64,000 bases of DNA, from assembly GCA_947598585.1 (NCBI GenBank), contig CANQFK010000002.1:1-64000 (forward strand), given 5' to 3'. The stretch comes from an uncultured Clostridia bacterium. GTDB lineage: Bacteria > Bacillota > Clostridia > Christensenellales > Pumilibacteraceae. The translations under genes were made by a program, and so were the position numbers. This document shows, piece by piece, positions 1-64,000 of this stretch (positions are counted from its first letter, which is position 1; each line of letters starts with the position of its first letter). The notes beneath the pieces are model-generated. The model was not told the DNA's origin and ran no database searches. It was given only the letters and a program-made list of their open reading frames with translations.

Positions 1-332
1 TTCGCAGCGAAGCTGCTCGTCCGCTCGGCTGCAAATATGCCACAGGCATATTTACATAACGCCTCGCGCCCTCTTAGTGTTCAAATCCCTTCCTGAAAAT
101 AAAATGACACCTTGTGGAAAGGTGCCATTTTATTTTGGTGCGAAGGAAGGGATAGCGTATTGCGTTGCAATCCGCCGACTTCGCAGCGAAGCTGCTCGTC
201 CGCTCGGCTGCAAATATGCCACAGGCATATTTACATAACGCCTCGCGCCCTCTTAGTGTTCAAATCCCTTCCTGAAAATAAAATGACACCTTGTGGAAAG
301 GTGCCATTTTATTTTGGTGCGAAGGAAGGGAT
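1..332. repeat. 179-bp tandem repeat block with palindromes
   Basis: Positions 1-153 and 180-332 are identical by eye (offset 179), so this is a tandem duplication, cut by the left window edge. Each copy holds a perfect small hairpin (aaatatgcc-aca-ggcatattt), a long terminator-like hairpin with A-rich and T-rich arms, and the last bases of tRNA-Leu. Copy 1 keeps only a tRNA fragment (about 139-153) and then diverges; copy 2 runs into the intact tRNA gene. More copies may lie to the left. Its origin (repeat family or local amplification) cannot be settled here. Confidence 0.85.
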
Positions 333-338
333 TTGAAC
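258..338. repeat. Inverted copy of the tRNA-Leu T-arm
   Basis: The 15 bases at 258-272 (gttcaaatcccttcc) are the exact reverse complement of 324-338, which is the T-arm and 3' end of tRNA-Leu. Between them lies the terminator hairpin 275-290/300-315. The tRNA 3' end and its terminator could therefore fold into one extended imperfect cruciform or hairpin. In repeat copy 1 the same left arm is at 79-93, but its partner is truncated. Confidence 0.8.
275..315 (-). terminator. Terminator of tRNA-Leu
   Basis: Arms 275-290 and 300-315 pair over 16 positions with one mismatch around a 9-nt loop. The outer part is A/T-rich, giving a U-rich tail on either strand. It starts right after the encoded CCA of the minus-strand tRNA. 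Confidence 0.75.
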
Positions 339-399
339 CCTCACGAGAATTAACCACTAGCGTCTGAAACTAGCGCGTCTGCCGTTCCGCCACCTTCGC
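315..399 (-). tRNA. tRNA-Leu (anticodon CAG)
   Basis: Read on the minus strand, the acceptor stem GCGAAGG (399-393) pairs with CCTTCGC, followed by A and an encoded CCA (317-315). The anticodon arm is CTAGT-TTCAGAC-GCTAG, giving anticodon CAG for CUG codons. A variable arm and the T-arm GGTTCAAATCC are present, as expected for a class II leucine tRNA. The upstream repeat contains extra partial copies of its 3' end. Confidence 0.93.
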
Positions 400-411
400 A
401 TGGATAGCGTC

Positions 412-587
412 TTTGGTGCGCTTGATATAGCAATTATAGACCGAGAAGTTTGATCGCGTTGCCCGCAAGAATGTCGCACGATTGCAAAGTGCAAAGCCGT
501 TTGGTGCGCCCGATATAGTAATCATAGACCGAGAAGTTTGATCGCATTGCCCGCAAGAATATCGTTCAATTGCGGAGTGCAAAGACG
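412..587. repeat. 88-bp direct repeat: duplicated 3' tail of the amidohydrolase gene
   Basis: Segments beginning at 412 and 500 align at an offset of 88 bp with scattered substitutions. The right copy is the 3' end of the minus-strand amidohydrolase gene. The left copy encodes nearly the same C-terminal tail (CDILAGNAIKLLGL) followed by its own stop, TAA instead of TGA. It is an old partial tandem duplication lying downstream of the functional stop codon. Confidence 0.85.
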
Positions 588-1304
588 TTTTGTATGTTCG
601 AGTTCGTCTTTTGCGTTCGTCCAAGGTCCGTCCGTGCCGAAAAGGAGTTTTTTGTTGTCGTGGTTATTCAGCACGAAATCGATCTGTTCTTTCGAGAGGA
701 ACATGAACGCGAAAGATGTGTCGAGATAGATGTCCCTGCCGATGAGAAGTTTAAAGCAATCGTCCCACAGATCCCAGCCGCCGAGGTGCGCGAAAACGAA
801 TTTAGCGCCCTTAAAGTCGTCCGCCATTTGCCTCAAAAGTTTGGGATTGGAGTTGTCGCCCTTTATCATAAGGTCGTGTCCGCCGTGAAAGAGCATTATC
901 ATGTCGTGTTTTGCGCCGAGTTCGTACGCCCTGTAAGAGGCTTTGGAACAAAGTTCGCAATGCTGGTAGTAGGGGTGGAATTTAAGCCCTTTTATGCCGT
1001 GTTCTTTCAGGCGCAGGATCTCGCCCTCTATGTCGCCGTAATCGGGGTGGACGGAACCGAACGGGATAAGATCGGGGCGATCGAGCAGTTCTATCGCATA
1101 GTCGTTGACCGCTCTTACGGAATTGGGCGAATTGGCTATGTTGAGTACGACCGAAATGTCTATGCCGCTGTCTTTCATGCTTTTTATCAGCCCGTCCGCG
1201 GTGCCGTCGTAAAAAGGTCCGTAAGGCGACCCGTGCGGTATGAGCGAAGTTGCCTTTTTTGCGAGCAACGGCTTGTAGCAATGAGTATGAAAGTCAACGA
1301 CCAT
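522..1304 (-). CDS. Amidohydrolase-2 family metal-dependent hydrolase
   Basis: A 260-residue TIM-barrel hydrolase of the amidohydrolase-related (PF04909-like) type. The N-terminal FHTH motif (residues 5-8), the GLKFHP strand, FAHLGGW and the late FGTDGPW aspartate are placed as in this family, which binds divalent metal and cleaves or decarboxylates small carbon compounds; the substrate is unknown. It is a single gene reading away from purA. A consensus promoter ends only six bases before the ATG and there is no Shine-Dalgarno sequence, so the mRNA is probably leaderless. Its 3' end is duplicated just downstream. Confidence 0.85.
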   Translation of the reverse strand: MVVDFHTHCYKPLLAKKATSLIPHGSPYGPFYDGTADGLIKSMKDSGIDISVVLNIANSPNSVRAVNDYAIELLDRPDLIPFGSVHPDYGDIEGEILRLKEHGIKGLKFHPYYQHCELCSKASYRAYELGAKHDMIMLFHGGHDLMIKGDNSNPKLLRQMADDFKGAKFVFAHLGGWDLWDDCFKLLIGRDIYLDTSFAFMFLSKEQIDFVLNNHDNKKLLFGTDGPWTNAKDELEHTKRLCTPQLNDILAGNAIKLLGL

Positions 1305-1310
1305 GAGGCT

Positions 1311-1339
1311 ATTATACTAAACCGTCGCGGTTTTGTCAA
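1311..1339 (-). promoter_or_regulatory. Promoter of the amidohydrolase gene, leaderless geometry
   Basis: On the minus strand TTGACA (1339-1334), a 17-bp spacer and TATAAT (1316-1311) match the sigma-A consensus exactly. Only six bases separate the -10 box from the ATG at 1304, so transcription should begin at or next to the start codon. Confidence 0.85.
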
Positions 1340-1455
1340 ACGATTTAAGGCGGGCGCAAAGGTTTTTGGTTGGCGGGAATAGTCGCGGCGCAATTCGTTT
1401 TCATTCCGAAAAACTTTTGTATACATATTTATAATGAAATTTATGATACAATATG

Positions 1456-2792
<1,337 letters not shown>

Positions 2793-2817
2793 GAATTACG
2801 AGCATACTATCGAACAT

Positions 2818-3726
2818 ATGGTTTTGAACATAGAACATTTGGATAAATCTTTCGGCGGCGTAAAAGCCGTTGACGATTTGTCTTTTTCTGTCGGACAAGG
2901 CGAGCTTTTCGCTTTTTTGGGAGTGAACGGCGCGGGCAAGTCCACAACGATAAATATAATTAGCGGCATATTGGATAAGGACAACGGCAATGTGGAAGTT
3001 TGCGGCCACGATATGGACGTTCATTCCGAACTCATCAAGTCGAAAATAGGGATAGTGTTCCAAAGTTCCGTTCTCGACAAGCGTTTGTCCGTTCTCGATA
3101 ATCTAAAAAGCCGCGCCGCGCTTTACGGCATTCGCGGGAGCGACTTCAAAGCGCGTATCGACGAACTCGACAAACTTCTGGAACTGAAAGAACTGTTGCC
3201 GCGCACGCTAAATAAACTTTCGGGCGGGCAACGTCGCCGCATAGATATCGCGAGGGCGCTTTTGCACACGCCCGAACTTCTTATTCTGGACGAGCCTACC
3301 ACGGGATTGGATCCGCAAACGCGTTTGAACGTATGGAACGCGGTGGAAAAACTCAGACGCGAACGCGGGCTTACGGTCTTGCTCACAACGCATTACATGG
3401 AGGAAGCGGCGGTCGCCGACAATGTCCTTATTCTCGACAGCGGCAAAAAAGTGGTCGAGGGCACTCCGCACGAACTCAAAGACAAGTTTGCGACCGATTG
3501 TATCAGGTTTTACAAAAATCTCGGAGAGGCGAAAAGAGTTTTCGATTCGCTCGGACTCAATATAAGGAGCGAACGTGACTTCGTGGAAGTCGAGGTGGAC
3601 AACACTTCCGATGTGGTGAAGTATATGCGCGCATATCCCACCGTCTTTACCGACTTCGAAGTCCTCAAAGGCAATATGGACAACGTGTTCCTCAAAGTGA
3701 CGGGCAAGGACATAAAGGAGGAGTAA
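2818..3726 (+). CDS. ABC-2 exporter ATP-binding protein
   Basis: A 302-residue ABC ATPase. Walker A GVNGAGKST (residues 35-43), signature LSGGQ (134-138), Walker B LLILDEP (154-160) and the TTHYMEEA H-loop are all intact. About 80 residues follow the ATPase domain, as in DrrA/CcmA-type drug or lipid exporters. Its stop overlaps the start of the permease gene (TAATG at 3724-3728), so the two form one transporter. The substrate cannot be inferred. Confidence 0.93.
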   Translation: MVLNIEHLDKSFGGVKAVDDLSFSVGQGELFAFLGVNGAGKSTTINIISGILDKDNGNVEVCGHDMDVHSELIKSKIGIVFQSSVLDKRLSVLDNLKSRAALYGIRGSDFKARIDELDKLLELKELLPRTLNKLSGGQRRRIDIARALLHTPELLILDEPTTGLDPQTRLNVWNAVEKLRRERGLTVLLTTHYMEEAAVADNVLILDSGKKVVEGTPHELKDKFATDCIRFYKNLGEAKRVFDSLGLNIRSERDFVEVEVDNTSDVVKYMRAYPTVFTDFEVLKGNMDNVFLKVTGKDIKEE

Positions 3727-4661
3727 TGCGGGAATTTTTCAAACTTTGCGCGCTCGTTAAGCGAAATATCAAATGCTATTTCAGGGACAAATTTCTCTTT
3801 TTCGTGTCGCTGATAACGCCGATGATATTGCTCGTGTTGTTTGTGACCTTTATGCGCAGCACATATATTTCGTCGTTCAAAAGCATTTTTTCGGGGTTCG
3901 GATTTACGGCGTCGTCAAGTCAGATCGAGGGTCTGGCGGGCGCCTGGTTGCTTTCGTCCATAATGGCGGTCTGTTCGGTGACGGTCGCGATCTGCTCCAA
4001 CGCCGTCATGATACAGGACAAACTCGAAGGCGCGTTCAACGATTTCAAGGTTTCGCCAGTAAACGGCGTCACCGTGTCGCTCGGATATTTTATCGCGAAT
4101 TTCCTCGTCACGCTTATAGTGATGACGTGCGTTCTCATATTAGGCTCCGTGTATCTCGCCATAGCGGGTTGGTGCCTTTCTTTCGGCGACGTCATGGCGA
4201 TAATTTCGGATATGATCATATGCGTGCTGTTCGGCTCGCTCCTTGCGGGCGTTATCGAGAACTTCATCTCGTCGCAAGGCGGACTGTCCGCGCTGTCCAC
4301 GCTCGTTTCGTCGATGTACGGCTTCGTTTGCGGCGCGTATATGCCGCTCTCGCAATTTTCTCCGACCGTTCGCAACGTCCTGTGCTTTTTGCCGGGGACG
4401 TACAGCGTGTGTATCATGCGCAAACATTTTATGAACGGTTACATAAAAAGCCTCGGCGCGTCGGGTCTGCCGCAAGCGGGGCAAAAAGCGCTCCTGGACG
4501 CCTTCGACGGCAATTTGTATCTGTTCGACAAACAGATCCCGTTGTGGGCTATGTACGCGATAGTATTGGGGACGTGCGCCGTCTTGCTGCTTGCGTATAT
4601 TCTTATAGTGACTGTCGAAAATAAAAAGAAAAAGGCGTCGCCCGCCGACAAGCGAAAATAG
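3726..4661 (+). CDS. ABC-2 family exporter permease
   Basis: A 311-residue integral membrane protein with about six hydrophobic segments: one near residues 25-40, a group between about 75 and 235, and one near 280-300. It ends in a lysine-rich tail. The layout fits the ABC-2 (DrrB/YadH) permease family. It is translationally coupled to the upstream ATPase by a one-base overlap. Two permeases, or a dimer of this one, would pair with two ATPases in the membrane. Substrate unknown. Confidence 0.88.
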   Translation: MREFFKLCALVKRNIKCYFRDKFLFFVSLITPMILLVLFVTFMRSTYISSFKSIFSGFGFTASSSQIEGLAGAWLLSSIMAVCSVTVAICSNAVMIQDKLEGAFNDFKVSPVNGVTVSLGYFIANFLVTLIVMTCVLILGSVYLAIAGWCLSFGDVMAIISDMIICVLFGSLLAGVIENFISSQGGLSALSTLVSSMYGFVCGAYMPLSQFSPTVRNVLCFLPGTYSVCIMRKHFMNGYIKSLGASGLPQAGQKALLDAFDGNLYLFDKQIPLWAMYAIVLGTCAVLLLAYILIVTVENKKKKASPADKRK

Positions 4662-4692
4662 AAAAGGTCATCGCCTGCTTACAAGCGAAAAT

Positions 4693-4722
4693 AAAAAAAC
4701 GACTTTGCAAAGCCGTTTTTTT
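4693..4722. terminator. Bidirectional terminator
   Basis: AAAAAAACGACTTTGCAAAG pairs with the following CTTTGCAAAGCCGTTTTTTT. The A- and T-rich flanks let it end both the ABC operon and the convergent minus-strand gene at 4736. Confidence 0.85.
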
Positions 4723-4735
4723 TCTTGCCTCGGGT

Positions 4736-5053
4736 TTAGTTTTGATCGTTGTCACAAAGCATAAGTATGCCGGCAACGAGGCTGACGAAAATCAAAGAGC
4801 AGACCTTGAACGCTATTCCCACCTGTCTGTTGTTATTGCACGCCGTAAAGTAATGTACGGTCATGGGGATCGTCCATATAAGCGGAAGCAAAGCCGCGGC
4901 AGAAGCGATACAGGCTAACACCATAAATACCTTTGCGACCGTTCGGAGCACGGACGATTGGCCCGCTTTTTTGTCGTTTACCAAAGCCATGCCGCAATGG
5001 ATACATACGTCGGCATTTTCGTCGATCTCATATCCGCAATTTTTACAATACAT
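4736..5053 (-). CDS. Zinc-ribbon membrane protein
   Basis: A 105-residue protein. Residues 3-20 form a double CxxC zinc ribbon (CKNCGYEIDENADVCIHC), as in many Firmicutes zinc_ribbon_2 proteins. Two hydrophobic segments follow (about 39-62 and 80-100). The ribbon probably sits in the cytoplasm next to the membrane. GGAGGG precedes the ATG, and TTTACA-17-TATAAT lies upstream (5112-5084). Function unknown; related small proteins are often annotated only by the ribbon. Confidence 0.8.
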   Translation of the reverse strand: MYCKNCGYEIDENADVCIHCGMALVNDKKAGQSSVLRTVAKVFMVLACIASAAALLPLIWTIPMTVHYFTACNNNRQVGIAFKVCSLIFVSLVAGILMLCDNDQN

Positions 5054-5380
5054 ACTATTTATCCCTCCTAATTCGATATTATCATTATACTACCGTTTTT
5101 GACGAATGTAAAGGGTTTTTTGGAAATTTTACGAAAAAATGTAAAAATACGAACATATGGAGAACATAAACCGCTTTTTGGAAAAGTCGAATAATGTCGC
5201 ATTTGCGCTTTTAGGCGTATAGTGGCGCGAACAATGTCGGACGAAAAAAATTTCTTTCAAAAATTAAAAATTTATGCTTTATTTTGCTTGACATTTATTG
5301 CCAAAAAGACTTATTATATTAAAATGCAGTATTCTGCCGAATTTTTATTCGAAATGCGAACTTTATAAAAGGAGATTATA
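5054..5380. other. Intergenic region with divergent promoters
   Basis: This 327-base gap carries the minus-strand promoter of the zinc-ribbon gene (TTTACA 5112-5107, TATAAT 5089-5084) and the rpoB promoter (TTGACA 5288-5293, 18-bp spacer, TATTAT 5312-5317). The 60-base rpoB leader ends in AAGGAG. The very A/T-rich middle (5100-5280) shows no gene with a ribosome site; ribosomal L10-L12 genes, common before rpoB, are absent. Confidence 0.7.
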
Positions 5381-8300
5381 ATGTCCGAAAGAACCATAAG
5401 AAAGATCAAGTACGGCAACACCGAAAGGATCTCATTCGCTCAATGCCAGGAAGTGATCGAGATGCCGCAACTTATCGAAGTGCAAAAGTCCTCGTATTCC
5501 GACTTTTTGAACCAGGGAATAGGAGAGGTGCTCAAAGATTTCTCGCCTATAACCGACTTTTCCGGTAGGATCGCGCTTCATTTTTTGGATTATCATTTAG
5601 ACGAGAAGATCAAGTACAGCGAAAAAGAATGTAAAGATCGTGACGCGACCTATGCGGCAGCCCTCAAAGTCAAGGTGAGGCTGGAAGTTTACGACGAAAA
5701 CGGCGACGTGGGCAGCGCGATAGAACAGGAAGTGTTCATGGGCGATCTTCCGCTTATGACGCCCAACGGCTCGTTCATCATCAACGGAGCGGAACGCGTA
5801 GTCGTATCGCAGCTTGTTCGTTCGCCCGGCGTATATTTCGACGAACAGAAAGATATCAAGACCGGCCAGTCGTACTATGCCGCCACAAACATTCCGTCGC
5901 GAGGCGCTTGGCTCGAATTTCAGGAGGACTCGTCGGGCACTCTTTGGGTGCATGTGGACAGGACTCGCAAGGTACCCGCGTCGGTACTTCTTCGCGCTCT
6001 TTCGGCAACTCAGACCGAGAATAAATTCGGCACGGACGAGGAGATCAATAAGATCTTCCACAACGAAAAGCTCATAAGAGAAACCTGCGCAAAGGACCCG
6101 ATCAAAAACGAGGACGACGGACTTATCGAACTCAACAAAAAGCTCCGTCCCGGCGAACCTCCGACGGTGGACAGCATTCGCACTTATGTGTCGGGGCTTA
6201 TGTTCGATCGCCGCAAATACGATCTTTCCCGCGTAGGCAGATATAAATTCAACAAGAAACTCGCTCTCCGCGCAAGGATAACGGGGCTTACCGCCTACGA
6301 AGATATTGTTGACGGCGACGGCGTTTTATATGTAAAAAAAGGCGAAACGATAGAGGAATCCGTTGCTTACAAGATCCAGAACAGCGGTATAAACGAAGTC
6401 AAAGTGGTCGCTCCCGCAAGCGAAACGGGCTATCACGTCGTTATAGGCAACCACATGGTCGAACTCAACGGATATGTTGATTGCGATCCCAAGGACCTCG
6501 GCATAAACGAAATGGTCCATTATCCCACGCTCAAAAAACTCATGGACGAGGCAAAGTCGCCCGAGGAATTGATGGGACTTATCGCAAGCAACGTAGACGA
6601 TCTCATAGTCAAGCATATCCTTATCGACGACGTAATAAGCACCATCAACTATATTATAGGATTAAGATATGACATCGGATTTATCGACAACATCGACCAC
6701 CTCGCCAATCGTCGCGTAAGAAGCGTGGGCGAATTGCTGCAAAACCAATTCCGTATAGGCGTGGCAAGGCTCGAAAGGGTGATAAGAGAGAGAATGCAGA
6801 TCCAGCAGGACAGCGAACTCACTCCGCAAAACCTTATCAATATCCGACCCGTGGCAAGCGCGATAAAGGAATTTTTCGGATCCAGCCAACTTTCGCAGTT
6901 CATGGACGAAACAAACCCGATCGCCGAACTTACGCACAAGCGTAAACTTTCCGCGCTCGGCCCCGGCGGACTCAACCGCGAAAGAGCGTCCTTCGAAGTC
7001 CGCGATGTACACTATACGCACTATTCGCGTATGTGCCCCATCGAAACGCCCGAAGGTCAGAACATAGGTCTTATAAGCTCGCTCAGTTCGTATGCGCGTA
7101 TCAACGAATACGGATTTATAGAGGCGCCCTACCGCAAAGTGGATAAGGTCAATAAGCGCGTTATCCCCGGACCCGAAGGCGTGGAATATCTCGCCGCCGA
7201 CGAAGAGGACAGATATTGCGTTGCGCAGGCGACCGAACCTCTCGACGAAAACAATTGGTTCGTTCATAAGCGTGTCCTTATGCGTCATCGCGAGGACATC
7301 GCCGAACGCCCGTGCGAAGATATAGATTATATAGACGTTTCGCCGCGACAGATGATATCCGTCGCAACGGCGCTCATACCGTTCCTCGAAAACGACGATA
7401 CGAACCGTGCGCTCATGGGCTCCAACATGCAACGTCAGGCTGTGCCTCTGCTCAAACCCGAGGCGCCCATAGTAGGCACGGGCATTGAGCACAAGATAGC
7501 TTACGACTCGGGCGTAATGGTGATCGCCCGAAAGCCCGGTGTTGTCACATATGTCGACGCGGACACCATAAAGGTCGCCGAGGACGACGGCGCGACGGCA
7601 ACTTATACTCTCAAAAAGTTCCGCGCGTCCAACCAGGGCACATGTATAAATCAAAAACCGATAGTAAACAAAAATCAACATATAAATGCGGGCGAAGTGC
7701 TTGCGGACGGTCATTCGACGCAAAACGCGGAACTCGCGCTCGGTCGCAATATCCTCGTCGGCTTCATGTCGTGGGAGGGCTACAACTATGAGGACGCTAT
7801 CCTCATCAGCGAAAAGATAGTCAAAGACGACGTATTCACTTCGATACACATCGAAGAACACGAGATCGAGGCACGCGACACGAAACTCGGAGAAGAGGAG
7901 ATCACGAGGGACATACCCAACGTCGGCGAGGACGCGCTCAAAAACCTCGATGAGGACGGTATAGTAAGGATAGGCGCGGAAGTCGATTCCGGCGATATTC
8001 TCGTGGGCAAGGTAACTCCCAAGGGCGAAACCGAACTTACTCCCGAAGAAAGACTTTTGCGCGCGATATTCGGAGAAAAGGCGCGAGAAGTTAGGGACAC
8101 GTCCTTAAAGGTGCCTCACGGCGAGGGCGGTATAGTCGTAGACGTAAAGATATTCACGCGCGCCAACCGCGACGAAATGAGCCCGGGCGTAAACAAACTC
8201 GTCAGAGTTTATATCGCTCAAAAGCGTAAGATCTCCGTCGGCGACAAAATGGCTGGCCGTCACGGAAACAAGGGCGTCATTTCGAGAATACTTCCGCAGG

Positions 8301-9235
8301 AAGATATGCCGTTCATGGCGGACGGAACTCCGCTTCAAATAGTGTTGAATCCGCTCGGCGTTCCCTCTCGTATGAACATAGGACAGGTGCTCGAAGTCCA
8401 TCTCGGACTTGTGGCTAAGGCGCTCGGCTGGAAAGTCGCCACACCGACGTTCGACGGCGCGCTCGAAAGCGACATAAACGCGCTATTGAAGGAAAACGGA
8501 TTCACTACCGACGGCAAAGTGGACGGCAAGATCCAGATGTACGACGGACGTACGGGCGAACCGTTTGAAAACCGCTCGACGGTAGGCTACATGTACATGA
8601 TAAAACTTATCCACCTTGTCGACGACAAGATACACGCTCGTTCGACGGGACCGTATTCGCTCGTAACTCAGCAACCGCTCGGCGGCAAGGCGCAGTTCGG
8701 CGGACAACGTTTCGGCGAAATGGAAGTCTGGGCGCTCTACGCTTACGGCGCGGCAAACATTCTTCAAGAGATAATGACCGTCAAGTCGGATGATATCGTG
8801 GGCAGAGTAAAGACGTACGAATCGATCGTAAAGGGACTCAATACGACCGAACCGGGCATACCCGAATCGTTCAAAGTCCTCATCAAGGAACTTCAAGCGC
8901 TCGCGCTCGACGTAAAAGTGCTCACCGAGAACAAGGAAGAAGTAGGTATTCGCGAACTTATCGAAGACGACAACGACGAAGTTCCCGAGGAGCGCAAGAC
9001 ATTCGATCGCCGCGAACTCAACTTCGACGATGACGAACTCGACTTCGCAAACGAAAAGGACGCATTCGAAGAGGATATAGAGAACGAAGAAGTCAATATT
9101 CTCGACGAGGACTTCGATCTCAAAGATCCGTTTGCGGACGAGGATCTCACCGACGACGAATTCGACGATGACGACGATCTGCTCGGCTTGGACGATGACG
9201 ATCTGCTCGGTATCGAAAAAGACGAAGATAAATAG
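5381..9235 (+). CDS. rpoB: RNA polymerase beta subunit
   Basis: The catalytic-core beta subunit, 1284 residues. Recognisable blocks include the rifampicin-pocket region ([21 protein letters not shown], a QFMD/LTHKRRL-type cluster), [29 protein letters not shown] and the [10 protein letters not shown] and [24 protein letters not shown] blocks. The core ends near residue 1195. A tail of about 80 residues made largely of Asp and Glu follows, longer than usual for Firmicutes. Start has AAGGAG. rpoC follows after 15 bases. Confidence 0.99.
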
Positions 9236-9250
9236 AGGAGGAAAGACCGA

Positions 9251-12200
9251 ATGTTTGAATTAAATAATTTCGATTCCATGCAAATTTCCATTGCGGGTCC
9301 CAACAAGATAAGGGAATGGTCGCACGGCGAAGTCACAAAGTCGGAAACGATAAATTACCGTACGCAAAAACCGGAAAGGGACGGACTCTTTTGCGAAAGG
9401 ATATTCGGACCCACAAAGGATTGGGAATGTTATTGCGGTAAATATAAACGCGTAAGATATAAGGGCGTTATTTGCGACAAGTGCGGCGTAGAAGTCACAA
9501 AGGCAAAGGTCCGCCGCGAAAGAATGGGTCATATCGAACTTGCGGCTCCCGTAACGCACATCTGGTATTTCAGAGGCGTTCCTTCGCGTATCGGTCTTTT
9601 GCTCGATATCCCGCCCAAGGCGCTCGAATCCATAGTATATTTCGCGTCGGCGATCGTGCTCGATCCCGGCGAAACAGAACTCGAATACAAGCAGGTCATT
9701 CCTTACGATCAGGTGGCTGAACTCCGCGAAAAATACGGTCCCAAGGCGTTCAGAGTGGGCGACGGCGCCGAAGCCATAAAGGAGCTTCTCGGCAACGTTG
9801 ACCTCGAAAAGGAATACAAGGAAATAAAGGAGATCGTGGATACGTCCACGGGACAAAAGAAAGTCAAAGCGATAAAGCGTCTTGATATTCTGGACGCATT
9901 CCTCAAAAACGGCACCGATCCCACCTGGATGGTGCTCGACGTGCTGCCCGTTCTTCCGCCCGAACTCAGACCCATGGTCCAGCTTGACGGCGGCAGATAT
10001 GCGACGAGCGATCTCAACGACTTGTATCGCAGAGTGATAAACAGGAACCTGCGTCTTAAAAAAGTGCTTGAAATGAACGCTCCCGAAGTTATTATCCGCA
10101 ACGAAAAGCGTATGTTGCAAGAGGCTGTGGATTCGCTTATAGACAACGGCAGACGAGGCAAAGCCGTTTCGGGCGCGGGCAATCGCGAACTCAAATCGCT
10201 TAGCGGACTTTTGCGCGGCAAGCAGGGTCGTTTCCGACAAAATCTTCTCGGAAAACGTGTCGACTATTCGGGACGTTCCGTTATAGTCGTAGGACCCGAA
10301 CTCAAAATGTATCAATGCGGTTTGCCCAAGGAAATGGCTCTCGAACTTTTCAAGCCGTTCGTAATGCACGAACTTGTCGCTCAGGGCAAAACTCACAACA
10401 TAAAGAGCGCAAAACGTATAGTGGAACGCGCAGGCAAAGAGGTCTGGGGCGTGCTGGAAGACGTTATAAAGGAACATCCCGTGCTGCTTAACCGCGCTCC
10501 CACGCTTCACAGATTGGGAATACAGGCGTTCGAGCCTGTGCTTGTCGAGGGCAGAGCGATAAAACTTCATCCGCTTGCCTGCGGCGCGTTCAACGCTGAC
10601 TTCGACGGCGACCAGATGGCGGTGCATGTGCCCCTTTCGATAGAGGCACGCACCGAGGCGAGATTCCTTATGCTTGCGTCCAACAACATTCTCAAACTCA
10701 GCGACGGCAAACCCGTTTGCTCGCCCACTCAGGATATGGTCATGGGCTGCTACTATCTTACGATAGCCAAGCCCGGCTCCAAGGGCGAGGGCAAGATCTT
10801 CTGCGACGCGGACGAAGCCAAGATGGCTTATGCCAACAAGGAGATCGAGTTGCAAAGTAAGATATGGGTGCGCATAACAAAGGAAGTGAACGGCGTTCCC
10901 TGCAACAAGCGTATCTCGACTACCGTGGGCAGATTGATATTCAACGATATAATCCCGCAAGACCTCGGGCTCAAATTCTGCGAGGACGAAAACGGCAAAG
11001 TTTACGAGGCGCAGGATAAGCACGATCCGTTCACTCTCGAAATAGACTGTTGCGTGGATAAATCCCGTTTGCAGGCGATAGTAGATACGACGTTCAAACT
11101 CAAAGGCGCAACCGAAACGGTCAAGATGCTCGACAACATCAAATCGCTCGGATACAAGTTCTCCACGATAGGCGCGATCACCACAAGCGTGTTCGACATG
11201 GAGATCCCGCCCGAAAAGAAAAAGATACTTTCGGAAACGGAAACGCGCGTTATAAATATCGAAAGATTGTATAATCGCGGCTTTTTGACCGAGGACGAAA
11301 AATATAAACTTGTGGTCGAAGAATGGAAAAAGGCGAACGAGGACGTTACCGACGTGCTCAAAAAATCGCTCAGCAAGTTCAATCCCATCAACATGATGGC
11401 TCAGTCGGGAGCCCGTGGTAGCATGAAGCAGATCGCGCAGCTTTCGGGTATGCGCGGACTTATGACCAACCCGCAAGGTAAAACGCTCGAAACGCCCGTT
11501 AAATCCTCATTCCGTGAGGGCTTGTCCGTTCTCGAATACTTCATCGCTTCTCACGGCGGACGAAAAGGTCTTGCCGACACGGCGCTCAAAACGGCGGACT
11601 CGGGATATCTTACAAGACGTCTTGTCGACGTATCTCAGGACGTCATCGTTCGCGAAGAGGATTGCTGCGAAGGTCAGACTCCCAAGGGCGCTTATACTAC
11701 CGCGATAATGAGCGACAAGCAGGTCATCGAATCGCTTGCCGACAGAATAAACGGCAGATTCGCGGCCGAGGACATAGTTTATCCCGAGGGACATCCCGAC
11801 GCAGGCAAAGTTATAGTTAAGTGCAACGAATATATCACCGAAGATCTTGCCAACCTTATTCAGAGCGTGGGAATCACGGGCGTGAATATCCGTACCGTTC
11901 TTACCTGCAAATCCAAGCACGGCGTTTGCGTAAAGTGTTACGGCAAGGATATGTCGGGCTCCACTCCCGTCAGAGTGGGCGAGGCGGTCGGCATCATAGC
12001 CGCTCAATCCATAGGCGAACCGGGTACTCAGCTTACCATGCGTACGTTCCACACGGGCGGCGTCGCAGCTGCGGACGATATAACGCAAGGTCTGCCGCGT
12101 GTCGAAGAATTGTTCGAGGCGCGTAAACCCAAGGGCGTTGCCGTAGTGGTAGAACACGGCGGTGTGATAAGCATTTCGGAAAGCGGCGGAAAGCGCGACA

Positions 12201-12856
12201 TAATAGTTAAGCGCGAGGACGGCAAGGAGGAATCCTATTCTATCCCGTACACTGCAAGGCTCAAACCCGAAATTACAGACGGCGCAACCGTTATGAGCGG
12301 CGACGCGCTCACCGAAGGACCTATCAATCCGCACGACATATTGCGCACAAAGGGTCGCAAGTACGTTCAGGACTATATTTTGAGGGAAGTTCAATCGGTA
12401 TATCGCAGCCAAAGCGTGCAGATAAACGATAAACACCTCGAAGTCATAATAAGACAGATGCTCAAAAAGGTTCGCGTAGAGGACGGAGGCGACACGCCGC
12501 TTTTGCCGGGCGCAATGGTGGATCTTGCCGCATTCGACGAGGCGAACTCCAAGGCGATCGAAAATTACAGTCGTCCCGCAGTGGCAAAGCATACTCTTCT
12601 CGGTATAACCAAGGCTGCGCTTGCCACCGATTCGTTCCTTTCGGCGGCGTCCTTCCAGGAAACGGCGAGAGTGCTTACCGAAGCTGCCATAAAGAACAAG
12701 ATCGACCCGCTTATCGGACTTAAAGAAAACGTTATCATAGGCAAACTTATCCCCGCGGGCACGGGCATGAAAAAGTATAAAAACATCTATCCCGAAGAGG
12801 CAATAAGCAAATCCGAGCAACAAATGGAAGCTCATATGCAAGAGTTCGATGAGTGA
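9251..12856 (+). CDS. rpoC: RNA polymerase beta-prime subunit
   Basis: 1201 residues. The N-terminal zinc site (CYCGKYKR...CDKCGVEV), the catalytic [16 protein letters not shown] magnesium loop, the bridge-helix/trigger-loop area ([34 protein letters not shown]) and the C-terminal [16 protein letters not shown] block are present and in order. It is the compact Gram-positive form without the long insertions seen in Proteobacteria. A GGAGG site precedes the ATG. Its last codons overlap the start of a 52-codon gene. Confidence 0.99.
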
Positions 12857-13007
12857 TATGGAACAGACGCCCGCAAAAAAACCGCCCGAGCCGCTCGGAC
12901 AAAAGGCAATAAAAAAGGCGAAAGAGGCAAAAGAGGCTGAGATATTCAAACGTAAGTATTTCGATTATTACGACGATATCAAGACCTCGGTAAAAGAAGA
13001 TTGGTAA
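12849..13007 (+). CDS. Small charged protein overlapping the end of rpoC
   Basis: A 52-residue open frame whose ATG lies inside the last codons of rpoC (eight-base overlap); a second in-frame ATG is at 12858. It begins with a Pro/Lys stretch, continues with a Lys/Ala/Glu-rich helix and ends in a Tyr/Asp-rich piece (KYFDYYDD...KEDW). The overlap implies coupled translation with rpoC. I do not recognise it. It might be an RNA-polymerase-associated small protein, but position is the only support. Confidence 0.5.
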
Positions 13008-13010
13008 CAA

Positions 13011-13042
13011 AAAAGGCTTTTCCTTTGATAGGAAGAGCCCTT
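13011..13042 (-). terminator. Terminator between the rpoC and glyQS units
   Basis: GGCTTTTCCT (13015-13024) pairs with AGGAAGAGCC (13030-13039). On the minus strand it is followed by a run of six T, so it ends glyQS; it may also slow transcription coming from rpoC. Confidence 0.7.
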
Positions 13043-13141
13043 TGTCATATTCAGTAGCAATATCCTTATAAAATAACGGATCGACTAAACGCCGTCGGCC
13101 CGTTATACGTTTAAGTATTGTTTCGATTTCCGAATTTCCGC

Positions 13142-14527
13142 TTACGCTTCCGTCTTTTCGGTAAGGTAAGCGATGAGTTCGTTCGCTCCGATACGGATCT
13201 GCTCCATGCTGTCCCTGTCGCGAACGGTGACCGTACCGTCTTCGAGTGTGTCGAAGTCCACGGTAATGCAGTAGGGAGTGCCTATCTCGTCCTGACGGCG
13301 ATAGCGTTTGCCTATCGAACCGCTGAGATCGTACGCGCAATTGAACTTTTGAGCGAGCATTTTGTATATCTCGTCCGCCTTTTCCGAAAGATTTTTTTGC
13401 AAAGGCAGGATCGCGGCTTTATAGGGAGCGAGAGCGGGGTGGAAGTGCATTACGACGCGTGTGTCGCCGCCGTCCAGCGTTTGCTCCTCGTAGGCGTTGC
13501 AAAGAAAAGCGAGCATGGCGCGATCGGCTCCGAGCGAGGGCTCGATAACGTACGGCACATACTTTTCGTTCGTGTTGGGATCGGTGTATTCCATGCTCTT
13601 GCCCGATCTGCGTTCATGACATCTGAGGTCATAGTCGGTGCGATCGGCAATGCCCCAGAGTTCGCCCCAGCCGAACGGGAATTTGAATTCGAAGTCGGTC
13701 GTCGCCTTGCTGTAAAAGGCGAGTTCTTCCTTTTCGTGGTCGCGCATTCTGAGGTTTTCGGGTCTTATACCGTATTTTATGAGCCAATTGCGGCAGAAAT
13801 CCCTCCAATAATAGAACCAATCGAGGTCGGTACCCGGCTTGCAGAAAAATTCAAGTTCCATTTGCTCGAATTCCCTTATGCGGAAGATGAAGTTGCCGGG
13901 AGTTATCTCGTTTCGGAACGATTTTCCTATCTGACCGACGCCGAACGGGATCTTGTTGCGCGTAGTGCGTTGAATATTCAAAAAGTTCACAAAAATGCCC
14001 TGAGCCGTTTCGGGACGGAGGTACACGGTACTTGCGCTGTCCTCGGTCACGCCCTGAAAAGTCTTGAACATAAGATTGAATTTTTTTATGCTCGTAAAGT
14101 TGCTTTTGCCGCACACGGGGCAAGGTATTTTGTTTTCGGTTATGAAATTTTGAAGTTTTTCGTTGTCCCAGCCCGCAATGCTTATGTTCATCTTTTTTCG
14201 TTCGATGTAGTTTTCGACGAGGTCGTCGGCTCTGTGACGGGTCTTACATTCTTTGCAATCCATAAGGGGATCGGAAAATCCGCCTATGTGTCCGCTTGCT
14301 TCCCATACCGAATTGTTCATAAGTATGGCGCAATCCACGCCCACGTTGGTGGCGGATCGGGTAACGAACTCATTCCACCATGCTTTTTTGATGTTGTTTT
14401 TAAGTTCCGCGCCGAGCGGACCGTAATCCCAGGTGTTGGCAAGACCGCCGTATATCTCGCTGCCGGGATAAACGAATCCGCGACCTTTGCAAAGGGCGAC
14501 GAGCTTGTCCATAGTCAATTCTGCCAT
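13142..14527 (-). CDS. glyQS: Glycyl-tRNA synthetase, single-chain dimeric type
   Basis: Charges tRNA-Gly. This is a class II enzyme of 461 residues: motif 2 ([23 protein letters not shown]) and motif 3 ([14 protein letters not shown]) are clear, and a C-terminal anticodon-binding domain follows. Two CxxC pairs (CKECKTRH and CPVCGK) fit a zinc-binding insertion. I start at the ATG at 14527 (MAELTMDKL) because AGGAG lies just upstream and the promoter at 14584-14556 falls inside any longer reading. No T-box element is visible in the short leader. Confidence 0.96.
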
Positions 14528-14555
14528 AATAACTCCTAAATAAAATGTCATAAAA

Positions 14556-14584
14556 AGTGTAAAGCATATACGAAAAAAAGTCAA
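14556..14584 (-). promoter_or_regulatory. glyQS promoter
   Basis: Minus-strand TTGACT (14584-14579), 17-bp spacer, TACACT (14561-14556), about 29 bases before the glyQS start codon. Confidence 0.7.
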
Positions 14585-14713
14585 GCAAAAAATAAATTAT
14601 TTTTCCGCACACTTCACGGGATAGGCAAATATTATGAAGTAGATATATCTATTCACCGTTACGGGTGGCGCGCCCGATACCAAAGATAGACTTGCAAAAG
14701 ATAAAGCCCGGGT

Positions 14714-14769
14714 GTACGGAGGGGACTTTGCGTAAGGAACCGATCGAGGTCCTCTCCGTGCGGATCGGT
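14714..14769 (+). promoter_or_regulatory. Possible H-type pseudoknot leader
   Basis: 14714-14726 pairs with 14749-14761 over 13 positions (two G-U pairs, otherwise Watson-Crick). Inside its 22-nt loop ACCGATC (14739-14745) is exactly complementary to GATCGGT (14763-14769), which starts one base after the stem. This is the geometry of an H-type pseudoknot or of two exclusive folds. It ends 17 bases before the ribosome site of the Cys-rich gene. I cannot match it to a known riboswitch class. Confidence 0.5.
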
Positions 14770-14800
14770 CGGAAAAAATTCAAATAGGAGGGTAAACGCG

Positions 14801-14977
14801 ATGTTCTGCGGAGGAAACGATTTATTTATACTTTTGCTGTTGCTTTGCGGGTGCGGCAATAAGGATAACGGATGCGGCTGCGGATATGAGAAAAGAAGCG
14901 GCGATTGCTGCGATCTGATCCTTTGGTACATATTGCTCAGCTGCGTATGCGGCGACAAAAATAACTGCTGCAAATAA
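14801..14977 (+). CDS. Small cysteine-rich hydrophobic protein
   Basis: 58 residues, eleven of them cysteines, beginning MFCGGND followed by a short Leu-rich stretch, then CGCGNKDNGCGCGY, a CCDLILWYILLSCVCG segment and a CC pair near the end. AGGAGGG (14786-14792) precedes the ATG by eight bases and a strong terminator follows, so it is a real single-gene unit. It has no classical signal peptide. Similar short Cys/Gly proteins occur unannotated in Clostridia. Metal or membrane association is a guess only. Confidence 0.7.
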   Translation: MFCGGNDLFILLLLLCGCGNKDNGCGCGYEKRSGDCCDLILWYILLSCVCGDKNNCCK

Positions 14978-15008
14978 ACAAAACTACATAATGCGGCTGA
15001 AAAACGGG

Positions 15009-15034
15009 GGCTACGGCTATGTCGTAGCCTTTTT
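15009..15034 (+). terminator. Terminator of the Cys-rich gene
   Basis: GGCTACG (15009-15015) and CGTAGCC (15023-15029) form a perfect stem followed by five T. Confidence 0.85.
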
Positions 15035-15123
15035 ATATATGTTTTTACAGGCAAAAACGTTACGAATGAGCGCATATCGAATACGGTAAAAAATATAAAA
15101 ATTTCACAGCGGCGTTCAAATGC

Positions 15124-15152
15124 TTGCAAAACGATATCCTTTGTTATATAAT
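15124..15152 (+). promoter_or_regulatory. Promoter of the ECF S-component/coaX operon
   Basis: TTGCAA (15124-15129), 17-bp spacer, TATAAT (15147-15152). It gives a leader of about 115 bases, which rules out longer N-terminal readings of the next gene. Confidence 0.75.
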
Positions 15153-15273
15153 AATATGCCGAATGCGATATGCCGAACGCGCTTTAAGCGGATACGGGTA
15201 TTCGACTGTCCATAAGCGCTTTCGCAAACGGTTTTTTTCTGCGGGTATCATAACGAACCCGATGGAGGTCAAT

Positions 15274-15897
15274 ATGGATAAAAAGAAGTTCTTTTCGACA
15301 AGGAACATAACGTACCTTTCGGTTTTGACGGCTTTTATCGTCGTGTTTCAGCTTGTGAGTTCGCTTGTGCCTCTCCCGGGCGGCGCGGCGCTCAACCTGA
15401 CGCTTGTGCCCATTGTGCTGGGCGGGATAATTCTCGGATCTTCGGGCGGAGCCTTTTTGGGACTGACATTCGCGGTCATCGTGGTAATAATGTCCATCGC
15501 AAAACCCGAGGGAATGATGATCTTCATCATCGAATCGCCGTCCGCGCTCGTATTCTTTATTTTCTCTACGCTCGTAAGAGGCTTTCTGGTTGGGATAGTG
15601 CCGGCGCTTGTATTCAAACTCATATCGAAGAAGAACGTCCATGTCGCAACGGTTGTTTCGTCGGCTGTCGCTCCGATAACCAACACGGCGGTGTTCATAT
15701 TGTCGTCGCTCGCATTGTTCGGAATGTTGCCCGATTCTCTCGACATGAACGCGCTCGAATTTTTCAAGTACCTCGTTCTTACGGTCGCGGGCGTCAACTT
15801 CCTTATCGAATTTGCGATAAATATAATTTTGTCCCCCGCGATATATTCTGTCGTCAGGATCGTCGGAGCGCGCATACGCGCAACGGGACAGGGCTGA
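15274..15897 (+). CDS. ECF transporter S component, probably for pantothenate
   Basis: A 207-residue membrane protein with about six hydrophobic helices, of the ECF S-component type that captures a vitamin and docks on the shared EcfAAT module. I start at the ATG at 15274 (MDKKKFFST), preceded by GGAGG and lying downstream of the promoter. Features typical of the class are a short charged N-terminus before helix 1 and a Gly-rich loop (LGGIILGSSGGAFLG). The next gene, 14 bases on, is type III pantothenate kinase, which suggests pantothenate as substrate (PanT-like). That assignment is inference. Confidence 0.82.
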   Translation: MDKKKFFSTRNITYLSVLTAFIVVFQLVSSLVPLPGGAALNLTLVPIVLGGIILGSSGGAFLGLTFAVIVVIMSIAKPEGMMIFIIESPSALVFFIFSTLVRGFLVGIVPALVFKLISKKNVHVATVVSSAVAPITNTAVFILSSLALFGMLPDSLDMNALEFFKYLVLTVAGVNFLIEFAINIILSPAIYSVVRIVGARIRATGQG

Positions 15898-15911
15898 AAA
15901 GCAGGTATAAA

Positions 15912-16679
15912 ATGATAATAGCTCTTGATGTAGGCAATACAAATACGAAAATAGGCATTTTCGACGGGGACAAACTTGCCCTCAGCCTTCGTATGTCGAG
16001 TTCCATGAACAAGACGGGGGACGAATACGGCTTTTATCTTATCGGAATGTTGAAAAACAAGAACATTTCGCCCAAAGATATAGACGGCGGCATAATAAGC
16101 AGCGTCAATCCCAACCTCAATTACACGTTCGAGCATATGCTCGACTACTATTTCGGGATAAAACCGTATATTGTGGGCTCGGGCATAAAGACGGGCGTGA
16201 ATGTGAAATACGACAATCCCAAGGAAGTGGGCGCGGACAGGATAGTGGGCTGCGTCGCGGCTTATAAGATATACGGCGGACCGTGCATCGTTATAGATTG
16301 TGGCACTGCGACCACGTTCAACGTCGTGTCCGAAAACGGCGAGTTTTTGGGCGGCGCGATAGGCGTGGGGCTAAAATCCAGCGCGGACGCTCTTTATACG
16401 GGCACCGCAAAACTCCCCAAGGTCGAACTAGCCGTTCCGCGTAACGTTATAGGCAAGAACACCATTGCGAATATGCAGTCGGGATTGGTTTTCGGCTACG
16501 TTTCCATGGTGGAGGGCATAGTCGCGCGCATAAGAAAGGAGTTTATGGGAGAACTTAAAGTCATAGCCACTGGCGGACTGAGCGAGATCGTATCCTCGTG
16601 CAGCAAGGTGATCGACGTCGTGGACAGGACGCTCACCCTCAAAGGACTCAATATCGTTTACAAGTTGCAACAATCTTAG
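15912..16679 (+). CDS. coaX: Type III pantothenate kinase
   Basis: Phosphorylates pantothenate in the first step of coenzyme A synthesis. 255 residues, normal for the family. It has the ASKHA-fold motifs DVGNTNTKIG (residues 5-14), the GADR motif (EVGADRIVG) and the phosphate-2 region IDCGTATTFNVV, followed by GGAIGVGL. It follows the ECF S component closely, making an uptake-and-activation pair. No terminator is visible before the next promoter. Confidence 0.97.
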   Translation: MIIALDVGNTNTKIGIFDGDKLALSLRMSSSMNKTGDEYGFYLIGMLKNKNISPKDIDGGIISSVNPNLNYTFEHMLDYYFGIKPYIVGSGIKTGVNVKYDNPKEVGADRIVGCVAAYKIYGGPCIVIDCGTATTFNVVSENGEFLGGAIGVGLKSSADALYTGTAKLPKVELAVPRNVIGKNTIANMQSGLVFGYVSMVEGIVARIRKEFMGELKVIATGGLSEIVSSCSKVIDVVDRTLTLKGLNIVYKLQQS

Positions 16680-16778
16680 CGGGTCTGTTTAAGGTCCCGA
16701 AATCTTTCGTAAAGCACGAATTTCACATATTTTTTGTAGCTAATGCAAATAATATCGTTAGAATTGTATTGAAAATGT

Positions 16779-16808
16779 TTGACAGCGTATGTAATTTTTT
16801 GGTATAAT
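16779..16808 (+). promoter_or_regulatory. Promoter of the 1156-residue surface protein
   Basis: TTGACA (16779-16784), 18-bp spacer, TATAAT (16803-16808), then a leader ending in AGAGGAG before the ATG at 16856. Confidence 0.8.
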
Positions 16809-16855
16809 TGTAACGCTATAAATATAGTTTTACTTAATTAAAGAGGAGACACGAA

Positions 16856-19800
16856 ATGAAAACAGGCAAAAGCATATGCAGACGACTTCTTGTACTCATT
16901 GTATCCGTGGCAATGATGATCGGATGCCTGAGCGGAGTTGTCTTTGCGGACGGTCCTCGCGCAGTATCCGAAAACGAGGCTTATTTACACGAATACGGCA
17001 GTATTCAGACTAAGGTCGAACTCGGAAAGCAGTTCAAGGTGCTTGAAGCGAACGAGGGCGTGACCTTAAAGGTCAAGGATCCCACAGGTAAGAATGTTAC
17101 CGCCGACGGTAATGAATATACCGCATCTGTTTTGGGTAATTATAAGGTTATTTATTCTAACGATAATGTAAGCTATTCTTATATTATAAATTGTTTCGAA
17201 GACGCAGAATACTATATCGAAGTTGAAAACAACGGCGCATCCATTCCCACGTTCGTAGAACGCGGCGCGTCCAAGCAGTTGCCCAAATGGCACCTCGCAA
17301 AGAAAGTCGATGACGAAGTAGAGTACGTCGAAGAGGGCGTTATGCTTTATTATCAGATAGATAACGGGGCAAAGACCGAAGTCGGCGATGAGGACGTCAG
17401 CGTTGTATTCAGTGAAGTGGGCAGCAAAATGCTCGTTTTGTCCGCTCAATTCGACGGCAGCAGCAAGAGTTACAGCGAAAAGTACACGATAAACGTTCAA
17501 AGCAACTTTACCGATTCCAACAGACCCACTCTTCGCAATATCTCCAACATGTCCTCATCCGCAAGCATCAACACGTTGGTGACGCTTCCCAAGGCGACCG
17601 CAGACGACGACTATGACGATAATGTCGAAGTTATCGTCAATGTCACCGATCCCGACGGAAAACCCGTAAAGAAAGTTGCTCCCGACGAGAACGGTTATGC
17701 TCCCAAGATGACGGACGGCGAATATGATCAGCTCGAAGACGCGAAATTCGATAATATCGACAATATGTCTTTCTATCCCACAAAGCTCGGCACTTATACC
17801 GTAACTTATGTGGCAAAGGACGACGCGGGCAACGAGTCCACTCAACACACCTACAAGATCGCCGTTTCGGATAAGACGGGTCCCGTTATCATAGAGTCCG
17901 AGGACGACCTCATTCCCACCGTTTGGGGACTTCACGGCGTTCAGAACAAGGACGGCGAAAATGTTGATATGGTTCTCAATATCCCCATTCCCACCGTCGT
18001 TGATAACTATGACGAATTCAATCTCGACGCAGGCGAAAATCCGGGCACGGGCGACGTTAAGATGACGGTCGAAGTAAAGAACCCGACCGACACGGTAGCT
18101 CGCTGGTCGCTCCTTACTCCCCAATCGATCATGAATGATCAACATGTTGCAAACGCGACCGAGGGCTCTTACAAAAAGTTCTATAAGAGCAACAGCGGCG
18201 ACAACGTTTACGAGGGCGTCAAGATCGTTACCGAAGGCGGTGGAAATCCGTACCTTCGTATCAACTTTGACGATTTCTATTCCGAAGAAAGCGACGAGAG
18301 CAATTCCGACGATGACCTCAACAAGGTAAAGGCGGGCGTAACGGGCATTTGGACTATCACGTTCAGTTTCCGCGACGGAGCAAGCAACGGCGGCTACAAC
18401 AACTCTCAAAAGGTTTATAGCATTGACGTGAGAGATTTCACTTTCACCGATGAAGAGGCTCCCGTTATCACCGAACCCACTTTCCCCGACTATATTATAG
18501 TTGACAGCGAAGAAACGACTTACACCGTTCCTAACATTGTTGTAAGCGACAACTTTGACAGCCGTCTTACCGAAAATTACTATATTTACAGCGGCGATGA
18601 CAACGAAGACAATCGCTTGTATGTAGAGGGCGGCGAAGTGCTCAACCTGGGCATTGACGAAGACGGCAATTCTTATCTTGCCAACGAAGACGGCGATAAG
18701 ATCACGATCAGCGACAGCATTAGTTTTGCGTACTCCGCTAAGGACGACGTAGAAAACGAGGCTCAACTCAAAGACGAAGACGGTAATGATTATTCCGTTA
18801 CCGTTTACGCAGCAAAGAACGGCTGGGCAGTAGAAGATGTCAAGTTCGATATCGAGGACGAGATAATAGACGGTTATATCGGCGAGTTCGCTATCGAAAA
18901 GATCGAACAGCCCGAATTTGTAGGCTTCGAACTTTCGATAAAAGATGAGGACGGAAATTCGCTCGACGGAGTTACGAGCAATGTGTTCTACACCGAGGGC
19001 GAAAACAAGGCGCTCTATGTTAAGGACATCAGATTCAATCCCGGTAAGTCCGGCGATTACGAAGTAAATATCAGATTGTTCGACGCAAAGAACAACAGCT
19101 ATGTATTTGCAAAGAAGTTGACGGCAAACGTTGACGACGACAAAGTTACCATAGGTAATAGGAACGCCGCGCTTTGGGACAGAGTAGGCAACGCTCGCAG
19201 ATCCTATATGCTCGAACGCAGACCGTTCACGGTAAACGGCAGCGAAGCGGACAAGTATATAAGAGTATTCAAGATCCGCGGCGGCAGATACAGCTTGCTC
19301 GGCTATGAGTTCACCCCTATAGATCAGGGCGGCTATGAAGTGACCGAGTATTACGGAAAACAAGACGAACTTATCGCAGAGTCCGATAACTTTGCTTCGC
19401 TCCTCACATACAATGCTTCTTACGGCATGAGCGTAAGCGACGCAAACTCCGCAAGGATCGATACCGACGATGTGATCCCGTCTTATATAAAGGATCTTAC
19501 CAAGGAACCCGAATCCAAGAATAAATATCAAGGCAGCAAGGGCGAATACTTCTATATCACACCGCACTTCATCGCATTCTCCGAATCTCAAAGCTACGAT
19601 GTTTCCTTGAAGTACACCGATCCCGACGGCAATAGCGCAAACGCACAGAAAGTTTACGAATACGTCGGCGAAGATGCAAATATCAAGGAAGGCGACGAGA
19701 AATACTACTCCTTCAAGGCAGTAGAGGGCGAATACGAATATCACGGCAGCTATGCGTTCACGCTCGACAAGAACGGCGCGTACAACCTCGAAGCTACCGC

Positions 19801-20326
19801 AAAGATCGGTTCCGACGTCGTTACCGAAAATTACACGATAAAGGTAGGCGATATCATCGCACCGCAATTCACTTTGACGGATACTTCTACCGCTAAGGCA
19901 AATGTTGACACCTTGTTCGAATATCGCACTTTCAAACTCGAAGATATGCAAGCCGACAAGGATCCCGCGTCCGAGATCACCGTTTATTACAGCTTGTACG
20001 AACCGGGCAGCAGCAATTCTCAGGTAAGTTCCGTAAGCGGCAGCATCAAACTCGATAAACTTACCGCTTCCAACGACGGCGAATACAGGATCAAGTTGGA
20101 CAACGATTACAAGTTCGCAAAGAGCGGCGACTATACGGTCCGTATCGTGTTGAGAGATAAGGCAGGCAACGAGAGCACCCGCACCTATACCATTACGGTA
20201 AGCACGACGACGAGCAGCACTCCGACTTCGCTCACCATGCTCAGCACAGTACTCATCATAGTAGGTATATTGCTCATCATAGGCGTAGTTGTATATCTCA
20301 TTCGCTTCCGCAAGAGGAGAGCTTAA
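16856..20326 (+). CDS. Large secreted, membrane-anchored Ig-like repeat protein
   Basis: 1156 residues. An N-terminal signal peptide (about 1-32: a Lys/Arg start, then a hydrophobic core ending at VVFADGP) leads into a long acidic extracellular region. At least four bacterial Ig-like (HYR/DUF5011-type) modules can be seen by repeated boundaries such as SDKTGPVI, DEEAPVI and GDIIAPQF. Near the C-terminus a Thr/Ser linker is followed by one membrane helix (about 1128-1150) and a basic RFRKRRA tail. There is no LPxTG sortase motif, so it is held by the helix. Probably a cell-surface or adhesion protein. Single gene with its own promoter and terminator. Confidence 0.82.
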   Translation: MKTGKSICRRLLVLIVSVAMMIGCLSGVVFADGPRAVSENEAYLHEYGSIQTKVELGKQFKVLEANEGVTLKVKDPTGKNVTADGNEYTASVLGNYKVIYSNDNVSYSYIINCFEDAEYYIEVENNGASIPTFVERGASKQLPKWHLAKKVDDEVEYVEEGVMLYYQIDNGAKTEVGDEDVSVVFSEVGSKMLVLSAQFDGSSKSYSEKYTINVQSNFTDSNRPTLRNISNMSSSASINTLVTLPKATADDDYDDNVEVIVNVTDPDGKPVKKVAPDENGYAPKMTDGEYDQLEDAKFDNIDNMSFYPTKLGTYTVTYVAKDDAGNESTQHTYKIAVSDKTGPVIIESEDDLIPTVWGLHGVQNKDGENVDMVLNIPIPTVVDNYDEFNLDAGENPGTGDVKMTVEVKNPTDTVARWSLLTPQSIMNDQHVANATEGSYKKFYKSNSGDNVYEGVKIVTEGGGNPYLRINFDDFYSEESDESNSDDDLNKVKAGVTGIWTITFSFRDGASNGGYNNSQKVYSIDVRDFTFTDEEAPVITEPTFPDYIIVDSEETTYTVPNIVVSDNFDSRLTENYYIYSGDDNEDNRLYVEGGEVLNLGIDEDGNSYLANEDGDKITISDSISFAYSAKDDVENEAQLKDEDGNDYSVTVYAAKNGWAVEDVKFDIEDEIIDGYIGEFAIEKIEQPEFVGFELSIKDEDGNSLDGVTSNVFYTEGENKALYVKDIRFNPGKSGDYEVNIRLFDAKNNSYVFAKKLTANVDDDKVTIGNRNAALWDRVGNARRSYMLERRPFTVNGSEADKYIRVFKIRGGRYSLLGYEFTPIDQGGYEVTEYYGKQDELIAESDNFASLLTYNASYGMSVSDANSARIDTDDVIPSYIKDLTKEPESKNKYQGSKGEYFYITPHFIAFSESQSYDVSLKYTDPDGNSANAQKVYEYVGEDANIKEGDEKYYSFKAVEGEYEYHGSYAFTLDKNGAYNLEATAKIGSDVVTENYTIKVGDIIAPQFTLTDTSTAKANVDTLFEYRTFKLEDMQADKDPASEITVYYSLYEPGSSNSQVSSVSGSIKLDKLTASNDGEYRIKLDNDYKFAKSGDYTVRIVLRDKAGNESTRTYTITVSTTTSSTPTSLTMLSTVLIIVGILLIIGVVVYLIRFRKRRA

Positions 20327-20339
20327 TAAAAAACAACGA

Positions 20340-20370
20340 AAGTCCGTAAGAAATAACTTACGGACTTTTT
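20340..20370 (+). terminator. Terminator of the surface protein gene
   Basis: AAGTCCGTAAG (20340-20350) pairs perfectly with CTTACGGACTT (20357-20367), followed by T. Confidence 0.9.
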
Positions 20371-20406
20371 AAATTTACATTCCGACAAATAGTCTTATCA
20401 TTTCGA

Positions 20407-20435
20407 TTGCCATTTGCGCGGAAAAATAGTACAAT
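20407..20435 (+). promoter_or_regulatory. Promoter of the RnlA-like gene, leaderless geometry
   Basis: TTGCCA (20407-20412), 17-bp spacer, TACAAT (20430-20435). The ATG at 20444 lies eight bases after the -10 box and no Shine-Dalgarno sequence precedes it, so the mRNA is predicted to start at or just before the start codon. Confidence 0.65.
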
Positions 20436-20443
20436 ATAAACAT

Positions 20444-21799
20444 ATGGAATCTGTAAGATTAAATTATAACAAATGCGCGGAACAAAGTTTTTCGCTTTTC
20501 ATAAACAATATAAACAGTAGCGGGGGCTTTAAACTGAGAGCGCACAACCCTGCCGACAATTCGATTTTGCAGGACAGGTATACGTTTACCAAGAATAAGT
20601 ACCGAATAAGCGTCGTTTACGAAACCAAGTCCCAAACCTTGATAGTGACGGCTCCCGACGCCGTTATGGGCGACGTTACCGCTCAATTGCCAAAAGATAT
20701 CGCGTCGAGATCGAACGACGAACATTCGGGCAAGCCCGCCGAACAAAAGACGCAGAATAAGGCGCGCCCCAATGCTCAGCCGAGAGCCAAGACGGAGGCG
20801 TCGTCGGACGTGAAAACGCCGAGAGCCAACGCCAAAAAAGCGGAACAAGCTCCCGACAATTCTTCGACTCCCGCTAAGACGCGACAAAAGATGGCGCAAA
20901 AGACAAATTCCAAAAAGGGCGCCCCCGTCGATAATGCCCCATCGGCAAATAAGGCGAACAAAAATGCAAAACGCCCGACCGCACAGCAAAAGGAGCAAAA
21001 CAAGTCGGTCGCGGAAAACACCTTTACGATAAAGAAGATATCGCCAGAGAAATTCGACGAATTGCTTAAAAAGATAAAAGCGAACAAGAATATGCGATAC
21101 AAGCAGGCTTCAACAAGCGGGATCGCAAAGGCATACGCCGTAAGTTCGCACGGCGACAAAGTGTTTGTCAAATACGAAAACGGCAATATAGAACTCAGCG
21201 GTTCGCGCGGCGATCTGTACGGCGAGATACAGCTGTATATGTCCCAGCTGAGCGACTACAAGACGGCTATCAAGACGCATATCAAGTACAGCGGTGAGGA
21301 AAAGAGGGCGCAGGATATCGAACGCCAACTCAAAAAGAAGTTGCCCGACGCGTTTGAATTTCTGTCCGATCAGTCAAAACTCGATCTTGCGATAGGCGTA
21401 ATAGACATAAACAATTCCGCAGTGGTACTGTCCGACTATTCCACGTTGCTCATACCGTGTTTCAGAGGATTGGAACGCCTTATATTCGATCTTCAACACG
21501 CGCAGGGCATAGTCGTAAAGATGATAGGACAAGCCTATGAAAAAGAGGACGGAAGATACGTCCTTAAATCGGGATACAGAAAGAAGATCCCCTCCGTCAT
21601 ATATGCCGAAGTTATGGCTGCGCTATATACCGAATACTTTCTCCAACGCAATTTTTATGCTCATTCGGACGGCGGTTACGACAATATAAGTCGCATCATT
21701 TCGGACAAAAAGCAGGTGCAGAGCATCTTCAACCACATTCTCGAAGTCATAAACTACAACGGCAAAAAACTCAGAGAGATTGGTTTCAGGATACAATAA
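20444..21799 (+). CDS. RnlA/LsoA-like HEPN ribonuclease, no adjacent antitoxin
   Basis: 451 residues from the ATG at 20444 (a TTG at 20414 lies inside the promoter). Residues 1-85 and about 191-275 look like two related alpha/beta repeats; a 100-residue Lys/Ala/Gln/Pro-rich disordered linker separates them; residues 285-451 form a helical domain. This last part carries R341-x2-E344 and R402-x4-H407, spaced as in the E. coli RnlA active site (R255/E258, R318/H323), a HEPN ribonuclease that degrades mRNA during phage infection. No RnlB-like gene lies on either side. The family call is from memory of RnlA and is fairly strong for the C-terminal part; the linker is unusual. Confidence 0.68.
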   Translation: MESVRLNYNKCAEQSFSLFINNINSSGGFKLRAHNPADNSILQDRYTFTKNKYRISVVYETKSQTLIVTAPDAVMGDVTAQLPKDIASRSNDEHSGKPAEQKTQNKARPNAQPRAKTEASSDVKTPRANAKKAEQAPDNSSTPAKTRQKMAQKTNSKKGAPVDNAPSANKANKNAKRPTAQQKEQNKSVAENTFTIKKISPEKFDELLKKIKANKNMRYKQASTSGIAKAYAVSSHGDKVFVKYENGNIELSGSRGDLYGEIQLYMSQLSDYKTAIKTHIKYSGEEKRAQDIERQLKKKLPDAFEFLSDQSKLDLAIGVIDINNSAVVLSDYSTLLIPCFRGLERLIFDLQHAQGIVVKMIGQAYEKEDGRYVLKSGYRKKIPSVIYAEVMAALYTEYFLQRNFYAHSDGGYDNISRIISDKKQVQSIFNHILEVINYNGKKLREIGFRIQ

Positions 21800-21834
21800 A
21801 AGATCGCACGGCTAAATAAATATCGATATTCGTA

Positions 21835-21865
21835 TCGGCTCCCCTCGGCGGGGGGCTTTTTTTAC
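21835..21865 (+). terminator. Terminator of the RnlA-like gene
   Basis: GCTCCCC-tcggc-GGGGGGC stem with one G-U pair followed by seven to eight T. Confidence 0.85.
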
Positions 21866-22018
21866 ATTTTTACGGCGGAATAACGCCGAAACATTTTTCA
21901 AAATAAAATTCACAATACGGCGGCAATGTCAATAAAATATATAATAAATCAATAAGCGAAAAAATTTGATTTGACAGGCTTAAAACGATTGAAAAATTAT
22001 GACAAATGGAGTAAAATA

Positions 22019-22855
22019 ATGAGTGAAAATGTTTCTTCGTTAAAGGACGTTCCGCTTGCCGATTTTTGCACTTATCATACGGGCGGCAAAGCGAGGTCGC
22101 TCAAAATAGTGTACGACGTAAACGGATTGCTTGAAACGGCTGTGGGGGATTTCGCAGTAATAGGTTGCGGCAGCAAACTTCTCATCTCGGACAGCGGTTA
22201 CGACGGCAAGGTCATTCTTATGAGGCTGTCGGGGATCGAACTCACCGAGCGAGGCGTTTATGCGTATGCGGGCGCGCCTTTGCCCGCGTTGGCTCGCTTT
22301 TGCGAAAACAATTCGCTCAAAGGGCTCGAATGGGCGTGCGGAATACCGGGGAGCGTAGGCGGCGCCGTCAAACTCAATGCGGGCGCATTCGGCAAAAGCA
22401 TTTCGGACGTTGTGGACTATGTGGACGTTCTGAAAGAAAGCAAACTCGTAAGACTAAGTAGGGACGAAATAAATTTCGGCTATCGCAGTTCGGACATTTC
22501 GTCGGTGATCGTGGGAGCGGGCTTTGCGCTAATAAGGACGGACGAGGACATGGCGGCGCTGAGAAAAAAATATTTTTCGCAACGTCGTGCGACTCAGCCG
22601 AGAGGATTCAGTTGCGGCTCAGTGTTCAAAAACGCAGACATGCCTGCGGGCAAGTATATCGAACAGGCGGGGCTGAAAGGTCTTGCGCATGGCGGAGCCG
22701 TTATCAGCGAAAAGCACGCAAACTTTATAATCAACACCGGTTTTGCCTCATCAAAGGACATTTTTACGCTTATACGAACGGTAAAGGCGGAAGTCAAAAG
22801 CAAATTCGACGTTTTGTTGCAAGAAGAAGTAATTTATCTGGGAGAGTTTTATTAG
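22019..22855 (+). CDS. murB: UDP-N-acetylenolpyruvoylglucosamine reductase
   Basis: NADPH- and FAD-dependent reduction that makes UDP-MurNAc for peptidoglycan. 278 residues from the ATG at 22019, which has GGAG eight bases upstream; a TTG at 21971 is part of a TTGACA box and is not used. Family motifs: YHTGGKA, GCGSKLLISD, WACGIPGSVGGAVKLNAGAFG, INFGYRSS, SCGSVFKN (active-site serine) and SEKHANFIIN. It is a short type IIb-like form. The PHP gene starts directly after the stop. Confidence 0.96.
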   Translation: MSENVSSLKDVPLADFCTYHTGGKARSLKIVYDVNGLLETAVGDFAVIGCGSKLLISDSGYDGKVILMRLSGIELTERGVYAYAGAPLPALARFCENNSLKGLEWACGIPGSVGGAVKLNAGAFGKSISDVVDYVDVLKESKLVRLSRDEINFGYRSSDISSVIVGAGFALIRTDEDMAALRKKYFSQRRATQPRGFSCGSVFKNADMPAGKYIEQAGLKGLAHGGAVISEKHANFIINTGFASSKDIFTLIRTVKAEVKSKFDVLLQEEVIYLGEFY

Positions 22856-23635
22856 ATGCCCATATTGGGAGATTATCATACGCATACAGTATTCAGCCAC
22901 GGGCACGGCAGCATAGAGGACAACGTGAAGGCGGCTATAAGCGGCGGCTTAAAAGAGATCGCCATAACCGATCACGGCTTTTATCATGACTTTTACGGTG
23001 TGCGTCGAATGGATCTCGGCAATATGATAGACGAAGTGAAGAGGCTCAGGAGCCAATATCCGCAGATAAAGATATATCTCGGCATAGAGGCAAACCTCGT
23101 GAGCAGTTCGGGAGATGTGGACATAGAGGAGTCGGACTACGAGTGGCTCGACGTGTTGATCTGCGGCTATCACAAGTGTACAAGCACTACTTCGATAAAG
23201 GAATATTGCAATTTTCTGTTGCCCAACTTCGTAAGCGGAATAACGAAATTCTCGGCAAAACAAGTGGTAAAAAACACCGACGCCTATATAAAGGCGCTCG
23301 AAAGATACAAGATCGATATTATTTCGCACCCCAACTACGGTATAAAGACCGACGTAAAGGAGATCGCCAAAGCTGCCGCCCATTACGGCACGCTGCTCGA
23401 ACTCAACGGCAAAAAGGTTTCCATGACGGACGAGGAGATAATGTCCGTTCTGGAAACGAACGTGGGACTTATAATAGATTCAGACGCTCATTCGCCCGAA
23501 AAGGTGGGGTATTTCGGAGTTCCGCTCTCCTATGTCGACAGGCTTAATATCCCAAAGGAACGGATAGCAAACTTCAACAAATTGCCCGTATTCAGGAGCA
23601 AAAATGAAAGAGCTGACGATAAAAGCAAAAGATGA
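22856..23635 (+). CDS. PHP-domain metal-dependent hydrolase
   Basis: 259 residues. The PHP metal motifs are present: DYHTHTVFSHGHGS (residues 6-19), ITDHGFYHD, GIEANL, ISHPNYG and DSDAHSPEKVG. It resembles YcdX/histidinol-phosphatase-like phosphoesterases. The substrate is unknown. It starts with no gap after murB and overlaps whiA by 32 bases. A PHP gene between murB and the RapZ-YvcK-WhiA cluster is common in Clostridia, but RapZ and YvcK are missing here. Confidence 0.88.
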   Translation: MPILGDYHTHTVFSHGHGSIEDNVKAAISGGLKEIAITDHGFYHDFYGVRRMDLGNMIDEVKRLRSQYPQIKIYLGIEANLVSSSGDVDIEESDYEWLDVLICGYHKCTSTTSIKEYCNFLLPNFVSGITKFSAKQVVKNTDAYIKALERYKIDIISHPNYGIKTDVKEIAKAAAHYGTLLELNGKKVSMTDEEIMSVLETNVGLIIDSDAHSPEKVGYFGVPLSYVDRLNIPKERIANFNKLPVFRSKNERADDKSKR

Positions 23636-24482
23636 AATAGCGACTGTCACGGAAAGCGATTGTTGCAATACCGCGTTGCTTTCGGCGCTCATACATTCCG
23701 CGGGTTCCATATCGTTCAGCAGCGAGGGAGTGGGCGTGTATCTTGTCAGCGAAAGCAAGAGCGTGCTCGATCTCGTATCCGCGCTTGTGGAGCGTCTTTA
23801 CGGGCAAAGCGGAACCGTCGGCAAAACGGACTACGAGATCCGCGGCGGAAAAACTCTCGAAATGCTCTTCGACCTCGGGATATTGACCTATTACGGCGAG
23901 GAGATAGGCGCAATGGCGGGCATAAACGGCTTTGTCGTGGCAAAGGAATGTTGCGCGAGAAATTATCTCAAAGGACTGTTCCTCGGTTGCGGCAGCGTTT
24001 CCGCCACAAAAAAATATCATCTCGAAATGACTTTTTCCACCGAAGATATGGCGGCGGACGTGTGCACTCTCATAGGCGGATTCGATATCACCGCGCGCAT
24101 GACCGTGCGCAAGGACAAGTTTGTCGTTTATATCAAAAGCGGCGACGCTATAAGCGACTTCCTTGCGCTCATAGGCGCGAACAAGGCGGTGCTCGAACTC
24201 AACAATACCGCGGCGCTCAGAATGGTCAATATGTACACCAATCGACGCATAAATTGCGATCTGGCTAACGCCGACAAAGTGGTGGAGGCAAGCCTTAGGC
24301 AAATAGCCGCCATAAAAAAGATATACTCGTCTATAACGGACGAAAAACTTTTAAAGACCGCCAAAGCGAGGCTGGACAACCCCGATTTCAGTTACGAGGC
24401 GTTGGCGGAGATCCTCGACGTCAGCAAGGGCTGCGTAAAATACAGGCTGAACAAGTTGACGGAAATGGCAAACGACAAATAA
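23604..24482 (+). CDS. whiA: WhiA DNA-binding regulator
   Basis: 292 residues. The N-terminal part is the degenerate LAGLIDADG-like fold of WhiA (SDCCNTALLSALIHSAGSIS, then YLKGLFLGCGSVSATKKYHLE). The C-terminal part is a helix-turn-helix (YEALAEILDVSKGCVKYRLNKL). WhiA affects division and chromosome segregation in Firmicutes and sporulation in actinomycetes. Its start lies inside the end of the PHP gene and dnaE follows after nine bases, so the unit is tightly coupled. Confidence 0.95.
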   Translation: MKELTIKAKDEIATVTESDCCNTALLSALIHSAGSISFSSEGVGVYLVSESKSVLDLVSALVERLYGQSGTVGKTDYEIRGGKTLEMLFDLGILTYYGEEIGAMAGINGFVVAKECCARNYLKGLFLGCGSVSATKKYHLEMTFSTEDMAADVCTLIGGFDITARMTVRKDKFVVYIKSGDAISDFLALIGANKAVLELNNTAALRMVNMYTNRRINCDLANADKVVEASLRQIAAIKKIYSSITDEKLLKTAKARLDNPDFSYEALAEILDVSKGCVKYRLNKLTEMANDK

Positions 24483-24491
24483 AGGAGAAAT

Positions 24492-27400
24492 ATGGCACAG
24501 GAATTCGCGCATCTTCATGTTCATACCGAATACAGCCTTTTGGACGGAGCGATCCGCCTCAACAAGGTCTTTTCGCATTGCGACGAACTTGGTATCAAGG
24601 CGGTCGCCATAACCGATCACGGCAATATGTACGGCGTTCTGGAATTTGTCAAGTGCGCCATAAGGTATACCGACGAAAAAGCCGATCCGTTTGAATTTAT
24701 AAGGGATAAGCGCGAATGTAAGGTCAAGCCCATTATAGGTTGCGAGGTCTATATGACCGAGGATATGAACGTCAAAGCGACCGATAGCGGCAAAATGCCC
24801 AAAAACAATCACCTCATCCTGCTTGCGAAAAACGAAACGGGCTACAAAAACCTCATAAAGCTCGTCAGCCTCGGCTATACCCAAGGATTTTACTATAAGC
24901 CGCGTATCGATTTCGAGCTGTTAAAGCGGCACAGCGACGGGCTTATTTGCCTTAGCGCGTGCCTTGCGGGCATAATTCCCCAAAGATTGCTTGTAGGCGA
25001 CTATGAGGGCGCCAACGAGTGGGCGGTAAGATTCAAAGAACTGTTCGGCGAAGATTTTTATATCGAGCTCCAAGACCACGGCATAGCGGAACAGCGGCGC
25101 ATTTTGCCCGCGCTCAGGGACATTGCAGTCAAAAACGGCATAAAAATGGTGGCGACAAACGACGCCCACTATCTCGAAAAGAAAGACGCGAAAATGCAAA
25201 AGGTGCTTCAATGTATCTCTTTTCGCAAGACCATGTCGCCCGACGAGGACGATATGCAGGGCTCCGCGAGCGAACTTGCGAGCGGCGACTATGCGTACTT
25301 TCCCACAAAGGAATTTTACCTTAAAAGCGGCGATCAGATGGCGGAACTGTTCAAGGGTTACGAGGGCGCAGTCACAAACACGCTCGAAATAGCGGACAAG
25401 TGTGATTTTCGCTTCTTCCGAAAGGAAAAATTGCTCCCAAGCTACACGCCGAGCGACGGTAGCGAACCGTACGAATTTTTGCGCAAAATGTGCTTCGACG
25501 GGCTCAAAAGGAAATACGGCGAACTCACTCGGGAGATCCTCGACAGGGCGGAATACGAACTCGGCGTAATAAAAAAGCTGGGATTTGTGGACTATTTCCT
25601 TATAGTATGGGACTTCATACACTTTTCCGAAACGCACGACGTTCCCGTGGGACCGGGACGAGGCAGCGGCGTGGGCAGTATCGTTGCATACGCGATAGGC
25701 ATAACAAAGGTCGATCCGCTTAAATATTCGCTCATATTCGAACGATTTCTCAACGAAGAGCGCGTAAGCAATCCCGATTTCGATATAGACTTTTGCGTTG
25801 ACGGGCGCGAACGCGTCATTCAATATGTAATAGAAAAATATCACGAGCCAAACGTTTCGCAGATAGTGACGTTCGGCACGCTTGCGGCAAAAGCCGCGGT
25901 CAAAGACGTGGGCAGAGTATTCAATCAAACCTTTGCCGACGTGGACAAGATAACCAAACTCATGCCCAAAATGATGGGCAAACTTCACATCGAGGACCTG
26001 TTGGGGCTAAATGAGAAAAAAAAGAGCGACGTCAATCCCGTCATTCCCGATCTCGTCGAACTGTACAATAACGACCCGATGAGCAAAAAGATCCTCGATA
26101 TGGCAATGCAGATAGAGGGAATGCCCAGACAGACGGGCATGCATGCGGCGGGCGTCATAATATGTAAGGACGTGATCTCGGACCACGTTCCCATGGCAAT
26201 GTCGGGCGACGGAATAGTCACCACTCAGTTCAACATGATAGAGTGCGAGGAGCTCGGACTGTTAAAGATGGACTTTTTGGGACTGAGGACTCTTACCGAC
26301 ATAAACAAGGCGGTCAAATACGTCAAGCAGACCAAGGGGATCGACCTCGACTTTTACGCCATGGGCTATGACGATCCCGAAGTTTACAAGCTGATAAGCG
26401 ACGGCGACACGCACGCCGTGTTCCAACTCGAAGGCGAGGGGATAAAGCGCTTTATGCGCGATCTTCGCCCGACTTCGCTCGAAGACGTAATAGCGGGAAT
26501 TTCGCTCTATCGTCCGGGTCCTATGGATAAGATAGGCATTTATGTATACAACAAGCGTCACCCCGACGAGATAGTTTACGATCACCCGCTTCTCGAACCT
26601 ATCCTCAAAGTCACATACGGCATAATGGTCTATCAGGAGCAGGTAATGGAGATCGTGCGAAAACTTGCGGGCTATTCGTTCGGACGCGCGGACATAGTGC
26701 GACGAATGATGGCGAAAAAGAAAATGGCGGCGATGCAAAAGGAGCGGGAGATATTCATCAACGGCGACGGAAAAAATATCAACGGGTGCCTGAAAAACGG
26801 CGTTTCGGCTGAGATCGCCAACAAAATTTTCGACGACATGATAAGTTTCGCGTCGTATGCGTTCAACAAATCCCATGCCGCCGCGTATGCCGTGCTTGCC
26901 TACCAGACGGCGTATCTAAAACGCTATCACACGGTGGAATTTATCACCGCGGTGCTCAACAATCGCATAGATTCCATCGAGGAGATAACCAACTATCTGA
27001 CATATCTCAAAAACAGAAATATCCCCGTACTTCCTCCCAATATCAACAAGTCATATCCCGATTTTGCGGTCGAGAACGGCGGAGTCCGAATAGGCATGGC
27101 GGCGATAAAGAATGTCGGACATTCGGTGGTGGAGGAGATAGTCAAAGAGCGCGAGGAAAACGGCGAATTCAAATCGTTTGTGAAATTCGTCGAAAGAATG
27201 GCGGAGCGGGCAAAGCGAAGCAAACAACAGGGATCAAACGGAGCCGCTCTCAACAAGAAAATGCTCGAAAACCTCATTTTTGCGGGTACATTCGACTGTT
27301 TCGGCAACACGCGAAGCGAACTTATAGCCGTTTACGAAACGGTGCTCGACCGTGCAAACAAGGACGTCAACGCGCGTGCGTCGGGGCAATTCTCCTTTTT

Positions 27401-28157
27401 CGACATGGACGAAAGCGCCGAATTTGTCATTCCAAAACGCAAGGAGTATCCGCGCATGGAGAAGTTGCGCATGGAAAAACTTGTTGCGGGCGTGTATCTT
27501 ACGGGACATCCGCTCGAAGAATATCGCGCCGAACTCGAAGAATTTCCGTACAACTCATCGATGCTGACCGTAAAGGCGGACGGCGACAAAAAGGAAGATA
27601 TTTCCGACGATGAGGAGGAAAACAAGGATTTCGACGCGCCCGAAATAAACGAAAACACAAGGCTTACTCTCGGCGGCATGCTGGTGGAGGCAGAACGAAA
27701 ATTCAGCAAAAGCGGAAAAGAATTCGGAGTAGCTAAACTCGAAGATCTGTACGGCACGGTGGATATCATGCTTACGGGCTTTAAGATGAGCAAATACAAG
27801 AGCTTATGGCAGAGCGAAAGATTGGTAAAAATAACAGGCCGACCGTCTATCAAAGAGGACAGTATCACCGTTTGGGCGGACACGGTCGAGCCGTGGGAGA
27901 TCGAAAAAAAGCAGGAGCAGGTCAAAACGAATAAAATGCTTTGCCTGTACATGAGTTTCGAGGCGATAGAGCAAAAGACGTTCGACGATATCCTCGACGT
28001 GCTTACGGCGTATCCGGGCGACGACGAGGTATATATAAAGAACACCGATGACGACAAGGTTTCCCGCATAGGAACAAAGGTCAACGCTTGCGAAATGCTC
28101 AAAGGCGAACTCTTCGGAGTGAGCGGCGTAAATAATGTCGAGATTTTCGGCAAATAA
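24492..28157 (+). CDS. dnaE: DNA polymerase III alpha subunit, DnaE type
   Basis: 1221 residues. The N-terminal PHP domain looks metal-competent (HLHVHTEYSLLDG near residue 7, ITDHGNMYG, NDAHYL). The palm has GPGRGSGVGSIVAYAIGIT and the catalytic PDFDIDFC aspartates, then the finger region (MDFLGLRTLTD, VFQLEGEGIKRFMRDLRP) and a helix-hairpin-helix. The C-terminal OB domain starts around residue 1050 (TRLTLGGML). Since polC at 62044 lacks a polymerase, this may be the main replicative polymerase, unless another polC exists elsewhere. GGAG precedes the ATG. Confidence 0.97.
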   Translation: MAQEFAHLHVHTEYSLLDGAIRLNKVFSHCDELGIKAVAITDHGNMYGVLEFVKCAIRYTDEKADPFEFIRDKRECKVKPIIGCEVYMTEDMNVKATDSGKMPKNNHLILLAKNETGYKNLIKLVSLGYTQGFYYKPRIDFELLKRHSDGLICLSACLAGIIPQRLLVGDYEGANEWAVRFKELFGEDFYIELQDHGIAEQRRILPALRDIAVKNGIKMVATNDAHYLEKKDAKMQKVLQCISFRKTMSPDEDDMQGSASELASGDYAYFPTKEFYLKSGDQMAELFKGYEGAVTNTLEIADKCDFRFFRKEKLLPSYTPSDGSEPYEFLRKMCFDGLKRKYGELTREILDRAEYELGVIKKLGFVDYFLIVWDFIHFSETHDVPVGPGRGSGVGSIVAYAIGITKVDPLKYSLIFERFLNEERVSNPDFDIDFCVDGRERVIQYVIEKYHEPNVSQIVTFGTLAAKAAVKDVGRVFNQTFADVDKITKLMPKMMGKLHIEDLLGLNEKKKSDVNPVIPDLVELYNNDPMSKKILDMAMQIEGMPRQTGMHAAGVIICKDVISDHVPMAMSGDGIVTTQFNMIECEELGLLKMDFLGLRTLTDINKAVKYVKQTKGIDLDFYAMGYDDPEVYKLISDGDTHAVFQLEGEGIKRFMRDLRPTSLEDVIAGISLYRPGPMDKIGIYVYNKRHPDEIVYDHPLLEPILKVTYGIMVYQEQVMEIVRKLAGYSFGRADIVRRMMAKKKMAAMQKEREIFINGDGKNINGCLKNGVSAEIANKIFDDMISFASYAFNKSHAAAYAVLAYQTAYLKRYHTVEFITAVLNNRIDSIEEITNYLTYLKNRNIPVLPPNINKSYPDFAVENGGVRIGMAAIKNVGHSVVEEIVKEREENGEFKSFVKFVERMAERAKRSKQQGSNGAALNKKMLENLIFAGTFDCFGNTRSELIAVYETVLDRANKDVNARASGQFSFFDMDESAEFVIPKRKEYPRMEKLRMEKLVAGVYLTGHPLEEYRAELEEFPYNSSMLTVKADGDKKEDISDDEEENKDFDAPEINENTRLTLGGMLVEAERKFSKSGKEFGVAKLEDLYGTVDIMLTGFKMSKYKSLWQSERLVKITGRPSIKEDSITVWADTVEPWEIEKKQEQVKTNKMLCLYMSFEAIEQKTFDDILDVLTAYPGDDEVYIKNTDDDKVSRIGTKVNACEMLKGELFGVSGVNNVEIFGK

Positions 28158-28173
28158 TAACGGAGGATAATTT

Positions 28174-29151
28174 ATGAAAAAGATCGCGGTACTTACAAGC
28201 GGCGGCGACGCACCGGGCATGAACGCTGCCATAAGATCGGTAGTCAGATACGGGATAAGCGAGGGCATGGAAGTGTTCGGTATAGAACGCGGATATGCGG
28301 GACTTATCGAAAATATATTTTTGCCCATGACAATGCGCAGCGTTTCGGACATAATCCAAAGGGGCGGGACCATTTTGAGGACGGCTCGTTCTCCCGAATT
28401 TTACACCGAGCAAGGACGCGAACTCGGAGTCAAGTTCCTCAAAAAGCGCGGGATAGAGGGCGTGATAGTCATAGGCGGCGACGGCTCGTTCCGCGGCGCG
28501 GAGGCGCTCTCGAAAATGGGCATACCTACGATCGGTATTCCGGGCACGATAGACAACGATCTTGCTTATACGGAGTACACGCTCGGATTCGACACGGCGT
28601 GCAATACCGTCCTCGACGCCATAAACAAGCTGCGTGACACGATGAGTTCGCACGACCGAATATGTATAATAGAGGTAATGGGGCGAAATTGCGGCGATAT
28701 AGCGCTTCACGCGGGTCTGGGCGGCGGTGCGGAGATAGTGCTCGTGCCCGAAGTTCCCATGACCTATCTCGAAATACTCGATCGCCTTAACGAGGATCGC
28801 AGCAAGGGCAAATACAGCAGCATAATCGTCATAGCAGAGGGCGTGGGCAAGGCGGAAGAACTTCGCGCAAAGATAAAGGAGAGTTTGGGCGCCGCTGTTC
28901 GTGCGACCGTGCTCGGACATTTGCAGCGAGGCGGTTCGCCGTCGTGCAGGGACAGGTACCTCGGTACTTGCTGGGGCGTTCAGGCGGTAAAGCTATTGAA
29001 AAACGGCATAGGCAACAGAGTGGTCGGTATTCGCGACAACCGCTTTATCGATATGGATATCGACAAAGCTATGGCGATGAAAAAGGAGTTCAATTACGAA
29101 CTTTACGATATGGCTAACGTTGTTTCGAATTCGGTAAGTCATAACGTTTAG
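28174..29151 (+). CDS. pfkA: ATP-dependent 6-phosphofructokinase
   Basis: Makes fructose 1,6-bisphosphate in glycolysis. 325 residues, close to the 319-320 of classical bacterial PfkA. Motifs: GGDAPGMNA (residues 10-18), VIGGDGSFRGA, GIPGTIDNDLAYTEYTLGFDTA with the catalytic aspartate, EVMGRNCGDIA and HLQRGGSPSCRDR. It follows dnaE after 16 bases with a GGAGG site. Gly/Asp in the GGDG(S) region suggests ATP rather than pyrophosphate use. Confidence 0.97.
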   Translation: MKKIAVLTSGGDAPGMNAAIRSVVRYGISEGMEVFGIERGYAGLIENIFLPMTMRSVSDIIQRGGTILRTARSPEFYTEQGRELGVKFLKKRGIEGVIVIGGDGSFRGAEALSKMGIPTIGIPGTIDNDLAYTEYTLGFDTACNTVLDAINKLRDTMSSHDRICIIEVMGRNCGDIALHAGLGGGAEIVLVPEVPMTYLEILDRLNEDRSKGKYSSIIVIAEGVGKAEELRAKIKESLGAAVRATVLGHLQRGGSPSCRDRYLGTCWGVQAVKLLKNGIGNRVVGIRDNRFIDMDIDKAMAMKKEFNYELYDMANVVSNSVSHNV

Positions 29152-29172
29152 TTTTTTTATAGAGGGGGAGAG

Positions 29173-29928
29173 ATGTTTGAATGGAGTAAGGGGGACGCGC
29201 TCGTCCTGCCGCTTGCTTTGGCTTTTATTATAGCTACGGGCGTTGTTTTGCGCATTTTTTTGAGGGGAAAGAGCGAAAAGGTAAGGAGCGTTCCGCTGAA
29301 AGTTCTGGCGATCTTCATAGTCGTGCTCGAAGTTTGCAAACAGATCTACTACAATGTTTTCGAGCCGTTTACATATTACATTTTGCCGCTTCACTTTTGT
29401 TCGACGTTTATATGGCTTATGCCGCTTGCGCAGTTTACAACGGGTAGGGCGCGTCAATTTTTCAAACCTATGCCGATATGTTATTCGCTTATGGTAATAG
29501 CGCTCATTTACGCGTATCCGCGAGTGTTGCTCGGCAATTCTACGGCAGACGTTTTCGGCAGCTTTCACAATCTCCATACTTTGTTGTTTCACCATTGTAT
29601 GGTCGCATATTTCGTGTTTTCGGTTCTTCTCGAAGATTACAGACCGCAAAAAAGCGATTGGTTGCCGCTCGTTTTAGGCGTTGTCTTTTACGCGCTCTAT
29701 GCCGTCCCCGCCGCTTACGCCTTGAATGTGAATTATGTAAATATACTCAGGAGCGACTTCGCGCCTTTCGAGCGCATACGGATCTCGGCGGGGCAGGTCG
29801 TGTACAACGCTTTGCTTTTTGCCGTGGCGGTCGCCGCCGCTTGCGCTATATGGGGAATTTATTACGCGCTTTATAGGCTGTGCGACATTCGACGTCAAAA
29901 AAGTTTTCTTAAAGACGAAGCCGCTTAA
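29173..29928 (+). CDS. YwaF/TMEM164-like membrane protein
   Basis: 251 residues with about seven hydrophobic helices. It carries the conserved features of the YwaF (TIGR02206) group: LPLHFCSTFIWLMPLAQF after helix 2 and the SFHNLHTLLFHH histidine cluster around residues 136-147. The eukaryotic relative TMEM164 acts as an acyltransferase; the bacterial function is not established. A purine-rich ribosome site precedes the ATG, 21 bases after pfkA. Confidence 0.75.
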   Translation: MFEWSKGDALVLPLALAFIIATGVVLRIFLRGKSEKVRSVPLKVLAIFIVVLEVCKQIYYNVFEPFTYYILPLHFCSTFIWLMPLAQFTTGRARQFFKPMPICYSLMVIALIYAYPRVLLGNSTADVFGSFHNLHTLLFHHCMVAYFVFSVLLEDYRPQKSDWLPLVLGVVFYALYAVPAAYALNVNYVNILRSDFAPFERIRISAGQVVYNALLFAVAVAAACAIWGIYYALYRLCDIRRQKSFLKDEAA

Positions 29929-29953
29929 AGTTCGATACTCCCGCTGAATTTTG

Positions 29954-29982
29954 TTGACAAACACCGCCATATACTGTATAAT
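29954..29982 (+). promoter_or_regulatory. tRNA-Arg promoter
   Basis: Perfect TTGACA (29954-29959), 17-bp spacer, perfect TATAAT (29977-29982), with the tRNA 5' end 11 bases later. Confidence 0.9.
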
Positions 29983-29992
29983 GTTAAGGCTT

Positions 29993-30067
29993 GCTTCCGT
30001 AGTTAAATGGATATAACTTTCCCCTCCTAAGGGAAGATTAGCAGTTCGATCCTGCTCGGGAGTACCA
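29993..30067 (+). tRNA. tRNA-Arg (anticodon CCT)
   Basis: The acceptor GCTTCCG pairs with CGGGAGT (G-U pairs allowed), followed by A and an encoded CCA. The anticodon arm TTCCC-CTCCTAA-GGGAA gives CCT, reading AGG. The T-arm is CAGTTCGATCCTG. The D-loop is short. It has its own consensus promoter and terminator. Confidence 0.94.
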
Positions 30068-30130
30068 AATGATAATAATCCGAACCTTGTAGTGCCTGTT
30101 GGCGACGGGTTCGGATTTATCATTTTCTTC
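30068..30130 (+). terminator. Terminator of tRNA-Arg
   Basis: AATGATAA-t-AATCCGAACC (30068-30086) pairs with GGTTCGGATT-TATCATT (30108-30124), followed by TTTCTTC. Confidence 0.85.
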
Positions 30131-30159
30131 AAGAAATAAAAATAGCGGCGGACAAAATT

Positions 30160-31047
30160 TCAGTATTCGATCTTGAAGTAATTCAGAATGACTTTGAATT
30201 TATCCTGTGCCGAAAGGCAGGTGTCGCGTAAGTACCCGCGCTCGCGTCTCCATTCTTTCAATCCGCGGTAGTAGAACAATTTCAACCCCTCGTCGATGAT
30301 AAACGGCACAATATTGTGTTTCAGGCACTCCTTAAATAGAAGCAGCCGTCCGATCCTGCCGTTGCCGTCCTGAAAGGGATGTATACATTCAAAACGATAA
30401 TGAAAGTCCAAGAGGTCGTCGAAAGACTTGTCTTTGTCCCTGTTGTATTGAAAGAGAAGTTCTTTCATTCTATCTCCGACTTCTTCGGGACTTGCCGTAG
30501 CCATATCCCCGACGGTGTTGGGGAGTTTTTTGTAATCGCCGACGGCAAACCAAGACTTTCTTGCGTCGGTCGTGCCGTTTTTAAGGGTGCGGTGCAATTC
30601 CTTTATAAAAGCCTCGGTGATGGGCTTTTTTGCATTTTCGATAACGAGGTCGATACATTTGAAATGATTTGCCGTTTCGACAATATCGTCCACTCTTACG
30701 GTACCGCCTTCTATCCCGATAGTGTTCGTTTCAAAAATATACCGCGTCTGATCGTGCGTGAGGCGGCTGCCCTCGATATGATTTGAATTGTATGTCAGTT
30801 CTATCTGGACCTTGTGATAAATACCGCCCGACAGCCTCGCGTTTTTTTCCTCGGTCAGAACTTCCAAAAGAGTGGTGGGGGCGGACCTTTTGTTGATCCG
30901 ATCGGGCTTTTGCGCGTCCTCGGGGATATTCCAGGTTTTTCCCGTCAGAAAAGCGCCTTCGATTTTTCCGAGCGCACAATAATTACGAACGCTTCTTTCG
31001 GACAAATCCCATTTCTTTGCCGTTTCGGTCACGGACAGATATTTCAT
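30160..31047 (-). CDS. Fic family AMP-transferase with N-terminal HTH
   Basis: 295 residues from the ATG at 31047, chosen for the AGGTGA site eight bases upstream. Residues 1-45 form a MerR/excisionase-like helix-turn-helix (YLSVTETAKKWDLSERSVRNY). The Fic domain carries the complete catalytic motif HPFQDGNGRIGR (residues 223-234). An S88-x3-E92-G93 sequence before it matches the autoinhibitory motif of class II Fic proteins. Such enzymes transfer AMP to, or remove it from, proteins. The HTH suggests it also controls its own gene; matching palindromes lie in the promoter. It looks like a stand-alone accessory gene. Confidence 0.9.
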   Translation of the reverse strand: MKYLSVTETAKKWDLSERSVRNYCALGKIEGAFLTGKTWNIPEDAQKPDRINKRSAPTTLLEVLTEEKNARLSGGIYHKVQIELTYNSNHIEGSRLTHDQTRYIFETNTIGIEGGTVRVDDIVETANHFKCIDLVIENAKKPITEAFIKELHRTLKNGTTDARKSWFAVGDYKKLPNTVGDMATASPEEVGDRMKELLFQYNRDKDKSFDDLLDFHYRFECIHPFQDGNGRIGRLLLFKECLKHNIVPFIIDEGLKLFYYRGLKEWRRERGYLRDTCLSAQDKFKVILNYFKIEY

Positions 31048-31065
31048 TTTGGTCACCTCGCTTAA

Positions 31066-31094
31066 AGTATACCATATTATCGGCAAAAAAGCAA
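31066..31094 (-). promoter_or_regulatory. fic promoter
   Basis: Minus-strand TTGCTT (31094-31089), 17-bp spacer, TATACT (31071-31066). A TTGCCGATAA element (31086-31077) sits between the two boxes. Confidence 0.6.
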
Positions 31095-31138
31095 GATTTA
31101 TCCCTGCTAAATTATATTATTTTTGCCGTTATCGGCAA
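31077..31138. promoter_or_regulatory. Candidate operator pair for the fic gene
   Basis: TTATCGGCAA occurs twice on the plus strand, at 31077-31086 inside the fic promoter and at 31129-31138. The distal copy is half of a perfect 16-bp palindrome TTGCCGTTATCGGCAA (31123-31138). This is a typical arrangement for an autorepressor; the Fic N-terminal HTH is the obvious candidate binder. Confidence 0.55.
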
Positions 31139-31181
31139 TTGGGATTACAATTTGGACCGCTTTAATAACTTGATATAACAA

Positions 31182-31207
31182 TACCCGTACATTTTTGTGT
31201 ACGGGTA
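31182..31207. terminator. Hairpin downstream of the SGNH-like gene
   Basis: TACCCGTACA (31182-31191) pairs perfectly with TGTACGGGTA (31198-31207). The U-run is poor on the minus strand (ttgtt), so it is a weak terminator or an mRNA 3'-end stabiliser. Confidence 0.55.
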
Positions 31208-31246
31208 GGTGATTGCGTAAAAAGTAATGACCGCTTGGTGGAAAAT

Positions 31247-31792
31247 TTAAAGCATGGTCATTATCTCGGTAAAGTCAAGTTCGCGATGAACATACAATTT
31301 GATAGCGTTGAAAACGCTTATTTCGGGTTTGGCGCAGTTGAAAGCCGAAGACAAGTCTATGAATCCGCATCCGTTTTCGGCGCATAACTTTTTAAGGGCA
31401 ATATTGTATTTGTCATGAAGTTCGCTCTTTGCCGCTATGGATACGACATAAATATTGGCATTACATTTGTTATGAAGGCAACACAGCAGCCATTCGTAAG
31501 ACGCGATGAACTCGCTTGTTTCCATGCCTTCGCACGCTTCGATATCGCCTAAATTGATAAATACTTTACACGGGCAAAGATCTAAAACAAGATCTTCAAG
31601 AGCGTCGCAAACATCGGCGACCGACGCGCCTCGTACGCTTCGGTTATACACTTTTTCGTCGAGTTTAAACGTTTGAGCGAGTTCCGTAAGCGGCAAAGAG
31701 GCGAAAAAATCGGATCCCACAAAAACTATTCCGCCTTTTGTCGCTACGCTGTTGATATTACGGAATTTGTTCAATTCATTTATATCTATCAT
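31247..31792 (-). CDS. SGNH/GDSL-like protein with degraded catalytic blocks
   Basis: 181 residues with the alternating pattern of SGNH esterases: a first strand IVFVGSDFF, NRSVRGASVADV and a later KVFINLGDIEA. The expected catalytic residues are altered: GDS reads GSD, GxND reads GDIE, and no DxxH block is seen at the end. It therefore looks like a non-catalytic or repurposed SGNH fold. Its ATG overlaps the upstream PQ-loop stop by four bases (ATGA), so the two proteins are made together. Function unknown. Confidence 0.6.
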   Translation of the reverse strand: MIDINELNKFRNINSVATKGGIVFVGSDFFASLPLTELAQTFKLDEKVYNRSVRGASVADVCDALEDLVLDLCPCKVFINLGDIEACEGMETSEFIASYEWLLCCLHNKCNANIYVVSIAAKSELHDKYNIALKKLCAENGCGFIDLSSAFNCAKPEISVFNAIKLYVHRELDFTEIMTML

Positions 31793-32109
31793 AATGATTT
31801 CTCCCTTGGCGGTTGCGCCACATTGATTTCTTTTTTTGATTGTTTGTCATGCCAAAGATTGATGAAATATACCGCGAGATTGACGCTTACCGACAAAATA
31901 TTGATAAAATATACGATAAGGACATAGCCGATGTTGCCGGATAAAAACTTGCTCGCTATGCCTGCGATATAGCCGAACATTATCAATAAGATGAACGGCA
32001 AACTCATGGATCTTGCGGTCCTTGCCTTTATGTTCTTGATGACCGATAGCGGCCAGGATACGCCGAAACATATAAGCATTATTGTTTCTAAAATTTCAGG
32101 GACTGTCAT
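31789..32109 (-). CDS. Three-helix PQ-loop (SemiSWEET-like) membrane protein
   Basis: 106 residues with three hydrophobic helices (about 7-25, 35-58, 62-86). The stretch FGVSWPLSVIKNIKARTARSMSLPF, with its W-P in the first helix followed by a basic loop and SMS, is the pattern of PQ-loop/SemiSWEET half-transporters, which work as dimers. AGGAG precedes the ATG. It is divergently transcribed from a LysR-type regulator and heads a two-gene operon with the SGNH-like gene. Substrate unknown. Confidence 0.75.
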   Translation of the reverse strand: MTVPEILETIMLICFGVSWPLSVIKNIKARTARSMSLPFILLIMFGYIAGIASKFLSGNIGYVLIVYFINILSVSVNLAVYFINLWHDKQSKKEINVAQPPREKSL

Positions 32110-32134
32110 TTTCTTTTTTTCTCCTTTGCGATCA

Positions 32135-32194
32135 TTATATCATTGACAAAATATAAAGTCTAATATATAATTAGTATTGATTTGATAATATCAA
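32135..32194. promoter_or_regulatory. Divergent promoters and LysR-type box
   Basis: Plus strand: TTGACA (32143-32148), 17-bp spacer, TATAAT (32166-32171) for lysR. Minus strand: TAGACT, 17-bp spacer, TATAAT (32140-32135) for the PQ-loop operon. TTGATAATATCAA (32182-32194) is a perfect T-N11-A palindrome, the form bound by LysR proteins, lying next to the predicted lysR transcription start. This fits autorepression plus control of the divergent operon. Confidence 0.7.
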
Positions 32195-32216
32195 AGTTAT
32201 ATAAAGGACTATCATT

Positions 32217-33077
32217 ATGGAATTGACTCAACTGAAATATTTTATGGAAGTGGCTTCTTCGGAGCACATAACAAAAAGCGCGGAAAAGTTGCATATAGCG
32301 CAGCCTGCGCTGACGCAGGCTATACATAGGTTGGAAGACGATATAGGTGTAAAACTCTTCGAGCAGAAAGGGCGGGGGATAGTGCTGACCGAATACGGCA
32401 AACATCTTGAACGATCCTTAGATCCCATATTGTACAAACTCGAAAAGATCCCCGAGGAACTACGGCGCATGGCAAAACTCGATCGCGATACCATTCGCAT
32501 AAACGTTTTGGCAGCCTCCGCTCTCGTTACCGAGGCGATCGTGGAGTATAAAAAAAGATCCGAAGTCAACTTTTCGGTCTTTCAGAACAGCGACGGCGTA
32601 AGCGATATAGAGGTCACCACAAAAATTTTGTATCATGTGAGCCGCGAAAGGCGTGATTTCGAAATTGCGATCGACGAGGAGATCTTCCTTGCCGTTCCCA
32701 AAGATAAGTTCGGAAATTCCGTATCGCTCAAAGATATCGCAAACGAAGGCTTCATTTGCTTGCAAGGTTCAAGACAATTCCGCGCCATATGCGACAAATA
32801 CTGTCACCACCTCGGATTCAAACCCAATGTCATATTCGAGAGCGACAATCCCTCCGCTGTCAGAAATGCCATTGCGGCAGGCATGGGCGTAGGTTTTTGG
32901 CCGCAATTCACCTGGGGCGACGCCGAAAACGAACATGTAAGGCTCGCAAAGATCACCGACTTTCCTTTTAAACGCGATATCGTGATCGCTTATAATTATG
33001 CAAGAGCCGACAACGACAACATTCGCGGATTTTTCGAATATCTCAAAAACTTTTTTCTCTCGCGAAGATCCCGATGA
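32217..33077 (+). CDS. LysR-family transcriptional regulator
   Basis: 286 residues. Residues 1-62 are the LysR winged helix-turn-helix (LTQLKYFMEVASSEHITKSAEKLHIAQPALTQ and the VKLFEQKGRG wing). The remainder is the periplasmic-binding-like effector domain (FICLQGSRQF, NAIAAGMGVGFWPQFTW). It reads away from the PQ-loop/SGNH-like pair, its likely target. The effector is unknown. Confidence 0.93.
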   Translation: MELTQLKYFMEVASSEHITKSAEKLHIAQPALTQAIHRLEDDIGVKLFEQKGRGIVLTEYGKHLERSLDPILYKLEKIPEELRRMAKLDRDTIRINVLAASALVTEAIVEYKKRSEVNFSVFQNSDGVSDIEVTTKILYHVSRERRDFEIAIDEEIFLAVPKDKFGNSVSLKDIANEGFICLQGSRQFRAICDKYCHHLGFKPNVIFESDNPSAVRNAIAAGMGVGFWPQFTWGDAENEHVRLAKITDFPFKRDIVIAYNYARADNDNIRGFFEYLKNFFLSRRSR

Positions 33078-33099
33078 TAGTTTTTGACGAAAATTGTGG

Positions 33100-33105
33100 T
33101 ATAAT
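33100..33105 (+). promoter_or_regulatory. Extended -10 box before the MmcQ-EVE gene
   Basis: TGGTATAAT carries the extended -10 TG; no good -35 is seen. A GGAGGAG ribosome site lies about 10 bases before the ATG at 33156. Confidence 0.5.
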
Positions 33106-33155
33106 ATAGTAAATAATCGAAACAAACACTTGACGGTTACGGAGGAGAAAACGGA

Positions 33156-33932
33156 ATGTCCGAACAAAAAAGTTGCGGTGGTACGCGAAAAAGCGTTTGC
33201 GAATTTGTCGAAAGGGCATACGGCACCGTGCCCGAATACCTGTGGGCAAAGTTCCCGCAGTATGCGGTCTTGCGCCGTACGGACAACAAAAAATGGTATG
33301 CGGTCATAATGAACTTGCCAAAAAGCAAATTCGGGTCGGGTGGCTCGGAGAGAATCGATGTTATCGCTATCAAATGCGTGCCTGCGGAGCGGAATATCTT
33401 GCTCAGCCTCAAAGGCTTTATGCCCGCATATCATCTTAACCGTGAAAATTGGATAACCGTTCTTTTGGACGGCACCGTCGACAACGAGCCGCTTTTCGCA
33501 TTGATTGATAAAAGTTACGAACTCGCAAAGGACAAAACAAGAAAGCAGATCCGTACCGAGCCGACAAGTTGGCTCGTGCCCGCCAATCCGAAATATTACG
33601 ACGTCGAAAAGGCGTTTGCAGAAAACGATGTTATCATCTGGAAGCAGAGCAGTTCCGTAATTGTCGGGGATACGATCTATTTATATATGGCGGCGCCATA
33701 TTCGTGCGTACTTTACAAATGCAAGGCAACCGAAGTCAACATTCCGTATGAGTATTCGGACGGCAATCTGAGTATGAACAAAGTAATGAAGATCAAACGA
33801 TTATATACATACGATGAGCATGCGTTCGACTCCGCCGTTTTGAAAGAACACGGCATAATTTCCGTGCGAGGTCCTCGCAGCGTTCCGTACGGCTTGCGCT
33901 GCCGACTCGAAAAGGCGAGCGAAAATAAATAA
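33156..33932 (+). CDS. MmcQ/YjbR domain fused to an EVE/PUA-like domain
   Basis: 258 residues. The first ~125 form an MmcQ/YjbR (DUF419, CyaY-like) domain: LRRTDNKKWYAVIM, DVIAIKCVP, GFMPAYHLNRENWITVLLDGTV, then LIDKSYELA. After a short linker the second half (SWLVPANPKYYDVEKAF, DVIIWKQ, VGDTIYLYMAAPYSCVLYKC) resembles an EVE/PUA-like domain, a fold that reads modified bases in DNA or RNA. Neither half has an assigned reaction here. Single gene; a DNA-modification or defence role is possible but not shown. Confidence 0.72.
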   Translation: MSEQKSCGGTRKSVCEFVERAYGTVPEYLWAKFPQYAVLRRTDNKKWYAVIMNLPKSKFGSGGSERIDVIAIKCVPAERNILLSLKGFMPAYHLNRENWITVLLDGTVDNEPLFALIDKSYELAKDKTRKQIRTEPTSWLVPANPKYYDVEKAFAENDVIIWKQSSSVIVGDTIYLYMAAPYSCVLYKCKATEVNIPYEYSDGNLSMNKVMKIKRLYTYDEHAFDSAVLKEHGIISVRGPRSVPYGLRCRLEKASENK

Positions 33933-33974
33933 TTTTTATATTCGCTCGGACGATCGTCCGACAGAGCGCCGCCC

Positions 33975-34466
33975 TTACAGCGTGACGATCGTAAAGACAA
34001 TAAGACCGATCATAAACAGCAAAACCACTATTCGCGAAATGACGTAGGGCAGTAGCATCTTTTTTGCCGAAATTCTCCTGTGACCCGGAGAGGAAAGAAA
34101 GCCGAAGACAATATACAATACGGCGGCAATCGTCCCGACTATATTCAAATAAGGTAGCTTGAAAAAGTATGCGACAAGCGTACAAGCCGTCGCCAAAGCG
34201 AGAAAGCAGATGGCTATACAGTACATTATTCTTGTCCTTTTCGCGTCGAGCGCTCTTTTTGTTTGGACGTCGCTGTCCGAGATAAGATCGTCAATGCTGA
34301 CGTTGAACAATTCCGAGATCGATTTCAGGCTGTCGATGGCGGGAAAACCTTTGTCCGTTTCCCATTTTGAGATCGCCGTGCGCGTCACATACAATTTTTC
34401 CGCAAGGGCTTCCTGTGTAAGGCCGTTGTCTTTTCTGAGTTGTTTGAGTTTTTCGCCGAACTTCAT
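33975..34466 (-). CDS. Xre-family HTH regulator with membrane helices
   Basis: 163 residues. Residues 3-62 are a Cro/CI-type helix-turn-helix (FGEKLKQLRKDNGLTQEALAEKLYVTRTAISKWE). Three hydrophobic helices follow (about 80-101, 108-123, 138-160), so the regulator is tied to the membrane, a common layout in Clostridia. It could sense envelope or small-molecule signals; the target is unknown. AGGAGGCACGAATA lies before the ATG. Confidence 0.88.
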   Translation of the reverse strand: MKFGEKLKQLRKDNGLTQEALAEKLYVTRTAISKWETDKGFPAIDSLKSISELFNVSIDDLISDSDVQTKRALDAKRTRIMYCIAICFLALATACTLVAYFFKLPYLNIVGTIAAVLYIVFGFLSSPGHRRISAKKMLLPYVISRIVVLLFMIGLIVFTIVTL

Positions 34467-34624
34467 TATTCGTGCCTCCTTATGCTTTGATTATACATGA
34501 TTTTGTGCGAAAAGTCACGACACTATTGCTCACATTCGCCTGTTTTAGGCGGCTATAAGGCGAGAATCTTCGTTACAAACGCCAAGGACTCATATAATAA
34601 AGTGCAAAAGATCCGAAAAAACTC

Positions 34625-34653
34625 TTGACATAAGGAATATGCGGTGATACAAT
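34625..34653 (+). promoter_or_regulatory. Promoter of the FMN-riboswitch operon
   Basis: TTGACA (34625-34630), 17-bp spacer, TACAAT (34648-34653), just upstream of the riboswitch P1 stem. Confidence 0.8.
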
Positions 34654-34656
34654 ATA

Positions 34657-34771
34657 ATCGCTTAGGGGCGAGGTGCAAATCCTCACCGACGGTTATAGTC
34701 CGTGAAGCCGCAATGGCCCGATTGGGTGAAATTCCCATACCGACGGTTACAGTCCGGATGAAATAAGCGAT
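34657..34771 (+). promoter_or_regulatory. FMN riboswitch (RFN element)
   Basis: Conserved RFN segments are present in order: AGGGGCGAGGTGCAAATCC, CACCGACGGTTATAGTCCG, GAAGCC, TTGGGTGAAATTCCCATACC, GACGGTTACAGTCCGGATG. The closing P1 stem ATCGCTTA (34657-34664) pairs perfectly with TAAGCGAT (34764-34771). FMN binding should lower expression of the riboflavin-uptake gene downstream and with it the rest of the operon. Confidence 0.95.
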
Positions 34772-34790
34772 CGAAAAAATATTTTCGCGC

Positions 34791-34811
34791 TCCTAAAAAG
34801 GAGTTTTTTTT
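34791..34811 (+). terminator. Riboswitch expression platform: terminator that also hides the ribosome site
   Basis: CTCCTAAAAAGGAG is followed by eight T and then directly by the ATG at 34812. The 3' arm AAGGAG is the only Shine-Dalgarno sequence, so the same short hairpin can end transcription and mask translation. A second small hairpin CGAAAA-aata-TTTTCG lies just before it (34772-34787). Confidence 0.65.
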
Positions 34812-35882
34812 ATGTCCGATCAAAAGGTGTTTTCGACAAAAAACATTGCGCGCATAGCCGTATTTTCGGCATTCGCGACAGTATTGTATGCTTTTGTGAA
34901 GTTCCCGTTGCCGTTCATGTTCCCCGGCTTTCTGGAATTTCAGATATCCGAACTTCCCGCATTGCTCGCGGGCTACATGATGGGACCCGTCGCGGGCTGT
35001 TTGGTGGTCCTTATAAAGACGCTGCTCAAAATGCTCATCATGGGCACTCACACCTCGGGAGTGGGCGAGTTGGGCGACTTTTTGCTTGGCATTACGTTCG
35101 TCATAACGGCTTCGCTCATCTACAAAAAGCATCGCAGCAAAAAAGGCGCGCTTATCAGCCTCGTAGCGGGATCTGCGGCGCTTACCGTCGTGTCGCTGCT
35201 TGTCAACGCGTTTATTCTCATACCGTTCTATTCCGAAGTCATGGGTATGGAAGCTATCGTCGATCAGATGACGGGACTGTTTCCGAACATAACGAAACAA
35301 AACTTCATGCTTTACTACCTGCCGCTTTCCGTCCTGCCATTCAACCTTTTAAGGTGCATATTTAGCAGCGTGATCACGTTCCTTGTTTATAAGCGGCTTT
35401 CAAGATTATTTGACAGAATATTCGAGCCGCAAGAAAAATACTTGATTATAAACGGAAAAAAGTGTATACTGAAAGACGTGGTTACCGATTCCGAAAAAGA
35501 AACGTTCGATCTCGGCTATAAGCTGGGCAAAAATCTCAAAGGCGGCGAGATTATTTTGCTGCGCGGCGATCTCGGCGCGGGCAAAACTGTCTTTGCGCGC
35601 GGAGTTGCCTCTGCACTCGGCGTAAAGGAGAATGTTCTCAGCCCCACGTTTACATTGCTCAACTGCTACGACGGCAGGCTCAAAATGTATCATTACGACG
35701 CTTACAGGCTGTCGAACGCGGAAGAGGCGGAGGAAAAAGGTCTTACCGAATATTTCGGGAACAAGGACGGAGTTTGTCTTATCGAATGGCCGGATAATAT
35801 TTCGGACGTCATTCCCGGCGACTCCATAAAGGTAGACATAAAATATTTGGACGAAAACAAGAGGGAGGTGCTCGTTTGCTGA
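34812..35882 (+). CDS. Fusion of riboflavin ECF S component RibU with t6A ATPase TsaE
   Basis: One uninterrupted 356-codon frame. Residues 1-205 are RibU: six hydrophobic helices with KFPLPFMFPGFLEFQISELPALLAGYMMGP and the GELGDFLLG motif. Residues ~222-356 are a complete TsaE: Walker A GDLGAGKT (252-259), SPTF (277-280), YHYDAYRL and IEW. TsaE supports N6-threonylcarbamoyl modification of tRNA; RibU imports riboflavin. No stop, frameshift or normal second ribosome site separates them. An internal promoter ending next to GTG codon 223 could produce free TsaE. The FMN riboswitch upstream fits RibU. A fusion of these two is not known to me. Confidence 0.88.
   Translation: MSDQKVFSTKNIARIAVFSAFATVLYAFVKFPLPFMFPGFLEFQISELPALLAGYMMGPVAGCLVVLIKTLLKMLIMGTHTSGVGELGDFLLGITFVITASLIYKKHRSKKGALISLVAGSAALTVVSLLVNAFILIPFYSEVMGMEAIVDQMTGLFPNITKQNFMLYYLPLSVLPFNLLRCIFSSVITFLVYKRLSRLFDRIFEPQEKYLIINGKKCILKDVVTDSEKETFDLGYKLGKNLKGGEIILLRGDLGAGKTVFARGVASALGVKENVLSPTFTLLNCYDGRLKMYHYDAYRLSNAEEAEEKGLTEYFGNKDGVCLIEWPDNISDVIPGDSIKVDIKYLDENKREVLVC
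35442..35480 (+). promoter_or_regulatory. Possible internal promoter for free TsaE
   Basis: TTGATT (35442-35447), 17-bp spacer, TATACT (35465-35470), then seven bases to an in-frame GTG (35478-35480) at the start of the TsaE domain. The same tight spacing is seen at two other genes in this window that seem leaderless. Confidence 0.45.
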
Positions 35883-36169
35883 CAAGTAAACAAAGAGCGA
35901 AATTAAGGGCGCTTTCGAGCAATTGCGAGCCTATATTTCAGATAGGCAAGGGCAATTTGAGCGACGTTCAACTCGGCGAAATATCCGCCGCATTAAATAA
36001 GCGCGAACTCATAAAGATATCCGTGCTCAAAAGCTGCGACAATACCGCCGAAGAACTTATCGACGAGATAGCGACGTCGCTCGGAGCCGAACCCGTGGCG
36101 GCGATAGGCAGCAAGATCATACTTTACCGCCGCAGTACGGATAAAAAGGTAAAACATATAGAATTATGA
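35876..36169 (+). CDS. yhbY: YhbY/CRM-domain RNA-binding protein
   Basis: 97 residues covering a single CRM domain: LTSKQRAKLRALSSNCEPIFQIGKG, then a LIKISVLKSC strand and IGSKIILYRRS. YhbY proteins bind pre-50S particles and help ribosome assembly. The start overlaps the end of the ribU-tsaE frame by seven bases, and its own stop overlaps tsaB by four, so it is translated as part of the operon. Confidence 0.93.
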   Translation: MLTSKQRAKLRALSSNCEPIFQIGKGNLSDVQLGEISAALNKRELIKISVLKSCDNTAEELIDEIATSLGAEPVAAIGSKIILYRRSTDKKVKHIEL

Positions 36170-36765
36170 GATATCTTGCGATAAACACGGCGGCGCCCGT
36201 TATCGAAGTGGCGGCGATCTTCGACGATGCCGAAAAATTTTTCACGCTCGAAAAGGTCATGGCTGCCGAACAACTTCTGCCCGCGATAGACGGCATTGCG
36301 GACGAAATGCACGTTAAACTCGGCGACTTCGACAGCTTTGTCTGCGTTATAGGTCCCGGCTCTTTTACGGGCATAAGGATAGGCGTAAACACGGTGCGCT
36401 CGTTCGCGTACGCTCTCAAAAAAAAGGCGTACGGAGTAACGTACGGCCGCTTGATGGCATACAATATAAACGGCGGCGCGGTCACATTTGCGGACGGCGG
36501 CGGAGAGGTGTGCTATGCGGCGGCTTACGACGGCGACAAAACAGTCGACGGACCCGTGTGCATATATAAGCGCGACGCCGAGCGTTATTACGAAAAATTC
36601 GGCTTTAAGGCTATTTCCGATTTCGATCTGCCCTTTTGCACGCCGTACAAGCCGAACCTGTACTCAATGAAAAAAGCGGCGGAGTTCGCCATAAAAAACG
36701 GCGGCGACACGCAGCCTCTTTATATACGCAAACCGCAACCAGATCGTAAGGAAAGTGACATATGA
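36166..36765 (+). CDS. tsaB: tRNA t6A biosynthesis protein TsaB
   Basis: 199 residues of the TsaB (YeaZ) family: N-terminal LAINTAAPVIEVA, the VIGPGSFTGIRIGVNTVRSFAYAL motif around residues 61-85 and a shorter C-terminal lobe ending in YIRKP. TsaB is the inactive paralogue that scaffolds TsaD and TsaE. It overlaps yhbY by four bases and rimI by four. tsaD and tsaC are not in the window. Confidence 0.93.
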   Translation: MRYLAINTAAPVIEVAAIFDDAEKFFTLEKVMAAEQLLPAIDGIADEMHVKLGDFDSFVCVIGPGSFTGIRIGVNTVRSFAYALKKKAYGVTYGRLMAYNINGGAVTFADGGGEVCYAAAYDGDKTVDGPVCIYKRDAERYYEKFGFKAISDFDLPFCTPYKPNLYSMKKAAEFAIKNGGDTQPLYIRKPQPDRKESDI

Positions 36766-37190
36766 ATATCGAAGAACTGAATCTTAAAGACGTAAAAGAA
36801 ATTGCCGCAATGGAAAGCAAGTACATTTACTATCCGTATTCGGAAAGCGTACTTTGCGAGATCTTGAAAAATCCCAATTGCCTTGCGCTCAAAGTCGTAG
36901 AGGACGGCGTTTTGGCGGGGTATATCAGCGGTCAATTCGTTATAGACGAATTCAATATAAATAACGTCGTTATAAAGGAAGCGTATCGCAGAAAAGGTTA
37001 TGCGTCCGCGCTACTAAGCGAAGTCATAAAAGAATGTCAAAAGCAAAAGATAAAAAAGTTGTATCTCGAAGTGGCTACTACCAATGAGGCGGCTCAACAG
37101 CTGTACGCGAAATTCGGCTTCAAATTTTCTTATGAACGAAAAAAATACTACGGCGATCAAAGCGCGTTGGTCTTGATAAAGTCTTTGTAA
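36762..37190 (+). CDS. rimI: Ribosomal-protein N-acetyltransferase RimI-like
   Basis: 142 residues, a GNAT acetyltransferase. The acetyl-CoA loop is AYRRKGYASALLSEV (residues ~74-88); strand 5 is KLYLEVATTNEAAQQLYAKFGF and the C-terminus YYGDQSALVLIKSL follows the RimI pattern. RimI acetylates the N-terminus of ribosomal protein S18 in E. coli and is a common neighbour of tsaB and tsaE in Firmicutes. It overlaps tsaB by four bases. Confidence 0.92.
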   Translation: MNIEELNLKDVKEIAAMESKYIYYPYSESVLCEILKNPNCLALKVVEDGVLAGYISGQFVIDEFNINNVVIKEAYRRKGYASALLSEVIKECQKQKIKKLYLEVATTNEAAQQLYAKFGFKFSYERKKYYGDQSALVLIKSL

Positions 37191-37204
37191 GCGGAGCGTA
37201 GAAA

Positions 37205-37945
37205 ATGTTTTTCTCTTATAACGGAGTAAGTGTTTTTTACAAAAGAAATATGGGGCTGGGAACGCCCATCATTCTTATGCACGGGTGGGGAGGCAGCAAC
37301 GTTTCCTTTGCGGGCACATACGAATACTTGTGCGGGCTCAATCGCGACGTCGTTTCGATAGATTTTCCGGGCTTCGGAAGCAGCGACTTGCCTCCGTCCG
37401 AATGGGGGCTCGAAGATTATGCAGCGTGCGTTTCCGAACTCCGCGACGCGTTGAAATTGCGAAAGGCCATACTTGTGGGGCATAGTTTCGGCGGCAGAGT
37501 GGCTCTGTTTTTGGGCTCTGAGCCGTGGGTGGAGAGCCTGGTCTTGGTGGACGCCGCGGGGCTCAAACCGAGATTCAGCCTCAAAAGGGCGTATCGTATC
37601 CGCAAATACAAGAGGGCAAAGCGCCTCGGAAAGGACCTTACCTCGTACGGATCGATAGACTATCTCAAATTGCCGCAGTCGATGCAGCCCGTGTTCGTGA
37701 GAGTGGTGAATACCCACCTTAACGACAAACTCGGATCCATAACCTGTCCCGTGCTTATAATTTGGGGCAAACGCGACTCCGAAACGCCGATGTATATGGC
37801 GCATACGTTAAAGAGGCGCATTGCCGACAGCACTCTTGTGGTATTGCAAGGCGGGCACTTTGCGTATATCGAAAGCAATCTGAAATTCAATCTTATTCTG
37901 GCGGAATTTACCAAGGGAGGTAAGGAATGCCTTTTTGGTTCGTGA
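37205..37945 (+). CDS. Alpha/beta hydrolase
   Basis: 246 residues. The fold is clear: oxyanion HGWGGS, nucleophile elbow VGHSFGGR, acid in IIWGKRDSETP and histidine in LQGGHFAY. It overlaps the membrane Mur ligase gene by 19 bases, so the two are coupled. Hydrolases of this type often precede the membrane-type Mur ligase in Clostridia, perhaps acting on an envelope precursor; the substrate is unknown. Confidence 0.88.
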   Translation: MFFSYNGVSVFYKRNMGLGTPIILMHGWGGSNVSFAGTYEYLCGLNRDVVSIDFPGFGSSDLPPSEWGLEDYAACVSELRDALKLRKAILVGHSFGGRVALFLGSEPWVESLVLVDAAGLKPRFSLKRAYRIRKYKRAKRLGKDLTSYGSIDYLKLPQSMQPVFVRVVNTHLNDKLGSITCPVLIIWGKRDSETPMYMAHTLKRRIADSTLVVLQGGHFAYIESNLKFNLILAEFTKGGKECLFGS

Positions 37946-39459
37946 TGACCTTTGCGCTCGTGAGCGGCTGGCTGCTTACGCTTATAAGTTTAGATCTTAT
38001 GCAAATGCTGCAACTGTCCGCATACAGGGCGAGCGGTTTTTGGGCATGGCTGAAACGGACGAAGTTCGATTATCCCATAAGATATTTCGCGCTGGCTTTT
38101 TTCTGTTTCACCTCGATGTTCGTTTTCGTAATGTGCTTCGGATCGACCAAAGTCAACTATCTCGGCTTTATCCTGTTCGTGCTTATATGCTTGTACTTTG
38201 TTTACGCCACGCTCAAAGAAAAGAAAAAAACGCCGCTTAAATTCACAAAGAGGATAGCGCGCCTTATAATAGTCGATTTTATTCTGAACGGCGCGCTTTC
38301 GTTTGCTGTCATATGGTTTGCGAGAGGAACGTCGCTCATGTATTCCTTTGTGGGGCTGATGCCTCTTCTCTGTCCCGTCGTAATGCTCCTTTCGCATTTC
38401 ATATTGTTGCCGACGGAAAAGGCGATAGGAGGCGTGTTTATGCGCAAGGCGGTAAAAAAACTCAACGCCTCGTCGCCTATAATAATAGGCATAACGGGCA
38501 GCTATGGCAAAACGACCGTCAAGAACATTCTCGCGGCGTTTTTGAGCAAAAAATACAGCGTATACGCTTCGCCGCTCAGCTACAATACTCCCATGGGACT
38601 GAGCAAATGCGTCAATGAGGGCTATAACGGCGAAGAAGTGTTCATCGCCGAAATGGGCGCGAGATATGTCGGCGATATCGAATATCTGAAAAAGGTTTTC
38701 AAGCCCCAATATGCCGTTTTGACCGCGATAGGCAATCAACATCTCGAAACGTTCGGAAGCAGAGAAAATATAATAAAGGAAAAGACCGCGCTCATAAAAA
38801 ACGTTCGTTTTGCCGTGGCAAACGGCGATTGTGCGGATATAGCGGAGCATGAGTGCGGCGCGGCGCTTTGCGGCGCGCACGGCGAGGCGGCATATTCGGA
38901 CGTGACATCTTCCCTCGGCGGAACCGATCTTACGCTTACCATAAGGGGGAAGAGCATGAGGATACACACCTGTCTTGTGGGCGAACATGTGCCCGTTTCC
39001 ATCGCGATGAGCGCTCTTATGGCTACCGAACTCGGCGTCGAAGCGGAGAACATAGCGGCGGCGTGCGGCGAACTGACTTTTATAAAGCACAGAATGGAAG
39101 TAATAAAGAGCGGCGATATGACTATTCTCGACGACTCGTACAACAGCAATCCGAGCGGAGCGGAAAGCGCGCTCAACATTCTCAATACCTATGACGGCAC
39201 AAAGGTCATAATCACGCCCGGCTTTGTCGAACTCGGCGAGGAAGCGACGGATTGTTTAAAGGCTTTGGGCAAAAAGATAGCTTGCGTGTGCGATCATGCG
39301 TTTTTGGTGGGACCAAATGCCGAAGTAATAAAGAGCGGCATGGGCGACTTTGCCAATGTCACTATATCGGCAAGTCTTGACGACGCGATGAACGAACTCA
39401 AAAAGATAGGCGCGCCTATGGCTGTTTTGTTTGAAAACGATCTGCCGGACAACTATTGA
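37927..39459 (+). CDS. Membrane-anchored MurF-like Mur ligase
   Basis: 510 residues. The first ~165 contain four or five membrane helices in place of the usual MurF N-terminal substrate domain. The central ATPase has P-loop GITGSYGKTTVKN (188-200), EMGARYVGDIEYL and NQHLETFG; the C-terminal domain begins near KHRMEV and has DDSYNSNP. This matches the MurF family (D-Ala-D-Ala addition to UDP-MurNAc-tripeptide), but the missing first domain and the anchor suggest a variant or a second, membrane-bound substrate. Overlaps the hydrolase gene; GGAGG lies before it. Confidence 0.83.
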   Translation: MPFWFVMTFALVSGWLLTLISLDLMQMLQLSAYRASGFWAWLKRTKFDYPIRYFALAFFCFTSMFVFVMCFGSTKVNYLGFILFVLICLYFVYATLKEKKKTPLKFTKRIARLIIVDFILNGALSFAVIWFARGTSLMYSFVGLMPLLCPVVMLLSHFILLPTEKAIGGVFMRKAVKKLNASSPIIIGITGSYGKTTVKNILAAFLSKKYSVYASPLSYNTPMGLSKCVNEGYNGEEVFIAEMGARYVGDIEYLKKVFKPQYAVLTAIGNQHLETFGSRENIIKEKTALIKNVRFAVANGDCADIAEHECGAALCGAHGEAAYSDVTSSLGGTDLTLTIRGKSMRIHTCLVGEHVPVSIAMSALMATELGVEAENIAAACGELTFIKHRMEVIKSGDMTILDDSYNSNPSGAESALNILNTYDGTKVIITPGFVELGEEATDCLKALGKKIACVCDHAFLVGPNAEVIKSGMGDFANVTISASLDDAMNELKKIGAPMAVLFENDLPDNY

Positions 39460-39469
39460 GGAGGCGAAA

Positions 39470-40210
39470 ATGGAAAATCGAACTGCGCTTGTGACGGGTT
39501 CTTCACGCGGAATAGGTAGGGCAATAGCGCTCGAACTCGGAGCAAAAGGTTATAACGTGATCGTCAATTGCGTAAAAAACGTCGATATGGCGCATGAAGT
39601 CGCCGATACGATCTGCAAAAACGGCGGCAGAGCCGACTGTATTTGCGCAGACGTAAGCAAAAAAGCGGACGTACTGAAAATTTACGACTTTGCCAAAAGG
39701 AATTTCGGCTTTGTGGATACGGTGGTAAACAACGCGGGCATAAGCAGATACGCCTTGTTTACCGACGAGGACGATGAAAACTTTGACGAAGTGATGAACG
39801 TGAATTTGAGGGGCGTATTCAACGTCTGCCGCGCGTTTGTTCCCGACATGGTGTCCAATAGGTTCGGACGGATAATAAACATTTCGTCCATGTGGGGGCT
39901 CGTGGGAGCTTCGTGCGAGAGCCTGTATTCGGCGTCAAAGGCGGCTGTGATAGGGCTTACTTTGTCGCTCGCAAAGGAACTCGGACCGTCGAACATAACG
40001 GTGAACGCCGTCGCGCCCGGAGTGATAAATACCGATATGATCAAGAATATCTCCGCGCAAACGATAAAAGAATTTTCGGACGAAACGCCGATAGGCAGGT
40101 GCGGCGAGCCCGAGGACATTGCGCGCATAGTGAGCTTTCTCGCGTCATCGGACGCCGACTTCATCACGGGAGAAACGATAAACGCCTCGGGCGGCTTTGT
40201 AATAAAGTAA
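39470..40210 (+). CDS. FabG-like short-chain dehydrogenase/reductase
   Basis: 246 residues from the ATG at 39470, which has AGGAGG upstream. Rossmann motif TGSSRGIGRAIA, NNAG (NNAGISRYALF), Ser in INISSMWG, the Y-x3-K pair in LYSASKAA and PGVINTDM are all present. Closest in style to 3-oxoacyl-ACP reductase FabG, which reduces ketoacyl-ACP in fatty acid synthesis. It stands at the end of the ribU-tsaE operon rather than in a fab cluster, so another SDR role is possible. Confidence 0.85.
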   Translation: MENRTALVTGSSRGIGRAIALELGAKGYNVIVNCVKNVDMAHEVADTICKNGGRADCICADVSKKADVLKIYDFAKRNFGFVDTVVNNAGISRYALFTDEDDENFDEVMNVNLRGVFNVCRAFVPDMVSNRFGRIINISSMWGLVGASCESLYSASKAAVIGLTLSLAKELGPSNITVNAVAPGVINTDMIKNISAQTIKEFSDETPIGRCGEPEDIARIVSFLASSDADFITGETINASGGFVIK

Positions 40211-40224
40211 AATACCTTCGACTT

Positions 40225-40256
40225 AAAACGACGGAACGCTCCGCCGTTTTTTTTAT
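40225..40256 (+). terminator. Terminator of the ribU-tsaE operon
   Basis: ACGACGGA-acgc-TCCGCCGT (one A/C mismatch) followed by eight T. Confidence 0.8.
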
Positions 40257-40263
40257 TGGCGAT

Positions 40264-40300
40264 AAAAAAAAGCTGTCCGACATTTTGTCAAACAGCTTTT
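40264..40300 (-). terminator. Terminator of the 1095-residue surface protein
   Basis: AGCTGT (40271-40276) pairs with ACAGCT (40292-40297) with an inner GACA/TGTC stem; on the minus strand seven T follow. Confidence 0.85.
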
Positions 40301-40322
40301 ATGCTCGTATATTTCCGACTTA

Positions 40323-43300
40323 TTATTCGTCGAAGTCGTTGATGTTGTCTTCCTCTTTTTCGGGCGCCTTGGGCTTTTCGGGAGCGGCGACTTCTTCGGG
40401 CTTTTGCTCGGGTTCGTCGTCGTTGAACCTCTCGACATCTTGTTCGATGACTTTGGGCGATTCCGTCTTGTCGTCGTCGAATTTTACGCTTTCGTCCTCT
40501 TCGTTGCCTATCATGCCGAAACGACGGTCATAGGAATTGAGTTGCTTTTTGCGCTGTCTGCGCGAAGCCTTATCGACTACCGTACGAACGATCGAGCCGA
40601 CTACCGCAAGCACTATCGCAATACCGAACAGGATAGAGGGGATAAGCCACCATCTTTCGCTGTCGTTTGCGGGAACTGTTTCTTCGCTATTGTTGTCGTC
40701 GTCGGTAGTAGTGTCATCGTTATCCGTGTCCTCGTCGTTCTCGTCGACGTGCTTATCGATGACTTTCAATGTTTCGGATTCCACATACGAATCGTCCACG
40801 CCGCCGAGATCGGTATAGGCGATATAGGCGATATAGACCTCACCGGTCACATGGGAGTTGACGTCGTCCGCTCCGAGCGAAACGCAGATATAAGCGTTTG
40901 TGTCCTCGTCGGTAGTGGAAACATAGAACTGATAATCGACGAACTTGTACTTGTACATATCGTCCGAAGTCGTTCTTATGTCCGCGAACTTAACGTCCGA
41001 ATAGCTGCCGCCGTCAAGATACAATCCCGCGCCCACAGCCGACTCGTTGTCGTCGTTTATGATAACAGCCATCGAAACGGTCACGAGATAGTAGGAGTTG
41101 GACGCGAATTTCAAGGGATTGATAAGCCTTGTCATGGCGTATGTGTCGCGCGTCTGCAAGGTGTAAACGTTATCGAACTTGTTGGTAAGGTTGCCGTACG
41201 CCTTGGTTATTTCCTTGGGGATATAAGCGTTGCCTGCGTTATTGTCCTTAGCCAAAGGATCGAAAACGCCGTAAGTGTATTTGCCCTCGGCATATTCCGC
41301 GGTGGACTCCAAAGCCCAGTTGGTGGAAGCCTTAATGGCGTTCTTGTCGGTATTGTCGTAACCGAAGTAGTTGAGAGCTCCGAACGAATACATATCGTAG
41401 TCTATCTTTTGACCGCGCTCGTTTTTGAACGAAGCGTACTTCTCGTTGAATGCGTCCTTCGTTATGGTTTCCACTGCCGCTTCGGCTACATAAATGCTGC
41501 CTGTCGCGGGTGCGTCCGACCTTCCGAGCGCGATGTTGAGTTTTGCGGTATAATCTATGCCCGTACCCGAAGAGAACGGAGTATCGCCTTCGAGATAGAA
41601 TTCGTATTTCGAGAATCCCGTGTTGGACTCGATATTCTTTACGGACGCAAGCACGCGGTTGCTGACTTCGAGCCACAAGTTCGCGCCCGAGCCCGTCATG
41701 CCTATCGTCCTCATGGTAACGGTTATTTTATAATAGTTATTGTTTGTAATGGAAATGTCGGGCGAAGTGTAACCGAAGTAGGAGTTTTCTTTTGCCGCAA
41801 GCAGAAGCATGGTGGGATACATATAAGTGTTGTAATCCATCGTTTTGATCTGCGATACGGGGTTGTTTACGTTAAGGTAATGCGATCTGTTGGCGTTGTA
41901 ATGTTGCTCGTCGGTGAGGATCATGCCCGAAGCCGCGTTTTCGCCGACTTCTCCGATAGTTGTCCAGGAGGACGGTTTGAGCGGATAGTCCGCGTCATAG
42001 TCCTCGGCGGTAAAGAATCTGCCGTTGTCTATCGAAGTGGTGGGAGCGGTGTCAAAGGAAACGACCGTTCCGCTCGAACTGTTCGCGCTGTAATAGGAGT
42101 AGGGAATGGATTCAAGACGTATTTCGTCGAAGAGCGCAGTACCCGTGCAGTTGGAGTTGAGTCCGAGCCACAATTGAAGTTTTATATTGTAGTCTGTGGT
42201 GAGCGAGCCTTGGATAAAGAAGTAATATCTCGTCCAACCGTTTCTCACATTTACTTCGTCGCTGCCCTTAACGCTCGAAATGGTGACGGGAGCGATCTCT
42301 TTCTCGTTTTCGCCGCCGACTATGCGGAGCGAAGCGTTGCTGTCCGAATCGAAATTCTGAGTGTTCACATAAACGCTGAGACGATAGAATTCGTTGCGTT
42401 TTATCACTATATCGTCGGATTCGAGCCCTACGTTGGCTTTGGTCTTTGCCGACAAAACGGCAATGTTGCGGTCGCCTATCGCGTCGAGCAGATATTCGCT
42501 GTTGCCGCTGGGCGTGTAGGGATCGGAATCAAGACCGATGATATTGTCCTTGTCAAAGGGACGACCTGCGTCGTAAGCGTTGACATAAAGATATTGTCCC
42601 GAATCGACGTCCTCGTTATGGATCATCTTCCAACCGTTCAATCCGTCTTTAAAACTTCCTATTACGCCGTTATCCTCGGAAATAAGGAGATTGTCGGTGA
42701 GTTTGTTCTCCTTGTTGGGAGAGGGGATAGCCGAAACGTTGAAGTCCTCTTTTACTACGTTTGCGGCGGGATTGGCTGTTTCATGATAAAATTCGTTTGC
42801 CGAAAGTTTGTAGCAAGTCGCGTTGTCGAACAATGCGTATCCTCGCGTGGGATAAACGCGTTCCACATAATCTTCCTCGCCGATCTCACCGTAAGTGTAG
42901 CTGTCGCCCACTTGAAGATCGAGCGTGACCGACGCGGAGTTCTGAGTTGCGACGTAGATGCGATATTCGACAAATCCGAGCCATTCGTTGTCGGGGTTGT
43001 CCCTTTCGGCGGAGTTGTCGATATTCCAGAAGCCTACGTCATACGGAAGACCGCTGAGTTTTATCACCGCGCCTCTGTTCTGCATAAAGGAGCCCGTCTT
43101 TGCCCAAACGGAAAATACATAGTAGCTGTCGGCGTCGAGGCTGACTTCGGAGGACTTGTATCCGTAAGCGGAGCCGTGCTCGTCGTCTATGTTTATCATA
43201 AGCACTTTTGAATTGGTGCCGGGAGCGTAATATTTGCCGTTTTTCGTGTCGAGATTGCGTCCGAAAGGCGTGGTGGGTATCTTTTCTTTATATTCTTCGT

Positions 43301-43610
43301 AACGATTGAGCCTTGTGACGTCCAAAAAGTCGTCGTCCGGATCGACTTTCTCGTTAAGGTCGATCACACCGCTCACGACGCTGCCCGAAAATTCGCCTAT
43401 ATAGCCTTGCGACCAAGTCGAAAGCGATTTGAGGATATCCGAACCCGAGGCGTTGAATTGACCGTCTTCGAGGGTGACCGCAGTGCTCGGCGCGGGCGTT
43501 TCGGCGCGAGCCGACAGGGCGGTAACGCCCATACAGGATAAAAGCATGATAAGCGCCGTAAAAGCGCATAAGATCCAATTTGTTCTTTTGATTTTACTCA
43601 TGATTTTCAT
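40323..43610 (-). CDS. Large secreted, membrane-anchored beta-sandwich repeat protein
   Basis: 1095 residues. Signal peptide at about 1-36 (basic start, hydrophobic core, ALSARAETP). At least four carbohydrate-binding-module-like beta-sandwich units can be counted from a repeated strand: YYVFSVWAKTG, YRLSVYVNTQ, YYKITVTMRT and YYLVTVSMAV. The C-terminus has a Thr/Asp-rich linker, one membrane helix (WWLIPSILFGIAIVLAVV), then a long, mostly acidic cytoplasmic tail with many Pro/Glu/Lys. No LPxTG motif. Possibly glycan-binding. AAGGTG precedes the ATG; promoter TTGCAA-17-TATAAT at 43701-43673. Confidence 0.8.
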   Translation of the reverse strand: MKIMSKIKRTNWILCAFTALIMLLSCMGVTALSARAETPAPSTAVTLEDGQFNASGSDILKSLSTWSQGYIGEFSGSVVSGVIDLNEKVDPDDDFLDVTRLNRYEEYKEKIPTTPFGRNLDTKNGKYYAPGTNSKVLMINIDDEHGSAYGYKSSEVSLDADSYYVFSVWAKTGSFMQNRGAVIKLSGLPYDVGFWNIDNSAERDNPDNEWLGFVEYRIYVATQNSASVTLDLQVGDSYTYGEIGEEDYVERVYPTRGYALFDNATCYKLSANEFYHETANPAANVVKEDFNVSAIPSPNKENKLTDNLLISEDNGVIGSFKDGLNGWKMIHNEDVDSGQYLYVNAYDAGRPFDKDNIIGLDSDPYTPSGNSEYLLDAIGDRNIAVLSAKTKANVGLESDDIVIKRNEFYRLSVYVNTQNFDSDSNASLRIVGGENEKEIAPVTISSVKGSDEVNVRNGWTRYYFFIQGSLTTDYNIKLQLWLGLNSNCTGTALFDEIRLESIPYSYYSANSSSGTVVSFDTAPTTSIDNGRFFTAEDYDADYPLKPSSWTTIGEVGENAASGMILTDEQHYNANRSHYLNVNNPVSQIKTMDYNTYMYPTMLLLAAKENSYFGYTSPDISITNNNYYKITVTMRTIGMTGSGANLWLEVSNRVLASVKNIESNTGFSKYEFYLEGDTPFSSGTGIDYTAKLNIALGRSDAPATGSIYVAEAAVETITKDAFNEKYASFKNERGQKIDYDMYSFGALNYFGYDNTDKNAIKASTNWALESTAEYAEGKYTYGVFDPLAKDNNAGNAYIPKEITKAYGNLTNKFDNVYTLQTRDTYAMTRLINPLKFASNSYYLVTVSMAVIINDDNESAVGAGLYLDGGSYSDVKFADIRTTSDDMYKYKFVDYQFYVSTTDEDTNAYICVSLGADDVNSHVTGEVYIAYIAYTDLGGVDDSYVESETLKVIDKHVDENDEDTDNDDTTTDDDNNSEETVPANDSERWWLIPSILFGIAIVLAVVGSIVRTVVDKASRRQRKKQLNSYDRRFGMIGNEEDESVKFDDDKTESPKVIEQDVERFNDDEPEQKPEEVAAPEKPKAPEKEEDNINDFDE

Positions 43611-43672
43611 TGTTCACCTTGCAATAAAGTTTTAAGTAAATTTCAAGCGTAAATTATACGCATACAAACTAT

Positions 43673-43701
43673 ATTATATATCATCTGACAATATTTTGCA
43701 A
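43673..43701 (-). promoter_or_regulatory. Promoter of the 1095-residue surface protein
   Basis: Minus-strand TTGCAA (43701-43696), 17-bp spacer, TATAAT (43678-43673). Confidence 0.65.
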
Positions 43702-43789
43702 TCAAATAGAGGGCAAAATTATAAATTTATTTGCTTTAATATCCGATCGACGTAATTATTTTGCGTAAGTTGAGGAAAAACTATTAGTG

Positions 43790-44158
43790 ATGAAGAAAGG
43801 AACCAAAAAAGCATTCATGATCTTGGGCGGGATAGGCGTGGGATTTATCAACGGATTTTTCGGCGGCGGAGGCGGAATGTTGTGCGTACCGCTACTGAAC
43901 AAAGTGCTCGGCGAAAAGACAAAGCCGTCGCACGCCACCGCGATGCTCATCATACTGCCCATAAGCATCGCGAGCGCCGTAACGTATGTTTCGAGCGGCT
44001 ATTTCGACCTTAAACTCACTTTGATCGTGGGCGGCGGCGTTATCGCGGGCGGAATAGCGGGCGCGCTCCTATTGAAAAAGCTCAACTCCTCGGTGATAAG
44101 TATCGTTTTTGCCTTGTTGATGATAGCGGCAGGCATAAAACTTGCCTTTTTCTCATGA
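43790..44158 (+). CDS. TSUP (TauE/SafE) half-transporter, first half
   Basis: 122 residues from the ATG at 43790 (a GTG sits directly before it). Three or four hydrophobic helices and the GFINGFFGGGGGMLCVPLL motif mark the N-terminal half of TauE/SafE sulfite or anion exporters. Full-length members are about 250 residues and contain two such halves. Here the second half is a separate gene overlapping by four bases, so the pair probably assembles into one transporter. Substrate unknown. Confidence 0.82.
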   Translation: MKKGTKKAFMILGGIGVGFINGFFGGGGGMLCVPLLNKVLGEKTKPSHATAMLIILPISIASAVTYVSSGYFDLKLTLIVGGGVIAGGIAGALLLKKLNSSVISIVFALLMIAAGIKLAFFS

Positions 44159-44559
44159 CGGCGGCGTACATTATAGTCGGGGCGGTGGGAGGAATAATAG
44201 GCGGAATGGGCATGGGAGGCGGCACGTTGCTCATACCTCTGCTCACTATATTTTGCGGCATAGAGCAGCACATAGCGCAGTCGATAAATCTTATCGCGTT
44301 CGTGCCCATGTCGATAGTCGCGATAATAATACATTGCAAGAACAAGCTGATAAAAGGTGAATATTTTTGGTGGACAGCCGTTCCCGCGCTCTTTTTGGGC
44401 GTTCTTGCGTCGCTGCTTATAAAGAATATAAACGGAGCGACGCTGTCAAAGTGTTTCGGATTCTTTTTGGCGGCGCTCGGGATATATCAATTCGTGACGG
44501 CGGTCATAGAGGCAAAAAAGGCGCACGATAAAAAGAACGGAAAGGAGAAAAAAAGATGA
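44155..44559 (+). CDS. TSUP (TauE/SafE) half-transporter, second half
   Basis: 134 residues with about four hydrophobic helices. GGIIGGMGMGGGTLLIPLL is the same TSUP motif as in the upstream gene, and SINLIAFVPMSIVAI matches the next helix. A Lys-rich tail ends the protein. It overlaps the upstream half by ATGA (44155-44158) and the lipoprotein gene by four bases, so all three are coupled. Confidence 0.82.
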   Translation: MTAAYIIVGAVGGIIGGMGMGGGTLLIPLLTIFCGIEQHIAQSINLIAFVPMSIVAIIIHCKNKLIKGEYFWWTAVPALFLGVLASLLIKNINGATLSKCFGFFLAALGIYQFVTAVIEAKKAHDKKNGKEKKR

Positions 44560-45320
44560 AGATAAAAAGGATCATTTGTATATTGTTGACGATTTTTACG
44601 GCTTTCGCGGCTTTGAGTTGCAACGACGAGGCAAAGAGCGGCGAGGGCGAAGCGTACGGAAGCACGACTAACGCCTGTCCCGTGCACGTTACGGTCAAGG
44701 CGGACGGGGACGGCAAGGTCGGCGAAATAAAAATAGAGGAATACCTTTCGATCTACGATATAGGCAAACTCACCGAGAGCGGGGGCAAGCAGTACAAGTA
44801 TGGCGTCGAGATCCCCGATAGCGTCAACGGATATGCGAAATTCGTCAGGATAGGCGACAAGACTTTCGTCTATGACGTAAGCGAGTACAAGTGCAACGAT
44901 ATCCTCGCCGTGGATAAATGTTACGACGCCTACATGAACGGCGACGGCGGCAAATGGTATATAAGTCGCATGAAAGAGGGCGATTTCGACATAGTGGACG
45001 CCCGAAACGAGTCGTATAACGTGCCGTTTACCGAATATGACGATCATAAACTGAGCAAAAAGGAATGGGCGGACAAAATGAAAAACGGTTACCACGAGGG
45101 CGTGGAGTACGATAACGGCTGGAAAGAGGAGATCTACGAACTTATAACGCACGTCAAAAACCACGGCGTATACGATTACACGGGCAAAGAAGAGCCCGCG
45201 GGCAAAGAAAAGACGTACAAAGTGGGAAAATACGACACGCTCGTTTCGCTCGAAAATTTCCACGATTATATGAAACTTATCAAGGAAGCGTACGAAGAAG
45301 CGCGAAAAAACGTAAAATAA
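44556..45320 (+). CDS. Lipoprotein of unknown function
   Basis: 254 residues. A type II signal peptide with lipobox AALSC puts the lipid on Cys22. The mature part is rich in Lys, Asp, Tyr and Gly with no domain I recognise; repeated KYD/YGVE-like strands suggest a mostly beta fold. Its start overlaps the TSUP gene, so it may serve as an extracellular partner of that transporter. That link is inferred from gene order only. Confidence 0.72.
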   Translation: MKIKRIICILLTIFTAFAALSCNDEAKSGEGEAYGSTTNACPVHVTVKADGDGKVGEIKIEEYLSIYDIGKLTESGGKQYKYGVEIPDSVNGYAKFVRIGDKTFVYDVSEYKCNDILAVDKCYDAYMNGDGGKWYISRMKEGDFDIVDARNESYNVPFTEYDDHKLSKKEWADKMKNGYHEGVEYDNGWKEEIYELITHVKNHGVYDYTGKEEPAGKEKTYKVGKYDTLVSLENFHDYMKLIKEAYEEARKNVK

Positions 45321-45349
45321 AGGTCGTAAGTTCTATTACCTTGCGGGCG

Positions 45350-45382
45350 CTCATATCTTACTTGTGGGATATGAGTATTTTT
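45350..45382 (+). terminator. Terminator of the TSUP-lipoprotein operon
   Basis: CTCATATC (45350-45357) pairs with GATATGAG (45368-45375), followed by a T-rich run. Confidence 0.85.
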
Positions 45383-45452
45383 TATGTCGAAAAAATTTAT
45401 GTCAAAAAATTTTTAAAATCGACATTTTAATTAAACAAATTCCGCAATTATA

Positions 45453-45479
45453 TGCTATAATAGGAGTATGACCGAATGA
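45453..45479 (+). promoter_or_regulatory. Extended -10 promoter and mini-ORF before the deacetylase
   Basis: TGCTATAAT is an extended -10 (TATAAT at 45456-45461). Six bases on, an ATG opens a three-codon frame (ATG ACC GAA TGA, 45468-45479) whose TGA overlaps the ATG of the deacetylase at 45476. The leader is thus extremely short. Confidence 0.5.
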
Positions 45480-46243
45480 AGTTCATAATCGTAAAGAAGT
45501 CTTTTATTCTCAAAGTGCTTTTAGCGAACATTCTCATAGCGGTGATCGTCATGACATGTTACTATACGGGCAGCGCGGTGGTGTGGAGCAACATGACCAC
45601 GAGAAAGCTGCCGATATATTGCGTCAAGACCGATGAAAAAGCAGTCGCTCTATCGTTCGACGCCGCCTGGGGAGCGGACAATACGCTCAAAATTCTCGAC
45701 ATTCTTTCGGAGTACGACATAAAGGCGAATTTCTTTGCGGTTGGATTTTGGGTCGAGAAGTACGGAGATAAACTCAAAACTCTGTCGGACAGCGGAAGAA
45801 TGGAGATAGGCACGCACAGCAACACTCACCCGAACATGTCCAAGCTGAGTCGCGACAACATCAGGCTGGAACTCGAAACATCTATGGACCTCATCGAGAG
45901 CGTCACCGGCAAAAGACCCGATCTGTTCAGAGCGCCTTACGGAGATTACAGCGATACGGTGCTTACGGTGGCGGAGGAATTGGGATTATATACCATTCAG
46001 TGGGACGTGGACAGCCTCGATTGGAAGGATCTCAGCGCAAACGACATTGCCGTGCGCATTCTCGGCAGAGTAAAAAACGGTAGCATAGTGCTTATGCACA
46101 ACGACGGAAAACACACCGTCGAAGCGCTTCCCCTTGTTATAGAGGGTCTGAAAAATAAAGGTTATACGTTCAAGACCATAGGGGAAATGATTTACAGAGA
46201 TAATTTTACCATCGCACATGATGGTACACAGATAAGGAGTTAA
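45476..46243 (+). CDS. Polysaccharide deacetylase, PdaB-like
   Basis: 255 residues. An N-terminal helix (about 12-34) anchors it or exports it. The NodB domain carries SFDAAWG (metal aspartate), HSNTHPNMSKLS, RAPYGDYSD, WDVDSLDW and IVLMHND. The FDAAWG form is typical of PdaB, a sporulation-linked peptidoglycan or chitin-type deacetylase in Bacillus. The organism may therefore form spores, though this gene alone does not prove it. The next gene starts eight bases later. Confidence 0.88.
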   Translation: MKFIIVKKSFILKVLLANILIAVIVMTCYYTGSAVVWSNMTTRKLPIYCVKTDEKAVALSFDAAWGADNTLKILDILSEYDIKANFFAVGFWVEKYGDKLKTLSDSGRMEIGTHSNTHPNMSKLSRDNIRLELETSMDLIESVTGKRPDLFRAPYGDYSDTVLTVAEELGLYTIQWDVDSLDWKDLSANDIAVRILGRVKNGSIVLMHNDGKHTVEALPLVIEGLKNKGYTFKTIGEMIYRDNFTIAHDGTQIRS

Positions 46244-46250
46244 AATACTT

Positions 46251-46871
46251 ATGAACGAAGTAAAAACAAACAACAGAGTGTTCCTTTCGGGAACGGTTTA
46301 CTCAGAGCCCGTATTCAGCCACGAATTGTACGGCGAAGGCTTTTACGAATTTGTCTTGGAAGTGCCGAGATTGAGCGAACAAAAGGATTACATACCCGTT
46401 ACCATATCCGAACGATTGTCCGCGAATTCTAAATTGATCAAGGGCGAAAAAGTTTCCTTTTACGGTCAATTCCGCAGTTTCAACAAGTTGGTGGAGGACA
46501 AGAGCAAACTCATGCTCACGGTATTCGTGCGGGATTTCGCCGAAGAAAGCGAGTCCTCCAATCCCAACGTAGCCGAACTTACGGGATATGTGTGCAAGCC
46601 GCCCATGTATCGAACGACGCCGTTCAATCGAGAGATTTGCGATCTGCTCCTTGCGGTCAACCGCGCGTACGACAAGTCGGACTACATTCCGTGCATAGCC
46701 TGGGGACGAAACGCCCGTTTCGTTCGCGAACTCACGGTAGGGCAAAAGATATCGGTCAGCGGCAGGATACAGTCGCGCGAATACAACAAAAAGCTCGAAA
46801 ACGGAGTGAGCGAAGTGCGCACGGCGTACGAACTTTCGGTAAACAAGATATTCGTCGAACATCAGGATTGA
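46251..46871 (+). CDS. Two-OB-fold single-strand DNA-binding-like protein
   Basis: 206 residues with two SSB/PriB-like OB folds: about 6-92 (NRVFLSGTVYSEPVF, FYEFVLEVPRLSEQKDYIPVTI) and 105-203 (AELTGYVCKPPMYRTTPFNREICDLLLAVNRAY, DYIPCIAWGRNARF, GQKISVSGRIQSREY). There is no acidic SSB tail tip. Tandem-OB SSB-like proteins occur in Clostridia beside normal SSB. AAGGAG precedes the ATG. Confidence 0.83.
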   Translation: MNEVKTNNRVFLSGTVYSEPVFSHELYGEGFYEFVLEVPRLSEQKDYIPVTISERLSANSKLIKGEKVSFYGQFRSFNKLVEDKSKLMLTVFVRDFAEESESSNPNVAELTGYVCKPPMYRTTPFNREICDLLLAVNRAYDKSDYIPCIAWGRNARFVRELTVGQKISVSGRIQSREYNKKLENGVSEVRTAYELSVNKIFVEHQD

Positions 46872-46888
46872 AGATATCAGGACATAAA

Positions 46889-46923
46889 AAAACAACGGCT
46901 CGGTCGATCGAGCCGTTGTTTTT
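46889..46923 (+). terminator. Terminator after the SSB-like gene
   Basis: AACAACGGCTCG-gtcgat-CGAGCCGTTGTT perfect stem followed by TTTG; A-rich flank makes it usable for the convergent gene too. Confidence 0.9.
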
Positions 46924-46981
46924 GTCGTTGGCGTTTTTTGTCGCGGGCAAAAAAGATATTTTCGTTTTTGCCGTAGGGGCG

Positions 46982-49357
46982 CTATTTGTTTATAATAACG
47001 GAACTCGGCTTGCGAGCTATCCTGCGTCTGCGGATAATGACCAATATCAACGTGATAAGGGCTACAATAACTATGACGGCGGCGACTATCTTCACTATAT
47101 TCGCTCCGTCGTATCTTATATATTCCGTCTTTACATAACAGTCGGCGTCCACGGTACCGTAGCCTTCGCGATAAAATACTATTTTTGTGAACTTGCGCGA
47201 AGCGTCGAAAGGAGGCTCGACGTACACTCTGTGATCTTTGGATATTTCGCCGCCCACCGCCTCGAATCTGACGTATGTGTCGCTTGCCTCGTCGTAACGA
47301 TACAACGTGGCGTTTTCCGTGACCGTCGCGTTGGTCTTGGGCATGTCCTGCGAAGAGAAAAAAGTGACGCTCGTATATGTCACGAGGATATATCCTTCCT
47401 TTTCGCCGTAAGCGATGCGGTACCACAAATTTTTGTCGGGCTCGGGGTAGGCGTCGCCGTACCATTCGTAGCCGTCCGCGTCGGTATAGGTTACGGCAAA
47501 CGGCAATATGGATATCATTTTGTTCCTGTCCAATTGAGCGATCTCGGGCGAATGGACGGACGGGTACTTGTATATGGGAGTTTTGGGCGCGTTCACCTTG
47601 GCTTCGATATGGCGCGGTTCGACGTACGGGCGCTCTTTGAGCGCGTCCTTATAAACGTAGCCGCCGACCAAAGCGTCGTTTTCGACGTCGTCGCAAACGC
47701 AGTATACGAACGGATCGCGTGAGGGAATGTCCTTGCATATTATCACATTATCGCCGCTTTGCAGCGTGAAGGATATTTCGCCTTCGATGGGCAATGCGAA
47801 CATATATGTTTCGTTTACGCCCTGAACGGTGCCGATAAGTCCCTCGGTGCGGTCTATGGGGTCGCCGTTAAGAACTGGCGGCGAAAACAGATCCTTTATA
47901 TTTACGCTGCCTACGCTTGATCCGTCTATTACGAACACGCACTTGGCTGCTTCGTCGAAAAGCAGTATGTCGCCGTATGAAACGTCGCCCTGATCGACCT
48001 TGCTTATGGTAAGCGCGGTGAGATCCAAAGCGTTATCCACGATATATTCCTTTTGTTCGCCGTCTATGACGGACACAAGAACGTTGTCGCCTTTGAGAGC
48101 GAAAATATTGCCGAGCACGTCTATCGCAAAGTCCTTGACGTCGGTAATATCGTATTCGTCGATCTTGTTGTCGGTCATGTAATGCCAACCGCCCTGATAG
48201 TCGAACGCGCGCACGTTTTCGCGTATGGTCACTCCGTTGTAATCGACGACTTTGCCGCTCTTTGTCAGACAGTATACGTTGTTGGAAAAGTCCACCTGTA
48301 TGTCGATAATGTCCTCTTCCATGTCCTTGTTTACCGAGGTGTTGCCGAGAATGCGCGTTATCCGATCGCCGTGGTGAGCGACGTAAATATAGCCGTCGTT
48401 GTCGGTGGCTACCGCGACGGGCGAACTGAATCCGTCGATATAGCTTATCTTGTCGCCGTCGATGACCGCAATTCTTCCGAGATCCCTGTCCGCGACGTAT
48501 ATCTTTTTGAGCCTCGTCGTTCCGTTGACGGGGTCTAAATAAAACCAATCTTCGTCGCTGCCCGAAGCCACTATCGTCGACAGCGAAGCGGGCGAGAGGT
48601 CGAGCGCTATTCTGTCGATATTGCCCGTGCGCGTAAGGATATACACGCGATCTCCCACCGTAATGCTTTTGGCGTCGCCGACGGCGTATTCTATGGGACT
48701 GTACTTGTCCGTATATGATATTATTCGGCTCGAAGTCAGCACGAACAGCCTTTCGTTATATTCTATGTCGATTATCTTTTCTCCGCCCGGCAGTCTTATG
48801 ACGTCGTTGTCCGAGAGATGAATGATATTCGTATATCGGTCGTTGTCCACGGTCGTGTATATGCAACCGTTTTCGCTCGCCGCTATCTTGCCGATGTTTT
48901 TGGAAGTCAAATAACTTTCGCTCGAAAAATTCCCCTCGGAATAATCGAGTCTGAAAATTTGTTCGTTGCCTTTCAGCGCGTAGAGCGTTGAGCCGTGAGC
49001 GGAGATCGCCGTGATTTCGTTTAGTTCGGGCGCTATCGGATCGTTGTTGTGATATATCGAGCCGTTTTTCAAGGTTATCAGCCCTTGCAGATAGGCGAAG
49101 TCCTCGGTCATATTATCCGAACTTGCGAATTTCCCGTCCGCAAAGAAGTCGTAACCCGTTGCGGTCGAAACGTAAAGTCCCTCCGTAGTATAAAAAATCT
49201 CTTTCGGATCGTCAAACAGATGATATGACGTTTGTTGATTGAAGTTGAGTATTTTAGCGGACACGCGTTCGTTTTCGGCGCGGGCGTTGTTCGGCGGTAA
49301 GAGCGTCGCCGAAAGTATAATCATCATTATCATTGCAACAAAGATAGTTTTTTTCAT
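46982..49357 (-). CDS. Secreted beta-propeller/SH3-like protein with C-terminal anchor
   Basis: 791 residues. Signal peptide at about 1-27 (MKKTIFVAMIMM core, ending NARAEN). Residues ~40-520 show repeated short beta strands with a GxIY/DGxxVY pattern, consistent with a beta-propeller. About 580-680 looks like an SH3b domain (TPIYKYPSVHSPEIAQL, GYEWYG, WYRIAYGEKEGYILVTY). A C-terminal helix (about 760-782) and a basic RRRRIARK tail anchor it. Third surface protein of this layout in the window. Function unknown. Confidence 0.75.
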   Translation of the reverse strand: MKKTIFVAMIMMIILSATLLPPNNARAENERVSAKILNFNQQTSYHLFDDPKEIFYTTEGLYVSTATGYDFFADGKFASSDNMTEDFAYLQGLITLKNGSIYHNNDPIAPELNEITAISAHGSTLYALKGNEQIFRLDYSEGNFSSESYLTSKNIGKIAASENGCIYTTVDNDRYTNIIHLSDNDVIRLPGGEKIIDIEYNERLFVLTSSRIISYTDKYSPIEYAVGDAKSITVGDRVYILTRTGNIDRIALDLSPASLSTIVASGSDEDWFYLDPVNGTTRLKKIYVADRDLGRIAVIDGDKISYIDGFSSPVAVATDNDGYIYVAHHGDRITRILGNTSVNKDMEEDIIDIQVDFSNNVYCLTKSGKVVDYNGVTIRENVRAFDYQGGWHYMTDNKIDEYDITDVKDFAIDVLGNIFALKGDNVLVSVIDGEQKEYIVDNALDLTALTISKVDQGDVSYGDILLFDEAAKCVFVIDGSSVGSVNIKDLFSPPVLNGDPIDRTEGLIGTVQGVNETYMFALPIEGEISFTLQSGDNVIICKDIPSRDPFVYCVCDDVENDALVGGYVYKDALKERPYVEPRHIEAKVNAPKTPIYKYPSVHSPEIAQLDRNKMISILPFAVTYTDADGYEWYGDAYPEPDKNLWYRIAYGEKEGYILVTYTSVTFFSSQDMPKTNATVTENATLYRYDEASDTYVRFEAVGGEISKDHRVYVEPPFDASRKFTKIVFYREGYGTVDADCYVKTEYIRYDGANIVKIVAAVIVIVALITLILVIIRRRRIARKPSSVIINK

Positions 49358-49496
49358 ACTTGTTCTCCACTATATGTTGTAGATATTATAACATAAAAGC
49401 TAAGGAAAAGTAAATTATATTGCCGCCCAATAGTATAAATTCGGATCTTTTTGTAAAAAATTTTAAGGATTATATCGAAAATTTCGGAAAAACGTA

Positions 49497-49525
49497 TTTA
49501 CAAGTTCGGTTCTTTGTGCTATAAT
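49497..49525 (+). promoter_or_regulatory. Promoter of the ppx-maf-mreB-like operon
   Basis: TTTACA (49497-49502), 17-bp spacer, TATAAT (49520-49525) with the extended -10 TG. Confidence 0.8.
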
Positions 49526-49590
49526 AGGCGTTGTAATACTAACGTAGACTACTATGGTCTTTTACAATTTACAGTAAGTGAGGTCACTAA

Positions 49591-51105
49591 ATGGAAAAAA
49601 TCGCAGTTATAGATCTTGGGAGCAATACCGTACGACTTGTGCTTGCAAACATAATGCCGGGCGGGTATTTTGTCGTATTCGACGAACTCAAAGAAACGGT
49701 TCGGCTCGGACAGGACATGGAGCGCGACGGATTTTTGAAGCCCGCAAGGATCGCGCAGGCGGTAAAGACGTTGAAAATGTTCCGCAAATTGTGCGACAGC
49801 TACAATGTGGACAAGGTATATGCGGTGGCGACTAATTCGTTGCGCCGCGCAAAGAATCAAAAGAGTTTTATAGAAGAAGTCAACGCCGTATGCGGCTTTA
49901 AGTTCCGCGTGCTTACCGAGGAAGAGGAGGCAATGCATATATATCGCGGCGTCATCAACTCTCTGGACGTGCCCAAGGGCGTAATAGTCGATCTCGACGG
50001 TAGCAATTTGCAGATAATCCAATACAATCGCAGGAACATAGTCAACCGCGAATGTCTGCCGTTCGGAGCGATAACGCTCAACGATATGTTTTCGGGTCGC
50101 GAATATTCTCCCGAGGAGCAAAACAGATTGATAGAAGTGTACGTTATAGACCAGCTTTCTCAGATCCCGTGGCTCAAAGATATCGATCCCGAATATCAAT
50201 TGGTGGGAGTGGGCGGTTCTTTCCGCAACCTTGCCAAGATATGCAAACGCGTAAAGCGCTATCCTTTCGATATGATACATAACTATCATATCTCCGAGGA
50301 CGAATTCAACAACGTGTACGACATGGTCAAAGTGCTCGAACCGGATAAGCGCGCAAAGATAAAGGGGATAAGCAGCGACAGAGCGGATATCTTCGCTTCG
50401 GCGCTTGCGGGCATAAAGGCTTTCTGCTCGTATACTTCCATGAAAGATATCACCATATCGGGCGCGGGGCTCAGAGAGGGGATCATGTTCCTCCACGCCG
50501 TTCCGTCGACAGCCGAAAAGTCCATTTCGGACATACTCGGTCATTCGCTCTATACCATGATGAACTATTGCGAGATAAACATTCCCCATGCCGAACAGGT
50601 GTGCAACCTGTCCATTCAGCTCTATAAACAGCTCAGAGTTTTACATAAGTTGCCGCGTCAGTATGTCAAGGCGCTCAGGATAGCGGCGCTTATGCACGAT
50701 ACGGGCACGAGGTTGAAGTTCTATCAGCACAACAAGCATACGTTCTATTTCATACTCAACGCCAATCTGTACGGCGTAAGTCACCGCGACATAATTCTTG
50801 CGGCATTCATAGCACAGGGCTACCGAAGCGACGAATTCAACATGAGCGAATGGAATAAGTATAAGGATATATTGAAAGACGAGGATCTTATCGCCGTTTT
50901 GAAACTCAGCGTCATACTCAGCATTGCCGAAAGTTTTGACAGGTCCATGTCGGGCGCGATAAAGGGGTTGAGTTGCGACGTCCTCGGCGATTCGGTCATC
51001 ATGAAAACGGAAGTGGACGGAGATTGTTCGCTTGAAATAAAGAATGCTTTGAAAGTCGCTCCTGACTTTGCGAAAGCATATCGTAAAAATTTGGAGATAT
51101 TATGA
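49591..51105 (+). CDS. Ppx/GppA-like phosphatase with HD domain
   Basis: 504 residues. The N-terminal ASKHA half starts IAVIDLGSNTVRLVL (family phosphate-1 loop intact), then ATNSLRRAKN and LTEEEEA. The phosphate-2 loop, normally DIGGGSTE, reads VDLDGSNLQII, so it has lost its glycines. From about residue 320 a C-terminal HD domain follows (ALMHDTG, HNKHTFYFI). The family removes phosphate from polyphosphate or pppGpp; the altered loop casts doubt on activity. maf overlaps the stop by four bases. Confidence 0.87.
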   Translation: MEKIAVIDLGSNTVRLVLANIMPGGYFVVFDELKETVRLGQDMERDGFLKPARIAQAVKTLKMFRKLCDSYNVDKVYAVATNSLRRAKNQKSFIEEVNAVCGFKFRVLTEEEEAMHIYRGVINSLDVPKGVIVDLDGSNLQIIQYNRRNIVNRECLPFGAITLNDMFSGREYSPEEQNRLIEVYVIDQLSQIPWLKDIDPEYQLVGVGGSFRNLAKICKRVKRYPFDMIHNYHISEDEFNNVYDMVKVLEPDKRAKIKGISSDRADIFASALAGIKAFCSYTSMKDITISGAGLREGIMFLHAVPSTAEKSISDILGHSLYTMMNYCEINIPHAEQVCNLSIQLYKQLRVLHKLPRQYVKALRIAALMHDTGTRLKFYQHNKHTFYFILNANLYGVSHRDIILAAFIAQGYRSDEFNMSEWNKYKDILKDEDLIAVLKLSVILSIAESFDRSMSGAIKGLSCDVLGDSVIMKTEVDGDCSLEIKNALKVAPDFAKAYRKNLEIL

Positions 51106-51686
51106 ATTTGATTTTGGCGTCTGCGTCGCCGCGCAGAAAGGAACTTGTCAGAAAGCTCGAAAATGTGCATGTTAAGATAATCCCGAGCGGTGAAGAGGAA
51201 AATATCGATCCCTCTTCGCGCACGCCCGACGAGTATGCCGTCGCGCTCGCCTGCTTAAAGGCGAAGAGCGTTTTTGCCGAACACGGCGGAGTGGTGCTCG
51301 GCGCCGATACGATAGTCGTTCTCGACGGCGAGATCCTCGGCAAGCCCAAGACGATCGCCGAGGCGGACGAAATGCTCAAAAAACTTTGCGGCAAAACGCA
51401 CGAGGTGATAACGGGCATTTGCATAATGAGCGACGAAAAGACGATAACCGATTCGGAAATTTCCCGCGTGACGTTCGCGCAATACAACGCGCCCATAATA
51501 GAGGCGTATATAATGAGCGGCGCTCCGTTCGATAAGGCGGGCGGATACGGAGTTCAGGATATAGCGCTTACTCATATGATAACAAAAGTAGAGGGCGACA
51601 TAGACAACGTTATAGGTCTGCCCGTGAAAAAGGTCGGAGAATTATTGAAGCAATTCGGAGATAAAGATGGAACACATTGCAATTAA
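51102..51686 (+). CDS. maf: Maf nucleotide pyrophosphatase
   Basis: 194 residues, normal length. Motifs of the Maf house-cleaning family that hydrolyses dTTP/UTP or modified nucleotides: LILASASPRRKEL at the start, GADTIVVLDGEILGKP and GAPFDKAGGYGVQD, then GDIDNVIGLPV. The ATG overlaps the ppx stop and the gene overlaps the mreB-like gene by 20 bases, the usual Firmicutes maf-mreB neighbourhood, here without radC. Confidence 0.95.
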   Translation: MNLILASASPRRKELVRKLENVHVKIIPSGEEENIDPSSRTPDEYAVALACLKAKSVFAEHGGVVLGADTIVVLDGEILGKPKTIAEADEMLKKLCGKTHEVITGICIMSDEKTITDSEISRVTFAQYNAPIIEAYIMSGAPFDKAGGYGVQDIALTHMITKVEGDIDNVIGLPVKKVGELLKQFGDKDGTHCN

Positions 51687-52674
51687 GCCCGGATCGACTT
51701 ATACTTCGATATATGTTCACGGACACGGATTGGTCTTGCGCGAGCCGTCTTTGATATCGTTCGACGGCAGAGATCGCAAAAATTTGCGTGCGGTCGGCTA
51801 TGACGCCGCGGCGCTGCGCGAAAACGCGCCCGACGTTACGACCGTTTCCCCCATAAGCGACGGGATAATCACCGAACCCGAGATCTTTTCCGTTATGCTC
51901 AAAGCCTTTATCGACAAGATCTGTCCCGACGAAGCGATAATCCGTCCGAGATACGACGCCATAGTGGGGATCCCGCTCGGACTTACCATGGACGAGCGCG
52001 AAATGTACGAGGACGCGGTGATAGAAGCGGGCGTAAATAGCGTCACCCTCGTGCCTAACATAGTCCTTTCGGCGATAGGCGCCGATTTGCCCGTCGGCAC
52101 GGGCAAGGGAATGGTCGCGGTCAATATAGGGGGCGGCAGGACGGAAATGGCGGTCATTTCGTGCGGCGGAATAATCAACGGCTGCGGAGTGAGCATAGGC
52201 GGCTCGACTATGGACAGGGCTATCGCGGAATTTGTTGCATCGAGTTGCAATATGCGGATAAGCCTCGACGAGGCGCGAAAGGTGCGCGAGGAGATAGGCA
52301 CTCTGTACGAAAACGACATTGCGACCATGACGATAAACGGACAGGACGTGACTTCGCGTATCCCCGAAGTTGCGTCGGTGCGCGCGTTCGACATTCGCGA
52401 CGTGATCATGCCGTATTATATAAGGATATGCGAACTTGTCAGGACACTTATAGGCTCGTGTCCCGCAAGTCTTGCGCGGGAGATATCGGGGAGCGAGATC
52501 GCCATTACGGGCGGAGCAAGCAATATCCCCGGCATAGACAAGCTGTTTATGCAACAGCTTTCGGTGAATGCGAGGGCGTTCGACAGACCCGAATATTTGC
52601 AGATGACGGGCGCGGGCAGATTGCTGTCCGACGACGAACTTATGAAACAATTGCTATCGGGCGGTTCGGTATAA
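51667..52674 (+). CDS. Divergent MreB-like actin homologue
   Basis: 335 residues, full MreB length. The family outline is clear: GLVLREPSLISFDG, VGIPLGLT, AVNIGGGRTEMAVIS (around 151-165), GVSIGGSTMDRAIAEF and ITGGASNIPG. The nucleotide loops are changed. The first loop reads IKPGSTYTSI where MreB has DLGTANT, and the second has Asn153 in place of Asp. Rod-shape MreB polymerises on the membrane with ATP; these changes suggest weak or no hydrolysis. mreC and mreD do not follow. Confidence 0.78.
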   Translation: MEHIAIKPGSTYTSIYVHGHGLVLREPSLISFDGRDRKNLRAVGYDAAALRENAPDVTTVSPISDGIITEPEIFSVMLKAFIDKICPDEAIIRPRYDAIVGIPLGLTMDEREMYEDAVIEAGVNSVTLVPNIVLSAIGADLPVGTGKGMVAVNIGGGRTEMAVISCGGIINGCGVSIGGSTMDRAIAEFVASSCNMRISLDEARKVREEIGTLYENDIATMTINGQDVTSRIPEVASVRAFDIRDVIMPYYIRICELVRTLIGSCPASLAREISGSEIAITGGASNIPGIDKLFMQQLSVNARAFDRPEYLQMTGAGRLLSDDELMKQLLSGGSV

Positions 52675-52759
52675 GTTTTACGCGATCGGGCTCTATTATG
52701 CGCCCGCGTTATGCAAGACTTTGCGGTGGATCACTCATAAAATGCGATATGGGTACCGA

Positions 52760-52806
52760 AAAAACGGCTTTTTCGATGATATTTACCGAAAATCCACCGT
52801 TTTTTT
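52760..52806 (+). terminator. Possible terminator after the mreB-like gene
   Basis: AAAAAACGG (about 52760-52768) and CCGTTTTTT (about 52797-52805) can pair across a 28-nt interval and end in T-rich sequence. Long loop, so only moderately convincing. Confidence 0.45.
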
Positions 52807-52831
52807 CTTGTAAAAAAGCGCAGGTTTATGA

Positions 52832-52837
52832 TATAAT
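52832..52837 (+). promoter_or_regulatory. Extended -10 promoter of ruvX
   Basis: TGATATAAT (TATAAT at 52832-52837) with a TTGTAA 18 bp upstream (52808-52813). It lies 17 bases before the ATG, with GGAGG between. Confidence 0.6.
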
Positions 52838-52854
52838 TGCATTCGGAGGTAATT

Positions 52855-53277
52855 ATGCGGATAATGGCGGTGGATTACGGCGACAGTCGGATAGGGCTTG
52901 CCGTCAGCGATAAACTCGGGATAATTGCCTCGCCCGTGGGAACGATAAGATCCGTCGGTATGCGCGGCGACGTGGACGAACTTGCCGCAAAGGCAAAGGA
53001 ACTCGGCGCGGAACTTATTTTGCTCGGACTTCCGCTCAATATGGACGGCAGCGAGGGCGAGAGAGCGGAAAAAACGCGCAAACTCGGTTCCGTTCTCGGC
53101 AAAGTCAGCGGACTGAACGTGGAATATCTTGACGAAAGGCTTTCTACCGTCAGCGCCGAGAGAGTGCTCGACGAGGCGGAAATGAGATGGGACAAGCGAA
53201 AAAAGGTCGTGGACACCATTTCGGCTCAGATCATATTGCAAACCTATTTGGACAAAATAAAAAAGAGTAAGGAGTAA
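52855..53277 (+). CDS. ruvX: RuvX/YqgF putative Holliday-junction or pre-16S rRNA nuclease
   Basis: 140 residues from the ATG at 52855, which has GGAGG upstream. RNase H-like fold motifs: AVDYGDSRIGLAVSD (residues 4-18), LILLGLPLNMDGSEG, VEYLDERLSTVSAERVL and a final VDTISAQIILQTYLD. YqgF trims the 16S rRNA precursor 5' end. The DUF1292 gene follows after six bases, the standard Firmicutes pair. Confidence 0.94.
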   Translation: MRIMAVDYGDSRIGLAVSDKLGIIASPVGTIRSVGMRGDVDELAAKAKELGAELILLGLPLNMDGSEGERAEKTRKLGSVLGKVSGLNVEYLDERLSTVSAERVLDEAEMRWDKRKKVVDTISAQIILQTYLDKIKKSKE

Positions 53278-53283
53278 AAGACC

Positions 53284-53742
53284 ATGGACAATGAAAATTG
53301 CGAAATTTTTGACGACGACGAGATCATAACTCTTCAAGACGAAGAGGGCAATCCGATAAAGTTTATCGAGGTCGCGTGCGTGGAATACGAAGAAGAATAT
53401 TATGTGCTTCTTTCGCCCGCGCAGGAGGTGGAGGGCATAGCCGACGACGAGGTCATAATATGCAAACTCGAAGATCAGGACGACGAAACTCAACTCATCG
53501 TTCCCGTGCAGGACGAGGACCTCATGCAAAAGGTGTTCGACGAATATCTCAAAACGGCAGGCGAATGCGACTGCGAGGACTGCGACTGCGAGGACTGCGA
53601 CTGCGAGGACTGCGACTGCGAGGACTGCGACTGCGAGGACTGCGACGGAGATTGCGATTGCGACGATTGCCACGGAGAGTGCGAGGGCGAATGCGACGCT
53701 CATCACGACCACTGCTCGTGCGGTTGCGGTGACAAGGAATAA
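53284..53742 (+). CDS. DUF1292 (YrzB) protein with Cys/Asp repeat tail
   Basis: 152 residues. Residues 1-90 are the normal small DUF1292 domain (IITLQDEEGNPIKFIEV, YYVLLSPAQE, VIICKLED, EDLMQKVFDEYL). A tail absent from most relatives follows: five perfect copies of a Cys-Asp-Cys-Glu-Asp unit, then more Cys/Asp/His/Gly (CDGDCDCDDCHGECEGECDAHHDHCSCGCG, broken here only by family text). The repeat is perfect at DNA level. A tail with about twenty cysteines could bind metal. It follows ruvX, its usual partner, after six bases. Function of the domain is unknown. Confidence 0.88.
   Translation: MDNENCEIFDDDEIITLQDEEGNPIKFIEVACVEYEEEYYVLLSPAQEVEGIADDEVIICKLEDQDDETQLIVPVQDEDLMQKVFDEYLKTAGECDCEDCDCEDCDCEDCDCEDCDCEDCDGDCDCDDCHGECEGECDAHHDHCSCGCGDKE
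53571..53645 (+). repeat. Five perfect 15-bp coding repeats
   Basis: The unit ctgcgaggactgcga is repeated five times without a mismatch; partial tgcga bases extend it to 53566. In frame it encodes CEDCD. The absence of drift implies recent slippage or conversion. Confidence 0.95.
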
Positions 53743-53778
53743 AAATCGATAATAAATCAACTATTTTTTGTAAATTTT

Positions 53779-53820
53779 GCCGATTGCGCATGCGTTTTGT
53801 TTGCACGATCGGTTTTTTTA
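53779..53820 (+). terminator. Terminator of ruvX-DUF1292 overlapping the rpsB promoter
   Basis: CCGATTGCGCA pairs imperfectly with TGCACGATCGG, followed by seven T. The 3' arm contains TTGCAC, the -35 box of the next promoter. Confidence 0.7.
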
Positions 53821-53829
53821 TGATATAAT
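53801..53829 (+). promoter_or_regulatory. rpsB-tsf promoter
   Basis: TTGCAC (53801-53806), 17-bp spacer, TATAAT (53824-53829) with extended -10 TG. Confidence 0.8.
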
Positions 53830-53858
53830 ATCCCCGTTTGAATACACACCTTGGCGGA

Positions 53859-53914
53859 TCCGTTACCTGTTCCCCGATAAAAATTCTTTTTCGGTTATCG
53901 GGGGGAAGAACGGA
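53859..53914 (+). promoter_or_regulatory. Structured rpsB leader
   Basis: An outer stem TCCGTT/AACGGA (53859-53864, 53909-53914) and an inner stem CCCCGATA/TATCGGGG (53872-53879, 53896-53903) enclose a 16-nt loop with an asymmetric internal loop. It lies in the leader between the promoter and the AGGAGG of rpsB. It could be an S2 autoregulatory site; no U-run follows, so it is not a terminator. Confidence 0.55.
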
Positions 53915-53952
53915 GTTGATGCGGGGGAGGATTAAACAGGAGGAATAAAATT

Positions 53953-54786
53953 ATGAACATTGTTTCCATGAAACAGCTGCTCGAAGCGGGCGTACACTTC
54001 GGACACCCCACAAGAAAGTGGAATCCGAAAATGAAGAAGTACATTTACACGGCGCGTAATGATATCTATATCATCAACCTCGAGATCACCGTGGGTCTTA
54101 TCGACGAGGCTTACAACTTTATCAAGAGCGTAGCCGATTCGGGCAAATCCATTCTTTTTGTCGGCACAAAGAAGCAGGCGCAGGAAGCTATCATGCAAGA
54201 GGCGCAAAAGTGCGGCATGTTCTATGTCAACAACAGATGGCTCGGCGGTATGCTCACCAACTTCGTTACCATGAGGAGCCGCGTAGAGCGTCTTAACAAA
54301 CTCAATCAAATGGAAAAGATGAATGAGTTCAACGTACTTCCCAAAAAGGAAGTCGCAAAACTCATTGCGGAACGCGACAAACTCGAAGCCAACCTCGGCG
54401 GCGTTAAGGAAATGAGAACTTTGCCTGGCGCATTGTTCGTAGTGGATCCCAAAAAGGAACATCTTGCGGTAGCGGAAGCGCGCAGCCTCGGGATACCCAT
54501 CGTAGGCATAGTGGACACCAACTGCGATCCCGACGAAGTGGATTACGTTATCCCCGGCAACGATGACGCCATAAGGGCTATCAAACTTATCGCAGGCGCT
54601 ATGGCGGACGCCGTTATAGAGGCTCGCGAGGGCGAAGAGGGACTTGCCGCAATAAGGCAAAAGGAAGCCGAAGAAGCGGCTAAACTTCAACCGGTCGAAG
54701 AGGCTCAGGACGGTCAGCCCGTAGTGGAAGAATTCGTCGAAGCGGCAAAGGCCGAGGAAGTCGATAAGAGCGAAGATAAGGAATAA
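53953..54786 (+). CDS. rpsB: 30S ribosomal protein S2
   Basis: 277 residues. Typical S2 segments: [23 protein letters not shown] (residues 8-30), [48 protein letters not shown] and [14 protein letters not shown] Glu/Ala-rich tail of about 45 residues extends past the usual end. Strong AGGAGG site; promoter and structured leader upstream. tsf follows after 15 bases. Confidence 0.98.
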
Positions 54787-54801
54787 CAGGAGGTTTATAT
54801 A

Positions 54802-55728
54802 ATGACATTTACAGCTAAGGACGTGGCCGCTCTTCGCGACAGAACGGGCGCGGGAATGATGGATTGCAAAAAGGCTCTTGCACATACCGACGGCGATATG
54901 GACAAGGCGGCGGAATATCTCAGAGAACAAGGCATCAGCGTGGCAGCCAAAAAGGCTTCCCGTATAGCGTCCGAGGGCGCGGTAGTGGCTTATACGTCGA
55001 AAGACGGCAAAGTGGGCGCTCTTATCGAGCTCAACTGCGAAACCGATTTCGTTGCGCGCAGCGACGCTTTCGTGCAGGTGGCAAACGCAATAGTAAAGCA
55101 GGTAGCCGAGCGCGCTCCCAAGGATAACGACGAACTTCTCGCTTCTTCCGTAAACGGAAGCACGGTGGCAGAACTCATCACCACCACGACGGCAAACACG
55201 GGCGAAAAGATCTCTTTCCGCAGATTCGTTCGTCAGTCGGGCGCAAAGGAAGAGGCGTACATTCATATGGGCGGCAAGATAGGCGTTTTGCTCGAAGTGG
55301 ATACCGACAAGGATCTCAACGGCAATGAGCAATTCGACACTATGTGCCACGATATAGCAATGCACATAGCCGCTTTTGCACCTCAATATATTTACAACGA
55401 CGAAGTTCCGTCCGAGCAAGTCGAGCATGAAAAGGAGATCTTGCGCATACAGGCTGCAAACGATCCCAAGAATGCAAACAAGCCCAAGGAGGTTCTCGAA
55501 AAGATGATCGTCGGCAGACTCGGCAAATTCTACAAGGAAGTTTGCCTTATCGATCAGGAATTCGCAAAGGACGCTTCCGTGACCATAAGACAGCTTGTCG
55601 AAAAGACGGGCAAGGATCTCGGCGCAAAGATAACGCTCAAAAAGTTCACACGCTTCGTAATGGGCGAGGGACTCGAAAAGAGAAACGAAAATTTTGCCGA
55701 AGAGATCGCAAAAATGCAGAACAAATAA
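54802..55728 (+). CDS. tsf: Elongation factor Ts
   Basis: 308 residues. The N-terminal UBA-like domain and EF-Tu contact RDRTGAGMMDCKKAL (residues 11-25), EYLREQGI, ELNCETDFVARSDAF, then the dimerisation core and QEFAKDASVTIRQLVE are as in EF-Ts. It recharges EF-Tu with GTP. AGGAGG lies before the ATG, and a terminator follows. Confidence 0.98.
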   Translation: MTFTAKDVAALRDRTGAGMMDCKKALAHTDGDMDKAAEYLREQGISVAAKKASRIASEGAVVAYTSKDGKVGALIELNCETDFVARSDAFVQVANAIVKQVAERAPKDNDELLASSVNGSTVAELITTTTANTGEKISFRRFVRQSGAKEEAYIHMGGKIGVLLEVDTDKDLNGNEQFDTMCHDIAMHIAAFAPQYIYNDEVPSEQVEHEKEILRIQAANDPKNANKPKEVLEKMIVGRLGKFYKEVCLIDQEFAKDASVTIRQLVEKTGKDLGAKITLKKFTRFVMGEGLEKRNENFAEEIAKMQNK

Positions 55729-55741
55729 AAAATCACACAAA

Positions 55742-55769
55742 GGAACGTCGATTTGACGTTCCTTTTTTT
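55742..55769 (+). terminator. Terminator between tsf and pyrH
   Basis: GGAACGTC (55742-55749) pairs perfectly with GACGTTCC (55755-55762), then seven T. The pyrH ribosome site AGGTGGAG starts at once after the T-run (55770), and no separate pyrH promoter is seen, so pyrH likely depends on read-through. Confidence 0.9.
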
Positions 55770-55782
55770 AGGTGGAGAACTT

Positions 55783-56478
55783 ATGTACAAGCGTATTTTA
55801 CTTAAACTCAGCGGCGAAGCTCTCGCCGGCAAGGACGGATACGGACTCGACGAGTCCACGGTGGACAAAGTTGTTACTCAGCTTGTAAAGCTGCGCGAAA
55901 AGGGGACCGAGATCGCGGTGGTCGTGGGCGGCGGCAACTTCTGGCGCGGCAGGCAGGGCAAAAACATGGATAAATCCACGGCGGATTACATGGGTATGCT
56001 GGCTACCACGCTCAACGCGCTCGCTCTTTGCGACGCGATAGAGTCGAAAGGCGTGCCCGCGAGAGTGCAGACTGCGATAAATATAAACGTTATCGCGGAG
56101 CCGTTTATCTTGCGCAAGGCGCTCAAACACCTCGAAAAGAAGAGAATAGTGATATTCGCGTGCGGCACGGGCAATCCGTATTTCACGACCGACACGGGAG
56201 CGGCGCTCAGAGCGGCTCAGATAAAGGCAGACGCGCTCATCATGGCGAAGAACATCGACGGCGTTTACGATTGCGATCCGCGCAAAAATTCCAACGCGGT
56301 GAAACTCGACAGGCTGTCGTATATGGAAGTCATGAATCGCCACCTCGAAGTTATGGACCTTACGTCGATAACCATGTGTATGGAAAACAACATTCCCATA
56401 GTGGCGTTCGGGCTCAACGAGGACGATGCGATAGTGCGCGCGGGTATGGGCGAAAAAATAGGCACGATTATCAATTGA
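55783..56478 (+). CDS. pyrH: UMP kinase
   Basis: Phosphorylates UMP to UDP. 231 residues from the ATG at 55783, which has AGGTGGAG upstream; a longer reading would start inside the terminator. Motifs of hexameric bacterial UMP kinase: ILLKLSGEALAG, VVGGGNFWRGRQG, CGTGNPYFTTDTGAALRAAQ and KNIDGVYDCDPRKN. Followed by frr, as in most bacteria. Confidence 0.97.
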   Translation: MYKRILLKLSGEALAGKDGYGLDESTVDKVVTQLVKLREKGTEIAVVVGGGNFWRGRQGKNMDKSTADYMGMLATTLNALALCDAIESKGVPARVQTAININVIAEPFILRKALKHLEKKRIVIFACGTGNPYFTTDTGAALRAAQIKADALIMAKNIDGVYDCDPRKNSNAVKLDRLSYMEVMNRHLEVMDLTSITMCMENNIPIVAFGLNEDDAIVRAGMGEKIGTIIN

Positions 56479-56484
56479 TTTCGC

Positions 56485-56513
56485 TTGTCACTGCCGTTAA
56501 ATTTTGGTATACT
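56485..56513 (+). promoter_or_regulatory. frr promoter
   Basis: TTGTCA (56485-56490), 17-bp spacer, TATACT (56508-56513), about 32 bases before the frr ATG. Confidence 0.65.
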
Positions 56514-56544
56514 TATATGAAGATAAAAAAACATGGAGGGTCGT

Positions 56545-57120
56545 ATGGCAATAACCAATTTACAGTTTAAAGAAGAATTCGATAAATACGAGGAGAAATT
56601 GAACAAGGGGATCGACTATCTGCGCGGCGAGTTTTTGACGGTGCGCGCAGGCAGAGCAAATCCGCAGATCCTCAATAAGATAACGGTAGACTATTACGGC
56701 ACGCCGACTCCGCTCGCCAATATGGCGAACATAACCGTTCCCGAGGCAAGAATGCTCGTCATTTCGCTTTGGGACACGTCCATGCTCAAAGAAACGGTCA
56801 AGGCGATAATGGCGTCGGATATAGGCATCACGCCCACCAACGACGGCAAAGTTATAAGACTTGTCTTTCCGCAACTCACCGAGGAGAGGCGCAAGGAACT
56901 CACCAAGCAGGTGAAAAAGATCGCCGAGGACAGCAAGGTCACGCTGAGGAACGAACGCCGCGATATAATGGACGTTATCAAAAGGTTCAAAAAGGACAAT
57001 CTTATAACCGAGGACGAGGAAAAGGCTTACGGCGCCGAAGTGCAGAAGACGCTGGACTCCTATATCGCCAAGGTGGACGCCTTATTAAAGGACAAGGAAG
57101 CGGAAATTCTTGAGATCTGA
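56545..57120 (+). CDS. frr: Ribosome recycling factor
   Basis: 191 residues. I start at the ATG at 56545 because GGAGGG (56534-56539) is placed correctly for it; the ATG at 56533 overlaps that site. LRGEFLTVRAGRANPQILNKI, YYGTPTPLANMANI and TEERRKELTKQVKKIAEDSKVTLRNERRD are the RRF hallmarks. With EF-G it splits post-termination ribosomes. It overlaps uppS by 11 bases. Confidence 0.97.
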   Translation: MAITNLQFKEEFDKYEEKLNKGIDYLRGEFLTVRAGRANPQILNKITVDYYGTPTPLANMANITVPEARMLVISLWDTSMLKETVKAIMASDIGITPTNDGKVIRLVFPQLTEERRKELTKQVKKIAEDSKVTLRNERRDIMDVIKRFKKDNLITEDEEKAYGAEVQKTLDSYIAKVDALLKDKEAEILEI

Positions 57121-57781
57121 CAACAGTCCAAGACATATAGCTTTTATCATGGACGGAAACGGCAGATGGGCGACGGAGCGTCATTTGCCGCGCAATTCGG
57201 GGCACAAAGAGGGCGTAAAAACAATGATACGCATAGCCTCCGCGTGCAACGACCGTGCTTTACCTTATGTGTCCTTTTATGCTTTTTCGACCGAAAATAA
57301 GTACAGACCTGCTTCCGAAGTAAAGGGGCTTATTTCGCTTATGAGCCGTATGGACGAGGTCGCGGACGAACTCGTAAAGAGGAATATAAAACTCAACGTA
57401 ATGGGCGAAATATCCTATTTCGACGAAAAGATACAAGCCGTCATAAGGGATTCGGTGGCAAGAACGAGTTCGCTCACGGGCGGCGTAGTAAATATAGGGC
57501 TCAATTACGGGGGCAGAGATGAGATCTTGCGCGCGGCTGATATGTACAGGAGCTGCTTGGGCAAACAGCCGTTCGGCGATTTTTTGTATACGGCGGGTCA
57601 GCCCGATCCGGACATTCTGATAAGAACGGGCGGAGAAATGCGACTGAGCAACTTTATGCTGTATCAACTCGCATATACCGAACTGTTTTTTACCGAAACA
57701 TATTGGCCGGATTTTTCCGAAGAGGAATTGGACGCTATCATACGAGAATATTATAAAAGGGACAGAAGATTCGGCAAATGA
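57110..57781 (+). CDS. uppS: Undecaprenyl diphosphate synthase
   Basis: 223 residues. Makes the C55 lipid carrier for cell-wall synthesis. MDGNGRWA (residues 14-21) with the catalytic Asp, SFYAFSTEN, and RTGGEMRLSNFMLYQLAYTELFF are intact. No ATG is available before the catalytic motif, so a TTG at 57110 is the likely start, inside the end of frr with AAGGAAG upstream. It overlaps cdsA by four bases. Confidence 0.95.
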   Translation: MRSDNSPRHIAFIMDGNGRWATERHLPRNSGHKEGVKTMIRIASACNDRALPYVSFYAFSTENKYRPASEVKGLISLMSRMDEVADELVKRNIKLNVMGEISYFDEKIQAVIRDSVARTSSLTGGVVNIGLNYGGRDEILRAADMYRSCLGKQPFGDFLYTAGQPDPDILIRTGGEMRLSNFMLYQLAYTELFFTETYWPDFSEEELDAIIREYYKRDRRFGK

Positions 57782-58656
57782 AAGATATAAAAAAGAGAGT
57801 GATAACGGGGAGCGTCATCTTTGTCGTATTTGCGACTTTTATTTTTCTGACGCTCAAAGTGCATTGGGCGTTTTTCGACGCGCTCGTTATCTTTTTGGCG
57901 CAGATCGCGTCGCTCGAAGTTTGCAACGCGATATCCAAAAAATTCCCGCGTCCGCTCGTAATATTGGTAAGTCTTACGGTCATATTCGGCTATCTTGCTT
58001 ATATGGTGGCGCAAACGGTGTTCGATATAGGCGGAATAACGTCGTTTTATTGCATAATGCTCGTTATGTGCCTTATAGCGATCATATGTTCGCTATGCTC
58101 GAAAAAGATAGGCACAAACAATGTCGTTTCGACCATGTTCGTGCTCGTATATCCCGTGTCCGCGCTCATGTATTTGCTCGGATTCAATCATTTTCCCGAT
58201 CCGTACAGGGCCAATATGATACTCATATTGTTTGTTTCGGCTCCGCTTACCGACACGTTCGCGTATTTCGTGGGCAGCATAGTTAAGGGCAAAAAACTTT
58301 GTCCCAAAATAAGCCCCAACAAGACCATATCGGGCGCCATCGGAGGATTGATAGGCGGAACGCTGGGCGGCGTGCTGATGTTCTTTATTTCGGGAACGGC
58401 GATAGGCGAATATCTCGGAATGGGCGCGTTCATGCCGGGACTTGCGAATTGTATCAACTTTATTTGCATGGGAGCTGTATGTTCGTTCGCCACGCAGTTC
58501 GGCGATATCTTCGCCTCGTTTATCAAACGCATAGTGGGGATCAAGGATTACGGCAATCTTCTCCCGGGACACGGCGGCGTCATGGACAGGATAGACGGGC
58601 TCATTATAGGCGGCGTGACGCTGTTTTTGTACGCGTCCATATTGATGGCGATATGA
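57778..58656 (+). CDS. cdsA: Phosphatidate cytidylyltransferase
   Basis: Makes CDP-diacylglycerol for phospholipid synthesis. 292 residues with about eight membrane helices and the C-terminal family signature KRIVGIKDYGNLLPGHGGVMDRID (shown in parts: KDYGNLLPGHGG, DRIDG). Overlaps uppS (ATGA) and dxr. Confidence 0.95.
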   Translation: MKDIKKRVITGSVIFVVFATFIFLTLKVHWAFFDALVIFLAQIASLEVCNAISKKFPRPLVILVSLTVIFGYLAYMVAQTVFDIGGITSFYCIMLVMCLIAIICSLCSKKIGTNNVVSTMFVLVYPVSALMYLLGFNHFPDPYRANMILILFVSAPLTDTFAYFVGSIVKGKKLCPKISPNKTISGAIGGLIGGTLGGVLMFFISGTAIGEYLGMGAFMPGLANCINFICMGAVCSFATQFGDIFASFIKRIVGIKDYGNLLPGHGGVMDRIDGLIIGGVTLFLYASILMAI

Positions 58657-59768
58657 AGAAGATAGCTATTTTCGGCAGCACGGGTTCGATAGGCACGCAG
58701 GCGCTCGACTTCATAGGTGCAAACGAGCGCGACTTTAAAGCGGACGTCCTTATCGCTCACGGCAATCTCGATCTTCTTGTCCGACAAGCGGAGAAATTCC
58801 GCCCGAGCGCGATAGGGCTTTTGGACGAAAGCGCGTACAACAAGGACAAATTATCTAATGTAGGCGCGAAAGTCGCCGTGGGACGAGAGGCGGTCGAACT
58901 TTGCTATGATTGCGATACCGTATTGTTTTCGGTGGTGGGAGCCGACGCTCTGTATGACCTGATGCGGCTAATAAGGAGAGGCAAAAGGATCGCTCTCGCC
59001 AACAAGGAATGTCTTGTTTCCGCAGGTAATATAATAATGAAAGAGGCGAAACGTTGCGGTGCGGAAATAGTGCCCGTGGACAGCGAACATTCGGCGGTAT
59101 GGCAGTGCCTCAGAGCGGGCGGCGAAGTGCAAAAGATAGTTCTCACGGCAAGCGGCGGCAGATATTACCGCATGAGCAAGGAAGAACTCGACGAAATCAC
59201 GCCCGAACAAGCGGCTGTCCACCCAAATTGGAAAATGGGCAAAAAGATATCCATCGACAGCGCGACGATGATGAACAAAGCGCTCGAACTCATAGAGGCG
59301 AGGTGGCTTTTCGACACAACGAACATAGATTATGTCGTTCATTCCGAAAGCGTCATACACTCGATGGTGATAATGAAAGACGGCGCGATTTTTGCGGAAC
59401 TGTCCGAGCCCGATATGCGGCTGCCCATTTCGATCGCGCTCTCGTATCCGCAAAGGACGCCGTGCGGGATAAAGGAATTTGCGTTCGACAGACCGCTTAC
59501 TTTTTTGAATAAGCGCGAGGACGTGTTCTTTGCGCCCTGCCTCGGCAAATATTGTATCTTAAAGGGCGGCTCGACAGGTGCGACGCTCGACGCTGCCAAC
59601 GAAGCGGCGGTAAAATTGTTTTGCGAGAGGCGCATAAAGTTTACCGACATAGCGGAGATAGTAAAGCGCGAATTGTATTCGTCGGACGTGCGCGAGATCG
59701 ATTCCATAGACGAGATCGTCCGTTTGCACGAGGAGATAAAAAACAAGATTTATATGAATAATTTATAG
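58653..59768 (+). CDS. dxr: 1-deoxy-D-xylulose 5-phosphate reductoisomerase
   Basis: Second step of the MEP isoprenoid pathway. 371 residues from the ATG at 58653, overlapping the cdsA stop. NADPH loop GSTGSIGTQAL (residues 8-18), ANKECLVSAG, the metal/substrate VPVDSEHSA, LTASGGRYY and HPNWKMGKKISIDSATMMNKALE are present. Length is slightly short but within range. Confidence 0.96.
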   Translation: MKKIAIFGSTGSIGTQALDFIGANERDFKADVLIAHGNLDLLVRQAEKFRPSAIGLLDESAYNKDKLSNVGAKVAVGREAVELCYDCDTVLFSVVGADALYDLMRLIRRGKRIALANKECLVSAGNIIMKEAKRCGAEIVPVDSEHSAVWQCLRAGGEVQKIVLTASGGRYYRMSKEELDEITPEQAAVHPNWKMGKKISIDSATMMNKALELIEARWLFDTTNIDYVVHSESVIHSMVIMKDGAIFAELSEPDMRLPISIALSYPQRTPCGIKEFAFDRPLTFLNKREDVFFAPCLGKYCILKGGSTGATLDAANEAAVKLFCERRIKFTDIAEIVKRELYSSDVREIDSIDEIVRLHEEIKNKIYMNNL

Positions 59769-59777
59769 GGAGAAGAA

Positions 59778-61016
59778 ATGCAATTCATCATCAAAGTTCT
59801 GTATATCATACTTGCTATAATGATACTTCTGCTTATGATAACCATTCATGAGTTCGGACACTATATCGCAGGTAAGATACTCGGATTCAAGATCGAGGAG
59901 TTTTCGATAGGATTCGGACCGAAGATCTTTACTAAAAAGAAAAAGAACGGCGAGGCGTTCTCGATACGCTGGTTGCCGCTCGGCGGTTATTGCGCCTTTG
60001 CGGGCGAGGGGGACGACGAAAAAATTCTTGCGCCCGAAAAGATGAAAGAGAGCGTAAGATCGTCGGACGAAACGGCGACCGAAACAGGGGCAAAAGCGAA
60101 AGACGGCGAGGCGGCGAAAGGCGCCGAAGTAAGAGCGGAAGATAACGCGACGGAGAGAACGGAAAAGAAGTTCAACGATCAGCCCCCCTGGAAACGCATA
60201 ATAGTGCTTATGGCGGGCGGCGTATTCAACCTGCTTTCGGCGATAGTGTTTTCGTTCATCTTTATAGCTTTCGGCGCGGTGGGCGGAGCGAGCGTTCAAA
60301 GCGTATATCAAAGCGTCGAGCCCGAAACTCGATACACATTGCAAGCGGGCGACAAGATCGTGTCCATAGACGGACAAAAAATAGATTTCTATCACTCCAT
60401 TCAGGATGAGATGGCGGGCAAAAGCGACGGCGACGTTATCGAAGTCGTAGTGCTGAGAAACGGTGAGGAAATGTCGGTAAATGTCACGCTTCATAAATAC
60501 GACCCCAATTACGAATTCGACGGAAGCCCGTCGGAGAGCGGATCGGAACTTCCCAAGGACGAGAACGGCAACATCGTTTATCCCGTCGGCATGGGAATAT
60601 CGCTTTTGCAGGAAAAGGCGAGCATAGGCGACGCGTTCAAGTATTGTGTGCCTTATACGGGCAAGCTGGCATGGCTTATTCTCGGAACGTTCGGCGATCT
60701 CATAGTGGGCAAGGTGCCCATAAATCAGGTGAGCGGTCCGATAGGCACCGTAAATCAGATAGCAAATTACGGCATGCAGAATTGGGCATATCTGCTCTTG
60801 TTGTTGCCGCTCATAGCAGCCAATCTCGGAATATTCAATTTGTTCCCCATTCCCGCGCTCGACGGCGCCAAAGTGGTGTTCACGATAATCGAATGGGTGC
60901 GCGGCAAGCCCATAAATCGCGACATAGAGAACAAGATACATTTTGTCGGTCTTATAGTTTTGTTCAGTCTGGTCATCATTCTGGACGTTGTCAACATAAT
61001 AATGTCCGTGCTATGA
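59778..61016 (+). CDS. rseP: RseP-type site-2 intramembrane protease
   Basis: 412 residues. HEFGH (residues 24-28) in the first helix and the LFPIPALDGAK motif in a later helix give the zinc site; a PDZ domain lies at about 175-250 (LQAGDKIVSIDG). Between the first helix pair and the PDZ is a charged insertion of some 45 residues rich in Glu, Ala, Lys and Thr (about 85-130). Releases membrane-bound regulators such as anti-sigma factors. ispG overlaps the stop. Confidence 0.93.
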   Translation: MQFIIKVLYIILAIMILLLMITIHEFGHYIAGKILGFKIEEFSIGFGPKIFTKKKKNGEAFSIRWLPLGGYCAFAGEGDDEKILAPEKMKESVRSSDETATETGAKAKDGEAAKGAEVRAEDNATERTEKKFNDQPPWKRIIVLMAGGVFNLLSAIVFSFIFIAFGAVGGASVQSVYQSVEPETRYTLQAGDKIVSIDGQKIDFYHSIQDEMAGKSDGDVIEVVVLRNGEEMSVNVTLHKYDPNYEFDGSPSESGSELPKDENGNIVYPVGMGISLLQEKASIGDAFKYCVPYTGKLAWLILGTFGDLIVGKVPINQVSGPIGTVNQIANYGMQNWAYLLLLLPLIAANLGIFNLFPIPALDGAKVVFTIIEWVRGKPINRDIENKIHFVGLIVLFSLVIILDVVNIIMSVL

Positions 61017-62047
61017 TCAAAACAGTAAAGATAAAGGACCTGCTTATAGGCGGGGGAAACAGAATAACCGTCCAGTCTATGACAAACACAAAGACCGCGG
61101 ATATCGACGCCACTTGCAAACAGATACGCGGTCTGATCGACGCGGGCTGCGACATTATACGTCTTGCGGTAAGTAACGACGAGGAAGTGAACGCGTGCAG
61201 AGAATATCTGAGGCGGTTCGACGCGCCTCTTGTCGCCGACATACAGTTCGATTATAAACTTGCGATAAAATGCAGTGACATAGGCTTTGCCAAGGTGCGT
61301 ATAAATCCCGGAAACATAGGCGGAGAGGATAAGGTGCACGAACTCGTCGCGGCGTGCAAAAGCAATCGCACTCCCATTCGCATAGGAGTCAACGGAGGCT
61401 CGCTCGAAAAGGGAGCCGTCGGACGCGGAGCGGAAGCCCTTGCGGAAAGCGCGCTAAGACACGTCGCGCTTTTGGAAAAGTTCGGCTTTGACGACATCGT
61501 TATCTCGGCTAAGTCGAGCGACGTGCGCGTAATGATACAAGCCAATCGCATTCTCAGCGACAGGTGCGGCTATCCTCTCCACCTCGGAGTGACCGAAAGC
61601 GGCGACGCGGAATACGGCACGATAAAGTCGGCGATAGGAATAGGCGCGTTGCTTGCCGACGGGATAGGCGATACGATACGCGTTTCGCTGACAGGCGATC
61701 CCGTAAGCGAGGTGATAGCGGCAAAGAAGATCTTGCGCGCGGTGGGACTTGACAAAAATTATTGCGAGATAATTTCCTGTCCGACCTGTTCGAGGTGCGG
61801 ATATGACTTGCCCGAGATAGTAAGGCAGGTGCGTGAGGAAACAAAGGACATTGATTTTCCTCTCAAAATAGCGATAATGGGTTGCGTCGTCAACGGACCG
61901 GGCGAGGCGAAGGACGCCGATCTCGGAGTCGCGGGCGGCGGCGATAAGGCTGTCTTGTTTACAAAGGGCAAAGTATACAAGACCATTCCCATGTGCGATA
62001 TTTTGCCCGAACTCAGAAGAATGATCGCGGAGCATACGAAAAGGTGA
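61013..62047 (+). CDS. ispG: (E)-4-hydroxy-3-methylbut-2-enyl-diphosphate synthase
   Basis: Sixth MEP-pathway enzyme, a [4Fe-4S] protein. 344 residues from the ATG at 61013, overlapping the rseP stop. N-terminal TIM barrel (VQSMTNTKTADIDAT, ADIQFDYKLAI, RINPGNIG) and C-terminal cluster domain with SCPTCSRCGYDL and MGCVVNGPGEAKDADLG. The stop overlaps the GTG of the next gene. Confidence 0.96.
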   Translation: MIKTVKIKDLLIGGGNRITVQSMTNTKTADIDATCKQIRGLIDAGCDIIRLAVSNDEEVNACREYLRRFDAPLVADIQFDYKLAIKCSDIGFAKVRINPGNIGGEDKVHELVAACKSNRTPIRIGVNGGSLEKGAVGRGAEALAESALRHVALLEKFGFDDIVISAKSSDVRVMIQANRILSDRCGYPLHLGVTESGDAEYGTIKSAIGIGALLADGIGDTIRVSLTGDPVSEVIAAKKILRAVGLDKNYCEIISCPTCSRCGYDLPEIVRQVREETKDIDFPLKIAIMGCVVNGPGEAKDADLGVAGGGDKAVLFTKGKVYKTIPMCDILPELRRMIAEHTKR

Positions 62048-63588
62048 ACGATTTTTTGGGTAAACTTGCGGAAAGCACGGGGCTCGATATGTCCGACGTG
62101 CGCCTTTCCGAATTGAACGTCAATATCAGGCAGGATACGCTTGAAATCGTTTTGGTTTGCCCCGAAGAAAAGGAAAAGGCGCTCACGGACGATATAAAAC
62201 TCATCGAAACGTGCTCGAATAAGATCTTGGGCGTCATGTTCAAGGTCAGGGTAAAGATAAAGAAGAGTTATTTCGACGAGGCATATTTTACATATGCGCT
62301 TTTGGGCTTTTTGCAAAAGTACCCGCTCATAAAGCACAACATAAAGAGCGGGAATTTTCAGTTCGACCGTATCGAGGACGAGATAAAGGTCACCTTAAAG
62401 GCGCCGTCCGCGGTTTGCGAATATATACGAAGCCGAAACATTTTCGGCGAGATAAAAAATTTCATCTTCAACAATTATTGCGAAAAAATTTCGCTCGATT
62501 TGGAAGAAACGGAACTCGAAAACGAGGATATCGACGTTTATATCCCCGAAAAAAAGCTCGTTTACGACTATGAGGGCGGGCGCAAGATAAAGGTGACCAA
62601 CGTCGAATCGTTCATAGGCGATCCCATTTACGAGCGCCCGGGCTATATCGCGGACGTTCGTCAGGGCGACGGCATAGTGCTGTGCGGCACGATAAAGGAT
62701 TTTACCGAACGCAAGCGCGCCATGAAAGAGGGCGACTCGGAGCAGAAATATTTCTTCAAATTCCGCCTCGAAGATTTTACGGGCTCGGTGAATTGCATAT
62801 ATTTCCCGACAAAGAAGTCGCTTGATAAGATAAGGCTGCTCGGCGACGGAAAGGAGATCGTGGCGTTCGGCACCGTCGAATCGAACACGTTCAAGGGCGA
62901 AACATCGCTTTCGTACAGAGTAAGGTTCATATCGCTTTGCACCTTGCCAAAAGATTTCGTCGTCAATCGCGCGCGCATGGTCGTTCCCGACCGATACGCT
63001 CGGATAACCCCCGTCCCGTACGAAAATTACGAGCAGGACGACATTTTCAGACAAAAAGAAGAAACGCCGCCATTCCTTATAGGCAAGAAGTTCGTCGTGT
63101 TCGACCTCGAAACGACGGGGCTCGACAGGATAAACGACAGGATAATCGAGATAGGCGCGGTCAAGATCGAGGACGGAGTTATGACCCAAACATTTTCGAC
63201 GCTCGTCGATCCCGAATGTCTTATTCCCGAAAAGATCGTCGGCATTACGCACATTACCGACGCCGACGTAAAGGGCAAGCCGCTTATCGAGGAAGTAATG
63301 CCCGATTTCTATAAATTTTGCGACGGCGCGACCATGGTGGGACAAAACAGCATACAGTTCGACGTCCCCTTTCTCAGAGCCAAAGCCGAGCCTATGAACA
63401 TATATTTCGAAAACGACCAGCTCGACACAATGCTTTTGGCGAAGAAGTTTTATCCGGGGCTGAGCAAATATACCCTCGACTTCCTTTCGAAAACTTTCGG
63501 CTTTGTCAACGAGGAAGCGCACCGAGCCGTTTCGGACGCGGTGACCACCGCAAAGATATTCATAAAACTTGCCGCTTGTATGAAATGA
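62044..63588 (+). CDS. PolC remnant: N-terminal, OB and DEDDh exonuclease domains only
   Basis: 514 residues from a GTG at 62044 whose GTGA overlaps the ispG stop. Residues ~1-190 match the PolC N-terminal region, ~195-300 an OB fold (GIVLCGTIKDFTERKR), and ~347-514 a complete DEDDh 3'-5' exonuclease: D354/E356 in FDLETTG, D440 in VGQNSIQFD, H493 and D498 in HRAVSDA. Full PolC is about 1440 residues; both PHP halves and the polymerase core are missing, and the frame ends cleanly 12 residues after the exonuclease motif. It sits where polC normally sits. Likely an active nuclease, perhaps a proofreader for DnaE. Confidence 0.85.
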   Translation: MNDFLGKLAESTGLDMSDVRLSELNVNIRQDTLEIVLVCPEEKEKALTDDIKLIETCSNKILGVMFKVRVKIKKSYFDEAYFTYALLGFLQKYPLIKHNIKSGNFQFDRIEDEIKVTLKAPSAVCEYIRSRNIFGEIKNFIFNNYCEKISLDLEETELENEDIDVYIPEKKLVYDYEGGRKIKVTNVESFIGDPIYERPGYIADVRQGDGIVLCGTIKDFTERKRAMKEGDSEQKYFFKFRLEDFTGSVNCIYFPTKKSLDKIRLLGDGKEIVAFGTVESNTFKGETSLSYRVRFISLCTLPKDFVVNRARMVVPDRYARITPVPYENYEQDDIFRQKEETPPFLIGKKFVVFDLETTGLDRINDRIIEIGAVKIEDGVMTQTFSTLVDPECLIPEKIVGITHITDADVKGKPLIEEVMPDFYKFCDGATMVGQNSIQFDVPFLRAKAEPMNIYFENDQLDTMLLAKKFYPGLSKYTLDFLSKTFGFVNEEAHRAVSDAVTTAKIFIKLAACMK

Positions 63589-63662
63589 CCTCGTTATCGG
63601 CGGAAAAGTTGCGAAAAAATTAAAATTGCGTTAAAAAATCAAGCCTTTTTACCCCAAAACAG

Positions 63663-63691
63663 TTGCAAATGCGTTGTAATTGTGATATAAT
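63663..63691 (+). promoter_or_regulatory. rimP promoter
   Basis: TTGCAA (63663-63668), 17-bp spacer, TATAAT (63686-63691) with extended -10 TG. Confidence 0.75.
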
Positions 63692-63712
63692 AACTATGTT
63701 ATTAAGCGTGCT

Positions 63713-63738
63713 GAGAGTGAACCTTTTGGTTCGCTCTC
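63713..63738 (+). promoter_or_regulatory. rimP leader hairpin
   Basis: GAGAGTGAACC (63713-63723) pairs with GGTTCGCTCTC (63728-63738) across a TTTT loop, with one G-U pair. It precedes the rimP start without a U-run. A leader hairpin before rimP is common in Firmicutes. Confidence 0.6.
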
Positions 63739-63755
63739 TGCTTTATGGGTGCAAA

Positions 63756-64000
63756 ATGAAAGTGGTCGAACTGACAAAAAATGCCGTAACGCCCGTTCTT
63801 GCCGACATGGGCTACGAACTTGTGGACGTCGAATATGCAAAGCAATACGGGCAAATGACTCTTACCGTGTATATCTATAAGCCGGGCGGAGTCGATCTCG
63901 ACGATTGCGAAAAGGTGAGCCGCGCGCTCGATCCCGTCATGGACGAACTCGATCCCACGGGCAATGAGCCGTACTCGTTCAACGTTTCGTCGCCCGGGCT
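63756..64000 (+). CDS. rimP: Ribosome maturation factor RimP (partial)
   Basis: The first 81 codons run off the right edge. VTPVLADMGYELVDVEYAKQ, LTVYIYKPGGVDLDDCEKVSRALDPVMDELDP and YSFNVSSPG are the RimP N-terminal domain. RimP helps assemble the 30S subunit and usually heads the nusA-infB operon. No clear Shine-Dalgarno sequence lies before the ATG at 63756; an earlier ATG at 63745 meets a stop at once. Confidence 0.92.
   Translation, partial: MKVVELTKNAVTPVLADMGYELVDVEYAKQYGQMTLTVYIYKPGGVDLDDCEKVSRALDPVMDELDPTGNEPYSFNVSSPG

Follow-up and report, generated by a model that had tools for sequence, protein, structure and literature searches.

A probable descendant of PolC that lacks the polymerase, at the ispG-rimP locus of a Clostridia clade, and its candidate role beside DnaE

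What can a gene be doing that occupies the polC locus, between ispG and rimP, and encodes a protein of 514 amino acids with no polymerase in it? We met such a gene in a 64,000-nt stretch, here called the window, at the start of contig CANQFK010000002.1 from an uncultured Clostridia bacterium (assembly GCA_947598585.1). The features that concern us are the following.

24492..28157, + strand: dnaE, the only C-family DNA polymerase gene found in the assembly; PHP metal site complete
61013..62047, + strand: ispG, conserved upstream neighbour
62044..63588, + strand: PolC-derived stand-alone protein, 514 aa, GTG start (ORF, Pfam/NCBIfam matches, homologs)
62044..62517, + strand: N-terminal domain, residues 1-158, two alpha/beta KH-II-like repeats, homolog of the PolC N-terminus (AlphaFold2 pLDDT 95, hhalign)
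62584..62943, + strand: OB fold, residues ~181-300 (AlphaFold2, hhalign, profile match to 3f2b)
63034..63048, + strand: QDDIF, residues 331-335, putative sliding-clamp motif in the linker between OB fold and exonuclease (pattern)
63085..63579, + strand: DEDDh 3'-5' exonuclease domain, PolC type, residues 348-512, catalytic residues intact
63756..64000, + strand: rimP, conserved downstream neighbour, continuing past the window

The first 4 nt of the 62044-63588 reading frame are shared with the end of ispG, stop codon included. Pfam matches the protein to RNase_T, the DEDDh exonuclease family, at residues 351-506 (E 2e-39), and weakly, below threshold, to an OB fold at residues 213-288; it finds no PHP or Pol3 domain, and no C-family polymerase core (PF07733, fingers, HhH) is present. 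The best NCBIfam match is the PolC exonuclease, and the DEDDh set is complete (D354, E356, D440, H493 and D498). The AlphaFold2 model is confident (mean pLDDT 89), with the two repeats at 1-158, disorder at 160-177, the OB fold to ~300 and, after a linker, the exonuclease at 348-512. The first-pass annotation had described just such a protein, an N-terminal region, an OB fold and an intact DEDDh domain only, and Pfam, hhalign, AlphaFold2 and the five catalytic residues agree with it. The exonuclease domain resembles the solved exonucleases of PolC and epsilon, and also DinG and ExoX. Structural neighbours of the N-terminal domain include DnaA domain I (Z 9.2), DciA and the KH-II domain of ribosomal protein S3; this likeness of a half-domain to replication docking domains and KH-II is, on the model, one of fold only, with modest Z. 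A relation between the PolC N-terminal domain and tau domain V is described in the literature (cited in PMC12926913); tau domain V is absent among the structure matches listed for our N-terminal domain.

Each of the three domains points to PolC. Aligned with full-length PolCs of the same order, the N-terminal part scores an hhalign probability of 97 (E 2.5e-11) and the OB fold 99.1 (E 1.5e-18), the OB region also having a profile match to Geobacillus kaustophilus PolC (3f2b), and the exonuclease is nearer to PolC (2p1j profile, E 3e-58) than to epsilon (~3e-31). The order ispG-polC-rimP had been read as kept, and so it is, with ispG (61013-62047) directly upstream and rimP beginning downstream at 63756; at the related loci described below ispG lies upstream in at least 62 of 67 and rimP downstream in at least 54 of 67, both lower bounds. 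The gap from the stop codon to rimP is just 167 bp. Neither PHP nor polymerase homology was found in it, and no PHP-C downstream, which agrees with the earlier statement that both PHP parts and the polymerase are missing; a PHP remnant past the stop codon, suggested by an overrunning profile match, was rejected when inspection gave no homology. The HLHT..ITDHG segment, present in 22 full PolCs, is absent from the linker between OB fold and exonuclease. Sequence comparison thus supports reading the 62044-63588 gene as a polC descendant after loss of the polymerase core and both PHP parts.

Two RNA elements were also seen in the window. A strong hairpin, AGAGTGAACC-TTTT-GGTTCGCTCT (z -4.2), lies just 5' of rimP at 63685-63757, where the sequence is 76% conserved with a genome of the same genus; it matches no Rfam family at the gathering threshold, and is possibly a rimP leader. 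An FMN riboswitch is found at 34655-34773 (Rfam RF00050, 98 bits).

A pseudogene, a frameshift or an assembly misjoin could also yield a shortened polC, and the genome is indeed a draft, of 59 contigs and 94.6% complete. Against this, the same architecture recurs with clean frames and conserved neighbours in 67 genomes, among them G028, G125, G138 and G042, which consist of 8-20 contigs and are rated 98-100% complete. A stand-alone reading frame 70% identical to ours is present in G055, of the same genus, and since this genome and dozens of others share the architecture the window gene is no misjoin; we reject artefact on this distribution over 67 independent genomes and give it virtually no chance. 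The protein set that we extracted comprises 67 stand-alone proteins and 22 full PolCs. The stand-alone proteins fall in 14 family-level groups of the order to which the window belongs, which we take to be GTDB Christensenellales; carriers include Candidatus Coproplasma stercoripullorum and many Clostridia metagenome-assembled genomes. Where checked, their genomes have no full PolC. Across 151 genomes of the order, carriers of the stand-alone protein have as a rule one PF07733 hit, DnaE, and full-PolC genomes have three, because full PolC matches in two pieces; a few genomes deviate, with none or two hits. A class-wide scan of 291 genomes gave no full-length stand-alone protein outside the order among the matches listed.

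On the DnaE tree, from which the wrong-frame rows G029 and G044 were left out, the difference between full and stand-alone forms maps as one change (SH-aLRT 100). The first-pass annotation had proposed a phylogeny of the exonuclease domain; in a rooted tree of OB fold plus exonuclease the stand-alone proteins form one clade (support 100/99) nested among full PolCs. The order's own PolCs and the stand-alone proteins do not form one clade in the free tree, and their grouping is not rejected (p-AU 0.345). Could the short form be ancestral, with full PolC built from it later? The stand-alone proteins do share a single long branch, and just where it joins the tree is uncertain, which leaves some room for this order of events; full PolC is however found throughout the phylum, whereas the stand-alone proteins make up one clade and lie nested among full PolCs, and we consider the reversal highly improbable. 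Both trees fit a truncation that was old, single and clade-wide.

The gene was said at first sight to be maintained rather than decaying. The clean frame, the 67 genomes and a dN/dS of ~0.06-0.07 in two unsaturated pairs, indicating purifying selection, uphold this; in deeper pairs dN/dS is uncertain, with synonymous sites near saturation. Within the genus of the window, conservation is higher in the exonuclease than elsewhere in the protein. Among full-length PolCs, one (L095, in G012) has a degenerate exonuclease site and another (L097, in G010) has a D-to-Y change in it, while in other members of the phylum PolCs of ~1140-1280 aa (L309-L319) seemingly have no exonuclease insert, an architecture already known (PMC3919608).

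If PolC no longer polymerizes, DnaE is left to do so. In the 59 contigs of the assembly, searches found no PolC core and a single DNA_pol3_alpha domain, which belongs to the DnaE at 24492; a second polC core, for which the first-pass annotation had advised a search, was therefore not found, and a hidden full PolC was rejected on the same 94.6%-complete assembly. This DnaE is a full one, its complete PHP metal site reading HHDHEHCDH, so that the PHP domain does look active as had been claimed. The site is complete in all aligned DnaE rows except G029 and G044, in the wrong frame, and G026, which is truncated, and by a published criterion (PMC12926913) it predicts an active PHP exonuclease. Such a site makes a second proofreader beside the PolC remnant probable. 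DnaE also keeps its own clamp motif, QFSFF; loss of that motif in the window's family had been considered and was rejected on this reading. An insert near residues 505-520 of DnaE (near 26000 in the window) occurs in up to 97% of DnaEs of the stand-alone clade and is absent from 19 of 19 relatives on the full-PolC side; it may be a mere lineage marker. DnaX (L273) is only 410 aa in the 0.9-Mb genome G028, where the C-terminal part of tau is seemingly gone. A clade-wide shortening of DnaX was rejected: sizes overlap, and DnaX is clearly short in one f29 genome only.

The linker of the stand-alone proteins carries, at the place of PHP-N in full PolCs, a QxxLF-type sequence, here QDDIF at residues 331-335. 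A strict form of the motif is present in 37 of the 55 proteins with intact exonuclease, where shuffled linkers would give 2.2; among the 12 with dead exonuclease 3 have it, and among the 22 full PolCs none. The 18 intact proteins without it include some with looser variants. By its pattern QDDIF is a putative sliding-clamp-binding motif. A DEDDh domain with an OB fold and a clamp motif would suit any clamp-directed trimming of 3' ends, and the structural likeness to DinG and ExoX would fit as well, so that the protein might serve in 3'-end trimming during repair or in Okazaki-fragment processing rather than in proofreading for DnaE. We think this quite unlikely for a descendant of a replicative proofreader that has stayed at the polC locus in genomes whose only replicase is DnaE.

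The exonuclease is not kept everywhere. DEDDh is retained in 55 of the 67 stand-alone proteins, across 14 families; the other 12 keep at most one of the five catalytic residues, the losses being three separate events on the DnaE tree (genus g6, which belongs to the window's own family, and the families f17 and f20). In these lineages the whole protein, dead domain included, persists at the same locus. The dead domains are about as similar between relatives as the remaining protein, and synonymous changes exceed nonsynonymous ones, near saturation, which makes these ratios only indicative. Retention after catalytic loss in three lineages makes proofreading unlikely as the sole function. A small separate DEDDh protein occurs in 10 of 15 genomes of the dead lineages and in 3 of 21 others; the Fisher p of 0.002, which makes no correction for kinship, hints that exonuclease activity itself matters. 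In the genome G047 there is no match to RNase_T at all. The separate DEDDh exonucleases of 190-236 aa found where the remnant's exonuclease is dead (L256, L257, L265-L269) are possible replacements for it.

These losses raise the reading that the protein is a scaffold first, in which the KH-like pair and OB fold tie together the clamp, DnaE, DnaX or the helicase, with the exonuclease optional and the DnaE PHP domain doing the proofreading. Besides the three independent losses with the whole protein kept in place, the intact DnaE PHP site and the presence of docking domains of replication (DnaA domain I, DciA) among the N-terminal structural neighbours would favour it. We nevertheless hold it unlikely: DEDDh survives in 55 of the 67 proteins, spread across 14 families, the exonuclease is better conserved than the remainder in the window's own genus, and the small DEDDh protein is in excess just where the remnant is dead (10/15 versus 3/21, the p of 0.002 taking no account of kinship).

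We favour, at a probability of roughly 60%, the reading that PolC was turned long ago into a subunit akin to epsilon, without polymerase, in a replisome where DnaE alone polymerizes, and that this subunit proofreads in trans while bound to the clamp and has a structural role besides. In the ancestor of a large Clostridia clade the PolC polymerase core and both PHP parts would have been lost once, DnaE alone now replicating; homology, locus, single origin and the absence of a second PolC support this step. In Bacillus subtilis PolC is recruited by DnaE, and its exonuclease, given access to the 3' ends, proofreads errors in trans (PMC5627055); had the ancestor resembled this scheme, the polymerase of PolC could go and the trans-proofreader stay. 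The QxxLF motif would dock the remnant on the beta clamp, replacing a tether lost together with the C-terminal clamp motif of PolC, while the N-terminal KH-like pair and OB fold may anchor it on single-stranded DNA and on proteins of the replisome. The DEDDh domain would then trim 3' ends at which DnaE has misincorporated a nucleotide, as epsilon does in E. coli, and supplement the DnaE PHP exonuclease. In three lineages the catalytic site has decayed, and a docking or structural role alone may be left. Homology, locus, single origin, enrichment of the motif and repeated loss of catalytic residues are observations; binding to clamp and DnaE, proofreading and the scaffold role are inferences from them.

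The first-pass annotation had divided the work simply, DnaE replicating and the remnant proofreading. DnaE as sole C-family polymerase and the B. subtilis precedent speak for it; the simple division is not established, because the DnaE PHP site looks active. That annotation was also too narrow, missing the clade-wide event, the clamp-type motif in the linker and the three catalytic losses. A fuller account, to which we give somewhat less than even odds, is that PolC was converted once to an accessory subunit with a new clamp motif and thrice later to a pseudo-exonuclease, a subunit that organizes the DnaE-only replisome and for which proofreading is frequent and dispensable.

In the open-licence literature we found no description of a stand-alone PolC-derived protein. 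A 2014 survey dropped fragments without the polymerase site (PMC3919608), and a 2026 survey was limited to complete genomes (PMC12926913). The stand-alone clade, known here mainly from metagenome assemblies, is a step between PolC plus DnaE1 and DnaE-only replication at which part of PolC is maintained, and a natural experiment that can show how PolC serves DnaE other than by polymerizing. It offers a case of single origin in which a replicase became a separate, probably proofreading, subunit, with three catalytic losses for comparison. As a prediction only, PolC inhibitors, ibezapolstat for one, would find no target in gut bacteria of the clade, and natural insensitivity to such drugs is to be expected.

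Among known systems, PolC itself (TIGR01405, NF001688) has the N-terminal pair, OB fold and DEDDh domain in the same order at the ispG-rimP locus; the remnant differs in having no PHP-N, PHP-C, polymerase core or tandem HhH, in its internal QxxLF motif in the linker, and in length (514 versus ~1430 aa). Like DnaQ, the epsilon of E. coli Pol III, it is a separate DEDDh exonuclease with a clamp-binding-type motif (by pattern only) beside a DnaE replicase, and by analogy may work like epsilon. It is no DnaQ ortholog, its nearest relative being the PolC exonuclease; its motif precedes the exonuclease instead of following it, large KH-like and OB parts stand N-terminal, and its DnaE partner retains an intact PHP site. 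The likeness to the B. subtilis pair (PMC5627055) is that a PolC exonuclease acts, within a ternary complex, on 3' ends that DnaE has made, which here is presumed; there, in contrast, the main polymerase is PolC itself, and DnaE lacks its own proofreading activity. Exonuclease-less PolCs of Clostridia and Negativicutes (PMC3919608) also show an altered PolC domain set on a PolC plus DnaE1 background, and are the mirror image, polymerase kept and exonuclease lost. Polymerase-less PolX-like proteins (PMC12926913) are likewise members of a polymerase family that kept a nuclease and lost the polymerase, in an unrelated family whose nuclease is PHP rather than DEDDh.
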